From: Accumulibacter sp. | Lineage (GTDB): Bacteria; Pseudomonadota; Gammaproteobacteria; Burkholderiales; Rhodocyclaceae | Length of the DNA: 64,000 nt | Assembly: GCA_020049495.1 (NCBI GenBank) | Contig: JAIFKU010000035.1 | Coordinates: forward strand, 51,350-115,349 | Reading direction: 5' to 3' | Part shown: positions 1-64,000 of the stretch, one piece after another | How the letters are laid out: each line of letters begins with the position of its first letter | Numbering within the stretch: position 1 is the first letter of the stretch | Notes under the pieces: model-generated | The model's database searches: none | Seen by the model: only the letters and a program-made list of their open reading frames with translations | Told to the model about the DNA's origin: nothing | Position numbers and translations under genes: made by a program

Positions 1-225
1 TCCGGCGCGTCCAATGAAGAAGCCGTGGTTTATATGATTGGTACGCTTTACGGCGAATGGCTGGATGGCACCCCATTCAGTGGCAACCGTTATATTGACC
101 GATACGTCGTCAAGGAAGGCCGGATTACCGAAATGCAAGTCTGGAACGACAGTGCGGAATGGCTTCTCGTCCGCGCCGGCCTGGCTGACGCATGGCCTTC
201 GCCAATGGGAAACAGTCATGACTGA
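1..225 (+). CDS. SnoaL/NTF2-like family protein, C-terminal part (truncated by window edge)
   Basis: Frame open from base 1; ...YGEWLDGTPFSGNRYIDRYVVKEGRITEMQVWNDSAEWLL resembles the C-terminus of SnoaL-like proteins. Confidence 0.55.
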   Translation, partial: SGASNEEAVVYMIGTLYGEWLDGTPFSGNRYIDRYVVKEGRITEMQVWNDSAEWLLVRAGLADAWPSPMGNSHD

Positions 226-1123
226 CGATCTTCGTTTTGGCCCGCTTCCCACGCCAGGTCGCTTTCCTTACACTGCCATTGACAAGCGACAAGACTACAA
301 CTGGCCCAATGAGACGCGACTTGCGGTCTATATTGGCTTCAACATCGAGCACTTCGCCTTTGCACAAGGACTGGGAGCTTGTATCGGGCCGGTATCGGCG
401 CAGCCGGATGTACTCAATTACAGTTGGCGTGAATATGGCAACCGCGTCGGTGCATGGCGTTGCCTGGATGTCTTCAATCGCCTCGGGCTCCCGACCGGTG
501 CACTGATCAATACAGCACTCTACGACCACTGTCCGGAACTGGTCGCAGCTTTCGCCGCACGCGGTGACGAGATCATCGGCCATGGTCATAGCAACGCCAT
601 GCGTCAGAGTGATCTCGGCGAAGAAGGAGAGCGCATTTTGCTCTGCCACTGTCGAGACCGAATCATCGAGGAAAGCGGCACAGCGCCCAGTGGCTGGCTG
701 TCACCCTGGATTTCGGAAAGCACGGTAACCACGGATCTCCTTGCCGAAACAGGCTACCACTACACGCTCAACTGGTGCCACGACGACCAGCCGATACCCA
801 TGGCAACGCGAAACGGTACGTTGTGGTCAGTTCCCTATTCGCAGGAGGCGAATGACATACCGATGATCATTGCCCGGCGAATGGATGGCAAGGACTTCGC
901 CCAGCTGATTATTGACCAATTCGACGAGATGCTCGACCAATCGACGCGTCAGCCGCTGGTTTTGGGCATTGCACTGCACCCATACGTCATTGGGCAGCCT
1001 TACCGCTTGCGCCACTTCAGAAGAGCGCTGGAACACATTGCTTCGGCGCGTGATGCCAATAAAATATGGATGACGACACCAGGTGCCATCTGCAGGCATG
1101 TCGACCAACGGAGTGATCTTTGA
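218..1123 (+). CDS. Polysaccharide deacetylase family protein (PuuE/allantoinase-like)
   Basis: ORF 38..1123 with likely start ATG at 218 overlapping the previous stop; NodB-like motifs (GHGHSN, SPWISES, LGIALHPYVIGQPYR). Confidence 0.8.
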   Translation: MTDDLRFGPLPTPGRFPYTAIDKRQDYNWPNETRLAVYIGFNIEHFAFAQGLGACIGPVSAQPDVLNYSWREYGNRVGAWRCLDVFNRLGLPTGALINTALYDHCPELVAAFAARGDEIIGHGHSNAMRQSDLGEEGERILLCHCRDRIIEESGTAPSGWLSPWISESTVTTDLLAETGYHYTLNWCHDDQPIPMATRNGTLWSVPYSQEANDIPMIIARRMDGKDFAQLIIDQFDEMLDQSTRQPLVLGIALHPYVIGQPYRLRHFRRALEHIASARDANKIWMTTPGAICRHVDQRSDL

Positions 1124-1158
1124 ACCCATGAGCTCTCAGATCTGGCTCACTTTACTGA

Positions 1159-2379
1159 ATGAAAAGCATGAAAACACCTTGTGTATTGAACGACACCGTC
1201 GGCGCCTTCGTGCCACACGGCCATTTCACTCTATCACCATCACATGAAGGCCCTTTGAGCGGCTTGCGATTTGCCGCCAAGGATTTGTTCGATGTTGCCG
1301 GGCATCCCACGGGAGCAGGAAATCCAGACTGGCTGATATCGCACCCGCTGCCGGAAACGCACAGCCCGGTGATTGCACTTCTGCTTGAACAAGGCGCGGA
1401 GCTGTGCGGAAAAACTCTGACAGATGAACTGGCCTACAGCATTCATGGGCATAACATCCACTACGGCATGCCGATCAACTCGGCAGCGCCCGAGCGCATT
1501 CCAGGCGGATCATCCTCCGGGTCGGTGGCGGCGGTTGCCGCACGCCTGGTTGATTTTGCCCTGGGAACCGACACCGGCGGATCAACGCGCGTTCCGGCAA
1601 GCTACTGTGGGGTATGGGGTCTGCGCACCACGCATGGCCTGCTCTCACGTGAAGGTCTGGTGCCCCTGCACCCGAGTTTCGATACCGTCACCTGGTTCGC
1701 CCATGAGCCGGATATTTTTGCCCGTGTCGCCGAAGTGCTGCTGCCCGTGTCAGACTTTGCGCCAAAGCGCGTGCTCTGCCTTGACGATGCGTGGCGGTTG
1801 GCCGACGACAGTTTCCAGTCAGCACTCGCTGCCGTCAGGAAAACACTGGCGGAGTTGCTGAACACTGACGCGGTGGATCAGCCAATATCCGCCACCTCGC
1901 TTGACGAATGGCGTCAGGTTTATGTCACGGCCGGAGCCTTCGAAGGCTGGCAAGTGCATGGGGCATGGATTTCAGCCCATTCCCCCAAATTTGCGCCGCC
2001 GATTACTGCCCGCTGGGAAGCCGCCGCAAAAATCACTTCACAACAATCCACGACGGCCCAACTGCGCTGGGCTGAAATCCGGAAACACGTTCGTGGAATA
2101 CTGGGAAGTGACACCGTTGCCATCCTGCCATCCGCCGCGAGTGTTGCCCCTTTACGCACGGCAGCCAATGCCACCATTGAAGAAACGCGGATTCGAACCA
2201 TGCAGATTTGTTGTATTGCAGGGCTCTCCGGACTACCGCAGGTCAGTATCCCGATGACCGACCCGACAGGGTTGCCTGTCGGTATCTCTCTACTGGGCCC
2301 GGAGGGGAGTGATCGGGCACTGATTCGGCTGGCCACTCAATTGAAGTCAAAGCTTGATGTAGAATGCAAAATCATTTGA
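1159..2379 (+). CDS. Amidase signature family protein
   Basis: AAKDLFDVAG, GGSSSGSVAAVA and GTDTGGSTRVPASYCG: Ser-cisSer-Lys amidase signature. Confidence 0.88.
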   Translation: MKSMKTPCVLNDTVGAFVPHGHFTLSPSHEGPLSGLRFAAKDLFDVAGHPTGAGNPDWLISHPLPETHSPVIALLLEQGAELCGKTLTDELAYSIHGHNIHYGMPINSAAPERIPGGSSSGSVAAVAARLVDFALGTDTGGSTRVPASYCGVWGLRTTHGLLSREGLVPLHPSFDTVTWFAHEPDIFARVAEVLLPVSDFAPKRVLCLDDAWRLADDSFQSALAAVRKTLAELLNTDAVDQPISATSLDEWRQVYVTAGAFEGWQVHGAWISAHSPKFAPPITARWEAAAKITSQQSTTAQLRWAEIRKHVRGILGSDTVAILPSAASVAPLRTAANATIEETRIRTMQICCIAGLSGLPQVSIPMTDPTGLPVGISLLGPEGSDRALIRLATQLKSKLDVECKII

Positions 2380-3158
2380 TCAACAATCCAGTCAATTTAT
2401 GTCTTCAATCTCCGTTGTTTGCCATGGCCAAAAATAGTTCTGAACTTCAGAACGCCAGCTTCAAGAAACGCACAAAATTGACTGTCTCTGCCAATGATTG
2501 CGAGGAGGCGATCTACAAAACGATTTTCGAGAGCGTCATGACGCAGCGACTGAAGCCGGGTACCAAGCTGCCCGAGGCCTCACTCTGCGAACTGTTCAGC
2601 GCCAGTCGGGCAACCGTACGCAAAGTCTTGCAGAGTCTGGCGCACGACCACATCGTTGAACTTCGTCCCAATCGCGGAGCCAGCGTTGCCGCGCCAACCC
2701 CGGAGCAAACCCGTGAAATCTTCGAAGCGAGACGGATACTGGAATCGTCCATTGTCCGACTCGCGGCTGTTAACGCCAAACGCTTAGACATCGCTACCTT
2801 GCGACAACGTCTTAAGCAGGAACATGCTTCGCTGGATCGCTTACCCCAACCCGAATGGGTGCGGCTCGCCAGTTCATTCCATCTGGCCGTGGCCGAAACG
2901 GCCGGCAATCCGATTCTCACGCACTATCTGATCGAACTGGTCTCGCGTTGCTCGCTGATCGTGGCATTGTATGAACCGCCTGGAAACGCTTCCTGTGAGC
3001 ATGAAGAGCACAGCCGGATCGTCGATTACATCGAGCAGGGTGACGGAGACCGGGCAGCTCGCCTGATGGAAAATCATTTAAGCAACCTGGAGAAGAATGT
3101 CTTTCTCAATCCTGAAGAAGATGATCATTCACTTGGGCGAATGCTTGGATTGAAATAA
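2364..3158 (+). CDS. GntR family transcriptional regulator, FCD-type
   Basis: N-terminal wHTH (LKPGTKLPEASLCELFSASRATVRKVLQSLAHDHIVELRPNRGASVA) plus FCD-like C-terminal domain; start may be 2424. Confidence 0.85.
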   Translation: MQNHLINNPVNLCLQSPLFAMAKNSSELQNASFKKRTKLTVSANDCEEAIYKTIFESVMTQRLKPGTKLPEASLCELFSASRATVRKVLQSLAHDHIVELRPNRGASVAAPTPEQTREIFEARRILESSIVRLAAVNAKRLDIATLRQRLKQEHASLDRLPQPEWVRLASSFHLAVAETAGNPILTHYLIELVSRCSLIVALYEPPGNASCEHEEHSRIVDYIEQGDGDRAARLMENHLSNLEKNVFLNPEEDDHSLGRMLGLK

Positions 3159-3576
3159 CGACCGAGTAGTCTAGCCATCGTCCACTCAACCAGCTAACGC
3201 TATGTAGGCCCTAATACCCACTGGAGGAGAAGCTGTCGAATCAGAATGATTTATTGACCAAGGCCATCTTTTTGATGGACAACAGCTATTTCAGAGATAA
3301 AGACTCAACAACAGCTTAGACCGACCTGCCGTCTGTGAGTGGTCGGACAGAATGACAGCTCCACTCTGATAACTGCCGTCTCACCCCTGTGAGCACGACC
3401 GGCCGGATTGGGTCGCTTGCGGAAATGAGGCCGAATACAAAACCAAAATTCAGACCCAGCAAGGTAAGCCTCGGAACAGGCCTATCCACCCTGGAGATGC
3501 TTGTTGATACCAACTGGTTTTGGCGCGAAACCGGCTCAGTTAACCGGAAAATTCGAAAACCCGATTTGATTTTCCT

Positions 3577-4881
3577 TTAGCGCAGCCAGCCTTTTTTCCC
3601 GAAAAACCAGAATGGAACAGCCACGGATATGAACATCAGCGCCAGCGAGAACGGGTAGCCGTACTCCCAGTTGATCTCGGGGAACCAGTTTTTGAAGTTC
3701 ATGCCGTAGATGCTGGCGATCAGGGTGGGCGGCAGCATGGCGACCGAGGCCACGGAAAAGATCTTGATGATCTTGTTCTGGTTGATGTTGATGAAGCCAA
3801 CCGTGGCGTCCATCAGGAAGTTGATCTTCCCGAACAGGAATGACGTGTGCCCGTCGAGCGATTCGATGTCGCGCAGAATCTGGCGCGCGTCCTCCAGTTG
3901 TTCGGTATTGAGGAACTTGCCCCGGGTCAGGAAGGAGACGGCGCGCCGGGTGTCATGAACGTTGCGCCGGATGCGCCCGTTGAGGTCTTCCTCGCGCGCG
4001 ATGTCGGCCAGGATCTTGGCCGCTTCGGTATCGGTGATTTCGGTGCCCAGCACATGCTTGCTTACATCTTCCAGCGCGGCATAGACGTCCTCCAGCGCGT
4101 CGGCCGAATACTCGGCATCGGCGGCGTAGAGATCGAGCAGAACATCCTTGCCGTCGGTCACGTAACCGGGTTGCGTACGTGCCCGCAAGCGTTGCAGACG
4201 GAACACCGGCAGTTCTTCGGTACGCACGGTGAACAGGATGTCCCGGTGCAGAATCAGCGCCACCGCCACGTTGCGCGACCCTTCCTTGGTATCGAGCAGA
4301 AAGTCGGAGTGCAGGTGAATTTCACCGTTGTCCTCGACGTAGAAGCGCGCACTCGCCTCGAGGTCGGTCAGGCTGCTCGGATTCGGTAATTGGACATCAA
4401 AGAAACGTCCGACCCACGATCGGATCTCCGGTGTCGGAGCGACCAGATCGATCCAGATCGGCTTCAGGCATTTCAGATCGTACGGAGTATTGACGCTGAT
4501 CTGGCTGAGCCGGCCGTTGCGCAGCTCGAAGGCACTGATGGTCGTTTTTTCGTTGCGGTGATGACTGTCGCCGATCAGGTCCTGGCGTACTTCGTCGGAG
4601 AGTATTTCGAGGATGGATTCGCCACGTTCCTCGCGCACTTCATACCAGACAATCAGACGCTCTTCGGGCTCCAGGGCCTCGATGATCCGGGCAATCTCGG
4701 CCAGGGGAACACGTTCCAGCAGGCTGCGCAAGCCGGCCAGATGCTGCTTGTGCACCACGTCTTCGACGAGATCGTGGCGTGGCATGTCCTGACGGTGTAC
4801 GAGATCCTCTACGAGCTTGTGCTTGGCGAGCAGGTCTTTCACACTGGACAGGTGATCCTGAATATTTTTTTCTTCACTCAT
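3577..4881 (-). CDS. corA: CorA-family magnesium/cobalt transporter with N-terminal MgtE-N-like extension
   Basis: C-terminal YGMNF motif and two TM segments; N-terminal LRSLLERVPLAEIARIIEALEPEERLIVWYEV resembles an MgtE N domain; likely start MSEEKN. Confidence 0.85.
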   Translation of the reverse strand: MSEEKNIQDHLSSVKDLLAKHKLVEDLVHRQDMPRHDLVEDVVHKQHLAGLRSLLERVPLAEIARIIEALEPEERLIVWYEVREERGESILEILSDEVRQDLIGDSHHRNEKTTISAFELRNGRLSQISVNTPYDLKCLKPIWIDLVAPTPEIRSWVGRFFDVQLPNPSSLTDLEASARFYVEDNGEIHLHSDFLLDTKEGSRNVAVALILHRDILFTVRTEELPVFRLQRLRARTQPGYVTDGKDVLLDLYAADAEYSADALEDVYAALEDVSKHVLGTEITDTEAAKILADIAREEDLNGRIRRNVHDTRRAVSFLTRGKFLNTEQLEDARQILRDIESLDGHTSFLFGKINFLMDATVGFININQNKIIKIFSVASVAMLPPTLIASIYGMNFKNWFPEINWEYGYPFSLALMFISVAVPFWFFGKKGWLR

Positions 4882-5006
4882 CGCAGGTGCCTCCCCTGTC
4901 TTGCAGCGCTTCAAACAGGCGGGAATTCTAGCACGCTGCGGCGAAGTCGCCGAAGCACATTACACTTTTTCCGGAGGGACGGCGGGCACAACGAGAAAAC
5001 TTCTGT

Positions 5007-5720
5007 TCAGGGCACCTGCGCCGACGGCATGCGGACAAGAATGGCCTCGGCCTTGCTGGCCAGTCCCGGTGCGCCGCGGTTGCGGTCGTAGAAACGCGGA
5101 CTCGGCACCATGCCCGCCAGCCTTGCTGCCTGTTCGTCAGAGAGCTGCGCCGCACTGATGCCGTAATAGTGACGTGCCGCTGCCTCTGCACCGAACACGC
5201 CGTTACCCCATTCAATGACATTGAGGTAAACCTCGAAGATGCGCTGCTTGCTCCACACGGCCTCGATCATCAAGGTCACTACGGCTTCCTGGGCCTTGCG
5301 CCAGGGGGTTTTCGAAGGCGTCAGAAAGAGGTTTTTGGCCAGTTGCTGCGAGATGGTCGAGCCGCCGGCAACGACCTTGCCTTTTTTCCGGTTTTTCTCG
5401 AGGGCTTTCTGGATGCCGTCCCAGTCGAAGCCTTCGTGATGGACAAACAGATCGTCTTCGGCGACGATCAGGGCGCGCTTCAGGTGATTCGAAATTTTTG
5501 CGTAGTCGACCCACTGTTTTTTGAGCTGGGCCTTGGGATCTTTGACCTGCAGCTCGACAAGGCGGATTTCCATGAAGCGCGTGCTATCCGGGTTAACCCA
5601 GTTCCACCAGAGTACCCAGCCAAACAGCCAGAACTGGTAAAGCAATAACAGCCCGAACAACGCGAGAACGAGCCATTTTGCCCAGTGCGCAACAAAGCTC
5701 GCGGCACGCTTACCGCTCAT
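5007..5720 (-). CDS. mtgA: Monofunctional biosynthetic peptidoglycan transglycosylase
   Basis: EDDLFVHHEGFDWDGIQKALEKN, GGSTISQQLAKNLFL and NVIEWGNGVFGAEAAARHYYG: GT51 motifs. Confidence 0.95.
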   Translation of the reverse strand: MSGKRAASFVAHWAKWLVLALFGLLLLYQFWLFGWVLWWNWVNPDSTRFMEIRLVELQVKDPKAQLKKQWVDYAKISNHLKRALIVAEDDLFVHHEGFDWDGIQKALEKNRKKGKVVAGGSTISQQLAKNLFLTPSKTPWRKAQEAVVTLMIEAVWSKQRIFEVYLNVIEWGNGVFGAEAAARHYYGISAAQLSDEQAARLAGMVPSPRFYDRNRGAPGLASKAEAILVRMPSAQVP

Positions 5721-6532
5721 GCCTTCTGCAGAAGTTCCATGACCGGGGCAATGCCGGGACGTACGCCCCGCCAGACATAAAAGGATTCAGCCGCCTGTTC
5801 CAGAAGCATGCCCAGTCCTTCGGAAATCACCGCCGCCCCCTGCTCTCGGGCAAAGATCCGGTAAGGGGTATCGCCGAGGCCATACATCATTTTGTAAGCC
5901 AGGCTGCCGGGAGCGAAAATGCCCTCGGGCAATGCCGGCATTGTTCCATGGAGACTGGCCGATGTGGCGTTGATGACGATGTCGAAGGTTTTCCCGGCCA
6001 GATCAGGCAAGTCGCAGCCGGAGACGGGGCCAAGATGGGTAAAATGATCGACCAGCACATGCGTCTTGGACTCCGTGCGGTTGGAAATGACCAGAGCGGA
6101 CGGTCGTTCATCGAGCAGCGGCCCGATCACACCGCGTGCCGCCCCGCCTGCGCCGAGCAGCAGGACACGCTTGCCGGTGATGGGCTGGGCGAGATTGACG
6201 GTGATGTCGCGGATCAGCCCGACGCCGTCGGTGTTGTCGCCGATAACTTCATCGCCGTCGAAGAGCAGCGTATTGGCTGCGCCTGCCAGTTCGGCGCGCG
6301 CGGTCAGCCGGGTCACCAGCTGAAAGGCTTCCTGCTTGAACGGCACGGTGACATTGGCGCCGCGCCCACCCGCGGCAATGAAGGCGTCCACCGCATCGGC
6401 AAAGCCCTCGAGCGAGGCAAGAATGGCCTTGTATTCGATATCCTCGCCGGTCTGGCGGGCGAAGGCGGCGTGGATGACGGGCGACTTGCTGTGGCCGATG
6501 GGATTGCCGAAAACGCAGTATTTATCAGTCAT
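5717..6532 (-). CDS. aroE: Shikimate dehydrogenase
   Basis: VFGNPIGHSKSPVIHAAFA, GANVTVPFK, LLLGAGGAARGV; overlaps mtgA by 4 nt. Confidence 0.96.
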   Translation of the reverse strand: MTDKYCVFGNPIGHSKSPVIHAAFARQTGEDIEYKAILASLEGFADAVDAFIAAGGRGANVTVPFKQEAFQLVTRLTARAELAGAANTLLFDGDEVIGDNTDGVGLIRDITVNLAQPITGKRVLLLGAGGAARGVIGPLLDERPSALVISNRTESKTHVLVDHFTHLGPVSGCDLPDLAGKTFDIVINATSASLHGTMPALPEGIFAPGSLAYKMMYGLGDTPYRIFAREQGAAVISEGLGMLLEQAAESFYVWRGVRPGIAPVMELLQKA

Positions 6533-6568
6533 GTCGATCTGTTGGTGTGGTGAAGGATGGCTTGGAGT

Positions 6569-7480
6569 TCAGCGCGTCGAATTGGTTTCAAGCTGATTAT
6601 GGCGGGTGAACGTCCAACTGCGGGTAAATTCCAGGATATCGTAATCGCGCCGGATATCCGGGGTAAACGCACCAAAGGGGGCAGCCATCTGCACAATGCG
6701 GAGGGCTGCATCATCAAGTATCTTGTGGCCTGAAGACCGGTTGATTTCCACGCGGTCGATACTGCCATCGCTTTTTATTCTGACCGACAGAATGAGGCTT
6801 CCGTACAGCTTGCCCTTGGCCGCCTCCGGGTAATTCAGGGTACCGACGCGTTCAACCTTGATGCGCCAGTCTTCGCTGTATTGGGCGTAACTGACGCCCT
6901 CGGCCCGGGTACCCATGTTCTTCACCCGCGGGCGCTTGTTGTATTCGTCGGTCTGCCGGTCGATTTCGCCCTCAAGCCGCGCCATTTCGAGCGCCCGCGT
7001 GGCCAGATCGCGGCCGCTCAGGCTGGTGACTGTTTCAGGCTGGGCTTCCTTGTCGGCCTGGAGACGGGCTGTTTCCTTTCTGCGCGCCAGGGCCAGCAAG
7101 TGCTGCTGTTGCGCTTCAAGGGCCTGCACGCGCTTTTGCGCCTGCTCCAGTTCGCTGCCGCTCTGCTGTCTGGCTGAGGGCGGCAGGGGTGTCCTGGTCC
7201 GGCGGTTCTGCTCCGTGTTACCGCCGCCGTCAAGATTGGCCTGGGCCAGCGCCTGGGCGTTCGTCGGTTTGCGCGCCGACTTGCTGTTCACCAGGATGAT
7301 GTCCAGAGCCTTGTCCTGGAAGGCCCGCGAGGCCTCGGGAAACTTGAAGTGGAGCGAGAGCAGCACGGCGTGGAAAAACAGCGAGGCACCCAGCGCGATC
7401 CACAGATTGCGGTCGGCGGGGGGCACAGCCCACAGGTGGCGGGTTACGCTGCTCACGTCAGTCAATGGCCTCCACAGCAT
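6569..7480 (-). CDS. Energy transducer TonB-family protein
   Basis: N-terminal TM, charged coiled coil, C-terminal TonB-like domain (GSLILSVRIKSDGSIDRVEINRSSGHKILDDAALRIVQMAAPF). Confidence 0.82.
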   Translation of the reverse strand: MLWRPLTDVSSVTRHLWAVPPADRNLWIALGASLFFHAVLLSLHFKFPEASRAFQDKALDIILVNSKSARKPTNAQALAQANLDGGGNTEQNRRTRTPLPPSARQQSGSELEQAQKRVQALEAQQQHLLALARRKETARLQADKEAQPETVTSLSGRDLATRALEMARLEGEIDRQTDEYNKRPRVKNMGTRAEGVSYAQYSEDWRIKVERVGTLNYPEAAKGKLYGSLILSVRIKSDGSIDRVEINRSSGHKILDDAALRIVQMAAPFGAFTPDIRRDYDILEFTRSWTFTRHNQLETNSTR

Positions 7481-9380
7481 CCTCGCTGAACTCCTCGATC
7501 CCGGGTATAGACTCGTTCAGCGTCTCGAGATAGCGACAGCCGAGTTCAAGCGTCAGCGGGTCGATCGATTCGATGCTCAGGCGCAGACGCTGACCCGGCT
7601 TCAGATCGGGCGCCGACGCAATACGCTGAATTATGGGCAGATGATCGAGTTTGGCAAGTCCTTCGCGGCGAAGCGTTGCGTCGATGGTCATCAGGCCTTG
7701 TTGTTGCAGCCAGCGCAGGCACCAGTAACGTTCCATGCCGCGCTGGAATTCGGCGTAGGCGCTGTAGGTCAGGTCAAAATCGCGCATGGCGGCAAACAGG
7801 GCCTCCGATTTCGCGCCAAAATGGGGCGTCTCGCCATTCAGGCAGGCGATCAGCTGCCACTGGTTGAGCAGATCGACGTAGCGGCGCAGCGGCGATGAGG
7901 ACCAGGCATACTGCGCGACACCTAGGCCGTCGTGCGGTTGCGGCGAAGTCGTCATGCGCACCTTGCCGCCAGTCTGCGCACGGTAGATGGCCGGAATGCC
8001 CTTTTCGGCGAGCAGACCGCCCCAGGTGCTGTTGGCGACAATCATCAGTTCGGCGACCAGCTTGTCGAGCGGGCTGCCTCGCCGGCGCTCGTTGATCTCG
8101 ACGCGACAGTGCTCGGGGGTGGCCGGATCGCCGGCGATGGCAAAGTTGTAATCGTTGTTGCCGGGCATCGCCGAGGGCTTGCCGCGCCGGCCTTCGCAGG
8201 CGTTGGCCAGATGCCAGAGCGTTTTTAGCTCGTCACGAAAGGCAAATTCGGGCAGGCCCTCAGCCAGCGTCTGCTCGTTGAACAGCGGTTCGAGATCGTG
8301 ATGACGCAGGTTGGCGACTATTGGCACCATCTCGACGAGCGATTCGTGTGCCGAGATTTCGAACTCGGGCGTCACCGTCAGGTAAAGCGAAAGCGATGGA
8401 CAGTCGCGACCGGCGGACAGCGTGAATTTGCCGACCGCCGCTTCGGGCAGCATGGTGATCTTGTTACCCGGCATGTAGACGGTGGATAGTCGTTCGCGCG
8501 CCAAGCTGTCGAGCGGCGAACCCGGCACAATGCCCAGCCCCGGCGCCGCGATATGGATACCGACGCGCCAGCCGAGGCCGGGTAGGACCTGCAGCGAAAA
8601 CGCATCGTCGATTTCGGTGGTCGCGGCATCGTCGATCGAGAACGCCTGCACCCTGGCGCGCGGCAAGCCGGTCGGCGGCAAGGGCAGGTCGGTGGCCGGG
8701 AAATCAACACCGCGCGGGAAGTATTCAAGCAGAAAGCGCTGCAGATGGTAATCGTGGGCCGAACGAATGGCTCCGCACTTGTGCAGCAGATGCAGCGCCG
8801 AGAGACCGGTTTCGGCGCAGGCCGTTTCCAGCGCCTTGGTCTCCGGGCGATTGCGGTCGGGCTTGTAGAGCAACTGATTGAGCAGCGGTAAAAATTCGGG
8901 CGGCAGGGCGAAAGCCGTCAGTTCGCCAACCATGCGTTCGATAGCCAGAGCCTGCTGACGCTTCTTTTCCAGACCGGCCAGAGCCGCTGCCAGGATTTCT
9001 GCCGGGGCCTTGCGGAAGCGCCCCTTGCCCTTGCGGTGAAAATACACGGGGGCGGCATGCAGCGCCAGCAGCAGCGCAGACGACTCAATCGCCGAGGCCT
9101 TGTGACCGGTGCCACCGAAGTAGTCATCGGCAAAAGCGCAAAAGGAAAATTCGCCGTCGCCGGCGCACTCCCAGAGAAATTCGGTTTCGATGTCCGCAGC
9201 GAGTGCCTCGGCCCGACTCAGCAATTCGCCGGGCGCCGGTTCCTGAAAACGCAACAGAACATTGCTCGACTTGATCTTGGCGCGCTTGCCGGAGGCCGTC
9301 TCGACCTGCAACGAGGCGTCGTTGTCGGTCAGGATAGTGGCGGTTTTGAAGGCGCCGTCTTCTTCGAACAGAACATGCAT
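7458..9380 (-). CDS. RNB-domain ribonuclease (RNase II/VacB family)
   Basis: FSIDDAATTEIDDAFSL, RERLSTVYMPGNKITMLP and YAWSSSPLRRYVDLLNQWQL: RNB catalytic motifs. Confidence 0.88.
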   Translation of the reverse strand: MHVLFEEDGAFKTATILTDNDASLQVETASGKRAKIKSSNVLLRFQEPAPGELLSRAEALAADIETEFLWECAGDGEFSFCAFADDYFGGTGHKASAIESSALLLALHAAPVYFHRKGKGRFRKAPAEILAAALAGLEKKRQQALAIERMVGELTAFALPPEFLPLLNQLLYKPDRNRPETKALETACAETGLSALHLLHKCGAIRSAHDYHLQRFLLEYFPRGVDFPATDLPLPPTGLPRARVQAFSIDDAATTEIDDAFSLQVLPGLGWRVGIHIAAPGLGIVPGSPLDSLARERLSTVYMPGNKITMLPEAAVGKFTLSAGRDCPSLSLYLTVTPEFEISAHESLVEMVPIVANLRHHDLEPLFNEQTLAEGLPEFAFRDELKTLWHLANACEGRRGKPSAMPGNNDYNFAIAGDPATPEHCRVEINERRRGSPLDKLVAELMIVANSTWGGLLAEKGIPAIYRAQTGGKVRMTTSPQPHDGLGVAQYAWSSSPLRRYVDLLNQWQLIACLNGETPHFGAKSEALFAAMRDFDLTYSAYAEFQRGMERYWCLRWLQQQGLMTIDATLRREGLAKLDHLPIIQRIASAPDLKPGQRLRLSIESIDPLTLELGCRYLETLNESIPGIEEFSEDAVEAID

Positions 9381-9388
9381 CGCCGGCA

Positions 9389-9958
9389 TTATAACCCGCA
9401 ATATTCAAGCAGTTGCGGCAGCATCTCGGGGAAACGGGTGAAGCTGTGGTCGCCGCCCTCCAGCACCACCTGGCGGCAACCGGCATAACGCGCCAGTGCC
9501 TGCCGGTAATCGAGCAGTTCGTCACCGCTCTCGACCATCAGCAGATAGCGTTCCGGCGTCACCCGCTTTACCTCGAGGGCGCGCAGTTGCCGGATGTGTT
9601 CGGCGGTGAAGTCAAAGGATTCGCCGGTATGCAGGTTGGTTTGCATCCCGATGAACGCGTCGAGCGAAACCGGGGCAACGACGGCCGGGTTGATCAGCAC
9701 CGCCCGCAGGTCGAAGCGCTCGGCCAGATGGGTGGCGTAATAACCGCCGAGCGAGCTGCCAACCAGGGTCAGCGAGCCCGTCTGCTCGCCGATGATGAGC
9801 TCAGCCTGGGCGATGGCAGCGTCCGGTACGTGCGACAGCGCCGGGCAGAAGAAGCGCTGACCCTGGCCGCGCATATTCAGGGTCTCGGCCAGCCGCCGCG
9901 ATTTCCACGATGCCGGCGACGAACAGAAACCGTGCAGATAGAGGATGGCCGCGCTCAT
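9389..9958 (-). CDS. YqiA/YcfP family alpha/beta hydrolase
   Basis: [41 protein letters not shown]. Confidence 0.88.
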
Positions 9959-10785
9959 GCGGCCCAGGCGATCAGGTCATATTTCCATGTGACCAGGACG
10001 ACGAAACCGAAGCCGATGCGGTACCAGGCAAAAACGCTGAAATCATGCGTGCTGATGTAGCGCAGCAGGCCGCGCACGGCCCAGAAAGCTGAAATGAAGG
10101 CGGCCAGGAAACCCACCACCCACATGCCCAGATCGTCGAACGCAAGCAGCGCGCGTTCCTTGTAGAGCTGATAGAGGGTCGCGGCAATCAGTGTCGGGAT
10201 GGCCAGAAAAAACGAAAACTCGGTAGCCGCACGGCGCGAAAGGCCAAAGAACAGACCGCCGATGATCGTCGCCCCCGAACGCGAGGTACCGGGGATCAGC
10301 GCCAGCGTTTGCGCCAGACCCAGCTTGAGGGCATCAAGCAGCGACAGTTCGTCGACCGACTCGATGCGTACGCGATGTTCGCGGCGTTCAGCCCACAGGA
10401 TGACGACGCCGCCGAGGATGAAGGTTGCTGCCACGGTTGGCGCATTGAACAGATAGGCCTTGATCACCTTGCCGAAGAGCAGACCGAGGAGAGCCAGAGG
10501 CATGAAGGCGACCGCGAGGTTGAGGGCAAAGCGCTGCGCCGCCGGCTGCTGCGGCAGGCCAAGCAAAACCTCGACGAGCTTCATCCGGTACTCCCAGCAG
10601 ACCGCGAGAATGGCGCCCGACTGGATAACGATCTCGAACAGCTTGCCGCGCTCGTCGTTGAAATCAAGCAGGTCGCCGGCAAGTATCAGGTGCCCGGTCG
10701 AGGACACCGGCAGGAATTCGGTGACTCCCTCGACGATACCGAGAATCAGGGCTTTGAGCAGTATCAGAAGATCCACGCGGCGCAT
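9955..10785 (-). CDS. uppP: Undecaprenyl-diphosphatase (BacA/UppP)
   Basis: [20 protein letters not shown] and [10 protein letters not shown] motifs, multiple TM segments. Confidence 0.96.
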
Positions 10786-11040
10786 CCGGGCAAAGAACGC
10801 ATTTTAGCAGGCTGGCCTCCGTGAAACCCAGTCCGCTATCGTAAGCTGCGCAATCGTAAAAGTTTGATGATTTCGCTCCGATCGTGGCACAATCCGCAAT
10901 TTTTTTAAATCGCGTCGCCAGACAATTCTTGCCCGGTCAGTCCAGGTTCGCGCGACAAGTTCCCAAATTGTCCAACTTGTGATCGGCGCGACCGTTTTCA
11001 CCAACCCTACTGACGCTCAAGGCCATCAAGGAAATATGTC

Positions 11041-11697
11041 ATGTCCCCGACACCCCAAACTGCCGTAACCACCGAAACCAAGATCATGCTCTCAGACCCG
11101 ACCGCGCTTGGCGTGTTCGGACTGGCGATGGTCACCTTTGTCGCCGCCTCCAGCAAAATGGGGTGGACGACCGGAACGACCTACATCATTCCCTGGGCAC
11201 TGTTCCTGGGTTCCGCTGCGCAGATCTGGGCGTCGACCATCGATTTCAAGAAGAACAACTATTTTGGCTCCATCGTGCTCGGCGTCTACGGCCTGTTCTG
11301 GGCGGCCGTCGCCATGCACTGGGCGATCAGCCAGGGCTGGCTGGGGCCGGTCGACGCCAAAGCCGATCCGCGCCAGTTGGCTTATGCCTGCTTCGGCTAT
11401 ACCTTCTTCTCGCTGTTCATCATGGTCGCCGCCTTTGAAGCCAACAAGATTTTTGCCGCCATCCTCGTCCTGATCAACGTCCTCTTGCCCTCGCTTGGCT
11501 TCTCCATCCTGGGAATCAAGCACGACCTGTTTTCCCCGCTCGCTGCCTGGTCGGAACTATTGATCGCCTTGCTTGGTTTTTATGCCGCCGGCGCCATCTT
11601 CCTCAATAGCTACTTCGGCCGCGTGATTGTTCCGCTTGGCGCGCCCTGCGGGTTCATCCGCAAAGGCCCGGCGCAGGCCAGACCGGCAACTTCCTGA
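11041..11697 (+). CDS. satP: Acetate uptake transporter, GPR1/FUN34/SatP family
   Basis: DPTALGVFGLAMVTFV, six TM segments, GPR1/FUN34/YaaH-type sequence. Confidence 0.8.
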   Translation: MSPTPQTAVTTETKIMLSDPTALGVFGLAMVTFVAASSKMGWTTGTTYIIPWALFLGSAAQIWASTIDFKKNNYFGSIVLGVYGLFWAAVAMHWAISQGWLGPVDAKADPRQLAYACFGYTFFSLFIMVAAFEANKIFAAILVLINVLLPSLGFSILGIKHDLFSPLAAWSELLIALLGFYAAGAIFLNSYFGRVIVPLGAPCGFIRKGPAQARPATS

Positions 11698-11704
11698 GGC
11701 GAAG

Positions 11705-12973
11705 TCAGGACGGAAACTGGGCGAAGCGCTGTCCGGTCGCTGCCAGCACGCCTAGCCAGGCCGGGCTGTTGAGGTCGAGCTGTTTTTTGCGATTGGTCAG
11801 CAGTTCGATCGGCACGTGCGTGAAGATGTCGTGCTGCTGGCCGATGACCAGTCCGGTCTTTCCGGCCATCGCCGCATGCACAGCGTTGCGTGCGTAGAAA
11901 TCGCACAGGATGGCGTCTTCGGCACTGGCCGGGACGCTGCGGATGAGGTAGCTCGGATCGAAGTAACGCATGGCAAAAGGGACATTCTCGGCCTTGAAGT
12001 AGGCGTCGATACGGTCGCGCAGGAAGGCGCCGATGTCTTTGGATTTGAGGTTGCCCGAGGCATCGAACTGGTCGCCGCCGCTGGCCATAAGATGCTGGCC
12101 GGCGCCTTCGGCGACGAGGATGACGGCGTGAGCGCGGTCGACCACCCGTTTCTTGAGCGCCGCGAGGAAACCGTTTTCGCCCTCCAGGGCAAACGCGACT
12201 TCAGGCACCAGCGTGAAGTTCACATCCTGACTGGCGATGGTCGCGCCAGCGGCGATGAATCCGGCATGGCGGCCCATGATCTTGACCAGCGCAATGCCGT
12301 TGTGCACGCTGTGCGCTTCGGTATGGGCACAATTGATCGCCTGCGCCGCCTCCTCAACCGCAGTCAGGTAACCGAAGGTTCGCGAGACGAAAGCGACATC
12401 GTTGTCGATGGTTTTCGGGATGCCGACCACCGCCAGCGCATGCCCGCGTGCCTTGGCTTCCTGATAAATCTCGGCGCCCCCGCGCTGGGTGCCGTCGCCA
12501 CCGACGACGAAGAGCATGTCGATCTTGCGCCGGATCAGGTTATCCACGGCGACACTGACATCCACCGGTCCGCGCGAGGTGTTGAGCGCGGTTCCACCCT
12601 CCTTGTGAATATTCTCGACAAACGCCGGCGTCAGCGGGATCGGTTCGGAACCACGCCAGGGATCAAGGCCCTGGTAGCCATTGACGAAGCCCAGGATTTC
12701 GCGCACGCCGTAGCCATGATGGAGCTGCAGAACGAGCGAACGGATGACGTTGTTCAGTCCCGGGCACAGGCCGCCGCAGGTGACGATGCCGGCGCGGGTT
12801 TTCTTCGGGTCGAAGAAAAGCTTTTCGCGTGGGCCGGCGACTTCGAACTGGAGTTCCTCCGTAGCCGGTGCGTCGGGGTCGACGATGGCGTTGAAAAGAA
12901 CGCGCGACTTGTCGCTGACATGGAAAGGCAGCGGGGACGGAAAGCGGGCTTCGCCAAGGACAGTAATCTTCAT
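11705..12973 (-). CDS. ATP-dependent 6-phosphofructokinase (GGDG/PKTIDND type)
   Basis: AGIVTCGGLCPGLNNVIR, VVGGDGTQRGG, GIPKTIDND, KIMGRHAGFIA. Confidence 0.9.
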   Translation of the reverse strand: MKITVLGEARFPSPLPFHVSDKSRVLFNAIVDPDAPATEELQFEVAGPREKLFFDPKKTRAGIVTCGGLCPGLNNVIRSLVLQLHHGYGVREILGFVNGYQGLDPWRGSEPIPLTPAFVENIHKEGGTALNTSRGPVDVSVAVDNLIRRKIDMLFVVGGDGTQRGGAEIYQEAKARGHALAVVGIPKTIDNDVAFVSRTFGYLTAVEEAAQAINCAHTEAHSVHNGIALVKIMGRHAGFIAAGATIASQDVNFTLVPEVAFALEGENGFLAALKKRVVDRAHAVILVAEGAGQHLMASGGDQFDASGNLKSKDIGAFLRDRIDAYFKAENVPFAMRYFDPSYLIRSVPASAEDAILCDFYARNAVHAAMAGKTGLVIGQQHDIFTHVPIELLTNRKKQLDLNSPAWLGVLAATGQRFAQFPS

Positions 12974-13121
12974 GATGACCTATCGGGGGACGGGATGCAT
13001 TTATGCAAAACCGCAGTATCCCCGACACCGGCAGTCCGGTCAAACATCCATATCAGGGTGATTGTCGATCTGGCGCCTGACCTGCTTTTCTTGGAGGCAT
13101 TACGCGGTAGAATCGCGCCTC

Positions 13122-13526
13122 ATGAAAAAGCTTAAACAGTTGATACTCGCGCTATTGCTGGTCGTGGCCTCCACGACGGCGATCGCCGGATGGGTCGAGA
13201 TCGAGCGCTTCGAGGACGGCATGCGCGTCTTTGTTGACCCGGCAACCGTGCGCCGGAGCGGCGCTACGGCAGAAGTAGCGCACCTCGTGCGCTGGGGCGA
13301 AGCGCAGGTCGAGCCGGGATATCCGCCTTACCTGTCGACCATCGTGCGCACGTCCTATGACTGTGCCGGCAAAGGCGAGAAGTATCTGGCCTCGACGTCC
13401 TACGCCGGCGCGATGGGCAACGGCGCCCGTGTCGTCTCGGACGACAAAGCGGTAGAAGGGTGGTACTCGATCTCCGAAGCGTCGCTGGAAGAGAAGCTGT
13501 GGAAGATCGCCTGCGGGGTGAAGTAG
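13122..13526 (+). CDS. Surface-adhesin protein E-like secreted protein
   Basis: Signal peptide MKKLKQLILALLLVVASTTAIAG then WVEIERFEDGMRVFVDPATVRRSG...; start refined to 13122. Confidence 0.65.
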   Translation: MKKLKQLILALLLVVASTTAIAGWVEIERFEDGMRVFVDPATVRRSGATAEVAHLVRWGEAQVEPGYPPYLSTIVRTSYDCAGKGEKYLASTSYAGAMGNGARVVSDDKAVEGWYSISEASLEEKLWKIACGVK

Positions 13527-13537
13527 GCTTTCAGCTC

Positions 13538-13649
13538 AAGGACGCGCTGATTTTTTCGTTTCTGTCGTTCCCGCGCAGGCGCCCCAAGGCAACGGAACCT
13601 TTGGCTCAATTCCTCTTGGGGGACGAATATTTCAGCGTTTCCTTGGCTC
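13538..13649. repeat. MITE-like dispersed repeat, copy 1 (shorter form)
   Basis: Left end CAAGGACGCGCTGATTTTTTCGT; right end reverse complement CCAAGGAAACGCTGAAATATTCGTCCCCC; shares CCTCTTGGGGGACGAATAYTTCAGCGTTTCCTTGG with copy 2 (54770..54910, opposite orientation). Confidence 0.8.
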
Positions 13650-13658
13650 CAATACAGT

Positions 13659-15365
13659 TCAGCCGATCTTGAACGCCAACGATTCGGAGGCAGAATTCAG
13701 GGCCACGCTGATCGGTTGCTGGTAGGCCGCCGGTCCCCACAACTGACGCGGGCCGGGCGAGGCGAAGAGATCATCGGCGGCCCATTCGCTGCGGCGTGAC
13801 ACAAAGTACTTCATCGCCGGCGAATCCATCTTGACCAGTGCCTTCTCGATCACGAATTCGTCGTGGCCATGACGACGCTCGATGTTAAGCAGGCCGGTCA
13901 GCGGAATCGCCTGCGGGAACCCCCCGGCGGTCAGACCGGTTACGGTGGCCATGTAGCCGGTACGGCCATCAAGGATCAGCGAGCCAGCCGTCAGGCCAAG
14001 GTTGTAGGTGTAGGCGGCGTCAAACAGGGTAGGCGCCCCGCAACGGCCTTCATAACCGAGAAAGTGGCTCTGTGCTGTGAACGAGATGCTGGCATCGATT
14101 TCCTTGATGCTGCGCGCGGTCATGTCGATCAGCAGTTGCTCGGTCGGAATCAGCGATACCTGCAGGTTGCCGTGTGAATCGCGTTCGGCGAGCAGCATGC
14201 TGACGATGTAGTCGGGCAGCGAAGCCAGCAGGGTGGCGTTGTCGGGAGTAAGCTTGTTCTGGATGAACATTGGCCTGGCCAGATCGTGCAGGGCGGCAAA
14301 TTCCACGGCATTCTGGGCCACGGCATCGTTCAGTTCGGCGATCAGGGCGTGCATCTCGGGGATGAATTCGATCAGGCCTTCCGGCACCAGCACGACGCCA
14401 TGATTCAGCCCCTTGTCGGCACGCGTGACAACGGCATGGGCGATCTGGTCGATGATGGAACTCAGTGATTGTTTCTTTTCGGCCACTTCTTCGGAGATCA
14501 GGGTGACCGCCGGTTTGGTCTGCAGCGCAACCTCGATGGTGACGTGAGAAGCGGAACGTCCCATCAGTTTGATGAAGTGCCAGTATTTGAGCGAGGAACG
14601 GGTGTCCTGCAGGATGTTGCCGACCATTTCGGCGTAGATCTTGGTGGCGGTATCGAAGCCGAAGGAAATCGGCAGCAGGTCGCCGATCTGCAGGTCGCCG
14701 TCTATGGTTTTCGGCACGCCGATTACCTGCACGCCCGAACCATCGGCCTTCACATCCTTGAACAGGTATTCGGCGAGCACCGCCGCGTTGGTATTCGAGT
14801 CGTCGCCACCGATGATCACGATGGCGTCGAGATTGTGCCTGATGCAGGTGTCCTTCACTTGCTGGAACTGCTTTTCGCTCTTGATCTTGGTACGATCGGT
14901 GCCGAGAAAGTCGAAACCGCCGGTATTGATGATGGAATCGATATCAGCATCGGTGATTTCGAAGAGGTCGCCTTTGAGCAGCCCCCTGGGGCCTGGCCTG
15001 ACGCCGAACAGGGTATTGCCCTTACCCAGTATGCGCTTGATACCACAGACCACGTTGTGGCCGCCGGAAGCCGGGCCGCCGGAGAACAGAACGGCAACGC
15101 GCTTGCCCTGCGCAGCCTGAAGGTTGGTTCCGGATGAGGAAAGAACGACATTGCCCGAAGCCTGCACCGAGTTCGGAAAGCTGCGCGCGACACTGTCGCT
15201 GTCCTTGGTACTCAGTACGCGCGGACTGCTGGCGAAGCTGACGGCCTGCGGCTGGGTGGCCGAGCCGAATGCGGCACAGACGGGCAAGGGCAGTTGGCGT
15301 ACGGCGGATTCGAAAACGGAACTGTGCGTTTCCATTTTCTGTAACTGTTCTGCCAGGGTGCTCAT
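13659..15365 (-). CDS. pfp: Diphosphate--fructose-6-phosphate 1-phosphotransferase (PPi-PFK)
   Basis: FSGGPASGGHNVVCG, IIGGDDSNTNAAVLAEYL (GGDD), GVPKTIDGDLQ, KLMGRSASHVTIE; start refined to MSTLAEQ at 15365. Confidence 0.93.
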   Translation of the reverse strand: MSTLAEQLQKMETHSSVFESAVRQLPLPVCAAFGSATQPQAVSFASSPRVLSTKDSDSVARSFPNSVQASGNVVLSSSGTNLQAAQGKRVAVLFSGGPASGGHNVVCGIKRILGKGNTLFGVRPGPRGLLKGDLFEITDADIDSIINTGGFDFLGTDRTKIKSEKQFQQVKDTCIRHNLDAIVIIGGDDSNTNAAVLAEYLFKDVKADGSGVQVIGVPKTIDGDLQIGDLLPISFGFDTATKIYAEMVGNILQDTRSSLKYWHFIKLMGRSASHVTIEVALQTKPAVTLISEEVAEKKQSLSSIIDQIAHAVVTRADKGLNHGVVLVPEGLIEFIPEMHALIAELNDAVAQNAVEFAALHDLARPMFIQNKLTPDNATLLASLPDYIVSMLLAERDSHGNLQVSLIPTEQLLIDMTARSIKEIDASISFTAQSHFLGYEGRCGAPTLFDAAYTYNLGLTAGSLILDGRTGYMATVTGLTAGGFPQAIPLTGLLNIERRHGHDEFVIEKALVKMDSPAMKYFVSRRSEWAADDLFASPGPRQLWGPAAYQQPISVALNSASESLAFKIG

Positions 15366-15564
15366 GTAGTGATCCTTAATATGAATAAATGGAAAAAGAA
15401 GTGTCTGCGTGACTATGCGGAAATGTGTCTTGCCCATCGCAGGGACCTGATGCGTGCGCCAGCCAGCGAAACTCGAGCGTGATTCTACCTGAATCGTGTA
15501 AACACAGCAGCAGTCAGGCGCCGTGAACCGGCATCCTTCAGGGGGATTTGAGACCAAAGCCCCG

Positions 15565-15981
15565 TTACCTTCTGGGTCTCTCTGTACCGGATGTTATGCT
15601 TTCAAGATGAGCCGTACAGGCAGTCAGCACGATGGTACCGCTCTCTGCAATGCCCGGCAGGAGGTCGGTGAGCGGATTGCAGTTGCCGTCGGCACACAGT
15701 TCGTAGCCCGAGGTGTAGGGGGAATGCGCCAGCGTCAGGCGATCCAGCGGCGCAACCGCCGGCCGGTAGTGCCAGTAGCCGTTGCGCAAGATGGCGCCTT
15801 CGGGCGCTTCCATGCCGGCGCCAAAACCCCGGATGCGGGCCGCGACGATCACCAGTTGGCGGCCCTCGATGCGCCAGTCTTCCTCCCAGCGGACTTTCTC
15901 GATCGAATGCGTCCACGCCAGCGTAAAGCCCTGTACGGCGAGCGTCGCCGACAGAGCTCCAGCGGCCAGACACAGAGACAT
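15565..15981 (-). CDS. DUF1850 domain-containing protein
   Basis: Small protein (FTLAWTHSIEKVRWEEDWRIEGRQLVIVAARIRGFGAGMEAPEGA) immediately downstream of a fused TRAP permease, the usual DUF1850 context. Confidence 0.8.
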   Translation of the reverse strand: MSLCLAAGALSATLAVQGFTLAWTHSIEKVRWEEDWRIEGRQLVIVAARIRGFGAGMEAPEGAILRNGYWHYRPAVAPLDRLTLAHSPYTSGYELCADGNCNPLTDLLPGIAESGTIVLTACTAHLESITSGTERPRR

Positions 15982-18050
15982 CAGGCGTTCTGCTTGCGGC
16001 TGCGCAGACGGTGCCAGATGAAGAAAGCGATGGCGACGGCAAAGCCGGCCTCATCGGTGACCGGTAGCGCGACGACGAGCGCGAGCGCCGCAAGGGCGGC
16101 GACGGCGCGTTCGGCCATGGCGAGCGGCGCCCATAGGTAGCCGACGGCGGCGCTGCCCCACAGATAGATCGCCAGCGTCGCCTTGACGACGATGTAGGCG
16201 ACGGCGAGTACGGTCGGATCGCCCTGCAGCATCAGCGCCGGGTCATACACTGCCATGAACGGGATGACGAATCCGGCAATGGCGATTTGCGTCGCCTTGA
16301 AGCCGATCTTCATCGCCGGCGCCTTGGCGATCGACGCGGCGGCGAAGGCGGCGAGCGCCACCGGCGGAGTCAGGTCGGCCATAATGCCGAAATAGAAGAC
16401 GAACATGTGGCTGACGATCAGCGGTACGCCGAGCTTCAAAAGCGCCGGCGCGGCGATCGAACTGGTGATGATGTAATTCGGTATCGTCGGGATGCCCATG
16501 CCGAGGATCAGGCAGACGATCATGGTCAGCGCGAGTGACAGGAAGAGGCTGGTCTGACCGATTTCGAGGATGAAGCTCGCGAAATTCGATGCCGCGCCGG
16601 TCAGCGTCAACACACCGATGATTACACCGACAATGGCGCAGGCGATGCCGACGGCGAGCGCCTGTTTGGCGCCGTCGACCAGGCCGGACTTCATCGTGTG
16701 CAGCGTTTCCTTGCCGCCCTTGACGAAGAAGTTGGCGAGCACTAGTACGGCGATGATACCGAGCACCGGGACGATACCCCACTTGAAGAAAGCGGCGGCG
16801 CCGAGGCCGATGGCGAACCAGAAGACGTAACGCAGCGCGCCCATCGAAACGCGCGCGGCGAGCGCCGCGCCGAGGATCAGGATGGCGGTTAACGCAAGCC
16901 CCATCATGCCCGAGAACATCGGCGTGAAGCCGTGGAACAGCATGAAGACGAGCACCGCCAGCGGCAGCGCGAGATGCCAGTTTTCCTTGAGTGCCGCCCA
17001 GGGGTCGGGGCACTGGTCCTTGGGCACGCCAAGCAGATTACGGCGACCGGCTTCAAGGTGCACCATCCAGAAGGCCGTGAAGTAGTAGAGCAGCGCCGGG
17101 ATGACCGCCGCCTTGACGATGTCGGCGTAGGGCACGTTGAGCGTCTCGGCCATGATGAAGGCGACCGCGCCCATCACCGGCGGCATGATCTGGCCGCCCA
17201 TCGACGCGGTCGCTTCGACGGCGCCGGCGAACACCGAGGTATAACCGAAGCGCTTCATCAGCGGAATAGTGAATTGGCCGACGGTGAGTACATTGGCGAC
17301 ACCTGATCCGGAGATCGTTCCCATCAGCCCCGACGAGATTACCGCCACCTTGGCCGGGCCGCCGCGCGCGTGGCCGACGAGGCCAAGCGCCAGAGCGTTG
17401 AACAGGCGGATCATGCCGGCGTGTTCGAGGAAGGTGCCGAACAGGATGAAGAGAAAGATGTAAGTCGCCGAAACCAGGGTCGGCGTACCGAGGATGCCGT
17501 CGCTGCCGAGGTAGAGCTGGCTGACGATCTGGTCGAAACCGAAACCGCGGTGGGCGATCGACAGCGGCAGGTATTGACCGAGGAAACCGTAGGCCAGAAA
17601 GCTGCCGCAGACGAGTGGCAGCGCCCAGCCCATGACACGCCGGGCGGCTTCAAAAACCAGTACGGTGGCCAGCGTCGCGACCACCAGGTCGGGCGTGTTT
17701 GGATCGCCCGAACGCTGGATCAGTTCGGCTTCGAAGATCATGTGATAAAAGCCGAGCGCGAAACCGCCGAAGGCGAGCACTAGGTCGAACCACGGCGGGC
17801 TCTTCTCCCTGCGGCCGGCGCCGCGTGCGGGGTAAAACATGAAGATCAGCAGCAGCAGAAAGCTCACGTGCAGCGAGCGGATGATCAGGCTTGAGAACGG
17901 GTGGAAAGCCGCGACGACGATCTGGTAGGCCGAGAACGCCATGGCCGCGGCGATCGCCGCGCGCGCCGCCCAGCCGGCCAACTGGCGCGTGTGGGCGGTC
18001 TCTTCGAAATCGGCGGGTTCAGGATGTTCGATACTCAGGCTTTCGCTCAC
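15981..18050 (-). CDS. TRAP transporter fused permease (4TM/12TM)
   Basis: 689 aa polytopic protein; SGSGVANVLTVGQFTIPLMKRFGY, SMGGQIMPPVMGAVAFIMAE, LGMGIPTIPNYI. Confidence 0.93.
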   Translation of the reverse strand: MSESLSIEHPEPADFEETAHTRQLAGWAARAAIAAAMAFSAYQIVVAAFHPFSSLIIRSLHVSFLLLLIFMFYPARGAGRREKSPPWFDLVLAFGGFALGFYHMIFEAELIQRSGDPNTPDLVVATLATVLVFEAARRVMGWALPLVCGSFLAYGFLGQYLPLSIAHRGFGFDQIVSQLYLGSDGILGTPTLVSATYIFLFILFGTFLEHAGMIRLFNALALGLVGHARGGPAKVAVISSGLMGTISGSGVANVLTVGQFTIPLMKRFGYTSVFAGAVEATASMGGQIMPPVMGAVAFIMAETLNVPYADIVKAAVIPALLYYFTAFWMVHLEAGRRNLLGVPKDQCPDPWAALKENWHLALPLAVLVFMLFHGFTPMFSGMMGLALTAILILGAALAARVSMGALRYVFWFAIGLGAAAFFKWGIVPVLGIIAVLVLANFFVKGGKETLHTMKSGLVDGAKQALAVGIACAIVGVIIGVLTLTGAASNFASFILEIGQTSLFLSLALTMIVCLILGMGIPTIPNYIITSSIAAPALLKLGVPLIVSHMFVFYFGIMADLTPPVALAAFAAASIAKAPAMKIGFKATQIAIAGFVIPFMAVYDPALMLQGDPTVLAVAYIVVKATLAIYLWGSAAVGYLWAPLAMAERAVAALAALALVVALPVTDEAGFAVAIAFFIWHRLRSRKQNA

Positions 18051-18146
18051 GTCGTTTCTTTCACGGACAGGTCTTTACGGGCCGGTCGGCGCAGGCAGCG
18101 CGACGACCGGGGCGGCGACAGGTTTGCGGGTGGAACGGCACGTCGC

Positions 18147-19100
18147 CTATTTGAGCAGGCCGACTTCGCGGTAGTATTTCTCGGCGCCCGGGTGTAACGG
18201 TGCGGGCGGATTCTTCGCGGCGATTTCCTTTTTGATGGCCTTGGCCGCCGAGTGCGCGGCGATCATCTGGTCCATATTGTCGAACATCGACTTGGTCATG
18301 GTATAGACGGTCTGCGTCGACACGCCCTCGTGCGTCACCAGGTAGTTCTGCACCGAGATTGTCGATACGTCATTGTCCTGTCCTTCATAGGTCTTGGCCG
18401 GGATGATGCCGACCTGGAAAGCCGGGTCGTTGATCTTGGCAACGATGTCGGCCGGGATGGTCAGGAAAACGACTTTCTGCGAGGTCGCGAGGTCGCGCAG
18501 CGCGGCAACGCCAAGCCCCGAAGAGAGCAGGGTGACGTCGAGCTGGCGATTCTTCATGAGTTCGACCGATTCGGCGTAGGACAGGTATTCGACCTTGGAA
18601 AAGTCCTTGTAGGTCAAGCCGGCGGCCTTGACGATTTCGCGCACGTTGAGTTCGGTCCCCGACTTCGGCGCGCCGACCGAAATGCGCTTGCCCTTGATGT
18701 CGGCGAGCGACTTGATGCCGGCGTCGGCGTTGGCGACAAAATGAATGTAGTTAGGATAAAGCGCGGCAATCGTCCGCAGTTTCTTGAGCGGCGTCTTGAA
18801 ACCGGCTTCCTCGTTGCCTTTCCAGGCATCGGACAGGGAATCGCCGAGCGAAATGGCGGCTTCGCCGCGGCCGGCCTGCAACAGGTTGAGGTTTTCGGCG
18901 CTGGCTTTGGTAGCCTGCACGGCAGTTTTTGAATCGGGAATCGCCTTGCCGTAGATCTGCGACAGTGCGACGCCGAGCGGGTAATAGACGCCGCTGGTGC
19001 CGCCGGTGAGAATATTAATGAACTCGGCGGCGTACGCCGGGAGGGACAGGCAGAGCGCGGCGGCGCTGGCAATCAGGATGTGGCGCAATGAAGCTTTCAT
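18147..19100 (-). CDS. TAXI family TRAP transporter solute-binding protein
   Basis: Signal peptide; FINILTGGTSGVYYPLGVALSQIYGKAIPDSKTAVQATKASAENLNLLQAGRGEAAISLGDS. Confidence 0.95.
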   Translation of the reverse strand: MKASLRHILIASAAALCLSLPAYAAEFINILTGGTSGVYYPLGVALSQIYGKAIPDSKTAVQATKASAENLNLLQAGRGEAAISLGDSLSDAWKGNEEAGFKTPLKKLRTIAALYPNYIHFVANADAGIKSLADIKGKRISVGAPKSGTELNVREIVKAAGLTYKDFSKVEYLSYAESVELMKNRQLDVTLLSSGLGVAALRDLATSQKVVFLTIPADIVAKINDPAFQVGIIPAKTYEGQDNDVSTISVQNYLVTHEGVSTQTVYTMTKSMFDNMDQMIAAHSAAKAIKKEIAAKNPPAPLHPGAEKYYREVGLLK

Positions 19101-19237
19101 CAGTTTATCTCCGGTGGGAAGTGACAAAGCGATTTTAGGTCAAATCTGCTGCTGCCAAACAATTATCAATCACTTTTCATGCACGCGCCAGACAAATAAG
19201 ATTAGACTAATTGCTCAGAGAATACTCGGGAAGCGCC

Positions 19238-20371
19238 GTGGCTACCGCAAGTAATTCCGTTATCCTGATTATTGACGACGTACCCGAGAACCTGCACGTG
19301 CTGAGTGAACTGCTGCTGCCGCAGTATCAGGTACTGGCAGCGACTTCAGGTGCCGGCGGGCTGCGTGTGGCCAACGGCCGGCCGAAGCCCGATCTGATCC
19401 TGCTCGACGTGATGATGCCCGGCATGGACGGTTATACGGTGCTGGCCAGGCTGCGCGAAAATCCCGATACCCGCGATATTCCGGTCATTTTTCTTACGGC
19501 GCTGGCCGATTCGGGCGACGAGGAGCACGGTCTTAAACTCGGCGCGGCCGATTACATCACCAAGCCGATCACCCCCACCGTGGTCCTGGCGCGTGTGCAT
19601 ACCCAGCTCGAAGCCAAGCTGGCACGCGACTGGATGAAACAGCAGAACGTCACCCTCGAAGCCGAAGTCGCCCGGCGCATGGCCGAAAACGATCTGACCC
19701 AGCGTGTCAGCATCCGGGCGCTGGCGCATCTGGCCGAAACGCGCGACCCGGAAACCGGCAATCACATTTTGCGCACCCAGGGCTATGTCCAGCAACTGGC
19801 GCGGGGGCTGTGCCAGCACCCGCGCTTCGCCGGCACCCTGGATGAGCGTTACATTGATCTGCTGCACCGCTCGGCCCCGTTGCACGACATCGGCAAGGTC
19901 GGCATTCCCGATCACATCCTGCTCAAACCCGACAAACTCACGGTCGACGAATGGGTCATCATGCAGACGCACGCCAGACTCGGCAGCGACGCCATCGAGC
20001 AGGCCGAACGCGATATCGAAATGCCTCTGCCCTTCCTGTCGCTGGCCAAGGAAATTGCTCGCTGGCACCATGAGAAATGGGATGGCAGCGGTTACCCGGA
20101 TGGCCTTTCCGGCGATACCATTCCCGTTTCTGCGCGGCTGATGGCCGTAGCCGATGTTTTCGATGCGCTGATCACGGTACGGGTTTACAAGCCGGCGATG
20201 TCCTATACCGAAGCCCGCGACATCATCGCCAGCGGACGTGGCAGCCACTTTGATCCCGACATGGTCGATGCCTTCATCGTCAACTTCGCCGATTTTTCCG
20301 CTATCGCCGAGCGTTACAGCGACGCCGCAGGAACGACAACGGAAACTGATCCTCCCGGTACCTGGTCGTGA
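19238..20371 (+). CDS. Response regulator with REC and HD-GYP domains (putative c-di-GMP phosphodiesterase)
   Basis: REC ([26 protein letters not shown]) plus HD-GYP ([32 protein letters not shown]); likely GTG start. Confidence 0.93.
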
Positions 20372-23300
20372 ACCCGGAACCGGCGCACCCATCAGGTAAC
20401 CGTCTTCAAAGGCCAGTGGCTGGTGCTACCGTTAAAATCGTTCTGACCTATGCGGCTTTCTCCTGTCTCTGGATATTGCTCTCCGACAAGGCCGTGCTCT
20501 GGCTGGTCAGTGATCCGGAGCAAATCGGCCTACTCAGTACCATCAAGGGCTGGCTGTTCGTCGCTGTAACTTCCTTGCTACTCTACGGGCTGATACGTCG
20601 ACTGATTGATCAAGTCCAGGCAGCTTCCTTGCGCGAGATTGAAGCACAGACGGAAAAGTCGCACGCCCTGCGATTGCTGGCCACCATTGCCGACAATTCT
20701 TCAGACGCTATCTTTGCCAAGGACCAGCAGGGGCGCTACCAAATGGTCAATCCGGAAACGGCACGGATCATCGGCAAGCCGGCCGATCAGGTTGTGGGCC
20801 ACGACGACTCGGCGCTGTTCCCGCCACAACAGTACGCGGAAATCCGCGCCAACGACCAGCGCGTGATCAGCGAAAACCACATCGAAACCCATGAGGAAAC
20901 GCTGGCCACCACACAGGGAGAACGTACCTTCCTGACGCTCAAGGGGCCCTTGCGCGACGCTGACGGGCAACTTCTCGGGCTGTTCGGCATCGCCCGCGAC
21001 ATTACCGATCGCAAGGCCAGCGAAGCCAGAATCAGCCGCCTGAGCCAGACCTATGCGGTACTGGGCGAGTGCAATCAGGCCATCGTGCGCTGTGCCAGCC
21101 AGGAAGAACTGTTCCCGCAAATCTGCCGCTTTGCGGTGCAGTTCGGCGGCATGAAGATGGCCTGGGTTGGCCTGGTCGACCCCGAATCCCTGAGTATTCG
21201 ACCGGTGGCCAGTTTCGGCGATGGCCCGGAGGTTTTGCATGACATACGTTCTTCGGCCGATGCACAAAGCCCCTTCGGACAAGGAGCGAGCGGCACCGCG
21301 ATCCGCACCGGCAAGCTCGTCTGCATCCAGGATTACCTGAACGATGCGCGAACGGCGCCGTGGCATGACTGGGCTACGCGTGCCGGGTGTCGCTCCTTGG
21401 CCGCCCTACCGCTGAGCAGAAATGACCAAGCAATCGGAGCACTGATGCTCTATTCCGGTGAACTCAACGCCTTTGACGAGGATGTGCGCAAGTTGCTCGA
21501 CGAAATGTCGTTCGACATCAGTTTCGCGCTCAACGGCTATGCCCGTGATGCGGAGAGCATGGGTGCCAATGCCCAGTTGCGCAAACTTTCTCTGGCTATC
21601 GAGCAAAGCCCGGAAAGCATCGTCATCACCAATGTCGACGCCCGCATCGAATACGTGAACGAGACCTTCGTCCGCGTCACCGGCTTCAGCCGCGACGAAG
21701 CGATCGGCCAGAACCCGAAGATCCTGAACTCGGGCAAGACGCCACCGGCAACCTACGTTGCCATGTGGTCGGCATTGGCACAAGGCCTGCCGTGGAAGGG
21801 CGAATTTCACAACCGCAAGAAGGACGGCAGTGAATACGTCGAGTTTGCCATCATTACCCCCTTGCGTCAGCCCGACGGATCGATCAGCCACTATGTAGCG
21901 GTCAAGGAAGACATCACCGAGAAAAAGCGGCTTGGCGAAGAACTGGATCGTCATCGCTTCCATCTGGAAGAACTGGTGGCACAGCGCACGATGGAGTTGC
22001 TTGGAGCACAGCAGCAGGCCGAGGCCGCCAACCAGGCCAAGAGCTCATTCCTGGCCAACATGAGTCACGAAATCCGTACGCCGATCAATGCCATCATCGG
22101 CCTCACCCACCTGCTGCGGCGCGGCGCGGCGACGCCGGTACAGACCGAGCGGCTGAACAAGATCGACGGTGCCGGCCGGCATCTGCTGTCGATCATCAAC
22201 GACATTCTCGACCTGTCCAAGATCGAGGCCAACCGGCTGCAACTGGAGAACAGCGATTTCCATCTTTCGGCCATACTTGACAGTGTCGGTTCGATCATTA
22301 ACCAGTCGGCACGCGACAAGGGGCTGCACATCAGGCTTGAACACGATGCCGTGCCGTTGTGGCTGAACGGCGATCCGGCACGTTTGCGTCAGGCCCTGCT
22401 CAACTACGCCGGCAACGCCGTCAAGTTCACCGAAAAAGGGGTCATCGTCATTCGCGCCAGTCTACTCGACGAGGTCGAAGGCGAATTACTGGTGCGCTTC
22501 GAAGTCGCGGATACCGGCATCGGTATTGCGCCCGACAAGATGGCCCGGCTGTTCCAGGACTTCGAGCAGGCCGATGCTTCGACCACGCGCAAATATGGGG
22601 GTACCGGCCTCGGGCTGGCCATTACCCGGCGACTGGCGCAACTGATGGGCGGGGAAGCCGGTGCCGAAAGCAGCCCGGGCAAGGGTAGCACTTTCTGGTT
22701 TACCGTCCGCCTGCAACGCGGTCACGGCAGCATGTCCGCCCAACCGGTGAGCGCGCCGGCAGATGCCGAAACGCAATTGCGCCGACTCCACGGCGCGGCC
22801 AGAATTTTGCTCGCCGAGGACAACCCGATCAATCGTGAAGTGGCGCTGGAACTGCTGCATGCCGTGGGCCTGCAGGTCGATGCCGCAGCCGACGGCCGCG
22901 AGGCGGTGGCGAAGGCGAAAGCTCACGCTTACGACTTGATCCTGATGGACATGCAGATGCCCGTCATGGACGGCCTTGAAGCCACCCGCGCCATCCGTGC
23001 GCTGCCGGACCGGGAAACTCTGCCGATCCTGGCGATGACGGCCAACGCCTTCGACGAGGATCGTCTGGCCTGCGAAGAGGCGGGGATGAACGACTTCATC
23101 ACCAAACCGGTAGACCCTGCCACGCTCTACCAGAACCTGTTGTTATGGCTGTCGGCCGCGACGCTGGGGACCACAGCACATGAGTCCGGCAAGGCTGACG
23201 TGGAAGCGGATTACTTTCGCACCGCCAGCGTCCGCGCCAGCCCACCGGACCCGGCAGCAAGGGCTGGCGACGAGACAACGGTCGACGCCGTTCTCGCCGA

Positions 23301-23901
23301 CCTGGGCCGTGTGCCAGGACTGAATGTGGCGCGCGGCCAGGCGGCCTTGCGCTGCAACAGCGAAAAATACCTGAGCCTGCTCGGCCGCTTTGTCGAAGCA
23401 CACGCCGATGACATGACAACGCTGGCGACGAGCCTGGCCGAGGGCGACCAGGTAACGGCGCTGCGCCTGGTGCATACCCTCAAGGGGACCGGAGCCACAC
23501 TCGGCGCCGATCATCTGTCGGCCATGGCGGCAAGTCTGGAAAGCCTGCTCAAGGCGACCCAGTCGGTAGGTATTGGCAGCGACGATATCCGCCCTGAAAT
23601 GGACGCCATCAGCCTCGAACTCGCTGCGCTAGCCGCCGCTTTTCCCCCATCAGTGGCGCTCCCGCAGGCGGACACCATGCCTCCGGATCCGGCCGTTCTG
23701 CGAGCCGTGCTTGAGCAGCTCGGCATGCTTCTGGAAAAAAGCGATGCCACCGCCATCGCCCTGTTCGAAAAGCACGAGTCATTGCTGCGTGCTTCTCTGG
23801 GTGCTCCATGCCAGAATCTAGCGCGACAGATCAGGGGCTTCGACTTTGAAACCGCATGCACGACGCTGCGCGACCTGCGCGAGTGGATCGGAATACGCTG
23901 A
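20368..23901 (+). CDS. Hybrid sensor histidine kinase (TM, PAS, GAF-like, PAS, HisKA/HATPase, REC, Hpt)
   Basis: [17 protein letters not shown]-box, [34 protein letters not shown], Hpt [14 protein letters not shown]; 4-nt overlap with the preceding gene. Confidence 0.95.
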
Positions 23902-23964
23902 AGATGCAGCTGTCCGACCCGGTTCTCTATCCATCCTTGCTCTTGCCGACTCATTCAGCAGCGC

Positions 23965-24027
23965 TGTAGGTCGGGCTTCAGCCCGACAGGCCAGATCAGC
24001 AGCGTCGGCCTGAAGGCCGACCCACAA
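23965..24027. repeat. REP-like double palindrome between convergent genes
   Basis: GTAGGTCGGGCTTCAGCCCGAC ... GTCGGCCTGAAGGCCGACCCAC. Confidence 0.75.
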
Positions 24028-24037
24028 GGCGGCTTGG

Positions 24038-24817
24038 TCAGCGCGGAATGAAGCTGATTCGGCCTTCGCTTTCGAGCGCTTGCAAGGGGTACTGATAGAG
24101 CGCGGAAAGCCGGTCTACGGTCAGCATTTCACGGGTCGGCCCGGTTTCGCTGCGGCCGTCACCGTGGATCAGCAAGGCCCGGTCGCAGAAGCGCCAGGCC
24201 AGCGCGGGTTCGTGCAGGACCATGGCCACTGCGGCACGGCAATCGCGCGCCGCCGTGGCAAAGAGTTCAAGCATGGCAATCTGGTGTTTCAGATCGAGGT
24301 GGGCAATCGGCTCGTCGAGCAAGAACAGGCGCGGCGCTTGCGCCAGCAGCGTGGCAATGGCCAGGCGCTGCCGTTCGCCGCCGGAGAGCGTCTGGATGTC
24401 GCGCTGTTCGAAGGCGGCGAGATCGACAGCGGCCAGCGCTGCACGAACGATTTTCGCGTCCTTGTCGCTCTCCCAGCCCCAGCGCTCAAGGTGCGGATGG
24501 CGGCCGACCAGCGCCGTTTCGAGTACGGTCGAGGCGAAGGCGTCGCCGCGCACCTGCGGCAGCCAGCCGCGGATCAGTGCGCTCTGGCGTGCACCCAGTT
24601 GCGTGTAGCTGGAACCGTCAATGCGCACCTCCCCGGACTGCGGTGCGCGCAGCCCGGCAAGAACCGAAAGCAGGGTTGATTTTCCGGCCCCGTTGCGCCC
24701 GAGAATGGCCAGCCGTTCGCCCGGCTGCAGCGTCAGGTCGAGGTCGCGACAGAAGGTCTTGCCGCCGATGCCGACACTCAGTTTGCGCGCTTCGAGCAAA
24801 GGAATATCGCCGCTCAT
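24038..24817 (-). CDS. btuD: ABC transporter ATP-binding protein, cobalamin/Fe3+-siderophore type
   Basis: Walker A GRNGAGKSTLL, signature LSGGERQR, Walker B LFLLDEP; in the B12-riboswitch cluster. Confidence 0.87.
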   Translation of the reverse strand: MSGDIPLLEARKLSVGIGGKTFCRDLDLTLQPGERLAILGRNGAGKSTLLSVLAGLRAPQSGEVRIDGSSYTQLGARQSALIRGWLPQVRGDAFASTVLETALVGRHPHLERWGWESDKDAKIVRAALAAVDLAAFEQRDIQTLSGGERQRLAIATLLAQAPRLFLLDEPIAHLDLKHQIAMLELFATAARDCRAAVAMVLHEPALAWRFCDRALLIHGDGRSETGPTREMLTVDRLSALYQYPLQALESEGRISFIPR

Positions 24818-24818
24818 G

Positions 24819-25808
24819 TCAGCGCCTCGTCTGCGGATCACGGGTGAGCAGGAAGAGGAAAACCGGGACACCGATCAGCGCGGTCAGGACACCGACCGGG
24901 AGCTGTTGCGGGGCCAGGACACTGCGCGCCAGCGTGTCGGCGACAAGCAGCAGGCTGCCGCCGGCGAGTACCGATGCCGGCAACAGCAGGCGCTGATCGT
25001 TGCCCACGGCCAGACGTACCAGATGCGGGACGATCAGCCCGATGAAACCGATCGAACCGGCTTGCGTTACGGCGGCGGCGGTGGCCAGCGAGGCGACGAT
25101 GTAAACGCCCAGACGCAGACGGCTGACCTGCACGCCGAGGGTCTGCGCCATATCGGCGCCGCGCGCGAGCAGATTCAACTCGCGGGCAAAAGGCAGGGAG
25201 ACGAGCAGGACGGCAGCCAGGACACCGAGTACCAGTTCCGGATCATTGGCTTGAGAAAGGTCGCCCATCAGCCAGAACAGCATGCCGCGCAGTTTTTCGT
25301 CAGGGGAAATGGAAAGCATCAGCGCCACGGCAGCGCCGCAGCCGGCGGCGACGATCACCCCGGTCAGCAGCAGGCGGGTCTGCGTCCAGCTACCATCGCC
25401 ATGCGCCAGGCCGAAGACAACGAGCATGGCGCCGAGCGCACCGAGAAAGGCCGCGCTATTGATGCCGGCGATCCCGAAACCGAGCAGCAAGGCCAGAATC
25501 GCACCCACCCCAGCGCCCCCGGAGATGCCCAGAACATAGGGGTCGGCGAGCGGGTTGCGCAACAGAACCTGAAGCAGTGCACCGGCCAGCGCCAGCAGCC
25601 CGCCGCAGGCAAAACCGGCCATGGCGCGCGGCAGGCGCAGGCTGCGCACCACCTCGGCCGATACGCTGTCCGGGCAACTGAACAGCGTGGAAAACACTTC
25701 ACTGATCGGGATCGCGATGCTGCCCACCATCAGCGCCAGCGCCAGGCTCAGCAGCGCCAGCCCGGCCAGGGCAGCGAGGATGAACAGGGCGCGGCGACGG
25801 GTGGGCAT
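24819..25808 (-). CDS. btuC: FecCD/BtuC-type ABC transporter permease
   Basis: LRLPRAMAGFACGGLLALAGALLQVLLRNPLADPYVLGISGGAGVGA; GSIGFIGLIVPHLVRLAVG. Confidence 0.92.
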   Translation of the reverse strand: MPTRRRALFILAALAGLALLSLALALMVGSIAIPISEVFSTLFSCPDSVSAEVVRSLRLPRAMAGFACGGLLALAGALLQVLLRNPLADPYVLGISGGAGVGAILALLLGFGIAGINSAAFLGALGAMLVVFGLAHGDGSWTQTRLLLTGVIVAAGCGAAVALMLSISPDEKLRGMLFWLMGDLSQANDPELVLGVLAAVLLVSLPFARELNLLARGADMAQTLGVQVSRLRLGVYIVASLATAAAVTQAGSIGFIGLIVPHLVRLAVGNDQRLLLPASVLAGGSLLLVADTLARSVLAPQQLPVGVLTALIGVPVFLFLLTRDPQTRR

Positions 25809-25810
25809 GG

Positions 25811-27823
25811 TCAGCGGAACTGGTAGTCAAACGTGACCATCACGGTGCGCGAGCGGTCAGGATAGACGTTGTAGCTTGTCGGGCTGGTTGGACTGTTGAC
25901 CAGGGCATACGAGTAATACTTCTTGTCGAACAGGTTGTTCACCGCCAAAGCCAGAGTGGCATCGCCGATGCGGTGGCTGTACTTGGTGTCGACGGTCGCG
26001 TAGGAGGGCATCTTCGAAAATCGATTGGCCGGATCATTATCGTAGTGCTGGCTGCCGACATAATTCACCCCGGCGTGGAGCTGGTCACGCTGGGTAATGT
26101 ACCAGTTGGCCAGCAGGCTGGCGCGGTGGCGCGGAACGACCGGAACGCTCTTGCCGGTCACGTCAATCCCGTTGTAAACCCCGGAGCGGAATGAGGCGTT
26201 GGTCAGAGTATAGCGTCCGCTGAGTGACAGGTTCGACAGGGGATCCCATCGTCCGGCCAGTTCGACGCCTTCACGTCGTGTCGGCGTCATGTTGATGTTC
26301 GATCCGAAAGCGCCGGCCAGCCGGTTGAAATACAACTCGTTTTCGAGATCGCTGCGGAACACGACCACGCTTGCCGTCGTGGCGCTGCTGGTCCACGCCA
26401 GCCCCAGCTCGTGATCGCGCGAGGTCTGTGGCTTGAGTAGAGTGCAGGGCGCCGTGTAGCAACGGTTTTCGTCGATATTGGCGATGCGGTAGCTGGTTCC
26501 GGAGCGGACATGCACGGCCAGACCTCTGATCAGGTTTTGTTTCAAACCCAGAGACCAGGCCTGCAGTCGCCTATGGTCGGTTTGGTTCACGGGGGCCATG
26601 GACAGTGCATAAGGCACCTCACGACGAATGTCGAGCGCTTCGCTGCGGGCACCAAGTGAGAGCAATGTCGATGAGCTGACTTGAAGGCTATCCTGAATGT
26701 ACCAACCCTCGGTCTTCTGACTTCCGGTTTCCAGAGAGGGGCCGGCAAAGCCAAAGCCGAAGTCGTCGTATTTCTTGCTCTTGAAATCCCAATTGCGCAG
26801 GTCGTAGCCTGTAATCAGTTCGTTCGCCAGACCGGCGAGTTTGGCGTTCCATTTGATCCGCGGCGAGAACTCGTCGGTCGTTACGCGGCGATTATCGGCA
26901 GAGATACTGGCAAAGGCCAGATCATTGCTGAAGAACTCGGTAATGCGATCCCGCCGGGCAAGATTGGCGGCGAATTCGAGATCACCTATCCGGTGCGTGA
27001 GCGACAGGCCCGCATGCCACAGGTCGGTATAGGCGTAATCATTCGGCGTACTGGTGCCGTTGGGGTCGCTGCGCCACTGTAACTCGGTACGTGCTCCGGG
27101 AAGGCGGGAACGGTTGCTTTCGCTACCGAAATTGAGCGCCAGACGGGTGTCGTTCTGCACCTGGTAGGCAAGCGTACCACTGACATTCTGTTGGTCGACA
27201 TGGTTGTTCTTGCGTTCGTTATCCGTGTGGTAATCCTGAACGTTGAGCACAAGGCTGGCCTGCTCACCACCGATATTTGCCGAGCCACGCAAGTCACGCT
27301 TTGCCAGGCTGCCGCCAGTGGCGTACAGGCTGGCCCCACGGCTATTGAGTCGGCCTTGCCGGGTAATGATATTGATGACCCCGGCAGTGGCATTGCTGCC
27401 ATACAGCACGGCGCCTCCCGAGAGAATCTCGATCTTCTCGATAGCCCCAAGCGAAATCCCCGAGAGGCGTGCGGCAGCGAGTTCGTTTTCGCTGACGCGG
27501 ACGCCATCGACCAGGACCAGCGTGTTCTGATCGCCGGTGACGCCGAAACCCCGTAAATCAAGACCGGGATTCGATCCGCCAAACAGATCCTGGCGGATGT
27601 GCACGCCGCCAAGCTTATTTAGCACCTCGGCCACATTGGTGGCGCCGGACTCGCTGATTTCGTCAGCCGTGATGATGCGGGCGCCGACAGGCGCGGCGAA
27701 TTGCGAATCCGGGAAGCGCGAAGCGCTTACTACGATGGCTTCGCTATCCTTGTCGGCAGCGTAAATGGGTAATGCGGCGACGAGCGCGAGCGCGCCTGCG
27801 GCCAATGAACAACGTGGATGCAT
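25811..27823 (-). CDS. btuB: TonB-dependent receptor, BtuB-type
   Basis: Signal peptide, TonB-box-like EAIVVSASR, plug domain, C-terminal aromatic ending VTFDYQFR; directly downstream of the cobalamin riboswitch. Confidence 0.88.
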   Translation of the reverse strand: MHPRCSLAAGALALVAALPIYAADKDSEAIVVSASRFPDSQFAAPVGARIITADEISESGATNVAEVLNKLGGVHIRQDLFGGSNPGLDLRGFGVTGDQNTLVLVDGVRVSENELAAARLSGISLGAIEKIEILSGGAVLYGSNATAGVINIITRQGRLNSRGASLYATGGSLAKRDLRGSANIGGEQASLVLNVQDYHTDNERKNNHVDQQNVSGTLAYQVQNDTRLALNFGSESNRSRLPGARTELQWRSDPNGTSTPNDYAYTDLWHAGLSLTHRIGDLEFAANLARRDRITEFFSNDLAFASISADNRRVTTDEFSPRIKWNAKLAGLANELITGYDLRNWDFKSKKYDDFGFGFAGPSLETGSQKTEGWYIQDSLQVSSSTLLSLGARSEALDIRREVPYALSMAPVNQTDHRRLQAWSLGLKQNLIRGLAVHVRSGTSYRIANIDENRCYTAPCTLLKPQTSRDHELGLAWTSSATTASVVVFRSDLENELYFNRLAGAFGSNINMTPTRREGVELAGRWDPLSNLSLSGRYTLTNASFRSGVYNGIDVTGKSVPVVPRHRASLLANWYITQRDQLHAGVNYVGSQHYDNDPANRFSKMPSYATVDTKYSHRIGDATLALAVNNLFDKKYYSYALVNSPTSPTSYNVYPDRSRTVMVTFDYQFR

Positions 27824-27974
27824 GTCAGATTTCTCCCTAGCGCCGGCAAGCGTCCCCGCAAGCCGGCAAACAAAAATCGGAACTGTCCGAGGGGGAAAAC
27901 TGACGAGATGAGCACGCGTTGGTGAGCTGAGCATTCCGTGTCCGCCTCCCCGCGGCACTTCCGTCTAATTTGTG

Positions 27975-28170
27975 CGAAGGCCGGTATCCGGGCTCACGAG
28001 TCTTGATGTGTCGCCTTCCCAGGCATTTCGCCCAGTGGCATACCGACACACCCTCACTCGCTTACCGTTGCGGGGGCAGCACAGGCATGGTGTCTTTCGA
28101 CACGCACCTGTTTCCCGTTTAACCGCGGCAGCGTTTTATGGAAACACTGCGGTGCGGCACCTTGCACGTT
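27975..28170 (-). ncRNA. Cobalamin (B12/AdoCbl) riboswitch upstream of btuB
   Basis: On the minus strand: GGTGCCGCACCG...GGGAAACAGGTG...GCCCCCGCAACGGTAAGCGAGTGAGG...GGTATGCCACTGGGCGAAATGCCTGGGAAGG...CCCGGATACCGGCC; B12-box GCCACTG present. Confidence 0.93.
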
Positions 28171-28203
28171 TATTTCCGCTCATGTCCAGCAGCGGAAAGG
28201 GGG

Positions 28204-28209
28204 ATTATA
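28204..28209 (-). promoter_or_regulatory. Putative -10 box for the riboswitch/btuB transcript
   Basis: TATAAT on the minus strand just upstream of the riboswitch; -35 is weak. Confidence 0.4.
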
Positions 28210-28283
28210 GCCAAAACCGCTTTGCAGCACAGCCCGTAACGGGTTTTGTGAAATAAATTACATTTAAAACCAACGCTTAGCCC

Positions 28284-28313
28284 TTGACTCGACTTGGTTT
28301 TTGAAACTATAGT
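28284..28313 (+). promoter_or_regulatory. Putative sigma70 promoter of the coiled-coil/zapA operon
   Basis: TTGACT - 18 nt - TATAGT, ending 7 nt before the ATG at 28321. Confidence 0.5.
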
Positions 28314-28320
28314 CCGAGAC

Positions 28321-28527
28321 ATGGTTAACGAACTCAATGCGCTTGAGAGCAAAATCGTCCAGGTGGCGTCGCTTTGCCGCACGCTGCGCGCCGAGAATGC
28401 CCAACTCAGACAGCAACTTGCCAGCGCCGAGGGCGACCGGAAAAACCTCGCAGCGCGGATGGCGTCGGCACGGGGCCGGCTTGAGCAACTCGCCGAGCAA
28501 TTACCGGCAGCCAAAGCCACCATTTGA
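28321..28527 (+). CDS. Small coiled-coil protein encoded upstream of zapA
   Basis: MVNELNALESKIVQVASLCRTLRAENAQLRQQLASAEGDRKNLAARM: heptad-rich, conserved position before zapA. Confidence 0.75.
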   Translation: MVNELNALESKIVQVASLCRTLRAENAQLRQQLASAEGDRKNLAARMASARGRLEQLAEQLPAAKATI

Positions 28528-28535
28528 ATTCTGCC

Positions 28536-28880
28536 ATGCCCAACGAAACCCACTATCTCGACATCACGCTGCTCGGCAAGGAATACCGCGTGGCCTGCCC
28601 GCCGGAAGAGCGCGATGCGCTGCTGGCCGCCGTAGCCTATGTCGACGAAAAAATGCACGATATTGCCGAAAAAACCAAGAGCAACATCTCCGAACGCATC
28701 GCCGTCATGGCAGCGCTGAACATCGCACACGAACACCTTGCACAGAAACATCAGACCAGTGAAACGCAACTGACCAACGGGTCGGAAACAGGGCTGGACT
28801 TCAGTGCCGTTAGGCGTAGAATTTCCGACATGGAGGCAAGACTTGAAGCGGTGCTGGCACCGCAGGAAAAGTTGATCTGA
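28536..28880 (+). CDS. zapA: Cell division protein ZapA
   Basis: LDITLLGKEYRVACPPEERDALLAAVAYVDEKMHDIAE...ERIAVMAALNIAHE. Confidence 0.93.
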   Translation: MPNETHYLDITLLGKEYRVACPPEERDALLAAVAYVDEKMHDIAEKTKSNISERIAVMAALNIAHEHLAQKHQTSETQLTNGSETGLDFSAVRRRISDMEARLEAVLAPQEKLI

Positions 28881-28892
28881 GCCTTCGACAGT

Positions 28893-29073
28893 TGTTCCCT
28901 GCGGTGTTTGTCAAGGCCATATATTCCTTGAACCAATGCTAATTGGCGTCGGTCACGAACCATCGAAGCTGCTGTTGTGCTAGCCCCATCTGTCGGGCGT
29001 GCCTGATGCGGAAGGAAAGTGACCCAACTGAACTCCGGTTCAGGATGCCGGCCTAACGGCATTCGCGGGGACA
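28893..29073 (+). ncRNA. ssrS: 6S RNA
   Basis: Position immediately downstream of zapA; closing stem TCCCTGCG/CGCGGGGA and GGCC/GGCC pairing; about 180 nt. Confidence 0.85.
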
Positions 29074-29078
29074 TTATT

Positions 29079-29112
29079 CAACAGCGTGGAGCTTGTCTCC
29101 GCGCTGTTTTTT
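29079..29112 (+). terminator. Rho-independent terminator after 6S RNA
   Basis: AACAGCGTGGAGCTTGTCTCCGCGCTGTTTTTTTG hairpin plus T-run. Confidence 0.85.
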
Positions 29113-29142
29113 TGTGCCGACCATTCGCCCGAAAGACTCTGA

Positions 29143-29721
29143 TTGATGGAAGCATTTCTCGTCTCCACGGGCATCGTGGCGCTGGCCGAAATTGGCGACA
29201 AGACGCAACTGCTGGCTTTTATCCTGGCCGCAAAATTCCGTAAGCCGTGGCCCATCGTGCTCGGCATTCTGCTGGCGACCTTGGCCAACCACACTTTTGC
29301 CGGCGTGCTCGGTTCCTGGATAACGACGCTGATCGGTCCGGAAATGCTGCGCTGGGTGCTTGGCGTTTCGTTCATCGCCATGGCGCTGTGGACGCTGATT
29401 CCCGACAAGTTCGACGAAAAGGACGCCAGGCTGGCGCGCTTCGGCGTGTTCGGCACGACGCTGATCGCCTTCTTCCTGGCCGAGATGGGCGACAAGACGC
29501 AGGTCGCCACCGTCGCCCTGGCAGCGCAATATCAGGCGGTGGTGCAGGTCGTGGCCGGAACCACCTTCGGCATGATGATCGCCAACGTGCCGGCGGTCAT
29601 CCTCGGCGACCGCATAGCCGAGCGCATGCCGGTGCGCACCGTGCATGGCGTCGCTGCCGCCATCTTTGCGCTGCTCGGTGTGGCGACCTTGCTCGGTGCC
29701 GGCGAACGATTCGGTTTCTAG
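29143..29721 (+). CDS. TMEM165/GDT1 (UPF0016) family protein, putative Mn2+ exporter
   Basis: Two E-x-G-D-K-[TS] motifs: EIGDKTQLLAFILAAKF and EMGDKTQVATVALAAQY. Confidence 0.93.
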   Translation: MMEAFLVSTGIVALAEIGDKTQLLAFILAAKFRKPWPIVLGILLATLANHTFAGVLGSWITTLIGPEMLRWVLGVSFIAMALWTLIPDKFDEKDARLARFGVFGTTLIAFFLAEMGDKTQVATVALAAQYQAVVQVVAGTTFGMMIANVPAVILGDRIAERMPVRTVHGVAAAIFALLGVATLLGAGERFGF

Positions 29722-29807
29722 ACGGGGAACTTGTCACGGCATCACGTGCCCTAATGGGCATGGATGAGGCCCCACCCCACATTATGAAAGACGAAGGCTT
29801 GCCCGTT

Positions 29808-29849
29808 ACCCTCACCCCCGACCCCTCTCCCAAAGGGCGAGGGGTGATT
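29808..29849. repeat. Short palindromic CCCTCACCCCC...CCTCTCCC/GGGCGAGGGG repeat
   Basis: CCCTCACCCCCGACCCCTCTCCCAAAGGGCGAGGGGTG imperfect inverted repeat of a type common in proteobacterial intergenic regions. Confidence 0.6.
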
Positions 29850-29904
29850 CGAGAGTCGCGCGACCTTCACGTTAAAGTGACTTCCTTCTGCGCCGAGAAT
29901 TCCC

Positions 29905-31461
29905 ATGCTGCATTTTGACAACCGCCTGGTGCGCGAACTGCCGGGCGACAACGACACGCGCAATCATACGCGCCAGGTACTCGGCGCGCTCTGGTCGCCG
30001 GTCATGCCGACACCGGTCGCCGCGCCACGCCTGCTCGCCCACTCCGCTGAAATGGCGCAGGAGCTCGGCCTCGAAGAAAACGACCTGTACTCGCCGCAGT
30101 GGGTCGAGGCGCTAGCCGGAAATACCCTTTTGCCGGGGATGACGGCCTATGCCACCTGTTACGGCGGACATCAATTCGGCTCCTGGGCGCGGCAATTGGG
30201 CGATGGTCGCGCCATCTTTCTCGGCGAAACCATCAACGACAAGGGACAGCGCTTCGAACTGCAACTCAAGGGCGCCGGGCCGACGCCGTATTCCCGCCGG
30301 GCGGATGGCCGCGCCGTGCTGCGCTCGTCGATCCGCGAATTCCTGTGCAGCGAGGCCATGCATCATCTGGGCGTGCCGACGACGCGTGCGCTCGCGCTGG
30401 TGACGACGGGAGAAACAGTCAATCGCGACATGTTCTACGACGGCCATCCGGTTGATGAACCGGGGGCGGTGGTCTGTCGCGTTGCCCCTTCATTCATCCG
30501 CTTCGGGCATTTCGAACTGCCGGCTTCACGCGGTGACGAGGCTCTGCTCCGCCAGCTGGTGGACTTCACTCTGGCGCGTGACTTTCCGGAATTGCCCGCA
30601 CACGAGGGCGACCGTCTGCTGCCCTGGTTTGTCGCCATCTGCGAACGTACCGCACGCCTGATGGTGCACTGGATGCGCGTGGGTTTTGTGCATGGCGTGA
30701 TGAACACCGACAACATGTCTATTCTCGGTCTGACTATCGATTACGGCCCTTATGGCTGGGTCGACAACTTCGATCCGGGATGGACGCCGAACACGACCGA
30801 TGCGAATGGACGACGTTACTGTTTTGCCCGGCAGCCCGAAATCGCGCGCTGGAATCTCGAACGGCTGGCCGAAGCGCTGGCCACGATTGCGCCTGACCCC
30901 GATGCACTGGCACTGGTTGGGCTCGAGCGTTATGGCAAAATCTACAATGAGGAATTCGGCAAGGCTTTCGCGGCCAAGTTCGGTTTTACCGCGTGGGACG
31001 ACGAGGATACCGATCTGATCGAAGACGCCTTTGCGCTGATGCACCGGGCGGAAGTCGATATGACCCTGTTTTTCCGCCGCCTGGCACAGGTCGACGTTGG
31101 CGCGCCGGATCCATCCGTCCTGCACGAGGCCTTCTATCGTCAGGAATTGTTGACTCTCCATGCGGCGGAACTTGCGACGTGGCTGGCGCGCTGGTCCGAA
31201 CGAGTGCACGCCGACGGCGAATCGCCAGCGACACGGACAGCACGCATGAACGCCGTCAATCCGTGTTACGTGTTGCGCAATTATCTGGCACAGCAGGCGA
31301 TAGACCGTGCCACGAAGGGTGATCCGGGAATGATTCACGAATTGCTTGAGGTTCTGCGCAATCCTTACGCCGAGCAGCCGGGTCGGCAAGCCTTTGCCGC
31401 AAAACGCCCGGAATGGGCGCAGCACAAGGCAGGATGCTCGATGCTCTCGTGCAGTTCATGA
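29905..31461 (+). CDS. selO: SelO/YdiU family protein adenylyltransferase
   Basis: [88 protein letters not shown]-terminal GCSMLSCSS. Confidence 0.96.
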
Positions 31462-31532
31462 TTTCATTCATCCAGACCGAACCCGGCGTGAAGATGCGCG
31501 TAGAATGAGGCTTTGCGCAATGAGGAGTGAAC

Positions 31533-31793
31533 ATGCCCTACTCGCCCGATCTGGTTCATGAACTCAACGCCCTGATCCGTTTTGATCTGGACACCGGCCA
31601 GCAGGGCATCAAGGTGCACAAGACGGCTGATGCGGAAGTGATTTCGGCGGTACAGCGTCTCTACGCCAAGGGCCTGCTCACACAGGCCGACGGCGGTTAT
31701 CTGACCAGTCTCGGACGTGAAGCGGCCGGGCATGCCCAGGCCGCGCTCGGTCTTCTGACGACCGGGCTGGCGGCGTCCGTTTCAGCACAATAG
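31533..31793 (+). CDS. TIGR02647-like family protein
   Basis: MPYSPDLVHELNALIRFDLDTGQQGIKVHKTADAEVISAVQRLYAKGLLTQADGGYLTSLGREAAGHAQ matches the family pattern recalled. Confidence 0.78.
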   Translation: MPYSPDLVHELNALIRFDLDTGQQGIKVHKTADAEVISAVQRLYAKGLLTQADGGYLTSLGREAAGHAQAALGLLTTGLAASVSAQ

Positions 31794-31802
31794 CGGGGAG
31801 CT

Positions 31803-33566
31803 TCAGCGCAGCCGGGCGAGCGTGGCCAGAAACGCGTCAGTGTTCTGGAAGCCGACGACGCGAACGCCTTCGACTTCTTTCCCCTGACGGTCGAAGAAGA
31901 TGATGCCCGGCGGACCGAACAGCTTGAAGCGCGCGAGCAGCGCCTTGTCTTCTTCCGCGTTCGCGGTGACGTCGGCCTGCAGCAGGGTCCAGCCGGAAAG
32001 CGTCTGTTGTACGCGGGTGTCGGAGAACGTGTAACGCGCCATTTCCTTGCACGATACGCACCAGTCGGCATAGAAATCGAGCATCACCGGCTTGCCTGAC
32101 GCCTTGATGCGCGCGTCGAGTTCGCCAAGCGAGCGGATGCGCTCGAAGGGAAGCTCCTTGAGTGCGCTGTTCTTGCCGCCGCGCAGTCCTCCGGAAAGGG
32201 CCTGCAGCAGAGTCTCCCCGCCGGAGAACGCACCAGCCATCAGCACGGCGCCGACGATGAACATGACGATGGCAATGAACTTGCGCAGGCGCTGCCAGCC
32301 CTTGGCCTGCTTCGGCAACTGATGGAAGGCACGCATCAGGAGAGCCGGAATGATCAGCAGTACGGCCCATCCCGCCATCTGTACGGCAAGCGGAATGACC
32401 GGCACGACGAGCCATAGTGCTGTCGCCAGCAGGATGAAGCCAAACGCCTTTTTCACCGTTTCCATCCACGGACCGGATTTGGGCAGCAGCGTTCCGGCCG
32501 AAAGACCGACCACGAGCAGCGGAACGCCCATGCCCAGCGCCATGCAGAACAGGGCCAGGCCGCCGAGCAGGGCATCGCCGGTCTGCCCGATGTAAAGAAG
32601 GGCGCCGGCCAGTGGCGCGGCAACGCAGGGGCCGACGATGAGGGCGGAGAGTACGCCCATGACGGCAACACCCAGCAGCGAGCCACCCTTGAAGTGCGAG
32701 GCTTCTTCCGACACCTTGCTCTGCAGGAAAGTCGGCAACTGCAATTCGTAGAAACCAAACATCGAAAAGGCCAGTGCGACAAAAAGCAGGGCAAATGCAC
32801 CAAGCACCCACGGGTTCTGCAGCGCTGCAGAAATCAGAGTTCCGGAAAACCCGGCAGCGATGCCGGCTGCCGCGTAGGTCACGGCCATGCCCATGACGTA
32901 GGCCAGCGAAAGGGCAAAACCGCGCGCGTGCGAAACACCGTGACCCTGGCGCCCGGAACTGACGATGATGCCGGAGAGAATCGGAATCATCGGAAAGACA
33001 CAGGGCGTCAGCGAAAGCAGCAGACCAAAGCCTAAGAAACTTGCCGCCACCAGCCACAGGTCGGCTTTTCTCAGGAACTGGGCGATGTGCCCGGATTCGT
33101 CGCCGCTATCCTCGGCCAGGGCAGTGGCCGCAGGCGCCGAAGCCGGATCGGGCAATTCGAGCCTGAGCGTCTGCTTTTGCGGCGGATAACAAACGCCGAC
33201 ATCGGCACAACCCTGTGAGGTGATACTCAGCAGCAGCGGCAGAGTGCCGGAACTGTTGCGCTCGACCGGCAGGCGGAGCACGGCTTCCCGGTAGTAAACC
33301 TCGACCTGGCCGAAATTCTCATCCATTTTCTCCTTGCCCTTGGGCAGGCGTGCCTGGCCGAGGAGCACGGAGGACGGTTCGGCGGCAAAGCGGAATTTGT
33401 CACGGTAGAGGTAGTAGCCTCTGGCAATTTCGAAACGCACTTCAATCGTCTGGCCGTCAAGCGCACGGACGGTCGGTTTGAAAGCGATCGACGGATGCAG
33501 CAGATCCTCTGCGGCCTGTGCAAACGAACACAGCAAGAACAGGAAAATGAACAGGCGGCGGATCAT
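31803..33566 (-). CDS. dsbD: Thiol:disulfide interchange protein DsbD
   Basis: N-terminal DsbD-alpha domain, TM domain LTPCVFPMIPILSGI, C-terminal thioredoxin motif DWCVSCKEMARYTF. Confidence 0.95.
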   Translation of the reverse strand: MIRRLFIFLFLLCSFAQAAEDLLHPSIAFKPTVRALDGQTIEVRFEIARGYYLYRDKFRFAAEPSSVLLGQARLPKGKEKMDENFGQVEVYYREAVLRLPVERNSSGTLPLLLSITSQGCADVGVCYPPQKQTLRLELPDPASAPAATALAEDSGDESGHIAQFLRKADLWLVAASFLGFGLLLSLTPCVFPMIPILSGIIVSSGRQGHGVSHARGFALSLAYVMGMAVTYAAAGIAAGFSGTLISAALQNPWVLGAFALLFVALAFSMFGFYELQLPTFLQSKVSEEASHFKGGSLLGVAVMGVLSALIVGPCVAAPLAGALLYIGQTGDALLGGLALFCMALGMGVPLLVVGLSAGTLLPKSGPWMETVKKAFGFILLATALWLVVPVIPLAVQMAGWAVLLIIPALLMRAFHQLPKQAKGWQRLRKFIAIVMFIVGAVLMAGAFSGGETLLQALSGGLRGGKNSALKELPFERIRSLGELDARIKASGKPVMLDFYADWCVSCKEMARYTFSDTRVQQTLSGWTLLQADVTANAEEDKALLARFKLFGPPGIIFFDRQGKEVEGVRVVGFQNTDAFLATLARLR

Positions 33567-33898
33567 GGCGAAGACCAGTTTTCAGTTTGCGTTTCAGCCG
33601 CGACCCAGGCCAGATAGTCGGGCAGACCGAGAACCACCGGCAGGGCGATGATCTCCGGCGTCGCATACGGATGCCCCGCGCGGATCGCATTCTCCAGTGC
33701 GGAATAACAGGCCTCGGTCGTTTTGATCAGCAGGGGCACTTCGTCGGCTTTTTCGACCGCCCCTTGCCAGCGATAGATCGAACGGCACGGCTGCAGGATA
33801 TTGACACAGGCGGCGAGACGGTTTTCGACCAGCGAAGCGGCCAGTAATTCGGCCGCAGCCTGATCAGGCAGACAGGTCAGGACGAGAAGGGTTTCCAT
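33563..33898 (-). CDS. cutA: Divalent-cation tolerance protein CutA
   Basis: AAELLAASLVENRLAACVNILQPCRSIYRWQGAVEKADEVPLLIKT; 4-nt overlap with dsbD. Confidence 0.94.
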   Translation of the reverse strand: METLLVLTCLPDQAAAELLAASLVENRLAACVNILQPCRSIYRWQGAVEKADEVPLLIKTTEACYSALENAIRAGHPYATPEIIALPVVLGLPDYLAWVAAETQTENWSSP

Positions 33899-34025
33899 CA
33901 GCCAGATTCTACACTGGGCCCAGTGTGTGCAGAGGCGGCCGCAAGGATGAGACCGTCATCCGGATCGGCGTGCGCAGGAAGCATTCTCACTGGCCCAGGA
34001 CCGGTACCTATTGCTTGGCTGACCG

Positions 34026-34814
34026 TCATTTGAGCAGTCGCCGCCGGGTTAATACGGTGGCGATACAGAAGGCGACAACAGCAATGGCCAGCAAGGCGGC
34101 GACGTGCCCGAGGGCGTTTTGTGGAAGTTCGCCGAGCAGCAGCGGACGGGCAAGCTGGACGGCGTGCGACAGCGGCAGCCAGGTGGCAACGACATGGACG
34201 AGCGAAGGCAACTGGTCGGCCGGAAAAAATACGCCGGAGACGAGCAGCATGGGCGTGATGAAAAGAGTGAAGTAGTACATGAAGAAATCGTAGGATGGCG
34301 CCAGCGCGCAGACAATCAGTCCCATGGCGGCAAACGTCAGGCCGGTGAGAAAAATGACCGGAATCGCCCATAGCGCCAGCGGCGAGCTGGTCAGTCCGAG
34401 CGCGGCGATGACGACCAGGATGGCCAGCCCGGAGAGCAGGCTTTTGCTCGCTGCCCACACCAGTTCGCCGGCCAGGACATGATCGAGCGAAAGCGGGGTA
34501 TTGAGAATGGCGTCCCAGGTTTTTTGCACATGCATGCGCGAAAACGCCGAATAGAGGGCTTCGAAGGTGGCGGCATTCATGGTGCTGGCGACTACCGTTC
34601 CAGCTGCGAGAAAGCTCACGTAACTGACGCCGCTGACCTGCGGCAGCAGGCCGCCCAGCCCGTAGCCGAGTCCGAGCATGTAGATCAGCGGATCGGCGAG
34701 ATTGCCCAGCACTGAAGGAATGGCCAACTTGCGCCAGACCAGGAAATTGCGCTGCCATACCGGCAACCAGGAGAGGCCGAGGCGGGGGAAGGCATAGAGA
34801 TTTGAAGAGTTCAT
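34026..34814 (-). CDS. ABC-2 type transporter permease, NodJ-like
   Basis: ABC-2 membrane protein with NodJ-like PLIYMLGLGYGLG, FEALYSAFSRMHVQKTWDAILNTPLSLDHVLAGELVWAA. Confidence 0.88.
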   Translation of the reverse strand: MNSSNLYAFPRLGLSWLPVWQRNFLVWRKLAIPSVLGNLADPLIYMLGLGYGLGGLLPQVSGVSYVSFLAAGTVVASTMNAATFEALYSAFSRMHVQKTWDAILNTPLSLDHVLAGELVWAASKSLLSGLAILVVIAALGLTSSPLALWAIPVIFLTGLTFAAMGLIVCALAPSYDFFMYYFTLFITPMLLVSGVFFPADQLPSLVHVVATWLPLSHAVQLARPLLLGELPQNALGHVAALLAIAVVAFCIATVLTRRRLLK

Positions 34815-34835
34815 TGGCCGTTATCCGCTTTCTCG

Positions 34836-35749
<914 letters not shown>

Positions 35750-35762
<13 letters not shown>

Positions 35763-36388
35763 GCGCGCGTGACGATGTCACGGATAATATGCAGCCGGCG
35801 GTGGAAGAAGTGGTCGGCTCCGGGCACCACGATCACCGGCAGTTCGAGCGGCTCCGCCCAGGCCAGGACATTGCCCAGCGGCACCGTTTCATCTGCCGAG
35901 CCATGAATGACGATGGTGTCGCTGGCGACGGCCTGGGTCGCATACTGCCGTGCGCCCTCGACATGGCCGGCGGCGGTGCCGACCAGGACCAGTCGCTGCG
36001 CCGGGTGCCCGGCTTCGGCCAGCGCCTGCGCCACGCGGGTCTGCACATAGGCGCCAAACGAAAAACCGGCGAGCGCCACCGGCAGATCGCCGAAGCGGCG
36101 CTTCGCTGCGGCCAGAACGACCAGCATGTCGGCGCTTTCGCCGCGTCCGTCGTCGTGCCTCCCGGCACTCTCGCCGACACCGCGGAAGTTCGGCCGCAAA
36201 GAAACGTAATCAAGGCGCGCAAAGGTACGCGCCAGCGTTTGCGTCACCTTGTTGGTATTGGTGCCGCCGAACAGCGGGTGTGGGTGGCAGATCAGGGCGA
36301 TGCCGCGCAGCACGCCTGGGTTATCGACGATCACTTCGATCGGCCCGACCGGACCGTCGATGTGCAGGTTTTCTTCGACGATCTTCAT
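35750..36388 (-). CDS. Alpha/beta hydrolase (COG2945-like)
   Basis: CHPHPLFGGTNTNKV, RPNFRGVGESAG, GFSFGAYV, GADHFFHRRL. Confidence 0.88.
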
Positions 36389-36389
36389 T

Positions 36390-36698
36390 TCAAATCTTCA
36401 GTCGGCCGACCACGCGTCCGCCAATGAGATGTTCCTGAATGATTTCCTCGATATCTTCCTTATCCACATACTGGTACCAGACATCCTCCGGGTAAACCAC
36501 GATGACCGGTCCCTCGTCACAACGATCCATGCAGCCGGCCTTGTTGATACGGATTTTCCCTTTGCCCTTGAGTTTAAGCTGGCCGATGCGATCCTTGGCA
36601 TAGGTTTGAGCTTCCGTGGCTCCCAGATTGTTGCAGCAATTCTCGCCATCGCCGCGCTGGTTGCAGCAGAAAAATACGTGGTGTTTGTAGTAACTCAT
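36390..36698 (-). CDS. (2Fe-2S) ferredoxin domain protein (thioredoxin-like fold)
   Basis: HVFFCCNQRGDGENCCNN...GKIRINKAGCMDRCDEGPVIVVYPEDVWY. Confidence 0.88.
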   Translation of the reverse strand: MSYYKHHVFFCCNQRGDGENCCNNLGATEAQTYAKDRIGQLKLKGKGKIRINKAGCMDRCDEGPVIVVYPEDVWYQYVDKEDIEEIIQEHLIGGRVVGRLKI

Positions 36699-36756
36699 GC
36701 TGAAGTACGCCTGATTGTTGGTTGTGCTTTCTGTGACAGCCGATTCCAAGCTTGAT

Positions 36757-37825
36757 TCAAAGCTTTCTTCCGAGCACCATCAGATAAGGGAGGGCGAGGA
36801 AGGGCCAGAGGCTGGCAGTCAGCCGGGTCAGCCCGTTGAAGTTCAGGAAGTGCCCTTGCCGCCAGGCCGCCAGTGCGACCGGCGAATAGGGATTGGGGGC
36901 CGGCCAGTGCTATGCGCAGCGATGCCGGCAGCAGGAGCATGAGCGAGAGCATCGCGCCCCCGACCATCAAGCCAAGGCTGGCACCCGGAGTGAGCCATGC
37001 AAAAGCATGCAGCGGGTCGACAAGCACGGCCGCTGCCAATGTGCGAATGGCAAGGGCAAGGGCGAAAAAAGCGATCAGAACGACATAGGACGAACCCCGG
37101 CCAGCCAGCAGGGTACGGGTGATCAGGCCAATGGCCACGGTATCGCAGACGATGATCCCGGTTTCAATGGCGAAAAACGCGCTAGCCGCATAGGGGACGG
37201 CAGGGGTGATCTCAAGCAGGTGACGCAGATCACCGGCACCGAACAGGATGGTTTCGGGTGAGAGTTGCGTAAGTAACCACAGGGTCACCAGAACCAGGCC
37301 GAATTCCACATGCGGGACAGGCGCCAGCAGGCGCTGCTGCATCAGTACGAGACGACTGAAAAAGCGATCACCGTGTCTGATGGCCAGCACTGCACCGATC
37401 CCTGTACCGAAGGCATTGCAGGCGAGATCGAGGTTGGAGGCAACGCGGGATGGCAACCAGGATTGCAGGCTTTCAAGACAAAAACTGAGCGCTGCGCCCA
37501 GGAGCAGTGTAACCAAGGCTGCTGTCCACCGACCAGGCATGCGGCGCAGGGTCAGCGTGAGCAGGAAACCCAATGGCAGATAGGCAATGGCATTGGTCGC
37601 CAGATCAAACACGGTCCAGTAGCGAGGCCAAGCCGCAGCGAGATAGGCAAACGGCGAAAGCCCCGTGTCACGCCAGCCGAAGAAGGGATGCAGGCTGGCA
37701 TAGACGATCAGAATCGCGAATGCCAGCGCCAGATAGCGCGGCAGCAGGGTCGAAACTGCCGAAGGACGGTGCTCGGTTTCAGATCCCGTTGCCGTGCTTG
37801 AAGACATCACGAAGGCCGTGAACAT
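36757..37825 (-). pseudogene. VanZ family protein, apparently frameshifted near its 3' end
   Basis: VanZ-like TM protein; after a C5 run (+ strand G5 at 36895..36899) the canonical tail PNPYSPVALAAWRQGHFLNFNGLTRLTASLWPFLALPYLMVLGRKL* continues in another frame. Confidence 0.75.
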
Positions 37826-38344
37826 TAAGATATATCAATTCTAACGCCTCGTGCCGCACCTGCGTTGAACTATGCGGACAGCCAGGGGAAACTGGCACCC
37901 AGATTGTTGACCGGGCTGAAATGCCCGGTGGGCTTGTGCGATTGATTTTTTCCTCGTCCTGCGGCAAGCTTTTTGGCAACATCCTGTTTGCAACGGACAT
38001 GCACTGAATTGCGCTTCTTTCGATATCATGCGACTACTGTGGATATTCGCTGTTATTGTGCTCCGTTCCTCCTGAGCAGGGCTGTGCCGGGCATTTTGTC
38101 GCGGGCATTTTTGACTAAACCCAATTTAATCAATATACTTCGCCACTTGGTCGTACTGAAACGTCGTACCCGACGCAGTACCCTGTGGAACTCTTCTCTT
38201 CCCTGCGACTCTGAAACAGGGTATCCATTCCGTAGAAGTATTCGCCCAGCGGTCAGTTTTATCGTCCCCTCGGGCTTTGCACCCGCCTAAAACCGTTTGT
38301 CGCACGGCAGGTTTGCGCGATGACAACAGTGAAGGAGAGTGAGC

Positions 38345-39034
38345 ATGTCTGCAACGATTACGCTCAAAAATATGATGGCACGCCGTTCTGATGCCACCTT
38401 GCACCTTGTTCAACACAGTCTGATGCTTGCCGGCCTTTTGCTCGTCATTGGCCTGGGCAGTTTTTTTGCCATTGGTTCGTCGTCTGCCGGAATTTCGAAG
38501 TGGTCTCTGGCCGGAGTCTCCGAGTTGTCAGAATCCATGTACGCGCCGACAGATGAGGGAGTCTCGGCGATTGTCCTGTCGCCACGCATGCAAGGTGCGC
38601 TCAACTATGTGACGCGCCGCTATCGTGTATCTCAGGAAGCGCTAACTCCGGTTTTCGAGCTTGCCCAATTGATCGGGCAGGAGCGCCGCATTGATCCGCT
38701 GCTCATCGTCGCCGTCATTGGTGTCGAGTCGGGATTCAATCCCTTTGCCGAAAGCGCCATGGGCGCTCAGGGCCTGATGCAGATCATCCCGCGCTTTCAT
38801 CTGGACAAGGTGCCGGATGACGCGGGGGACAGGCCTTTTCTCGATCCGGCGATCAACCTCAGAATCGGTGTCAATGTGCTTGAGGAAGCGATCCGGCGAC
38901 GTGGCGGGCTGATTCCCGGACTTCAGTACTACGCCGGATCCTCAGATCCGGAGGGGACTTACGCAAGCAAGGTACTGGCCGAAAAGGAACGTCTGGAGCA
39001 CGCCGCACGCCGTGCTGCGCCACCCAACGCCTAA
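38345..39034 (+). CDS. Lytic transglycosylase SLT-domain protein
   Basis: N-terminal TM; IDPLLIVAVIGVESGFNPFAESAMGAQGLMQIIPRFHLDK. Confidence 0.9.
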   Translation: MSATITLKNMMARRSDATLHLVQHSLMLAGLLLVIGLGSFFAIGSSSAGISKWSLAGVSELSESMYAPTDEGVSAIVLSPRMQGALNYVTRRYRVSQEALTPVFELAQLIGQERRIDPLLIVAVIGVESGFNPFAESAMGAQGLMQIIPRFHLDKVPDDAGDRPFLDPAINLRIGVNVLEEAIRRRGGLIPGLQYYAGSSDPEGTYASKVLAEKERLEHAARRAAPPNA

Positions 39035-41499
39035 GTCACCAGCCCGGCGCTGGCCATGCGCCGGATCGTCTGCCTGGCTTCGGCCGGGAGCACCAGTTCG
39101 GCGTGTGCCAGTGGCCGGGTAATGCGCTGATCGAAATGTAAAAGCCCCGTTTCATCCTCGCGCAGCAGATCGGCATCGATGAACTGGGCGATGAGTGCCG
39201 AGAACGTTGTGATCTCCGAATGTTCCGGTGCGTTGAAGGCATAGAGCAGCGTCAGACGCTGCGCCAGCAGATGGCAGTCGTTGACCAGGGTGCGCCGCGA
39301 CCGGCAGCCCGATCCGCAGTTCTGCAACAAAGCCAGCGCGAGAAAGTGGCGTTCGAGTGTCGGGCGTATGGTCTCGCCGAGCAGGCGCAGTTCGGCGAAC
39401 TCCTGACTGTTCGGCTCGGGGGCGGATAGCCGTCCGGGGTCGTTGCGCAGCAGCAGGCCGCGTTCCACATAGACGTCGATGATGGCTGCCGTGGCTGCAG
39501 GAAGCTCTTCCGGAGTCCAGTGCAGGAAGAGTTCCGTGCGCATCAGACTGTAAATTCCAGCCACCGCTTCGGTAACGCGCTGCACGCCGAGATAGCGATT
39601 GTTGTTCAGCAGACAGGCAATCAGCGCCGGCAAGGCAAACAGGTGCAGTACGTTGTTGCGGAAATAGGCCAGCAAGGGCGCCTCGCCTTCCGGAATGCGA
39701 ATCAGGTCGCCCAGCGACTGGGTGATGCGCTCGACGATGCCCAGCCGTTCGACGTAAGCCACAATCTGCCGCGAATCCAGGGTGCATGGAATAGTTATCG
39801 GAGAATAGGGGGCCGTGGTTACCAGGGCCTGGTAATGCTCCAGAAGACGATTGAGAACCTGTTCATCGGCGGTATGCCTCGGCGTGGACAGCAGGGCCAG
39901 AGCGATCAGGTTGACCGGGTTGATCACGGCGGCTTCGTTCAGGCGTCTGGCCAGCTCGGTCGCCGCAGCGTGCGTCGCGTCGCGCGACCAGTCATCGGGC
40001 GCATCTGGATTTTCCTGCGCCCAGCCGGGGCGGTAGGAATCCAGAAAGTCGGCCAGCGCCAGTGGCCTGCCGAAGTTGACATGAACCTTACCGAAAACCT
40101 TCTTGATCCGACGCGCACTTTGCACGACGCTCCACAGGGATTCTTTCTGTTTCGGCTTTCCGGCCAGTTCGCGCAGATAGGTCCGCCCCTCCATGATTTT
40201 CTCGTAGCCGATGTACACCGGCACAAAAACTAGTGGGCGGGCGTGCTCGCGGATGAAACTGCGCACCGTCATGCCCAGAATGCCGGCTTTCGGCGACAGG
40301 GTGCGCCCGCTGCGACTGCGTCCGCCTTCAATGAAATATTCCAGCGGAAAACCGCGCGTCAGCATCAGATGCAGGTATTCATGGAAAACGGCGGCGTAAA
40401 GCGGTTCCCCCTTGAAGCTGCGGCGCAAAAAGAAAGCCCCGCAACGACGCAGCAGCGGGCCGATAAGAAACATGTTGAGGTTGGCGCCAGCGGCAATGTG
40501 CGGTGGCATCAACCCTTGCTGGTGCAACGAGTGCGACAGCAAAAGATAATCGATATGGCTGCGGTGCGTCGGCACATAGACAATACCCTGGCTGGACGCG
40601 ATCTGCGTGACCACGCCAATGTTATGGATCTCGATACCGTCGTAAAGGCGTGTCCATAACCAGGAAAGAAACAGCTCGAAAGCGCGCAGGGCACCATAGG
40701 AATAGTCCGAGGCAATTTCAAGCGCGAAGCGGCGTGCCCGCCGCTGGGCGTCGTCAAGGGTGATGCCCTGCGTGCTGGCCTCTGCGGCCATTGCCGCGCG
40801 CACCGGCGCAGCAGCAAGTAGGGTTCCGATTTGCGTATTGCGGTGCGACAGGTCTGGGCCGATGGCCATCTGGCGCTGACGGCGAAAGTGCACGCGCAAC
40901 ACGCGGGATAGTTTGCGCAGCGCCTGTGCCTGATCTAGGCCTTCAGCGGAAAGCGCGTGCAGCGAAATGGGGGCGTTGAAACGGACCAATACGTTCCGAC
41001 CATGCAGCAGAATGGTCAGCAGACGGCGTAGCGGCCCCGGTTGCCGCCAGGTTTCGGAAAACAGGGCCTTGAGAATCGATTCCTGTTTGTCCGGGCTGCG
41101 TCCCCACAGGATGACAACCGGAACGATCTGTACATCCGGCCCGGTGTTTTCCAGTGCCGAGTGCACCAGAGCGGTCATCAGTGGACTGTGAGCATAACGC
41201 TCGCGTGCCGTCGCGGTAAGCGAATGTTTGCGGTTCAGGAAAAAAACCGAATGCGGGGATTTGTGCCCCGCCAGGCGGACGGGGGCCTGGGCAGAGGGCA
41301 GTCCGGCCAACTGAGCTTCCTGAAAAAGCACCAGCAGGTTGGAAAGATGGTGATCCTGCAGGACATAGCAAACCGGCCTTGACGGATCAAGGCCCAGTTC
41401 CTGCGGGCGTTCCGGGAATACGGTGGTACGTACCCAGTAGAACAGAACCCGGCGGGCCAGGGGAAGGGCCCAGCCGGGCACGTCAAGAAAACCTGCCAT
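39031..41499 (-). CDS. plsB: Glycerol-3-phosphate 1-O-acyltransferase
   Basis: VPTHRSHIDYLLLSH (HX4D), GAFFLRRSFKG, FIEGGRSRSGRTLSPKAGIL. Confidence 0.95.
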   Translation of the reverse strand: MAGFLDVPGWALPLARRVLFYWVRTTVFPERPQELGLDPSRPVCYVLQDHHLSNLLVLFQEAQLAGLPSAQAPVRLAGHKSPHSVFFLNRKHSLTATARERYAHSPLMTALVHSALENTGPDVQIVPVVILWGRSPDKQESILKALFSETWRQPGPLRRLLTILLHGRNVLVRFNAPISLHALSAEGLDQAQALRKLSRVLRVHFRRQRQMAIGPDLSHRNTQIGTLLAAAPVRAAMAAEASTQGITLDDAQRRARRFALEIASDYSYGALRAFELFLSWLWTRLYDGIEIHNIGVVTQIASSQGIVYVPTHRSHIDYLLLSHSLHQQGLMPPHIAAGANLNMFLIGPLLRRCGAFFLRRSFKGEPLYAAVFHEYLHLMLTRGFPLEYFIEGGRSRSGRTLSPKAGILGMTVRSFIREHARPLVFVPVYIGYEKIMEGRTYLRELAGKPKQKESLWSVVQSARRIKKVFGKVHVNFGRPLALADFLDSYRPGWAQENPDAPDDWSRDATHAAATELARRLNEAAVINPVNLIALALLSTPRHTADEQVLNRLLEHYQALVTTAPYSPITIPCTLDSRQIVAYVERLGIVERITQSLGDLIRIPEGEAPLLAYFRNNVLHLFALPALIACLLNNNRYLGVQRVTEAVAGIYSLMRTELFLHWTPEELPAATAAIIDVYVERGLLLRNDPGRLSAPEPNSQEFAELRLLGETIRPTLERHFLALALLQNCGSGCRSRRTLVNDCHLLAQRLTLLYAFNAPEHSEITTFSALIAQFIDADLLREDETGLLHFDQRITRPLAHAELVLPAEARQTIRRMASAGLVT

Positions 41500-41527
41500 G
41501 ACGATTGTCTGCTAGCTTTCGCTCCAC

Positions 41528-43585
41528 TCAGTCATCGTCGAGGCCAACCGTCTTGTGTTGCGATGCCAGTTGCTGCTGGGTGGCTGCCGGTACCGGGGCG
41601 AAGTGCGAGAACGTGATGCTGTAGGATCCCTGCCCCCCGGTCAGCGACTTGAGTCGTCCCTGATAATCATCAAGTTCGGCCAGAGGAACCTTGCCGCCGA
41701 TCGACATGCTGCCCACACCGCGCGGTTGTGTTCCGGTGACCTGCCCGCGTTTGCTCGACAGGTCGCCGGTGAGATCGCCGATGGACGCGTCCGGAGCCAG
41801 AATCTCGATGTCGACAACCGGTTCAAGAATGATCGGGCTTGCCGCACGGATGGCGTCGATCGTCGCTTTCCGGCCAGCGGAATAAAAAGCGATGTCCTTG
41901 CTATCGACCGCGTGCGACTTGCCGTCATGGACGATGACGCGCAAATCGTGCACCGGGAACCCGGCGACAACACCGTCTTCCAAAGCCTGACGAACGCCTT
42001 TTTCAACCGCCGCCATGAATACGCCGGGGATGGTACCGCCCTTGACGATATCGACAAACTCGAAGCCAGCACCACGCGCCAGGGGTTCAACACGCAGCAT
42101 CACTTCGCCGAACTGGCCGGCGCCTCCGCTCTGCTTCTTGTGTCGGCAGTGACCTTCGGCCTTGCCGGTGATTGTTTCACGGTAGTCGATCTGCGGCGGC
42201 TTGGTGTCAAGTTCGATCTTGTATTGTTGTGACATGCGTGCCAGCTTGGCGCGCAGGTGCATTTCGCCGAGGCCACGGATGACGGTTTCATTGGTTGTCG
42301 GATGACGCTCGACCTTGAAGCAGGGATCTTCGATTTCAAGCTTGTGCAATACGTCAAAGAGGCGTTGCTCATCGGCCTTTTTCTTGGTTTCGACGGCCAG
42401 GCCTTGCATCGGCTGAGGAAATTCAAGCGGCTTCAGATGGATATGGTCTTCCTCGTGCGAATCATGCAGAACGCAATCGAACTCGATTTCATCAACCTTG
42501 GCGATGGCGCCGATGTCGCCCGGAACGAGCGCCTCAACTTCGAGATATTCCTTGCCCTGCAGGCGGTACAGATGGCCAACCTTGAACGGCCGCTTGAGAT
42601 CACCGACGAAAAGCTGCGAGTCCTTTTTTATGGTGCCCTGATGCACGCGGAAAACACCGAGCTTGCCAATGAAGGGGTCGCTGACCACCTTGAAGACATG
42701 GGCCAGCACATGCTTTCTGGGATCAGGCTCGGCCTGGAAGGGTTGGCTATCCGGCGCACCCGGCTCACCTTTGTAGAACGGTGGCGGATTACCTTCGCTC
42801 GGATTGGGTGCTAGTTTAGCCAAGGCATCGAGCAACTGGGGGACGCCGGCTCCGGTTTTTGCCGAAACAAAAAGTATCGGAATCAGATGACCGGCGCGCA
42901 GCGCCTTCTCGAAAGGAGCGTGCAGTTCATCCAGACTGGGATCGGTACCCTCGTCAAGGTAGCGGGCGAGGAGGTCTTCGTCTTCCTCGACGATCTGGTC
43001 GATCAGCGCGCGGTGGGCGACGGCGACCGATTCGAAGTCGCTTTCGCCGCTGTCGTGGCCGAGCAGTTCAACGACATCCTGGCCATCGTGCGTGGGCAGG
43101 TCGAGCAGCATGCATTCGCGCCCGAAACGTTCGCGAATTTCACCGACCAGTTTGGGCAGATCGACGTTGTCCGCATCGATCTTGTTGATGACAATCATGC
43201 GGCAAAGATTGCGGTTCGCAGCGAACTTCATCATCCGTTCGGTCGATAGTTCGATGCCGGTTTGCGCATTGATCACGATCAGTGCCGTGTCAACTGCCGC
43301 CAGAGCGCCAATGGCCGGTCCGGCGAAATCCGGGTAACCCGGGGTGTCGATCATGTGCACCTGAACATCCAGCCAGTTGAAACTGGCCATGGCGGAATTG
43401 AGTGAATACCCGAGTTCTTTCTCCTGCGGGTCAAAATCGCAAACGGTGTTGCCTTTTTCTACCAGTCCCCTGCTGGCAATGGCGCCGGCCGCAGCAAGCA
43501 GGGTTTCGGCAAGCGTAGTTTTGCCGGCCGCACCGTGGCCAACGAGCGCGACGGTACGAAGATTGACGGTGGTGTTCTGACCCAT
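41528..43585 (-). CDS. Elongation factor G-like GTPase (EF-G paralogue type)
   Basis: GHGAAGKTTLAETLL, DTPGYPDFAG, VINKIDAD and EF-G domains II-V; start refined to MGQNTT. Confidence 0.92.
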   Translation of the reverse strand: MGQNTTVNLRTVALVGHGAAGKTTLAETLLAAAGAIASRGLVEKGNTVCDFDPQEKELGYSLNSAMASFNWLDVQVHMIDTPGYPDFAGPAIGALAAVDTALIVINAQTGIELSTERMMKFAANRNLCRMIVINKIDADNVDLPKLVGEIRERFGRECMLLDLPTHDGQDVVELLGHDSGESDFESVAVAHRALIDQIVEEDEDLLARYLDEGTDPSLDELHAPFEKALRAGHLIPILFVSAKTGAGVPQLLDALAKLAPNPSEGNPPPFYKGEPGAPDSQPFQAEPDPRKHVLAHVFKVVSDPFIGKLGVFRVHQGTIKKDSQLFVGDLKRPFKVGHLYRLQGKEYLEVEALVPGDIGAIAKVDEIEFDCVLHDSHEEDHIHLKPLEFPQPMQGLAVETKKKADEQRLFDVLHKLEIEDPCFKVERHPTTNETVIRGLGEMHLRAKLARMSQQYKIELDTKPPQIDYRETITGKAEGHCRHKKQSGGAGQFGEVMLRVEPLARGAGFEFVDIVKGGTIPGVFMAAVEKGVRQALEDGVVAGFPVHDLRVIVHDGKSHAVDSKDIAFYSAGRKATIDAIRAASPIILEPVVDIEILAPDASIGDLTGDLSSKRGQVTGTQPRGVGSMSIGGKVPLAELDDYQGRLKSLTGGQGSYSITFSHFAPVPAATQQQLASQHKTVGLDDD

Positions 43586-43959
43586 GTTTTCTCCCAATAA
43601 TGTCGAATGCGCTCTGCTTGGAGCAAGAACCAGACAATGCCCCGCGCAGAGCAACTGACTACTCAAGATCCATCCTCAACTTTTTGCATTCTACCCTTTG
43701 TGGACGGTTTACAAAGTGGCGTCAAGTACTCTTCGGGAAGCATTTGATTCTCTGGAATAAATGTGCCGAAAACCTGATCCGGAAATATCGAGCGCCCTAT
43801 TTAATGCATGGAAACCTTTAGCCAGTGGGGGTTTCAGCCTGTTTTCCATCAGGCAATCAAGGAACTTTGCATTGACCTTGCTGGCGCGCAAGCAGATAAT
43901 TGCGCCTTTGTTTTCAATTGCTCACCCTTTTGCAGGGCGCATTGCCGGAGGAAGTACTG

Positions 43960-45519
43960 ATGACGATGGACGGAAAGACCAAGAAGCACCTGGAGGTGTT
44001 GCGCGAGATGCGCACCCGCGCTGTACTTGGAGGCGGTCAGCAGCGTATCGACCAGCAACACGAGCGCGGCAAGATGACCGCCAGGGAACGCCTGGCCCTG
44101 TTGCTTGATGAGGGCTCCTTCCAGGAATTTGGTGCGCTGGCAACCCACGATTTCAGTGCTTTTGGCCTGGACAAGCATCGTTATCCCGGCGACGGCATCG
44201 TGACCGGCTTCGGCAAGATCAATGGCCGTCGCGTTGCTGTTTTTGCACAGGATTTCACCGTTCTTGGCGGTTCATTCTCCGAAGTTCAGTCGCAGAAAAT
44301 CAGCCGGATTCAGGATCTGGCGCTGGAATCCGGAATCCCGGTGATCGGCCTCAATGATTCGGGTGGCGCGCGCATTCAGGAAGGTGTGCGCAGTCTGGCG
44401 GCTTACGGTGAAGTGTTCGTGCGTAACGTACTTGCTTCCGGCGTGGTGCCGCAGATTTCCGTCATTCTCGGCCCATGTGCCGGCGGTGCCGTATATTCGC
44501 CGGCATTGACCGATTTCGTCATCATGGGCGGTGATAGCTGCATGTTCCTGACCGGTCCTGAAGTCATCAAGGCGGTGACCGGCGAGCAGGTCACCGCACT
44601 CGACCTCGGCGGCGCCGATGTGCACGCCGGTCGCAGTGGCGTCGCTCACCTAGCGACCGATACCGAGGTTGAAGCGCTGGCATTGACCAAGCTACTGCTC
44701 AGCTATCTGCCGCAGAACAACAACGAGGATCCACCGCAGATCACTCCGGAAGATCCGATCAACCGCATGGACGAGTCGCTCAACGATCTGATTCCGGACG
44801 GCGAAAACACGCCGTACGACATTCGTGATGCGATCGGATCGGTTTTCGACCAGGACAGCTTCCTCGAGATCCAGCCGAATTTTGCCGCCAATGCGGTGAT
44901 CGGCTTTGCCCGTCTCGACGGTTATTCGGTCGGTATCGTCGCCAACCAGCCGTGCTTCATGTCGGGGGCGCTAAATATCGACGCGTCCGACAAGATTGCC
45001 CGCTTCATCCGCCTGTGTGACGCCTTCAATGTGCCGATCATCACCTTCGTCGATTGTCCGGGCTTCCTGCCGGGTACCGGCCAGGAATACGGTGGCGTCA
45101 TCCGTCACGGTGCAAAGATCATTTATGCCTACTGCGAAGCTACGGTGCCGAAGATTTCCATCGTGACCCGCAAGGCCATGGGTGGTGCCTACGTGGCCAT
45201 GGGGTCGAAACAGATGCGCAACGACGTGACCTTTGCCTGGCCGACCGCGCAGATTGCCGTCATGGGGGCGGAAGCTGCCGTCCGTGTTCTCTTCCGTCAG
45301 GAAATCAAGAGCGCACCTGATCCGGCGCTGCGCGAGCAAGAGCTGCTCGCCGAGTACCGCGAGAAGTTTTTCAACCCCTATCGCGCTGCCGACGTCGGGC
45401 AGATCGACGAAGTCATCGAGCCGCGCGAAACACGCCCGCGCCTCGTTCGCGCGCTCGAAGTCCTGCGTACCAAAGTGCAGATGAATCCGGCCAAGAAACA
45501 CGGCCTGACGCCGATCTGA
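43960..45519 (+). CDS. mmdA: Methylmalonyl-CoA decarboxylase alpha (carboxyltransferase) subunit
   Basis: Carboxyltransferase fold: [47 protein letters not shown]; followed by OadG-, BCCP- and OadB-like genes. Confidence 0.85.
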   Translation: MTMDGKTKKHLEVLREMRTRAVLGGGQQRIDQQHERGKMTARERLALLLDEGSFQEFGALATHDFSAFGLDKHRYPGDGIVTGFGKINGRRVAVFAQDFTVLGGSFSEVQSQKISRIQDLALESGIPVIGLNDSGGARIQEGVRSLAAYGEVFVRNVLASGVVPQISVILGPCAGGAVYSPALTDFVIMGGDSCMFLTGPEVIKAVTGEQVTALDLGGADVHAGRSGVAHLATDTEVEALALTKLLLSYLPQNNNEDPPQITPEDPINRMDESLNDLIPDGENTPYDIRDAIGSVFDQDSFLEIQPNFAANAVIGFARLDGYSVGIVANQPCFMSGALNIDASDKIARFIRLCDAFNVPIITFVDCPGFLPGTGQEYGGVIRHGAKIIYAYCEATVPKISIVTRKAMGGAYVAMGSKQMRNDVTFAWPTAQIAVMGAEAAVRVLFRQEIKSAPDPALREQELLAEYREKFFNPYRAADVGQIDEVIEPRETRPRLVRALEVLRTKVQMNPAKKHGLTPI

Positions 45520-45532
45520 TGCGGGGATACTC

Positions 45533-45937
45533 ATGGAGAATTTAGCGTGGGGTTTTCAAATGACCGTCCTCGGAATGGGGCTGGTCTTTGCGTTACTTGG
45601 TCTGCTCTGGGCCTTGCTGACGGTCGTTCTCATTCTTGACAAGGAGCCGAAGGCGCCGGTGTCGGAACAAGAAACGCATGCCGAAGCCGAGCGTATCGCG
45701 GCAGTCGCCGATGATGCGGTCGGTGCACAGGTTCCCGAACCGGCTACCGTCAACGGCATGCAGGCCGATCTGGTCGCGGCGATTCTCATCGCGACGATGA
45801 AACACAAACTGACACTGCGGCGCCAGGCGGCGCCCATCATGCGCACCTACTGGCCGGGCAGTCAATTGTTCGCCAGCCGTTGGGTCGCTGCGGGCCGGAC
45901 ACGGCAAAACTACACTTGGCAGCCGAGAGGAAAATAA
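45533..45937 (+). CDS. OadG-family small subunit of Na+-translocating decarboxylase
   Basis: Single N-terminal TM (GMGLVFALLGLLWALLTVVLIL), C-terminal SRWVAAGRTRQNYTWQPRGK; between alpha and biotin subunits. Confidence 0.78.
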   Translation: MENLAWGFQMTVLGMGLVFALLGLLWALLTVVLILDKEPKAPVSEQETHAEAERIAAVADDAVGAQVPEPATVNGMQADLVAAILIATMKHKLTLRRQAAPIMRTYWPGSQLFASRWVAAGRTRQNYTWQPRGK

Positions 45938-46440
45938 TGCGACGTTATAAATTGGATATCAGTGATCGTGAGTTCGTAATCGACGTTCAGGAACTTGCCG
46001 CCGACCGTTTTGCGGTAGTCGTTGGCGATACCTCGTACGAAGTCACGCTCTCGAGCGACGAGAACCTTGGCGAAGCAGCGATCACGCCGGGCTTCCAGGC
46101 CGGAACGGGTGCAGCGCCACGCATCGTCGCGGTCAACACGGCGCCGCGTGTCATCCAGCAACCGGCGCCAGTTGCCGCCGCATCCGCAGCACCGGCAGCG
46201 CGCAAGCCGGCCGGTGGTGGCAAGGGCGCGCTGACGGCGCCGATGCCGGGCGTCATTCTTGAAATCAACGTCAAGGCCGGCGACCAGATTACGCGTGGAC
46301 AGCAAGTCGCGATCCTCGACGCGATGAAAATGCACAACGTCATCGGCGCCCCGCGCGCCGGTACGGTCGGCGAAGTTTTCGTAACGGCAGGCCAGAGTGT
46401 CGACCACGGTGACGCGATCATCAAATTCAAGGAGGATTGA
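45937..46440 (+). CDS. mmdC: Biotin carrier subunit of Na+-translocating decarboxylase
   Basis: Ala/Pro linker plus biotinyl motif LDAMKMHNVIGAPRAGTVGE; TAATG overlap with the preceding gene. Confidence 0.87.
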   Translation: MRRYKLDISDREFVIDVQELAADRFAVVVGDTSYEVTLSSDENLGEAAITPGFQAGTGAAPRIVAVNTAPRVIQQPAPVAAASAAPAARKPAGGGKGALTAPMPGVILEINVKAGDQITRGQQVAILDAMKMHNVIGAPRAGTVGEVFVTAGQSVDHGDAIIKFKED

Positions 46441-46443
46441 GCG

Positions 46444-47571
46444 ATGATCGATCAAGAAACGATCGGCCTGCTGCTCAAGGGTGTCAACAACGTCACCTGG
46501 CAGTCGCTATTCATGATCGGTGTCTCGTTTGTCCTGATGTATCTGGCCATCGTCAAGGATTATGAGCCGCTGCTGCTGCTGCCGATTGCCGCCGGTTGCA
46601 TGCTGGCCAATCTGCCGCTCTCGCCGATGATTGCAGAGGATGGCATGTTGACCGTGCTGTACAACATGGGCATCACCAACGAGATGTTTCCGCTGTTGAT
46701 CTTTGTCGGCATCGGAGCCTTGACCGACTTTGGACCGCTACTGGAAAATCCGCGTTTGGTGCTGCTCGGTGCGGCAGGGCAGTTCGGCATCTTCCTGACG
46801 CTGATTTTTGCTCTTTTGCTCGGCTTTACGCCGCCGGAAGCGGCATCGATCGGCATCATTGGCGCCATTGACGGGCCGACCTCGATCTACGTCAGCGGCA
46901 TCCTGGCCCCGCATCTGCTTGGACCAATTACGGTTGCGGCTTATAGCTATATGTCGCTGGTGCCGATCATCCTGCCACCGGTGGTGAAGCTGTTGACGAC
47001 CAAAAAAGAGAGGATGATCCGCATGCCGTACAGCTCGCGCAAAATCAGCCGACGCACGCGCATCCTGTTTCCGATCGTCGTCACCGTGCTGGTCGGTACG
47101 CTAGTGCCGTTCGCCACACCGCTGATCGGCATGCTGATGCTCGGCAACCTGATGAAGGAATCCGGTGCGGTCGAGCGTTTGACCAAGGCTTCGGCGGCGG
47201 AGATTGCCAACACCGTGACGCTTTTTCTTGGTCTGGCGATCGGTTCGACGATGGTCGGGAAAGAGTTCCTGAAGCCCGATACCCTGTTTATCCTGATCCT
47301 TGGCCTCGCTGCATTCGCCGTTGATGGAGCGGCTGGCGTATTGTTTGCCAAATTGCTCAACTGGATCAGTGGTGGCAAGGTGAACCCGATCATCGGTGCG
47401 GCCGGAATCAGTGCTTTCCCGATGGCCGCTCGTGTTGTCCAGCGCATTGCTCAGGAAGACGATTTTGAGAATTTCCTGCTCATGCACGCCATGGGCGCTA
47501 ACGCTGCGGGGCAGGTGGCCAGCGTGGTGGCCGGTGGTGTCTTGCTGGCCCTGATGGGAGCCGGCGGCTAA
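46444..47571 (+). CDS. mmdB: Na+-translocating decarboxylase beta subunit (OadB/MmdB/GcdB family)
   Basis: MFPLLIFVGIGALTDFGPLLENPRLVLLGAAGQFGIF, GAIDGPTSIYVSGILAPHLLGPITVAAYSYMSLVPII. Confidence 0.95.
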   Translation: MIDQETIGLLLKGVNNVTWQSLFMIGVSFVLMYLAIVKDYEPLLLLPIAAGCMLANLPLSPMIAEDGMLTVLYNMGITNEMFPLLIFVGIGALTDFGPLLENPRLVLLGAAGQFGIFLTLIFALLLGFTPPEAASIGIIGAIDGPTSIYVSGILAPHLLGPITVAAYSYMSLVPIILPPVVKLLTTKKERMIRMPYSSRKISRRTRILFPIVVTVLVGTLVPFATPLIGMLMLGNLMKESGAVERLTKASAAEIANTVTLFLGLAIGSTMVGKEFLKPDTLFILILGLAAFAVDGAAGVLFAKLLNWISGGKVNPIIGAAGISAFPMAARVVQRIAQEDDFENFLLMHAMGANAAGQVASVVAGGVLLALMGAGG

Positions 47572-47596
47572 AGCAGCCAGTCCTGTACTCGAAGAT

Positions 47597-47624
47597 AAGC
47601 CCGCATTAGTGCGGGCTTTTTTCT
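47597..47624 (+). terminator. Rho-independent terminator after the mmd operon
   Basis: AAGCCCGCATTAGTGCGGGCTTTTTTC. Confidence 0.9.
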
Positions 47625-47642
47625 GCCGCTGAATAACGGTTC

Positions 47643-49631
<1,989 letters not shown>

Positions 49632-49649
49632 TTTTTATAAACCTCTTTC

Positions 49650-49746
49650 AACGCAGAGTACGCAGAGGCGCGGAGAACGCGGAGAAAAGCATAAACGGAA
49701 AGGTTCTATCTCTGTGACCTCTGCGTCTCTGCGCACTCTGCGTTAA
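49650..49746. repeat. ACGCAGAG-type imperfect inverted repeat
   Basis: AACGCAGAGTACGCAGAGGCGCGGAGAACGCGGAGA against reverse-complement arm AACGCAGAGTGCGCAGAGACGCAGAGGTCACAGAGA. Confidence 0.8.
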
Positions 49747-49759
49747 ATGCGCTTGGGTT

Positions 49760-51292
49760 TTACAGCGGGATGTTTCCGTGTTTTCGCCACGGGTTTTCCA
49801 GCTTCTTGTCGCGTAACATGGCCAGCGAACGGCAGATGCGTTTGCGCGTTTCGTTCGGCATGATGACATCGTCGATAAAGCCCCGGGCGCCGGCGACAAA
49901 GGGGTTGGCAAACTTGGCCTTGTATTCGGCTTCACGCTGCGCCAGCCGGGCCGGATCGCCCTTTTCCTCGCGAAAGATGATTTCGACTGCGCCCTTGGGC
50001 CCCATGACCGCAATTTCGGCCGATGGCCAGGCTAGATTGACGTCGCCGCGCAGATGCTTCGAGGACATCACGTCATACGCGCCGCCATAGGCCTTGCGCG
50101 TGATCAGGGTGACCTTCGGCACGGTGCATTCGGCATAGGCATAAAGCAGCTTGGCGCCATGCTTAATGATGCCCCCGTATTCCTGTGCGGTGCCGGGCAT
50201 GAAGCCGGGGACGTCGACAAAGGTCACGACCGGAATGTTGAAGGCATCGCAGAAGCGGACAAAACGCGCGGCCTTGGTCGAACTCTTGATGTCCAGGCAC
50301 CCGGCCATGACCAGCGGCTGGTTGGCCACGAAGCCGACCGGCGAACCATCCATGCGCCCGAAGCCGATAACGATGTTTTTCGCATAGTCCGGCTGCAGTT
50401 CGAAGAAATCGCCGTCATCGACCGTCTTGAGGATCAGTTCCTTGATGTCGTAAGGCTTGTTGGCGTTATCCGGCACCAGCGTGTCGAGCGAGTAGTCGAG
50501 CCGGTCTGCCGGATCCTGCGCCGGCCATACGGGAGGCTTTTCGCGGTTGTTGGCTGGCAGGAAACCGATGAATCGGCGCATGATCATCAGCGCCTCGACG
50601 TCATTCTCGAACGCCAGATCTGCGACGCCGGAGCGGCTAGTGTGGCTGATCGCGCCGCCCAGTTCTTCGGCGGAGACGTCTTCGTGGGTCACGGTCTTGA
50701 CGACTTCCGGACCGGTGACAAACATGTAGGAAGAATCCTTGACCATGAAAATGAAATCGGTCATCGCCGGGCTATACACCGCGCCACCGGCGCAGGGTCC
50801 CATGATCAGTGAAATCTGGGGGATGACGCCGGAAGCCAGAACATTGCGCTGGAACACATCCGCATAGCCGCCGAGCGAGGCGACGCCTTCCTGAATGCGG
50901 GCGCCACCGGAATCGTTAAGGCCGATCAGCGGTGCGCCGACCTTCATGGCGTGATCCATCAGCTTGCAGATTTTCTCGGCGTGCGCTTCCGACAGCGAGC
51001 CGCCGAAAACGGTGAAATCCTGCGAGAAGACGAACATCAGGCGACCGTTGATCGTGCCGTAGCCGGTGACCACGCCATCGCCCGGGACGGACTGTTCGGC
51101 CATGCCGAAGTCGGAACACCGGTGTTCCTTGAACATGTCCCACTCTTCGAAGGAACCGGCGTCGAGCAGCAGTTCGATGCGCTCGCGGGCGGTGAGCTTT
51201 CCTTTGGCGTGCTGACTGTCAATGCGCTTCTGGCCACCCCCAAGGTAAGCCGCATCCCGCTTTTCGGCGAGTTGGCGAATGATGTCGTGCAT
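49760..51292 (-). CDS. pccB: Propionyl-CoA carboxylase beta subunit
   Basis: [57 protein letters not shown]; between pccA and meaB/mcm. Confidence 0.93.
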
Positions 51293-51354
51293 GGACTTAT
51301 CTCCCTGATCAGCGAAGGGATAAGACTACCAGAAGACCGTGCAGTTCCGACCGA

Positions 51355-52359
51355 TTACACTTTTAGATAGGCCAGCAGCTTCTTGGCTGCCGCGCCAGGC
51401 GTAATCAAGCCCTTGGCGACATTTTGCGAGAGCGCAGGCAAGCTGGCATGGATGCTCGGATGGTTGCGGAAGAGTTGGTGCAGCCCGGATTCAATCATGC
51501 TCCACATCCAGGCGAGCGCCTGCTTTTTCCGTTTTTCTTCAAACTCGCCGCTGCTGGTCATGGCCGCCCGATAGCGTTCGATTTCTGCCCAGAAATCGGC
51601 CATGCCTTCCTTCTTCAGGGCGCTGACCCCAATGACCGGCGGGCGCCAGTTCGGCGAGGCCGGACGCAACATGTGCAAGGCCTGCTTCCACTGAGCGCGG
51701 GCAACAGCCGCTGCCTTGGGATCAATATCGACCTTGTTGATGGCCACCAGATCGGCGATTTCGACAATGCCCTTCTTGATCGCCTGCAGATCGTCACCGG
51801 CATTGGGCAGTTGCAGCAGGACGAACATATCGACCATGCCGGCGACGGTCGTTTCGCTCTGGCCAACACCGACCGTTTCGACGAGGATGACGTCATAACC
51901 TGCGGCCTCGCAAGCCAGCATGGCTTCCCGGGTTTTTTCTGCGACCCCGCCCAGCGATCCCGCCGAAGGGCTTGGGCGAATGAACGCTTGTTCGCGCTGG
52001 CACAATAACTCCATGCGCGTTTTGTCGCCGAGGATAGAGCCGCCGGAAACCGAAGACGATGGATCAACGGCCAGCACGGCAAGCTGATGTCCTGCTTCGA
52101 TCAGCCAGATGCCAAGGGCTTCGATGAAGGTGGATTTTCCGGCACCCGGCACCCCCGAGATGCCGACACGGATCGCCCGACCGGTATGGGGCAACAGGGC
52201 GGCGAGAACTTTTTGTGCGCGTTGCTGATGATCGCTTCGGGTCGATTCGATCAGCGTAATGGTTTTGGCCAGCGCACGCCGCTGGCCAGCCAGTACGTTG
52301 TCGACCAGTTGCTGGTCGACAAGCGACAACGCGTCAGCGGACGTGGTATTCGCCGGCAT
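51355..52359 (-). CDS. meaB: Methylmalonyl-CoA mutase-associated GTPase MeaB
   Basis: RVGISGVPGAGKSTFIEALG, AVDPSSSVSGGSILGDKTRM, ETVGVGQSE. Confidence 0.95.
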   Translation of the reverse strand: MPANTTSADALSLVDQQLVDNVLAGQRRALAKTITLIESTRSDHQQRAQKVLAALLPHTGRAIRVGISGVPGAGKSTFIEALGIWLIEAGHQLAVLAVDPSSSVSGGSILGDKTRMELLCQREQAFIRPSPSAGSLGGVAEKTREAMLACEAAGYDVILVETVGVGQSETTVAGMVDMFVLLQLPNAGDDLQAIKKGIVEIADLVAINKVDIDPKAAAVARAQWKQALHMLRPASPNWRPPVIGVSALKKEGMADFWAEIERYRAAMTSSGEFEEKRKKQALAWMWSMIESGLHQLFRNHPSIHASLPALSQNVAKGLITPGAAAKKLLAYLKV

Positions 52360-52380
52360 GAACAGTATGGCTGGCGTGCT

Positions 52381-54546
<2,166 letters not shown>

Positions 54547-54769
54547 AACAGAACCTTTCACAAGATAAAAATTTGTTAGGGCGGTATGCCCGCCCGAAAA
54601 AGCTGGAAACCGGGAAGCGGAAAACTTGCGCCGACCTTGCGGCGCCACCATCGCTTTGAACCCAGTATGCTACTTTATCCCCACCCTGGAGGCAAGGAAA
54701 AAGCCAGTCCAGCACTGCAATGGATGTCAATATCACGGCACGAGATCTTGCTCGTTCGGAATGATTGGG

Positions 54770-54910
54770 CCAAGGAAACGCTGAAGTATTCGTCCCCCAA
54801 GAGGACTTCCTTCGGGGCGTCATCCCCGCGCAAGCGGGGATCCAGAATGTTGATGTAACTGGGTTCCCGCCTTCGCGGGAACGACGGAACGAATGATTCA
54901 GCGCGTCCCT
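54770..54910. repeat. MITE-like dispersed repeat, copy 2 (longer form)
   Basis: Terminal inverted repeats CCAAGGAAACGCTGAAGTATTCGTCCCC and (reverse complement) AGGGACGCGCTGAATCATTCGTTCC, enclosing palindromes CCCCGCGCAAGCGGGG and TTCCCGCCTTCGCGGGAA. Confidence 0.85.
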
Positions 54911-55709
54911 AGTTGAAAAGCTTCCACAGCATCTTCGACGCCAGCGCAATGAGCAGGCAGGCAAAAATGCGTTTGATCGTCGCAACGGGCAGACGATGCG
55001 TAAGCCTCGCGCCGAGCGGGGCGGTCAGCATGCTGAACGGAACCATCCAGGCGAGTGCTGGCAGATAGACAAATCCCAGGCTCCATGCTGGAAGATCAGC
55101 GTGCCCCCAGCCATTGTAGATGTAGCCCAGGCTACCGCCGACAGCAATCGGAAACCCGACAGCGGCCGAGGTGCCGATGGCTTGTTGAACACGAACATTG
55201 CACCAGGTCAGGAAGGGTACGGTAAACGCGCCGCCACCGATGGCCACGAGCGCCGAAATAGCGCCGATGCCCGTACCCACGGCAAACACACCGCTGGCTC
55301 CCGGCAACTCGCGCGTGGGCTTCGGCTTGAGGTTGAGTATCATCTGCAAGGCGACCAGACAGACGAAAACCGTAAAAAAAAGCGCCAGTGGTTTGGCAGG
55401 TACCTTGGAGGCAAACAGCGAGCCGAGCAGAGTACCGAGAAGAATGCCCGGTGTGATCTGGATGACAACTTTCCATAGAACGGCAGCGTGTTGATGGTGT
55501 GCGCGCAGGCTTGATAGCGAGGTGAACAGGATGGTCGCCATCGAGGTGCCGAGCGCCAGATGCAGTACTTCATCGGGAGGAAAGCCGGCCTGCGCGGCAA
55601 ACATCATGGTCAGTGTCGGCACCATCACCAGCCCACCTCCGACGCCCAGCAAACCGGCAGAAATACCGGTGAACAGGCCAAGTCCAACATACGCCAACCA
55701 CCAATCCAC
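54909..55709 (-). CDS. TauE/SafE family sulfite exporter-like permease
   Basis: GISAGLLGVGGGLVMVPTLTMMF, GTSMATILFTSLSSLRAHH, GIGAISALVAIGGGAFTVPFL; likely GTG start at 55709. Confidence 0.9.
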   Translation of the reverse strand: MDWWLAYVGLGLFTGISAGLLGVGGGLVMVPTLTMMFAAQAGFPPDEVLHLALGTSMATILFTSLSSLRAHHQHAAVLWKVVIQITPGILLGTLLGSLFASKVPAKPLALFFTVFVCLVALQMILNLKPKPTRELPGASGVFAVGTGIGAISALVAIGGGAFTVPFLTWCNVRVQQAIGTSAAVGFPIAVGGSLGYIYNGWGHADLPAWSLGFVYLPALAWMVPFSMLTAPLGARLTHRLPVATIKRIFACLLIALASKMLWKLFN

Positions 55710-55740
55710 GGAATTCTCCAGTAAGTTATTGAAACACGGG

Positions 55741-56619
55741 TTACAAAGCCAGATACAGGGCAAACGGAACGAAGGCCAGCGAAGCAATGCTGCCGCCAAC
55801 CACGATGGCCGAAACCAGCTCCGGTTCCTGTTTGTATTGCTCGGCAAAAATGTAGTTCATCACCGCCGGCGGCAGCGCCGCGTAAAGCAGAAGGAGACCT
55901 TGCATCGGCTTGTCCAGCGGCAGGAATTTGACCAGGGGCCAGGCGATCAGCAAGCCTGAAATCGGGCACAGCAAGGCACCTATGATGCCTATGCTCCAGC
56001 GTTTAACCCTGAAACCGGAGAAGCCAATGCCCAGCGTGAACAGGCCGAGAGGAATTGCGGCCTCTCCCAGCATCATGGTACTTGTCGCCAGCCAGGGCGG
56101 CAAGGAAAGCCCCAGAAGACTTGCCAGCACTCCAAGCAGCATCGCCCATAACATCGGCGCTTGCAGAATGCCGCTCATGCTGGCCTTGGGAGCGCAGATT
56201 CGGACTCCCAGCGTGAAGTGCACGATGCTGACGATCATGAACAAGGCCACGGCGGCAGGCAGCATCGATGGCCCGAAGGCAAACAGCGTCAATGGCAAAC
56301 CCATATTGGCGACATTGACGAACATCATTGGGGGAATAAAGGCGTGCGGGTTGTAGCCCAACACGATTGCTGCTCCCCAGGCCACAATTCCCGAACCCAG
56401 CAGAATGATGATTTCGCCACCAATCAGCGGCAGATAATCAAGGATATGAAAATCCCTGGACGCCATCGAAGTGAAAATGAGCATGGGGAAGAGCAGGTCT
56501 GTGCATAGGCGGTTGATCCACGTCATATCGGGCCGGCGAAATCGACCGTAGGCATAACCAATGGCGGAAATGATCAGAACCGGGGTGATGATACCGATGA
56601 TGCGAATTACAAGATCCAT
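55741..56619 (-). CDS. AEC family transporter
   Basis: About ten TM; PVLIISAIGYAYGRFRRPDMTWINRLCTDLLFPMLIFTSMA; C-terminal AALPPAVMNYIFAEQYKQEPELVSAIVVGGS. Confidence 0.9.
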   Translation of the reverse strand: MDLVIRIIGIITPVLIISAIGYAYGRFRRPDMTWINRLCTDLLFPMLIFTSMASRDFHILDYLPLIGGEIIILLGSGIVAWGAAIVLGYNPHAFIPPMMFVNVANMGLPLTLFAFGPSMLPAAVALFMIVSIVHFTLGVRICAPKASMSGILQAPMLWAMLLGVLASLLGLSLPPWLATSTMMLGEAAIPLGLFTLGIGFSGFRVKRWSIGIIGALLCPISGLLIAWPLVKFLPLDKPMQGLLLLYAALPPAVMNYIFAEQYKQEPELVSAIVVGGSIASLAFVPFALYLAL

Positions 56620-57051
56620 GACATTCCAGCAGGTGTCGCGGGTCAGCGCGACTGTTATCCGGCAAATAGCCGTCTGCCACTGACCGTGGGGGTTGCCAGT
56701 TTACCGCAGATTGACGGAACTGAGCGCCTGTTGGCCGAAGAATGACCGAAATACCAAAACAAAAGAGGCATCCATTGCCGGGAGCCGCTGACATTCGTGA
56801 AACGCGTATCAATCTGAATACTGTGGATGGGAGGGACAGATCCGGACTGTCGGCCTACGGAAAAGGACAAAGCTCCACAACAGCCAATTATTCTCTCTTG
56901 TAGCACCGATTTGGCTACACTGTCCCTTCTTCAGTTCGTAGCTTAGACGCGGTCTGTGCATGTTGATCCTTACGACGGCTAACTTGCAGCCTGACAAAGC
57001 TTGAGTCTTTGCCCTTGACATGCACGATCGCCGCACACGTGGAGAGAGACC

Positions 57052-59283
57052 ATGAGACTTTCCTTGCGTTTTGTTCTGCCGCTGCTGCTGGTTCTCGCCG
57101 GTATCGCCTATGCGGTTGCGCCGCTCGTCGACCAGTTGACTCTGCGCTGGTTCATGCGCGATCTCGAAATGCGCTCGTCGCTAATTGCCAATACCCTTGA
57201 AGAGCCTCTGCAGGAACAATTGGCGGCCGGCAAGAAAGTCAGGATAGCCGCGTTCTTCAACCGCATCACGCGTGACGAGCGCCTCTACGCTGTCGGCTAC
57301 TGCGCGTCGCCGACCGAAAAGGCCGTAGCAAGTCCCGCCTTGCCTGCGGAGGTTTACTGTGCCGATCTCAAACGCTGGGAAGGTCCCGGCGACCACCTGC
57401 TGAAAAGCGCTCAAGGACCTCTGCTGATATCCGTCAAGCCGATCGTCAGCGACGCGGCGCCCGATGGCCGCCTGGTTCTTATCCATGACATGAGCTTCAT
57501 CGCCCGACGCAGCGAGGAAAGCAAGCGCTACGTACTCTACCTGTTCATGGCGCTGGGCGTTGTCGTCTCACTGGTGACGGTGATCATCGCCCAGATTTCG
57601 TGGCACGGCTGGATGGCCGGCATGCGTTCGCTGCTGCGCGGCGAGGGCCTGCTGCGTGAACCGACTGCGGAGCGACAACCCGCACTTCCCGAGTTCCAGC
57701 CGATCGCCCGCGATCTGCAGCGGTTGATACGCGAACTGGAAACGGAAAACCGGACGCGCGATGAAGGCCAGATCATCTGGTCAGCGGAGTCCCTGCGCGC
57801 CATTCTTCACGGTGAGTTGCGCGGCGAGGACGTCATTGTCGTCTCAAACCGCGAACCTTATTTGCACCAGCGACATGGCGATCATATCGACGTGCAGCGC
57901 CCGGCCAGCGGACTGGTGACGGCGCTCGAGCCGATCATGCGCGCCTGCTCGGGAACATGGATTGCGCACGGTAGCGGATCTGCCGACCGCGAGGTCGTCG
58001 ATCAGCACGACCACGTCGCCGTGCCGCCGGATAAGCCTGTCTACCAGATCCGTCGCGTCTGGTTGAGCGCGGAAGAGGAAGCCGGATATTACTACGGCTT
58101 CTCCAACGAAGGGCTGTGGCCGCTTTGCCACATCGCCCACGTGCGGCCGATCTTCCGTTCTGGTGACTGGGCGCAGTATGTCGCGGTCAACCGCAAATTC
58201 GCCAAGGCCGTAGTGAGTGAAGCCAAGACGAGTGCACCAATCGTCCTCGTTCAGGACTACCACTTCGCGCTGTTACCGAAAATGATACGCGATGAATTAC
58301 CCGATGCAACGGTGATCACCTTCTGGCACATCCCGTGGCCCAACCCTGAATCTTTCGCCATCTGCCCGTGGCGAGACGAGATTCTGGCCGGAATGCTGGG
58401 CAGCGCCATTCTTGGCTTTCACACCCAGTTTCACGTCAACAACTTCGTCGATACGGTCGACCGCTTTCTCGAGGCACGCGTCGACCGCGAAGCCTTCACC
58501 GTTTCTTTCGGCGGCAAGCTCACTTCGGTTCGCCGTTATCCGATTTCCATCGCCTGGCCGCCGGAACGTGAGATGGTAGGGAAAGCCGTTGCCGATTGCC
58601 GTACCGACATCCGTCAGTTGAATGAGCTCCCGCCCGAACACAAGCTTGGCGTTGGCGTTGACCGCCTTGATTACACCAAGGGCATCATGGAGCGCTTCCG
58701 CGCTGTCCGGCGGCTCCTGGAGCTGAGCCCGGAGTGGATCGGCCGCTTCAGCTTCGTGCAAATCGCCGCGCCGTCACGTTCCGGCATTGAGGAATACCGG
58801 AATCACGAGCAGCAGGTGCGGGACATGGCCGCGCGCATCAACGGGCGCTTCGCCGGTAACGGACCACCGCCCATCGTGCTCAAGATCGAGCATCACGAGC
58901 CGCGCGACGTCTATGAATATTTTCGCGCCGCCGACCTGTGCTTTGTCAGCAGTCTGCACGACGGCATGAACCTCGTCGCCAAGGAATTCGTCGCGGCGCG
59001 TGATGACGAGCATGGTGTCCTGATCCTTTCCCAATTCACCGGTGCCGCGCGCGAATTGCCAGAGGCCTTGATCGTCAATCCCTACGATGCCGACCAGTGC
59101 GCAGCCGCTTTGCATATGGCCCTGACCATGCCGGAGGCCGAACAGCGCGACCGCATGCGCCTGATGCGCGGCCTGGTCGCCGAGTTCAATGTCTTCCGCT
59201 GGGCCGGCCGCATGCTGCTCGACGCCGCCGCGATGCGCCGCCGCAGCCACCTGGTAGACAAGTCGGGAGCGGCGACATCATGA
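57052..59283 (+). CDS. otsA: Trehalose-6-phosphate synthase (GT20) with N-terminal membrane/extracytoplasmic region
   Basis: C-terminal GT20 ([80 protein letters not shown]) after about 240 aa with two TM segments. Confidence 0.93.
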
Positions 59284-60032
59284 TGAATCGGCACCGTGGC
59301 AAACCTCCAGCGCCAAGCGTCGAGTGGGCCTATTTTCTCGATGTGGATGGCACCCTGATCGACTTTGCCGACACACCGGACGCCGTACATGTCGACACCG
59401 CCCTGCTCGAATTGATCGCACGACTGCATCGTGCCAGCGGCGGCGCTGTCGCCCTGGTTAGCGGGCGCAGCATAGCGGATACGGCAAGTCTGCTTGGCGC
59501 GCTGCGTCTGCCACTGGCCGGTCAGCACGGCCTGGAACGGCGCGACGCCACCGGTCGCTTGTGGATACACGCCGCGCCGCCGGACGCCAAGGCGGCGATC
59601 AAGGCGGCCTTGTTGCCGGTGCTCGATCGTCATCCCGGACTGTTGCTTGAGGACAAGGGCCTGACACTGGCACTGCATTACCGGAAAGCTCCCCATCTTG
59701 GCGCCTACGCGTGTCGCCTGATGACCCGTCTGCTCAATGGGGCTGGCAAAGACCTCGAAATCCAGCGTGGCAAGTATGTCGTTGAAATCAAGCCCGCCGG
59801 CTTCGACAAGGGTACGGCCGTCGGCGAATATCTGTGTGAACCGCCATTCAAAACGCGTCGTCCGGTGTTCATCGGCGACGATCTCAACGATGAACACGGC
59901 TTCGCCGAGGTTAATCAGTTGGACGGCATATCGATCAAGGTCGGCAAGGGTGTGAGTTGCGCCCGCTTCCGCCTTCCCGATGTGGCCACGGTAAGGCACT
60001 GGCTGGGCGAAGCCATGAAAGGACAGCAATGA
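59280..60032 (+). CDS. otsB: Trehalose-6-phosphate phosphatase
   Basis: FLDVDGTLIDFADTPD, LVSGRSIAD, FIGDDLNDEHGFAEVN; ATGA overlap with otsA. Confidence 0.95.
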   Translation: MMNRHRGKPPAPSVEWAYFLDVDGTLIDFADTPDAVHVDTALLELIARLHRASGGAVALVSGRSIADTASLLGALRLPLAGQHGLERRDATGRLWIHAAPPDAKAAIKAALLPVLDRHPGLLLEDKGLTLALHYRKAPHLGAYACRLMTRLLNGAGKDLEIQRGKYVVEIKPAGFDKGTAVGEYLCEPPFKTRRPVFIGDDLNDEHGFAEVNQLDGISIKVGKGVSCARFRLPDVATVRHWLGEAMKGQQ

Positions 60033-61807
60033 ATACTCTCGATCTGGCCATGATTGGCAATTGCACCATAGGCGCGCTGATCGATGCGCAGGCGAAGCTT
60101 GTCTGGGCCTGCTTTCCGCGTTTCGATGGCGACCCGGTATTCTGCTCGCTGCTCAAGAATTCCGATGATTTCGGCTTTTTCGCCATCGAGCTTGCCGATT
60201 GTGAACGAAGCGAGCAGCACTATCTCGTGAATACGGCGATTCTCGTGACGCGCCTTTACGACGCTCATGGCGGCAGCGTCGAAGTTACCGACTTCGCGCC
60301 GCGCTTCGGTCAATACGGACGCATGTTCCGCCCCATGATGCTGGTGCGCCGGATCAAGCGCCTGGGCGGCAGCCCGCGTCTGACCCTGCGCCTGCGTCCG
60401 GCCTGCGGCGAGGGTGCGGCCCGGCCGGAAACGACCTGGGGCAGCAATCACGTCCGCTATGTGGCGCCGGGGCTTACGCTGCGCCTGACGACCGATGCTT
60501 CGATAACCGCCGTCTTGCAGGAAACATCGTTCTTCCTTGAGGACATCGTGACGTTGCTGCTCGGCGCCGACGAAACCGTCAATGAAGCCGCCAGCGATGT
60601 CGGTCGCCGTTTCCTTGAGGAGACGACGCGACACTGGCGCGAGTGGGTGCGCGCGCTGGCCATTCCCTTCGAGTGGCAGGAGGCGGTCATCCGCGCCGCC
60701 ATCACACTCAAACTCAACGCCTACGACGACACCGGCGCGATTGTCGCTGCATTGACCACCTCGATCCCCGAGGCGAAAGGCAGCGGGCGCAACTGGGATT
60801 ACCGTTTCTGCTGGCTGCGCGACAGCTATTTCGTGGTCAACGCCCTTAACCGGCTCGGCGCGACGCGCACCATGGAACGCTACCTTGCCTACATCGTCAA
60901 TATTGCCGCTGACGCCGCCGGCTGCGCACTTCAACCGGTATTCGGCATCGACGGCCGCGCCGATCTGGGGGAACGTGAAATCGCGGCCTTGCCCGGCTAC
61001 CGTGGCATGGGACCGGTGCGCTTTGGCAATCTGGCCTATCGTCAGGTACAGCACGACGTATATGGTTCGGCCATCCTCGCCGCAACGCATATTTTTTTCG
61101 ACCAGCGACTCACCCGCAAGGGCGACAAAGCACTGTTTCTTCGTCTCGAATTGCTGGGCGAACAGGCCATACGATGTCACGATCAGCCGGATGCCGGCCT
61201 ATGGGAACTGCGCGGCAGCGCACGCGTGCATACCTTTTCCGCCGTGATGTGCTGGGCTGCCTGTAACCGTCTGGCGCTGATTGCGGCTCAACTGGATCTG
61301 AGCGAGCGCGCCACCTACTGGCGCCATCACGCGCGCCTTATCCACGCGACCATCTGTGGTCGCGCCTGGAGCGAAACGCGCCAGGCCTTCGTCTCGACCT
61401 TCGACGGAGACGCGATGGATGCGAGCCTGCTGCTGCTGGCGGAGGTCGGTTTCCTCGATGCCGCGGACCCGCGCTTTGCCACCACCGTCGCTGCCGTCGA
61501 GAAGGACTTGCGACGCGGAGACTTTATTTTTCGTTACGTCGAAAAGGATGACTTCGGCGAACCGGAAAATGCCTTCATCGTGTGCACGTTCTGGTACATC
61601 AATGCCCTCGCGGCACTCGACCATCGCGAAGAAGCGCGGACGCTCTTCGAAAAACTATTGTCCTGCCGCAACCGCCATGGATTGCTCGCCGAGCACATCG
61701 ACCCCGAGAGCGGCGAACTGTGGGGGAATTTCGTGCAGACCTATAGCATGGTCGGCCTGATCAACTCCGCAATTCGCCTGTCGATACGCTGGGACCAGGC
61801 ATTCTGA
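60029..61807 (+). CDS. Glycoside hydrolase family 15 protein (glucoamylase/trehalase-like)
   Basis: MIGNCTIGALIDAQAKLVWACFPRFDGDPVFCSLL, GSGRNWDYRFCWLRDSYFVVNALNRLG; ATGA overlap with otsB. Confidence 0.92.
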   Translation: MNTLDLAMIGNCTIGALIDAQAKLVWACFPRFDGDPVFCSLLKNSDDFGFFAIELADCERSEQHYLVNTAILVTRLYDAHGGSVEVTDFAPRFGQYGRMFRPMMLVRRIKRLGGSPRLTLRLRPACGEGAARPETTWGSNHVRYVAPGLTLRLTTDASITAVLQETSFFLEDIVTLLLGADETVNEAASDVGRRFLEETTRHWREWVRALAIPFEWQEAVIRAAITLKLNAYDDTGAIVAALTTSIPEAKGSGRNWDYRFCWLRDSYFVVNALNRLGATRTMERYLAYIVNIAADAAGCALQPVFGIDGRADLGEREIAALPGYRGMGPVRFGNLAYRQVQHDVYGSAILAATHIFFDQRLTRKGDKALFLRLELLGEQAIRCHDQPDAGLWELRGSARVHTFSAVMCWAACNRLALIAAQLDLSERATYWRHHARLIHATICGRAWSETRQAFVSTFDGDAMDASLLLLAEVGFLDAADPRFATTVAAVEKDLRRGDFIFRYVEKDDFGEPENAFIVCTFWYINALAALDHREEARTLFEKLLSCRNRHGLLAEHIDPESGELWGNFVQTYSMVGLINSAIRLSIRWDQAF

Positions 61808-61865
61808 GCAACAGGCTACCGCTGCACTTCCTCCCTCGTTAGGTCGATAACTCTCTGCAAGGGCA

Positions 61866-63155
61866 CTACCGCTCGCCCATCGGTACGTAATCCCGAACTT
61901 CCGGCCCGGTGTAGATCTGACGTGGACGAGAAATCTTCTGCTCGGAATCGGTCAGCAATTCCAGCCAGTGCGCGACCCAGCCGCAGGTCCGTGGCACAGC
62001 GAACATCACGGTGAACATCGAGGCTGGAAGTTTCATTGCCCGGTAGATCAGGCCCGAGTAAAAGTCCACGTTGGGATAGAGCTTGCGCGAGATGAAGTAG
62101 TCGTCCTGCAAGGCGATGCGCTCAAGTTCGAGCGCGACATCAAGCAGCTGGTTGTGTCCGGTGACCTTGAACACTTCCTCTGCAGTAGCCTTGATGATAC
62201 GGCAGCGCGGATCGTAGTTCTTGTACACGCGATGGCCAAAGCCCATCAGGCGTTCGCCCTCGCCTTTCTTCACCCTGTTTATGAAGGCCGGCACGTTCTC
62301 CGGCGTGCCGATGTCTTCGAGCATGCGCAGCACCGCCTCATTGGCAGCACCGTGCAGTGGGCCGTAAAGCGCCGCTGCTGCGCCGGCCATCGCCGAGTAG
62401 GGGTCAGCCTGGGAAGAACCGATAACGCGCATGGCATTGGTGCCGCAGTTCTGCTCGTGGTCGGCATGAAGAATGAACAAGATGTTCAGCGCACGCTCCA
62501 GCACGGGATCGGGTTCATATTTGGCCTCGGTCATGCGGAACATCATCTTCAGGAAATTGCCGATGTAGCTCAGGCCGTCATCCGGAAAATCAAAGGGCCA
62601 GCCCTGGTTGTGCCGGAAGGTGAAGGCGGCGATAGTCGCCACCTTGGCGATCATGCGCTCCACCTGCAAGCGGCGGTTGGCCGGATCCGTCACTTTGCGA
62701 GCATCCGGGTACAGCGTCGACAGCGAGGCGATGGCGCTGATGAAGACACTCATCGGGTGAGCGTTGAAGCGGAAGGTCTGGATCAGGTTCTGGATGTTGG
62801 TGTGCAGCAGCGTATGGCGGCTGATGTCTCGTTCCCATTTAGCCAATTGCTCTGTCGAAGGCAGTTCGCCAAAGACGATCAGGTAGGCGGTTTCGAGATA
62901 GGCACTCTGCGCGGCAAGTTGTTCTATGGGGTAGCCGCGGTAGCGCAAGATGCCCTCGTCGCCATCGATATAGGTGATGGCGCTGTGCGTCGAAGCGGTG
63001 TTGGTCAGGCCCGGGTCGTAACTCATCAGGCCAAAGTCTTCCGATCCGGCCTTAATCTGGCGCAGATCCATGGCTCTGACAGCTCCTTCGATGATAGGAA
63101 TCTCGTAGCAGACACCGGTACGATTGTCGACGACTGAAAGTGTGTTATTTGACAT
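61866..63155 (-). CDS. gltA: Citrate synthase (type II)
   Basis: YIDGDEGILRYRGYPIEQLA, LHADHEQNCGTNAMRVIGSSQADPYSAMAGAAAALYGPLHGAANEAVLRML, GFGHRVYKNYDPR. Confidence 0.97.
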   Translation of the reverse strand: MSNNTLSVVDNRTGVCYEIPIIEGAVRAMDLRQIKAGSEDFGLMSYDPGLTNTASTHSAITYIDGDEGILRYRGYPIEQLAAQSAYLETAYLIVFGELPSTEQLAKWERDISRHTLLHTNIQNLIQTFRFNAHPMSVFISAIASLSTLYPDARKVTDPANRRLQVERMIAKVATIAAFTFRHNQGWPFDFPDDGLSYIGNFLKMMFRMTEAKYEPDPVLERALNILFILHADHEQNCGTNAMRVIGSSQADPYSAMAGAAAALYGPLHGAANEAVLRMLEDIGTPENVPAFINRVKKGEGERLMGFGHRVYKNYDPRCRIIKATAEEVFKVTGHNQLLDVALELERIALQDDYFISRKLYPNVDFYSGLIYRAMKLPASMFTVMFAVPRTCGWVAHWLELLTDSEQKISRPRQIYTGPEVRDYVPMGER

Positions 63156-63609
63156 GACAAGAGAAATCAACAAAAGAAGATCGTGACCAAACCCAAGGGG
63201 GCGAACAAATAGGGCAATTATCGCAGAATACGGCTGTATTGTGCGCCTTACGCACTAATTGATTCGCAGTTAGCACTAACTCGCGGTGCTCCGCTTGGCT
63301 TGGGACACGAGCGTTGGTTCAGTCCGAGCTGTTATTTCATGGGGTGGCTGCTTTGAGTTCAACTACCCGCCAGAAGCCTTCCTATCGTCATCGGTCGGGT
63401 TTGGGTCGAGGTCGTGTGGAAATGTAATTGAGTTTTCATCCAATGAGCGGTTGCCAACGTGCACAGCACGCCTTGCCAGCGTTTCTTCGCCATCCCTGTA
63501 GTCGCATATAGCGAGCCGTTAAAAACTGCGCTGAGCGCGTTTGCGCCGCGTTTTGCGACGACTGAGAAAATTGAAAGTGTGTAAGCGGTGTGTAAGCAAA
63601 TTATGGGCG

Positions 63610-63641
63610 TAAAAAAAGCACTGAGCTTGCGCTAAGTGCTT
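63610..63641 (-). terminator. Rho-independent terminator downstream of the tRNA-Lys pair
   Basis: Minus strand AGCACTTAGCGCAAGCTCAGTGCTTTTTTTAC. Confidence 0.75.
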
Positions 63642-63658
63642 GATTTACTACCAAATAA

Positions 63659-63734
63659 TGGTAGGGCGTGACAGATTCGAACTGTCGACCTACGGATTAA
63701 GAGTCCGCTGCTCTACCAGCTGAGCTAACGCCCC
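63659..63734 (-). tRNA. tRNA-Lys(CTT)
   Basis: Minus strand GGGGCGTTAGCTCAGCTGGTAGAGCAGCGGACTCTTAATCCGTAGGTCGACAGTTCGAATCTGTCACGCCCTACCA; anticodon CTT, encoded CCA. Confidence 0.95.
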
Positions 63735-63780
63735 ACGAAGTTACCACTAACCGTCACTACCGCAAGGACCGGCAGTTTCT

Positions 63781-63856
63781 TGGTAGGTCGGGGGAGATTC
63801 GAACTCCCGACCAACGGATTAAAAGTCCGCTGCTCTACCGACTGAGCTACCGACCC
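63781..63856 (-). tRNA. tRNA-Lys(TTT)
   Basis: Minus strand GGGTCGGTAGCTCAGTCGGTAGAGCAGCGGACTTTTAATCCGTTGGTCGGGAGTTCGAATCTCCCCCGACCTACCA; anticodon TTT, encoded CCA. Confidence 0.95.
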
Positions 63857-63917
63857 GGAAAAACAAGAACGCCGGATTATAGAGATCAGCCCTCCGCGTG
63901 TCAATGCGAAGCGTTGT

Positions 63918-63977
63918 CCAATGGGGTATGAGTCTGAGCGAGGGGTGTGAATCCAACGGGGTATGAGTCTGAGCAGG
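63918..63977. repeat. Direct repeat, two units at 35-bp spacing
   Basis: CCAATGGGGTATGAGTCTGAGC at 63918 and CCAACGGGGTATGAGTCTGAGC at 63953. Confidence 0.8.
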
Positions 63978-64000
63978 TAGCCGGGATCGATCAATATGCG

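Follow-up and report, generated by a model that had tools for sequence, protein, structure and literature searches.

A putative transmembrane receptor-enzyme in Accumulibacter that joins a Cache/PAS-like sensor to a trehalose-6-phosphate synthase-like domain

To our knowledge, the extracytoplasmic sensors of the Cache/PAS type have as their outputs kinases, cyclases or phosphodiesterases, or chemotaxis domains. The diguanylate cyclases that contain Cache or CHASE domains exemplify the layout: a periplasmic sensor is followed by a second transmembrane (TM) helix and a helical linker, which lead to a cytoplasmic catalytic domain. The protein described here has the same coupling layout, but its output is a compatible-solute synthase, not a second-messenger enzyme. 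It similarly shares with the sensors WalK, CitA, DctB and Mlp24 the order of TM, long helix, five-stranded PAS-like domain and TM, but ends in a glycosyltransferase rather than in a kinase, cyclase or methyl-accepting domain.

On the enzyme side, the protein shares with OtsA (E. coli, 1uqu; M. thermoresistibile, 5jij/5jio) the GT-B fold, all but one of the mapped catalytic residues and an otsB partner. It differs from OtsA in its N-terminus, which is longer by about 255 residues and holds two TMs and a sensor, and in a His (His306) for the Trp of the acceptor motif. The soluble haloarchaeal synthases (Haloterrigena, Haladaptatus, Halobaculum) are its closest soluble GT20 sister. They have the QDYHF motif in common with it, and otsB is next door in two of the three; however, they are without TMs or a sensor, and the acceptor-motif Trp (AWG) is kept in the two where the motif was seen. 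A search of the open-access literature yielded no description of a GT20 that is membrane-bound or fused to a sensor. In the accessible part of a 2024 review of alpha-glucan enzymes with a section on OtsA, the word 'transmembrane' is absent (PMC11046441), and of GSU2337 of Geobacter sulfurreducens another paper says no more than that it is a protein 'containing a domain' with 37% identity to the M. tuberculosis enzyme (PMC2700814). We lean towards the view that the protein is a one-component transmembrane receptor-enzyme whose output is the synthesis of trehalose-6-phosphate.

Gene, membrane topology and sensor fold

The window, by which we mean the whole stretch of 64,000 nucleotides of Accumulibacter sp. 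DNA that was analysed, encodes the protein in an unbroken frame, and a Shine-Dalgarno-like GGAGAG precedes its ATG (Table 1). The gene comes first in an otsA-otsB-GH15 operon, in which both junctions are 4-nt stop/start overlaps (ATGA). Sigma-70 promoter and terminator scans upstream gave no match. The only Rfam matches in the window are two tRNAs, far downstream. No second GT20 was detected in the genome of the window, which is 85% complete.

Table 1. Features of the window and of the sensor-fused GT20 protein (window positions)
Feature	Position	Strand	Basis or remark
Membrane-sensor-fused GT20 (trehalose-6-phosphate synthase-like), 743 aa plus stop	57052..59283	+	ORF, PF00982 match, homologues, AF2
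TM1, residues 5-26	57064..57129	+	Hydropathy, AF2; AF2 helix 2-59 runs on into periplasm
Extracytoplasmic Cache/PAS-like (PDC) sensor domain (predicted), residues 27-158	57130..57525	+	AF2 pLDDT mostly >85, helices then five strands; Foldseek
Cys84, end of strand 1	57301..57303	+	Conserved in 79/80
Cys103, start of helix after strand 2	57358..57360	+	Conserved in 79/80
TM2, residues 160-182	57529..57597	+	Hydropathy, AF2
Cytoplasmic linker, residues 183-258	57598..57825	+	AF2; HAMP-like only in outline
GT20 catalytic domain, residues 260-722	57829..59217	+	PF00982; E. coli OtsA catalytic positions
His306 of clade signature C-x-G-x-W-[IV]-A-H-G-x-G	57967..57969	+	Alignment; replaces G-W Trp of soluble OtsA; PMC1769515
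otsB, trehalose-6-phosphate phosphatase	59280..60032	+	PF02358; above NCBIfam T6PP cut-off; ATGA overlap with GT20 gene
GH15 trehalase-like glycoside hydrolase	60029..61807	+	TREH_N + PF00723; ATGA overlap with otsB
Two tRNA genes near window end	63662-63734 and 63784-63856	-	Rfam

An earlier note on this DNA had described a long N-terminal region with two TMs ahead of the GT20 domain, and in it a predicted periplasmic loop of about 130 residues with two cysteines. Both descriptions hold. A 19-residue hydropathy scan gives exactly two peaks (in segments starting at residues 8 and 161), both ahead of the GT20 domain. The mean net charge flanking the TMs is higher at the N-terminus (+2.4) and behind TM2 (+1.8) than on the two sides that face the loop (+0.5 and +0.2). 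This positive-inside pattern supports a topology with the N-terminus inside, the loop outside and the GT20 domain inside. Residues 1-255 match no Pfam or NCBIfam family above cut-off; a match of TM2 to adenovirus E3B (E=4e-4, below cut-off) was judged a chance match of a hydrophobic segment.

The start has been conserved. Proteins from near genomes, and those from almost all of the 80 loci compared, can be aligned with the window protein from residue 1 (MRLSLRF...) onwards. The N-terminal region is encoded from residue 1 in seven of the 60 near genomes, and its profile is matched by 12 of 369 genomes of the class, the window's own being counted both times. Purifying selection acts on the loop, with dN/dS of about 0.05-0.36. 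It changes more quickly than GT20, at a mean pairwise identity of 41% vs 68%, and the distances of the two co-vary (r=0.81). Eight residues outside the catalytic domain, W33, D37, R41, R77, D146, R153, T176 and A180, are invariant in the 80 aligned proteins, the first six of them in the sensor.

The AF2 model of the N-terminal region was built on a 70-sequence alignment (pLDDT 84), and the full-length model agrees with it. It consists of a long TM1 helix (2-59), a helix (62-75), a strand (80-84), a short second strand, a helix (103-109), three more strands (116-119, 122-131 and 139-146), the TM2 helix (148-195) and a further helix (213-240). When compared with the PDB by Foldseek, the top match is the full-length integrative model of WalK (E=1.3e-5, probability 1.00), which is the only one below 0.001. 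Mlp24, CitA, DctB and the extracellular domain of WalK come next; their E-values are about 0.008-0.1, but their probabilities mostly 0.98-1.00. The comparison with CACHE/PAS folds that the earlier note had called for thus points to a Cache/PAS-like fold, and we read the modelled sensor region as a single domain of this type (PDC) between the two TM helices. The sequence is too divergent in the window protein to give a Pfam Cache, CHASE or PAS match above the curated cut-off. Sub-threshold CHASE4 matches occur in six of the 70 sequences (best E=0.0026), and profile searches of PDB sequences with both N-terminal alignments returned nothing useful.

The helix of TM2 runs on to residue 195. AF2 confidence is low at about 196-212, beyond which lie an amphipathic helix (213-240; amphipathicity of the second helix p=0.01) and another helix (245-254). 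The HAMP/coiled-coil-like linker that had been suspected here stands as a helical linker, in which a HAMP domain is at most suggested. The window protein has no significant HAMP match; a weak one (E=0.11) was found in the distant homologue L018 only, and the linker of its group (group B, below) contains a HAMP-like RPLxxLAxWMRRLR.

Distribution, ancestry and losses of the sensor

The homologue search of genome contigs used the whole protein as query, and the 80 loci kept are biased towards close, full-length relatives. The frequencies given cover the window's own relatives, class and phylum. The architecture, which the earlier note would have surveyed in Rhodocyclaceae, proves not to be specific to that family but to occur in several phyla. 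The records behind the 80 relatives are classed under Pseudomonadota, Nitrospirota, Thermodesulfobacteriota and Bdellovibrionota, among others; the named loci include Sulfurisoma, Janthinobacterium, Noviherbaspirillum, Ramlibacter, Nitrospira, Geobacter, Smithella and Bdellovibrionota. Among genomes with a GT20 over cut-off, the fusion is present in 14 of 49 in the class sample (the window's own included) and in seven of 10 within the 60 near relatives. Many proteins annotated only as 'trehalose-6-phosphate synthase' (the same 14 of 49 genomes) are thus integral membrane proteins with a sensor. Downstream of the fusion gene, otsB follows on the same strand in 71 of 76 loci, and a GH15 gene is nearby in 49 of 72. 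MscS-type channel genes are present in six of the neighbourhoods fetched (L023, L030, L055, L059, L060 and L090), and would fit an osmotic role. Two of the loci, L027 and L074, are on MAG contigs that carry the labels Acidobacteria and Cloacimonadota. In the tree, L027 falls together with the window and Sulfurisoma, so that misbinning, mislabelling or recent transfer is likely there.

In a maximum-likelihood tree of 73 GT20 domains, from which L158 was left out, all membrane forms fall into one clade (100/100), and the fusion of sensor to GT20 thus probably arose once. When haloarchaeal and other sequences were added, the soluble haloarchaeal synthases came out as sister of the membrane clade (98-99% SH-aLRT). 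Six proteins, L017, L018, L019, L021, L115 and L116, form a more distant group (group B), sister to group A, with the same arrangement but without the Cys pair. Their N-terminus is homologous to the group A sensor (hhalign E=1e-10), and L018 matches dCache_1 with E=2e-5 at 24.7 of 45 bits, under the curated cut-off. Because both groups have the sensor, the common ancestor of the clade most probably possessed it, as judged from alignment and tree.

The sensor module has been lost wholly or partly in three lineages. In the Rhizobiaceae-type proteins (L149-L157, family code f237; Aminobacter aminovorans by name), one TM is kept and the sensor is absent. In Dechloromonas hankyongensis (L082:5677-7734), a TM hairpin, whose loop has about 15 residues, stands in place of the sensor, and linker and GT20 are still present; judged by its sequence, this protein is a natural sensor-deletion variant. 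In L016/L020 (G272:C53), TM2 has been lost in-frame from a sensor-fused GT20, and a second copy, of group B (L021), is present in the same genome. If the protein is functional and the assembly correct, such a loss would put the enzyme domain outside; the locus may instead be an error of assembly or a copy in decay. Finally, L158 (G700) is an apparently soluble member of the clade with a very long branch. At L175, on the Aminobacter aminovorans plasmid pAA02, the GT20 gene adjoins GT4 and amylo-alpha-1,6-glucosidase genes, with no annotated otsB adjacent.

Receptor or anchor

The sequence, the model and the phylogeny support the architecture, its topology and conservation, the operon and the single origin of the fusion. 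On the receptor-enzyme reading, the N-terminus would be inside and TM1 would carry into the periplasm a single Cache/PAS-like (PDC) sensor, probably held by a Cys84-Cys103 disulfide and joined through TM2 and the helical linker to the cytoplasmic GT20. The latter would make trehalose-6-phosphate from nucleotide-glucose and glucose-6-phosphate. The co-encoded OtsB would dephosphorylate it to trehalose, which the GH15 enzyme probably degrades or recycles. Ligand binding in the periplasm, or a change in the state of the envelope, may shift TM2 and the linker in a putative dimer. This shift would alter the position or the oligomer state of the N-terminal Rossmann half of GT20 and its activity, in one direction or the other. 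That the sensor changes the activity at all we infer from the design and from precedent: OtsA is allosterically regulated, and its N-terminal alpha-1 helix moves far during catalysis (PMC6879718).

The earlier note had seen here the input half of a sensor kinase driving a biosynthetic enzyme. Structurally this reading finds support in the Cache/PAS-like fold, the helical linker and the homologous sensor of group B. A profile search of the window protein found no kinase module (DHp, HATPase) and no cyclase module. The design suggests direct control by an envelope signal of the synthesis of trehalose, a stress-protecting sugar. If so, osmolyte synthesis would be matched to the surroundings within one protein, which would also serve as a test system for the control of a GT-B enzyme by a TM signal. 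The larger claim is that these proteins are a widespread undescribed receptor class, in which a periplasmic Cache-type sensor gates a compatible-solute synthase post-translationally, with no kinase or transcription factor and with the acceptor site remodelled. On this we are evenly divided.

The main rival is a plain anchor or scaffold: the N-terminal region would place trehalose-6-phosphate synthesis at the inner membrane, and the periplasmic domain would not gate it. We consider this rather unlikely, although it draws on the strongest argument against the receptor-enzyme, which is that TM anchoring survives the loss of the sensor. The single-TM Rhizobiaceae proteins and the hairpin of Dechloromonas hankyongensis persist with TM anchors only, and the enzyme can therefore do without the sensor. 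Also counted against the receptor-enzyme are L016 without its TM2, the soluble L158 and the low-confidence stretch of the linker. An anchor alone, however, does not sit well with a sensor that both deep branches and most members have kept, and that has invariant residues and is under purifying selection. The fold, moreover, belongs to ligand-binding sensor modules.

Acceptor site, cysteine pair and start

The PF00982 match to the GT20 domain has E=8e-118 and 394.6 bits (gathering score 32.5) and covers profile positions 2-468 of 473. With M. thermoresistibile OtsA the GT20 half shares 37-38% identity, and the two can be superposed at TMt up to 0.91. Catalytic positions were mapped from those listed for E. 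coli OtsA (PMC1769515). R10, G23, Y77, W86, D131, H155, R263, K268, R301, D362 and E370 (Met counted) are conserved in 80 of 80; the sole exception among the mapped positions is in the G-W motif, where the window protein has His306 in place of the Trp. By alignment, this Trp is the probable acceptor-site residue that contacts glucose-6-phosphate. It is only probable because it counts as residue 41 without Met, whereas the list has Trp40 (PMC1769515).

The sampled sensor-fused enzymes carry CxGxW[IV]AHGxG and QDY[HQ]; the soluble proteobacterial ones whose motifs were legible have GWxG and, in most cases, HDY. The His itself varies somewhat, being Gln or Thr in two close relatives, Thr in Dechloromonas and Tyr in most of the single-TM Rhizobiaceae-type proteins, and the apparently soluble L158 has AHG. 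QDY is not unique to the clade, since mycobacterial OtsA and the haloarchaeal enzymes also have it.

With a His at the probable acceptor site, the exact product of GT20 is uncertain. The clade enzyme might not be a classical trehalose-6-phosphate synthase, the change from Trp to His reflecting another acceptor or a different regulation of how the acceptor binds. The matter is in part separate from that of gating. The G-W Trp is absent from all sampled sensor-fused enzymes and kept in the legible soluble and the sister haloarchaeal ones, the stem branch is long in the tree, and the score lies under the cut-off of the NCBIfam OtsA equivalog TIGR02400 (404.2 bits vs 564.85). We nevertheless hold a non-classical enzyme to be improbable, in view of the adjacent otsB (71/76 loci), the trehalase-like GH15 (49/72) and the retention of all the other mapped catalytic residues.

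Still less probable is a thiol or redox sensor, in which the periplasmic disulfide state of the cysteine pair would set the activity of GT20. Cys84 and Cys103 are nearly universal among the 80 aligned proteins and were lost together in the single exception (L086), as such a sensor would have it. Paired cysteines in the periplasm are, however, usually structural, and the homologous sensor of group B is without them. Hardly credible, lastly, is an artefact of annotation, with the true start near 57780 (about residue 240) and a soluble GT20 as the only product, a start that the earlier note had named, along with an unconserved N-terminus, as telling against its reading: the ribosome-binding-like GGAGAG, the two TM helices, the purifying selection on the loop and the alignment of relatives from residue 1 all place the start at 57052.
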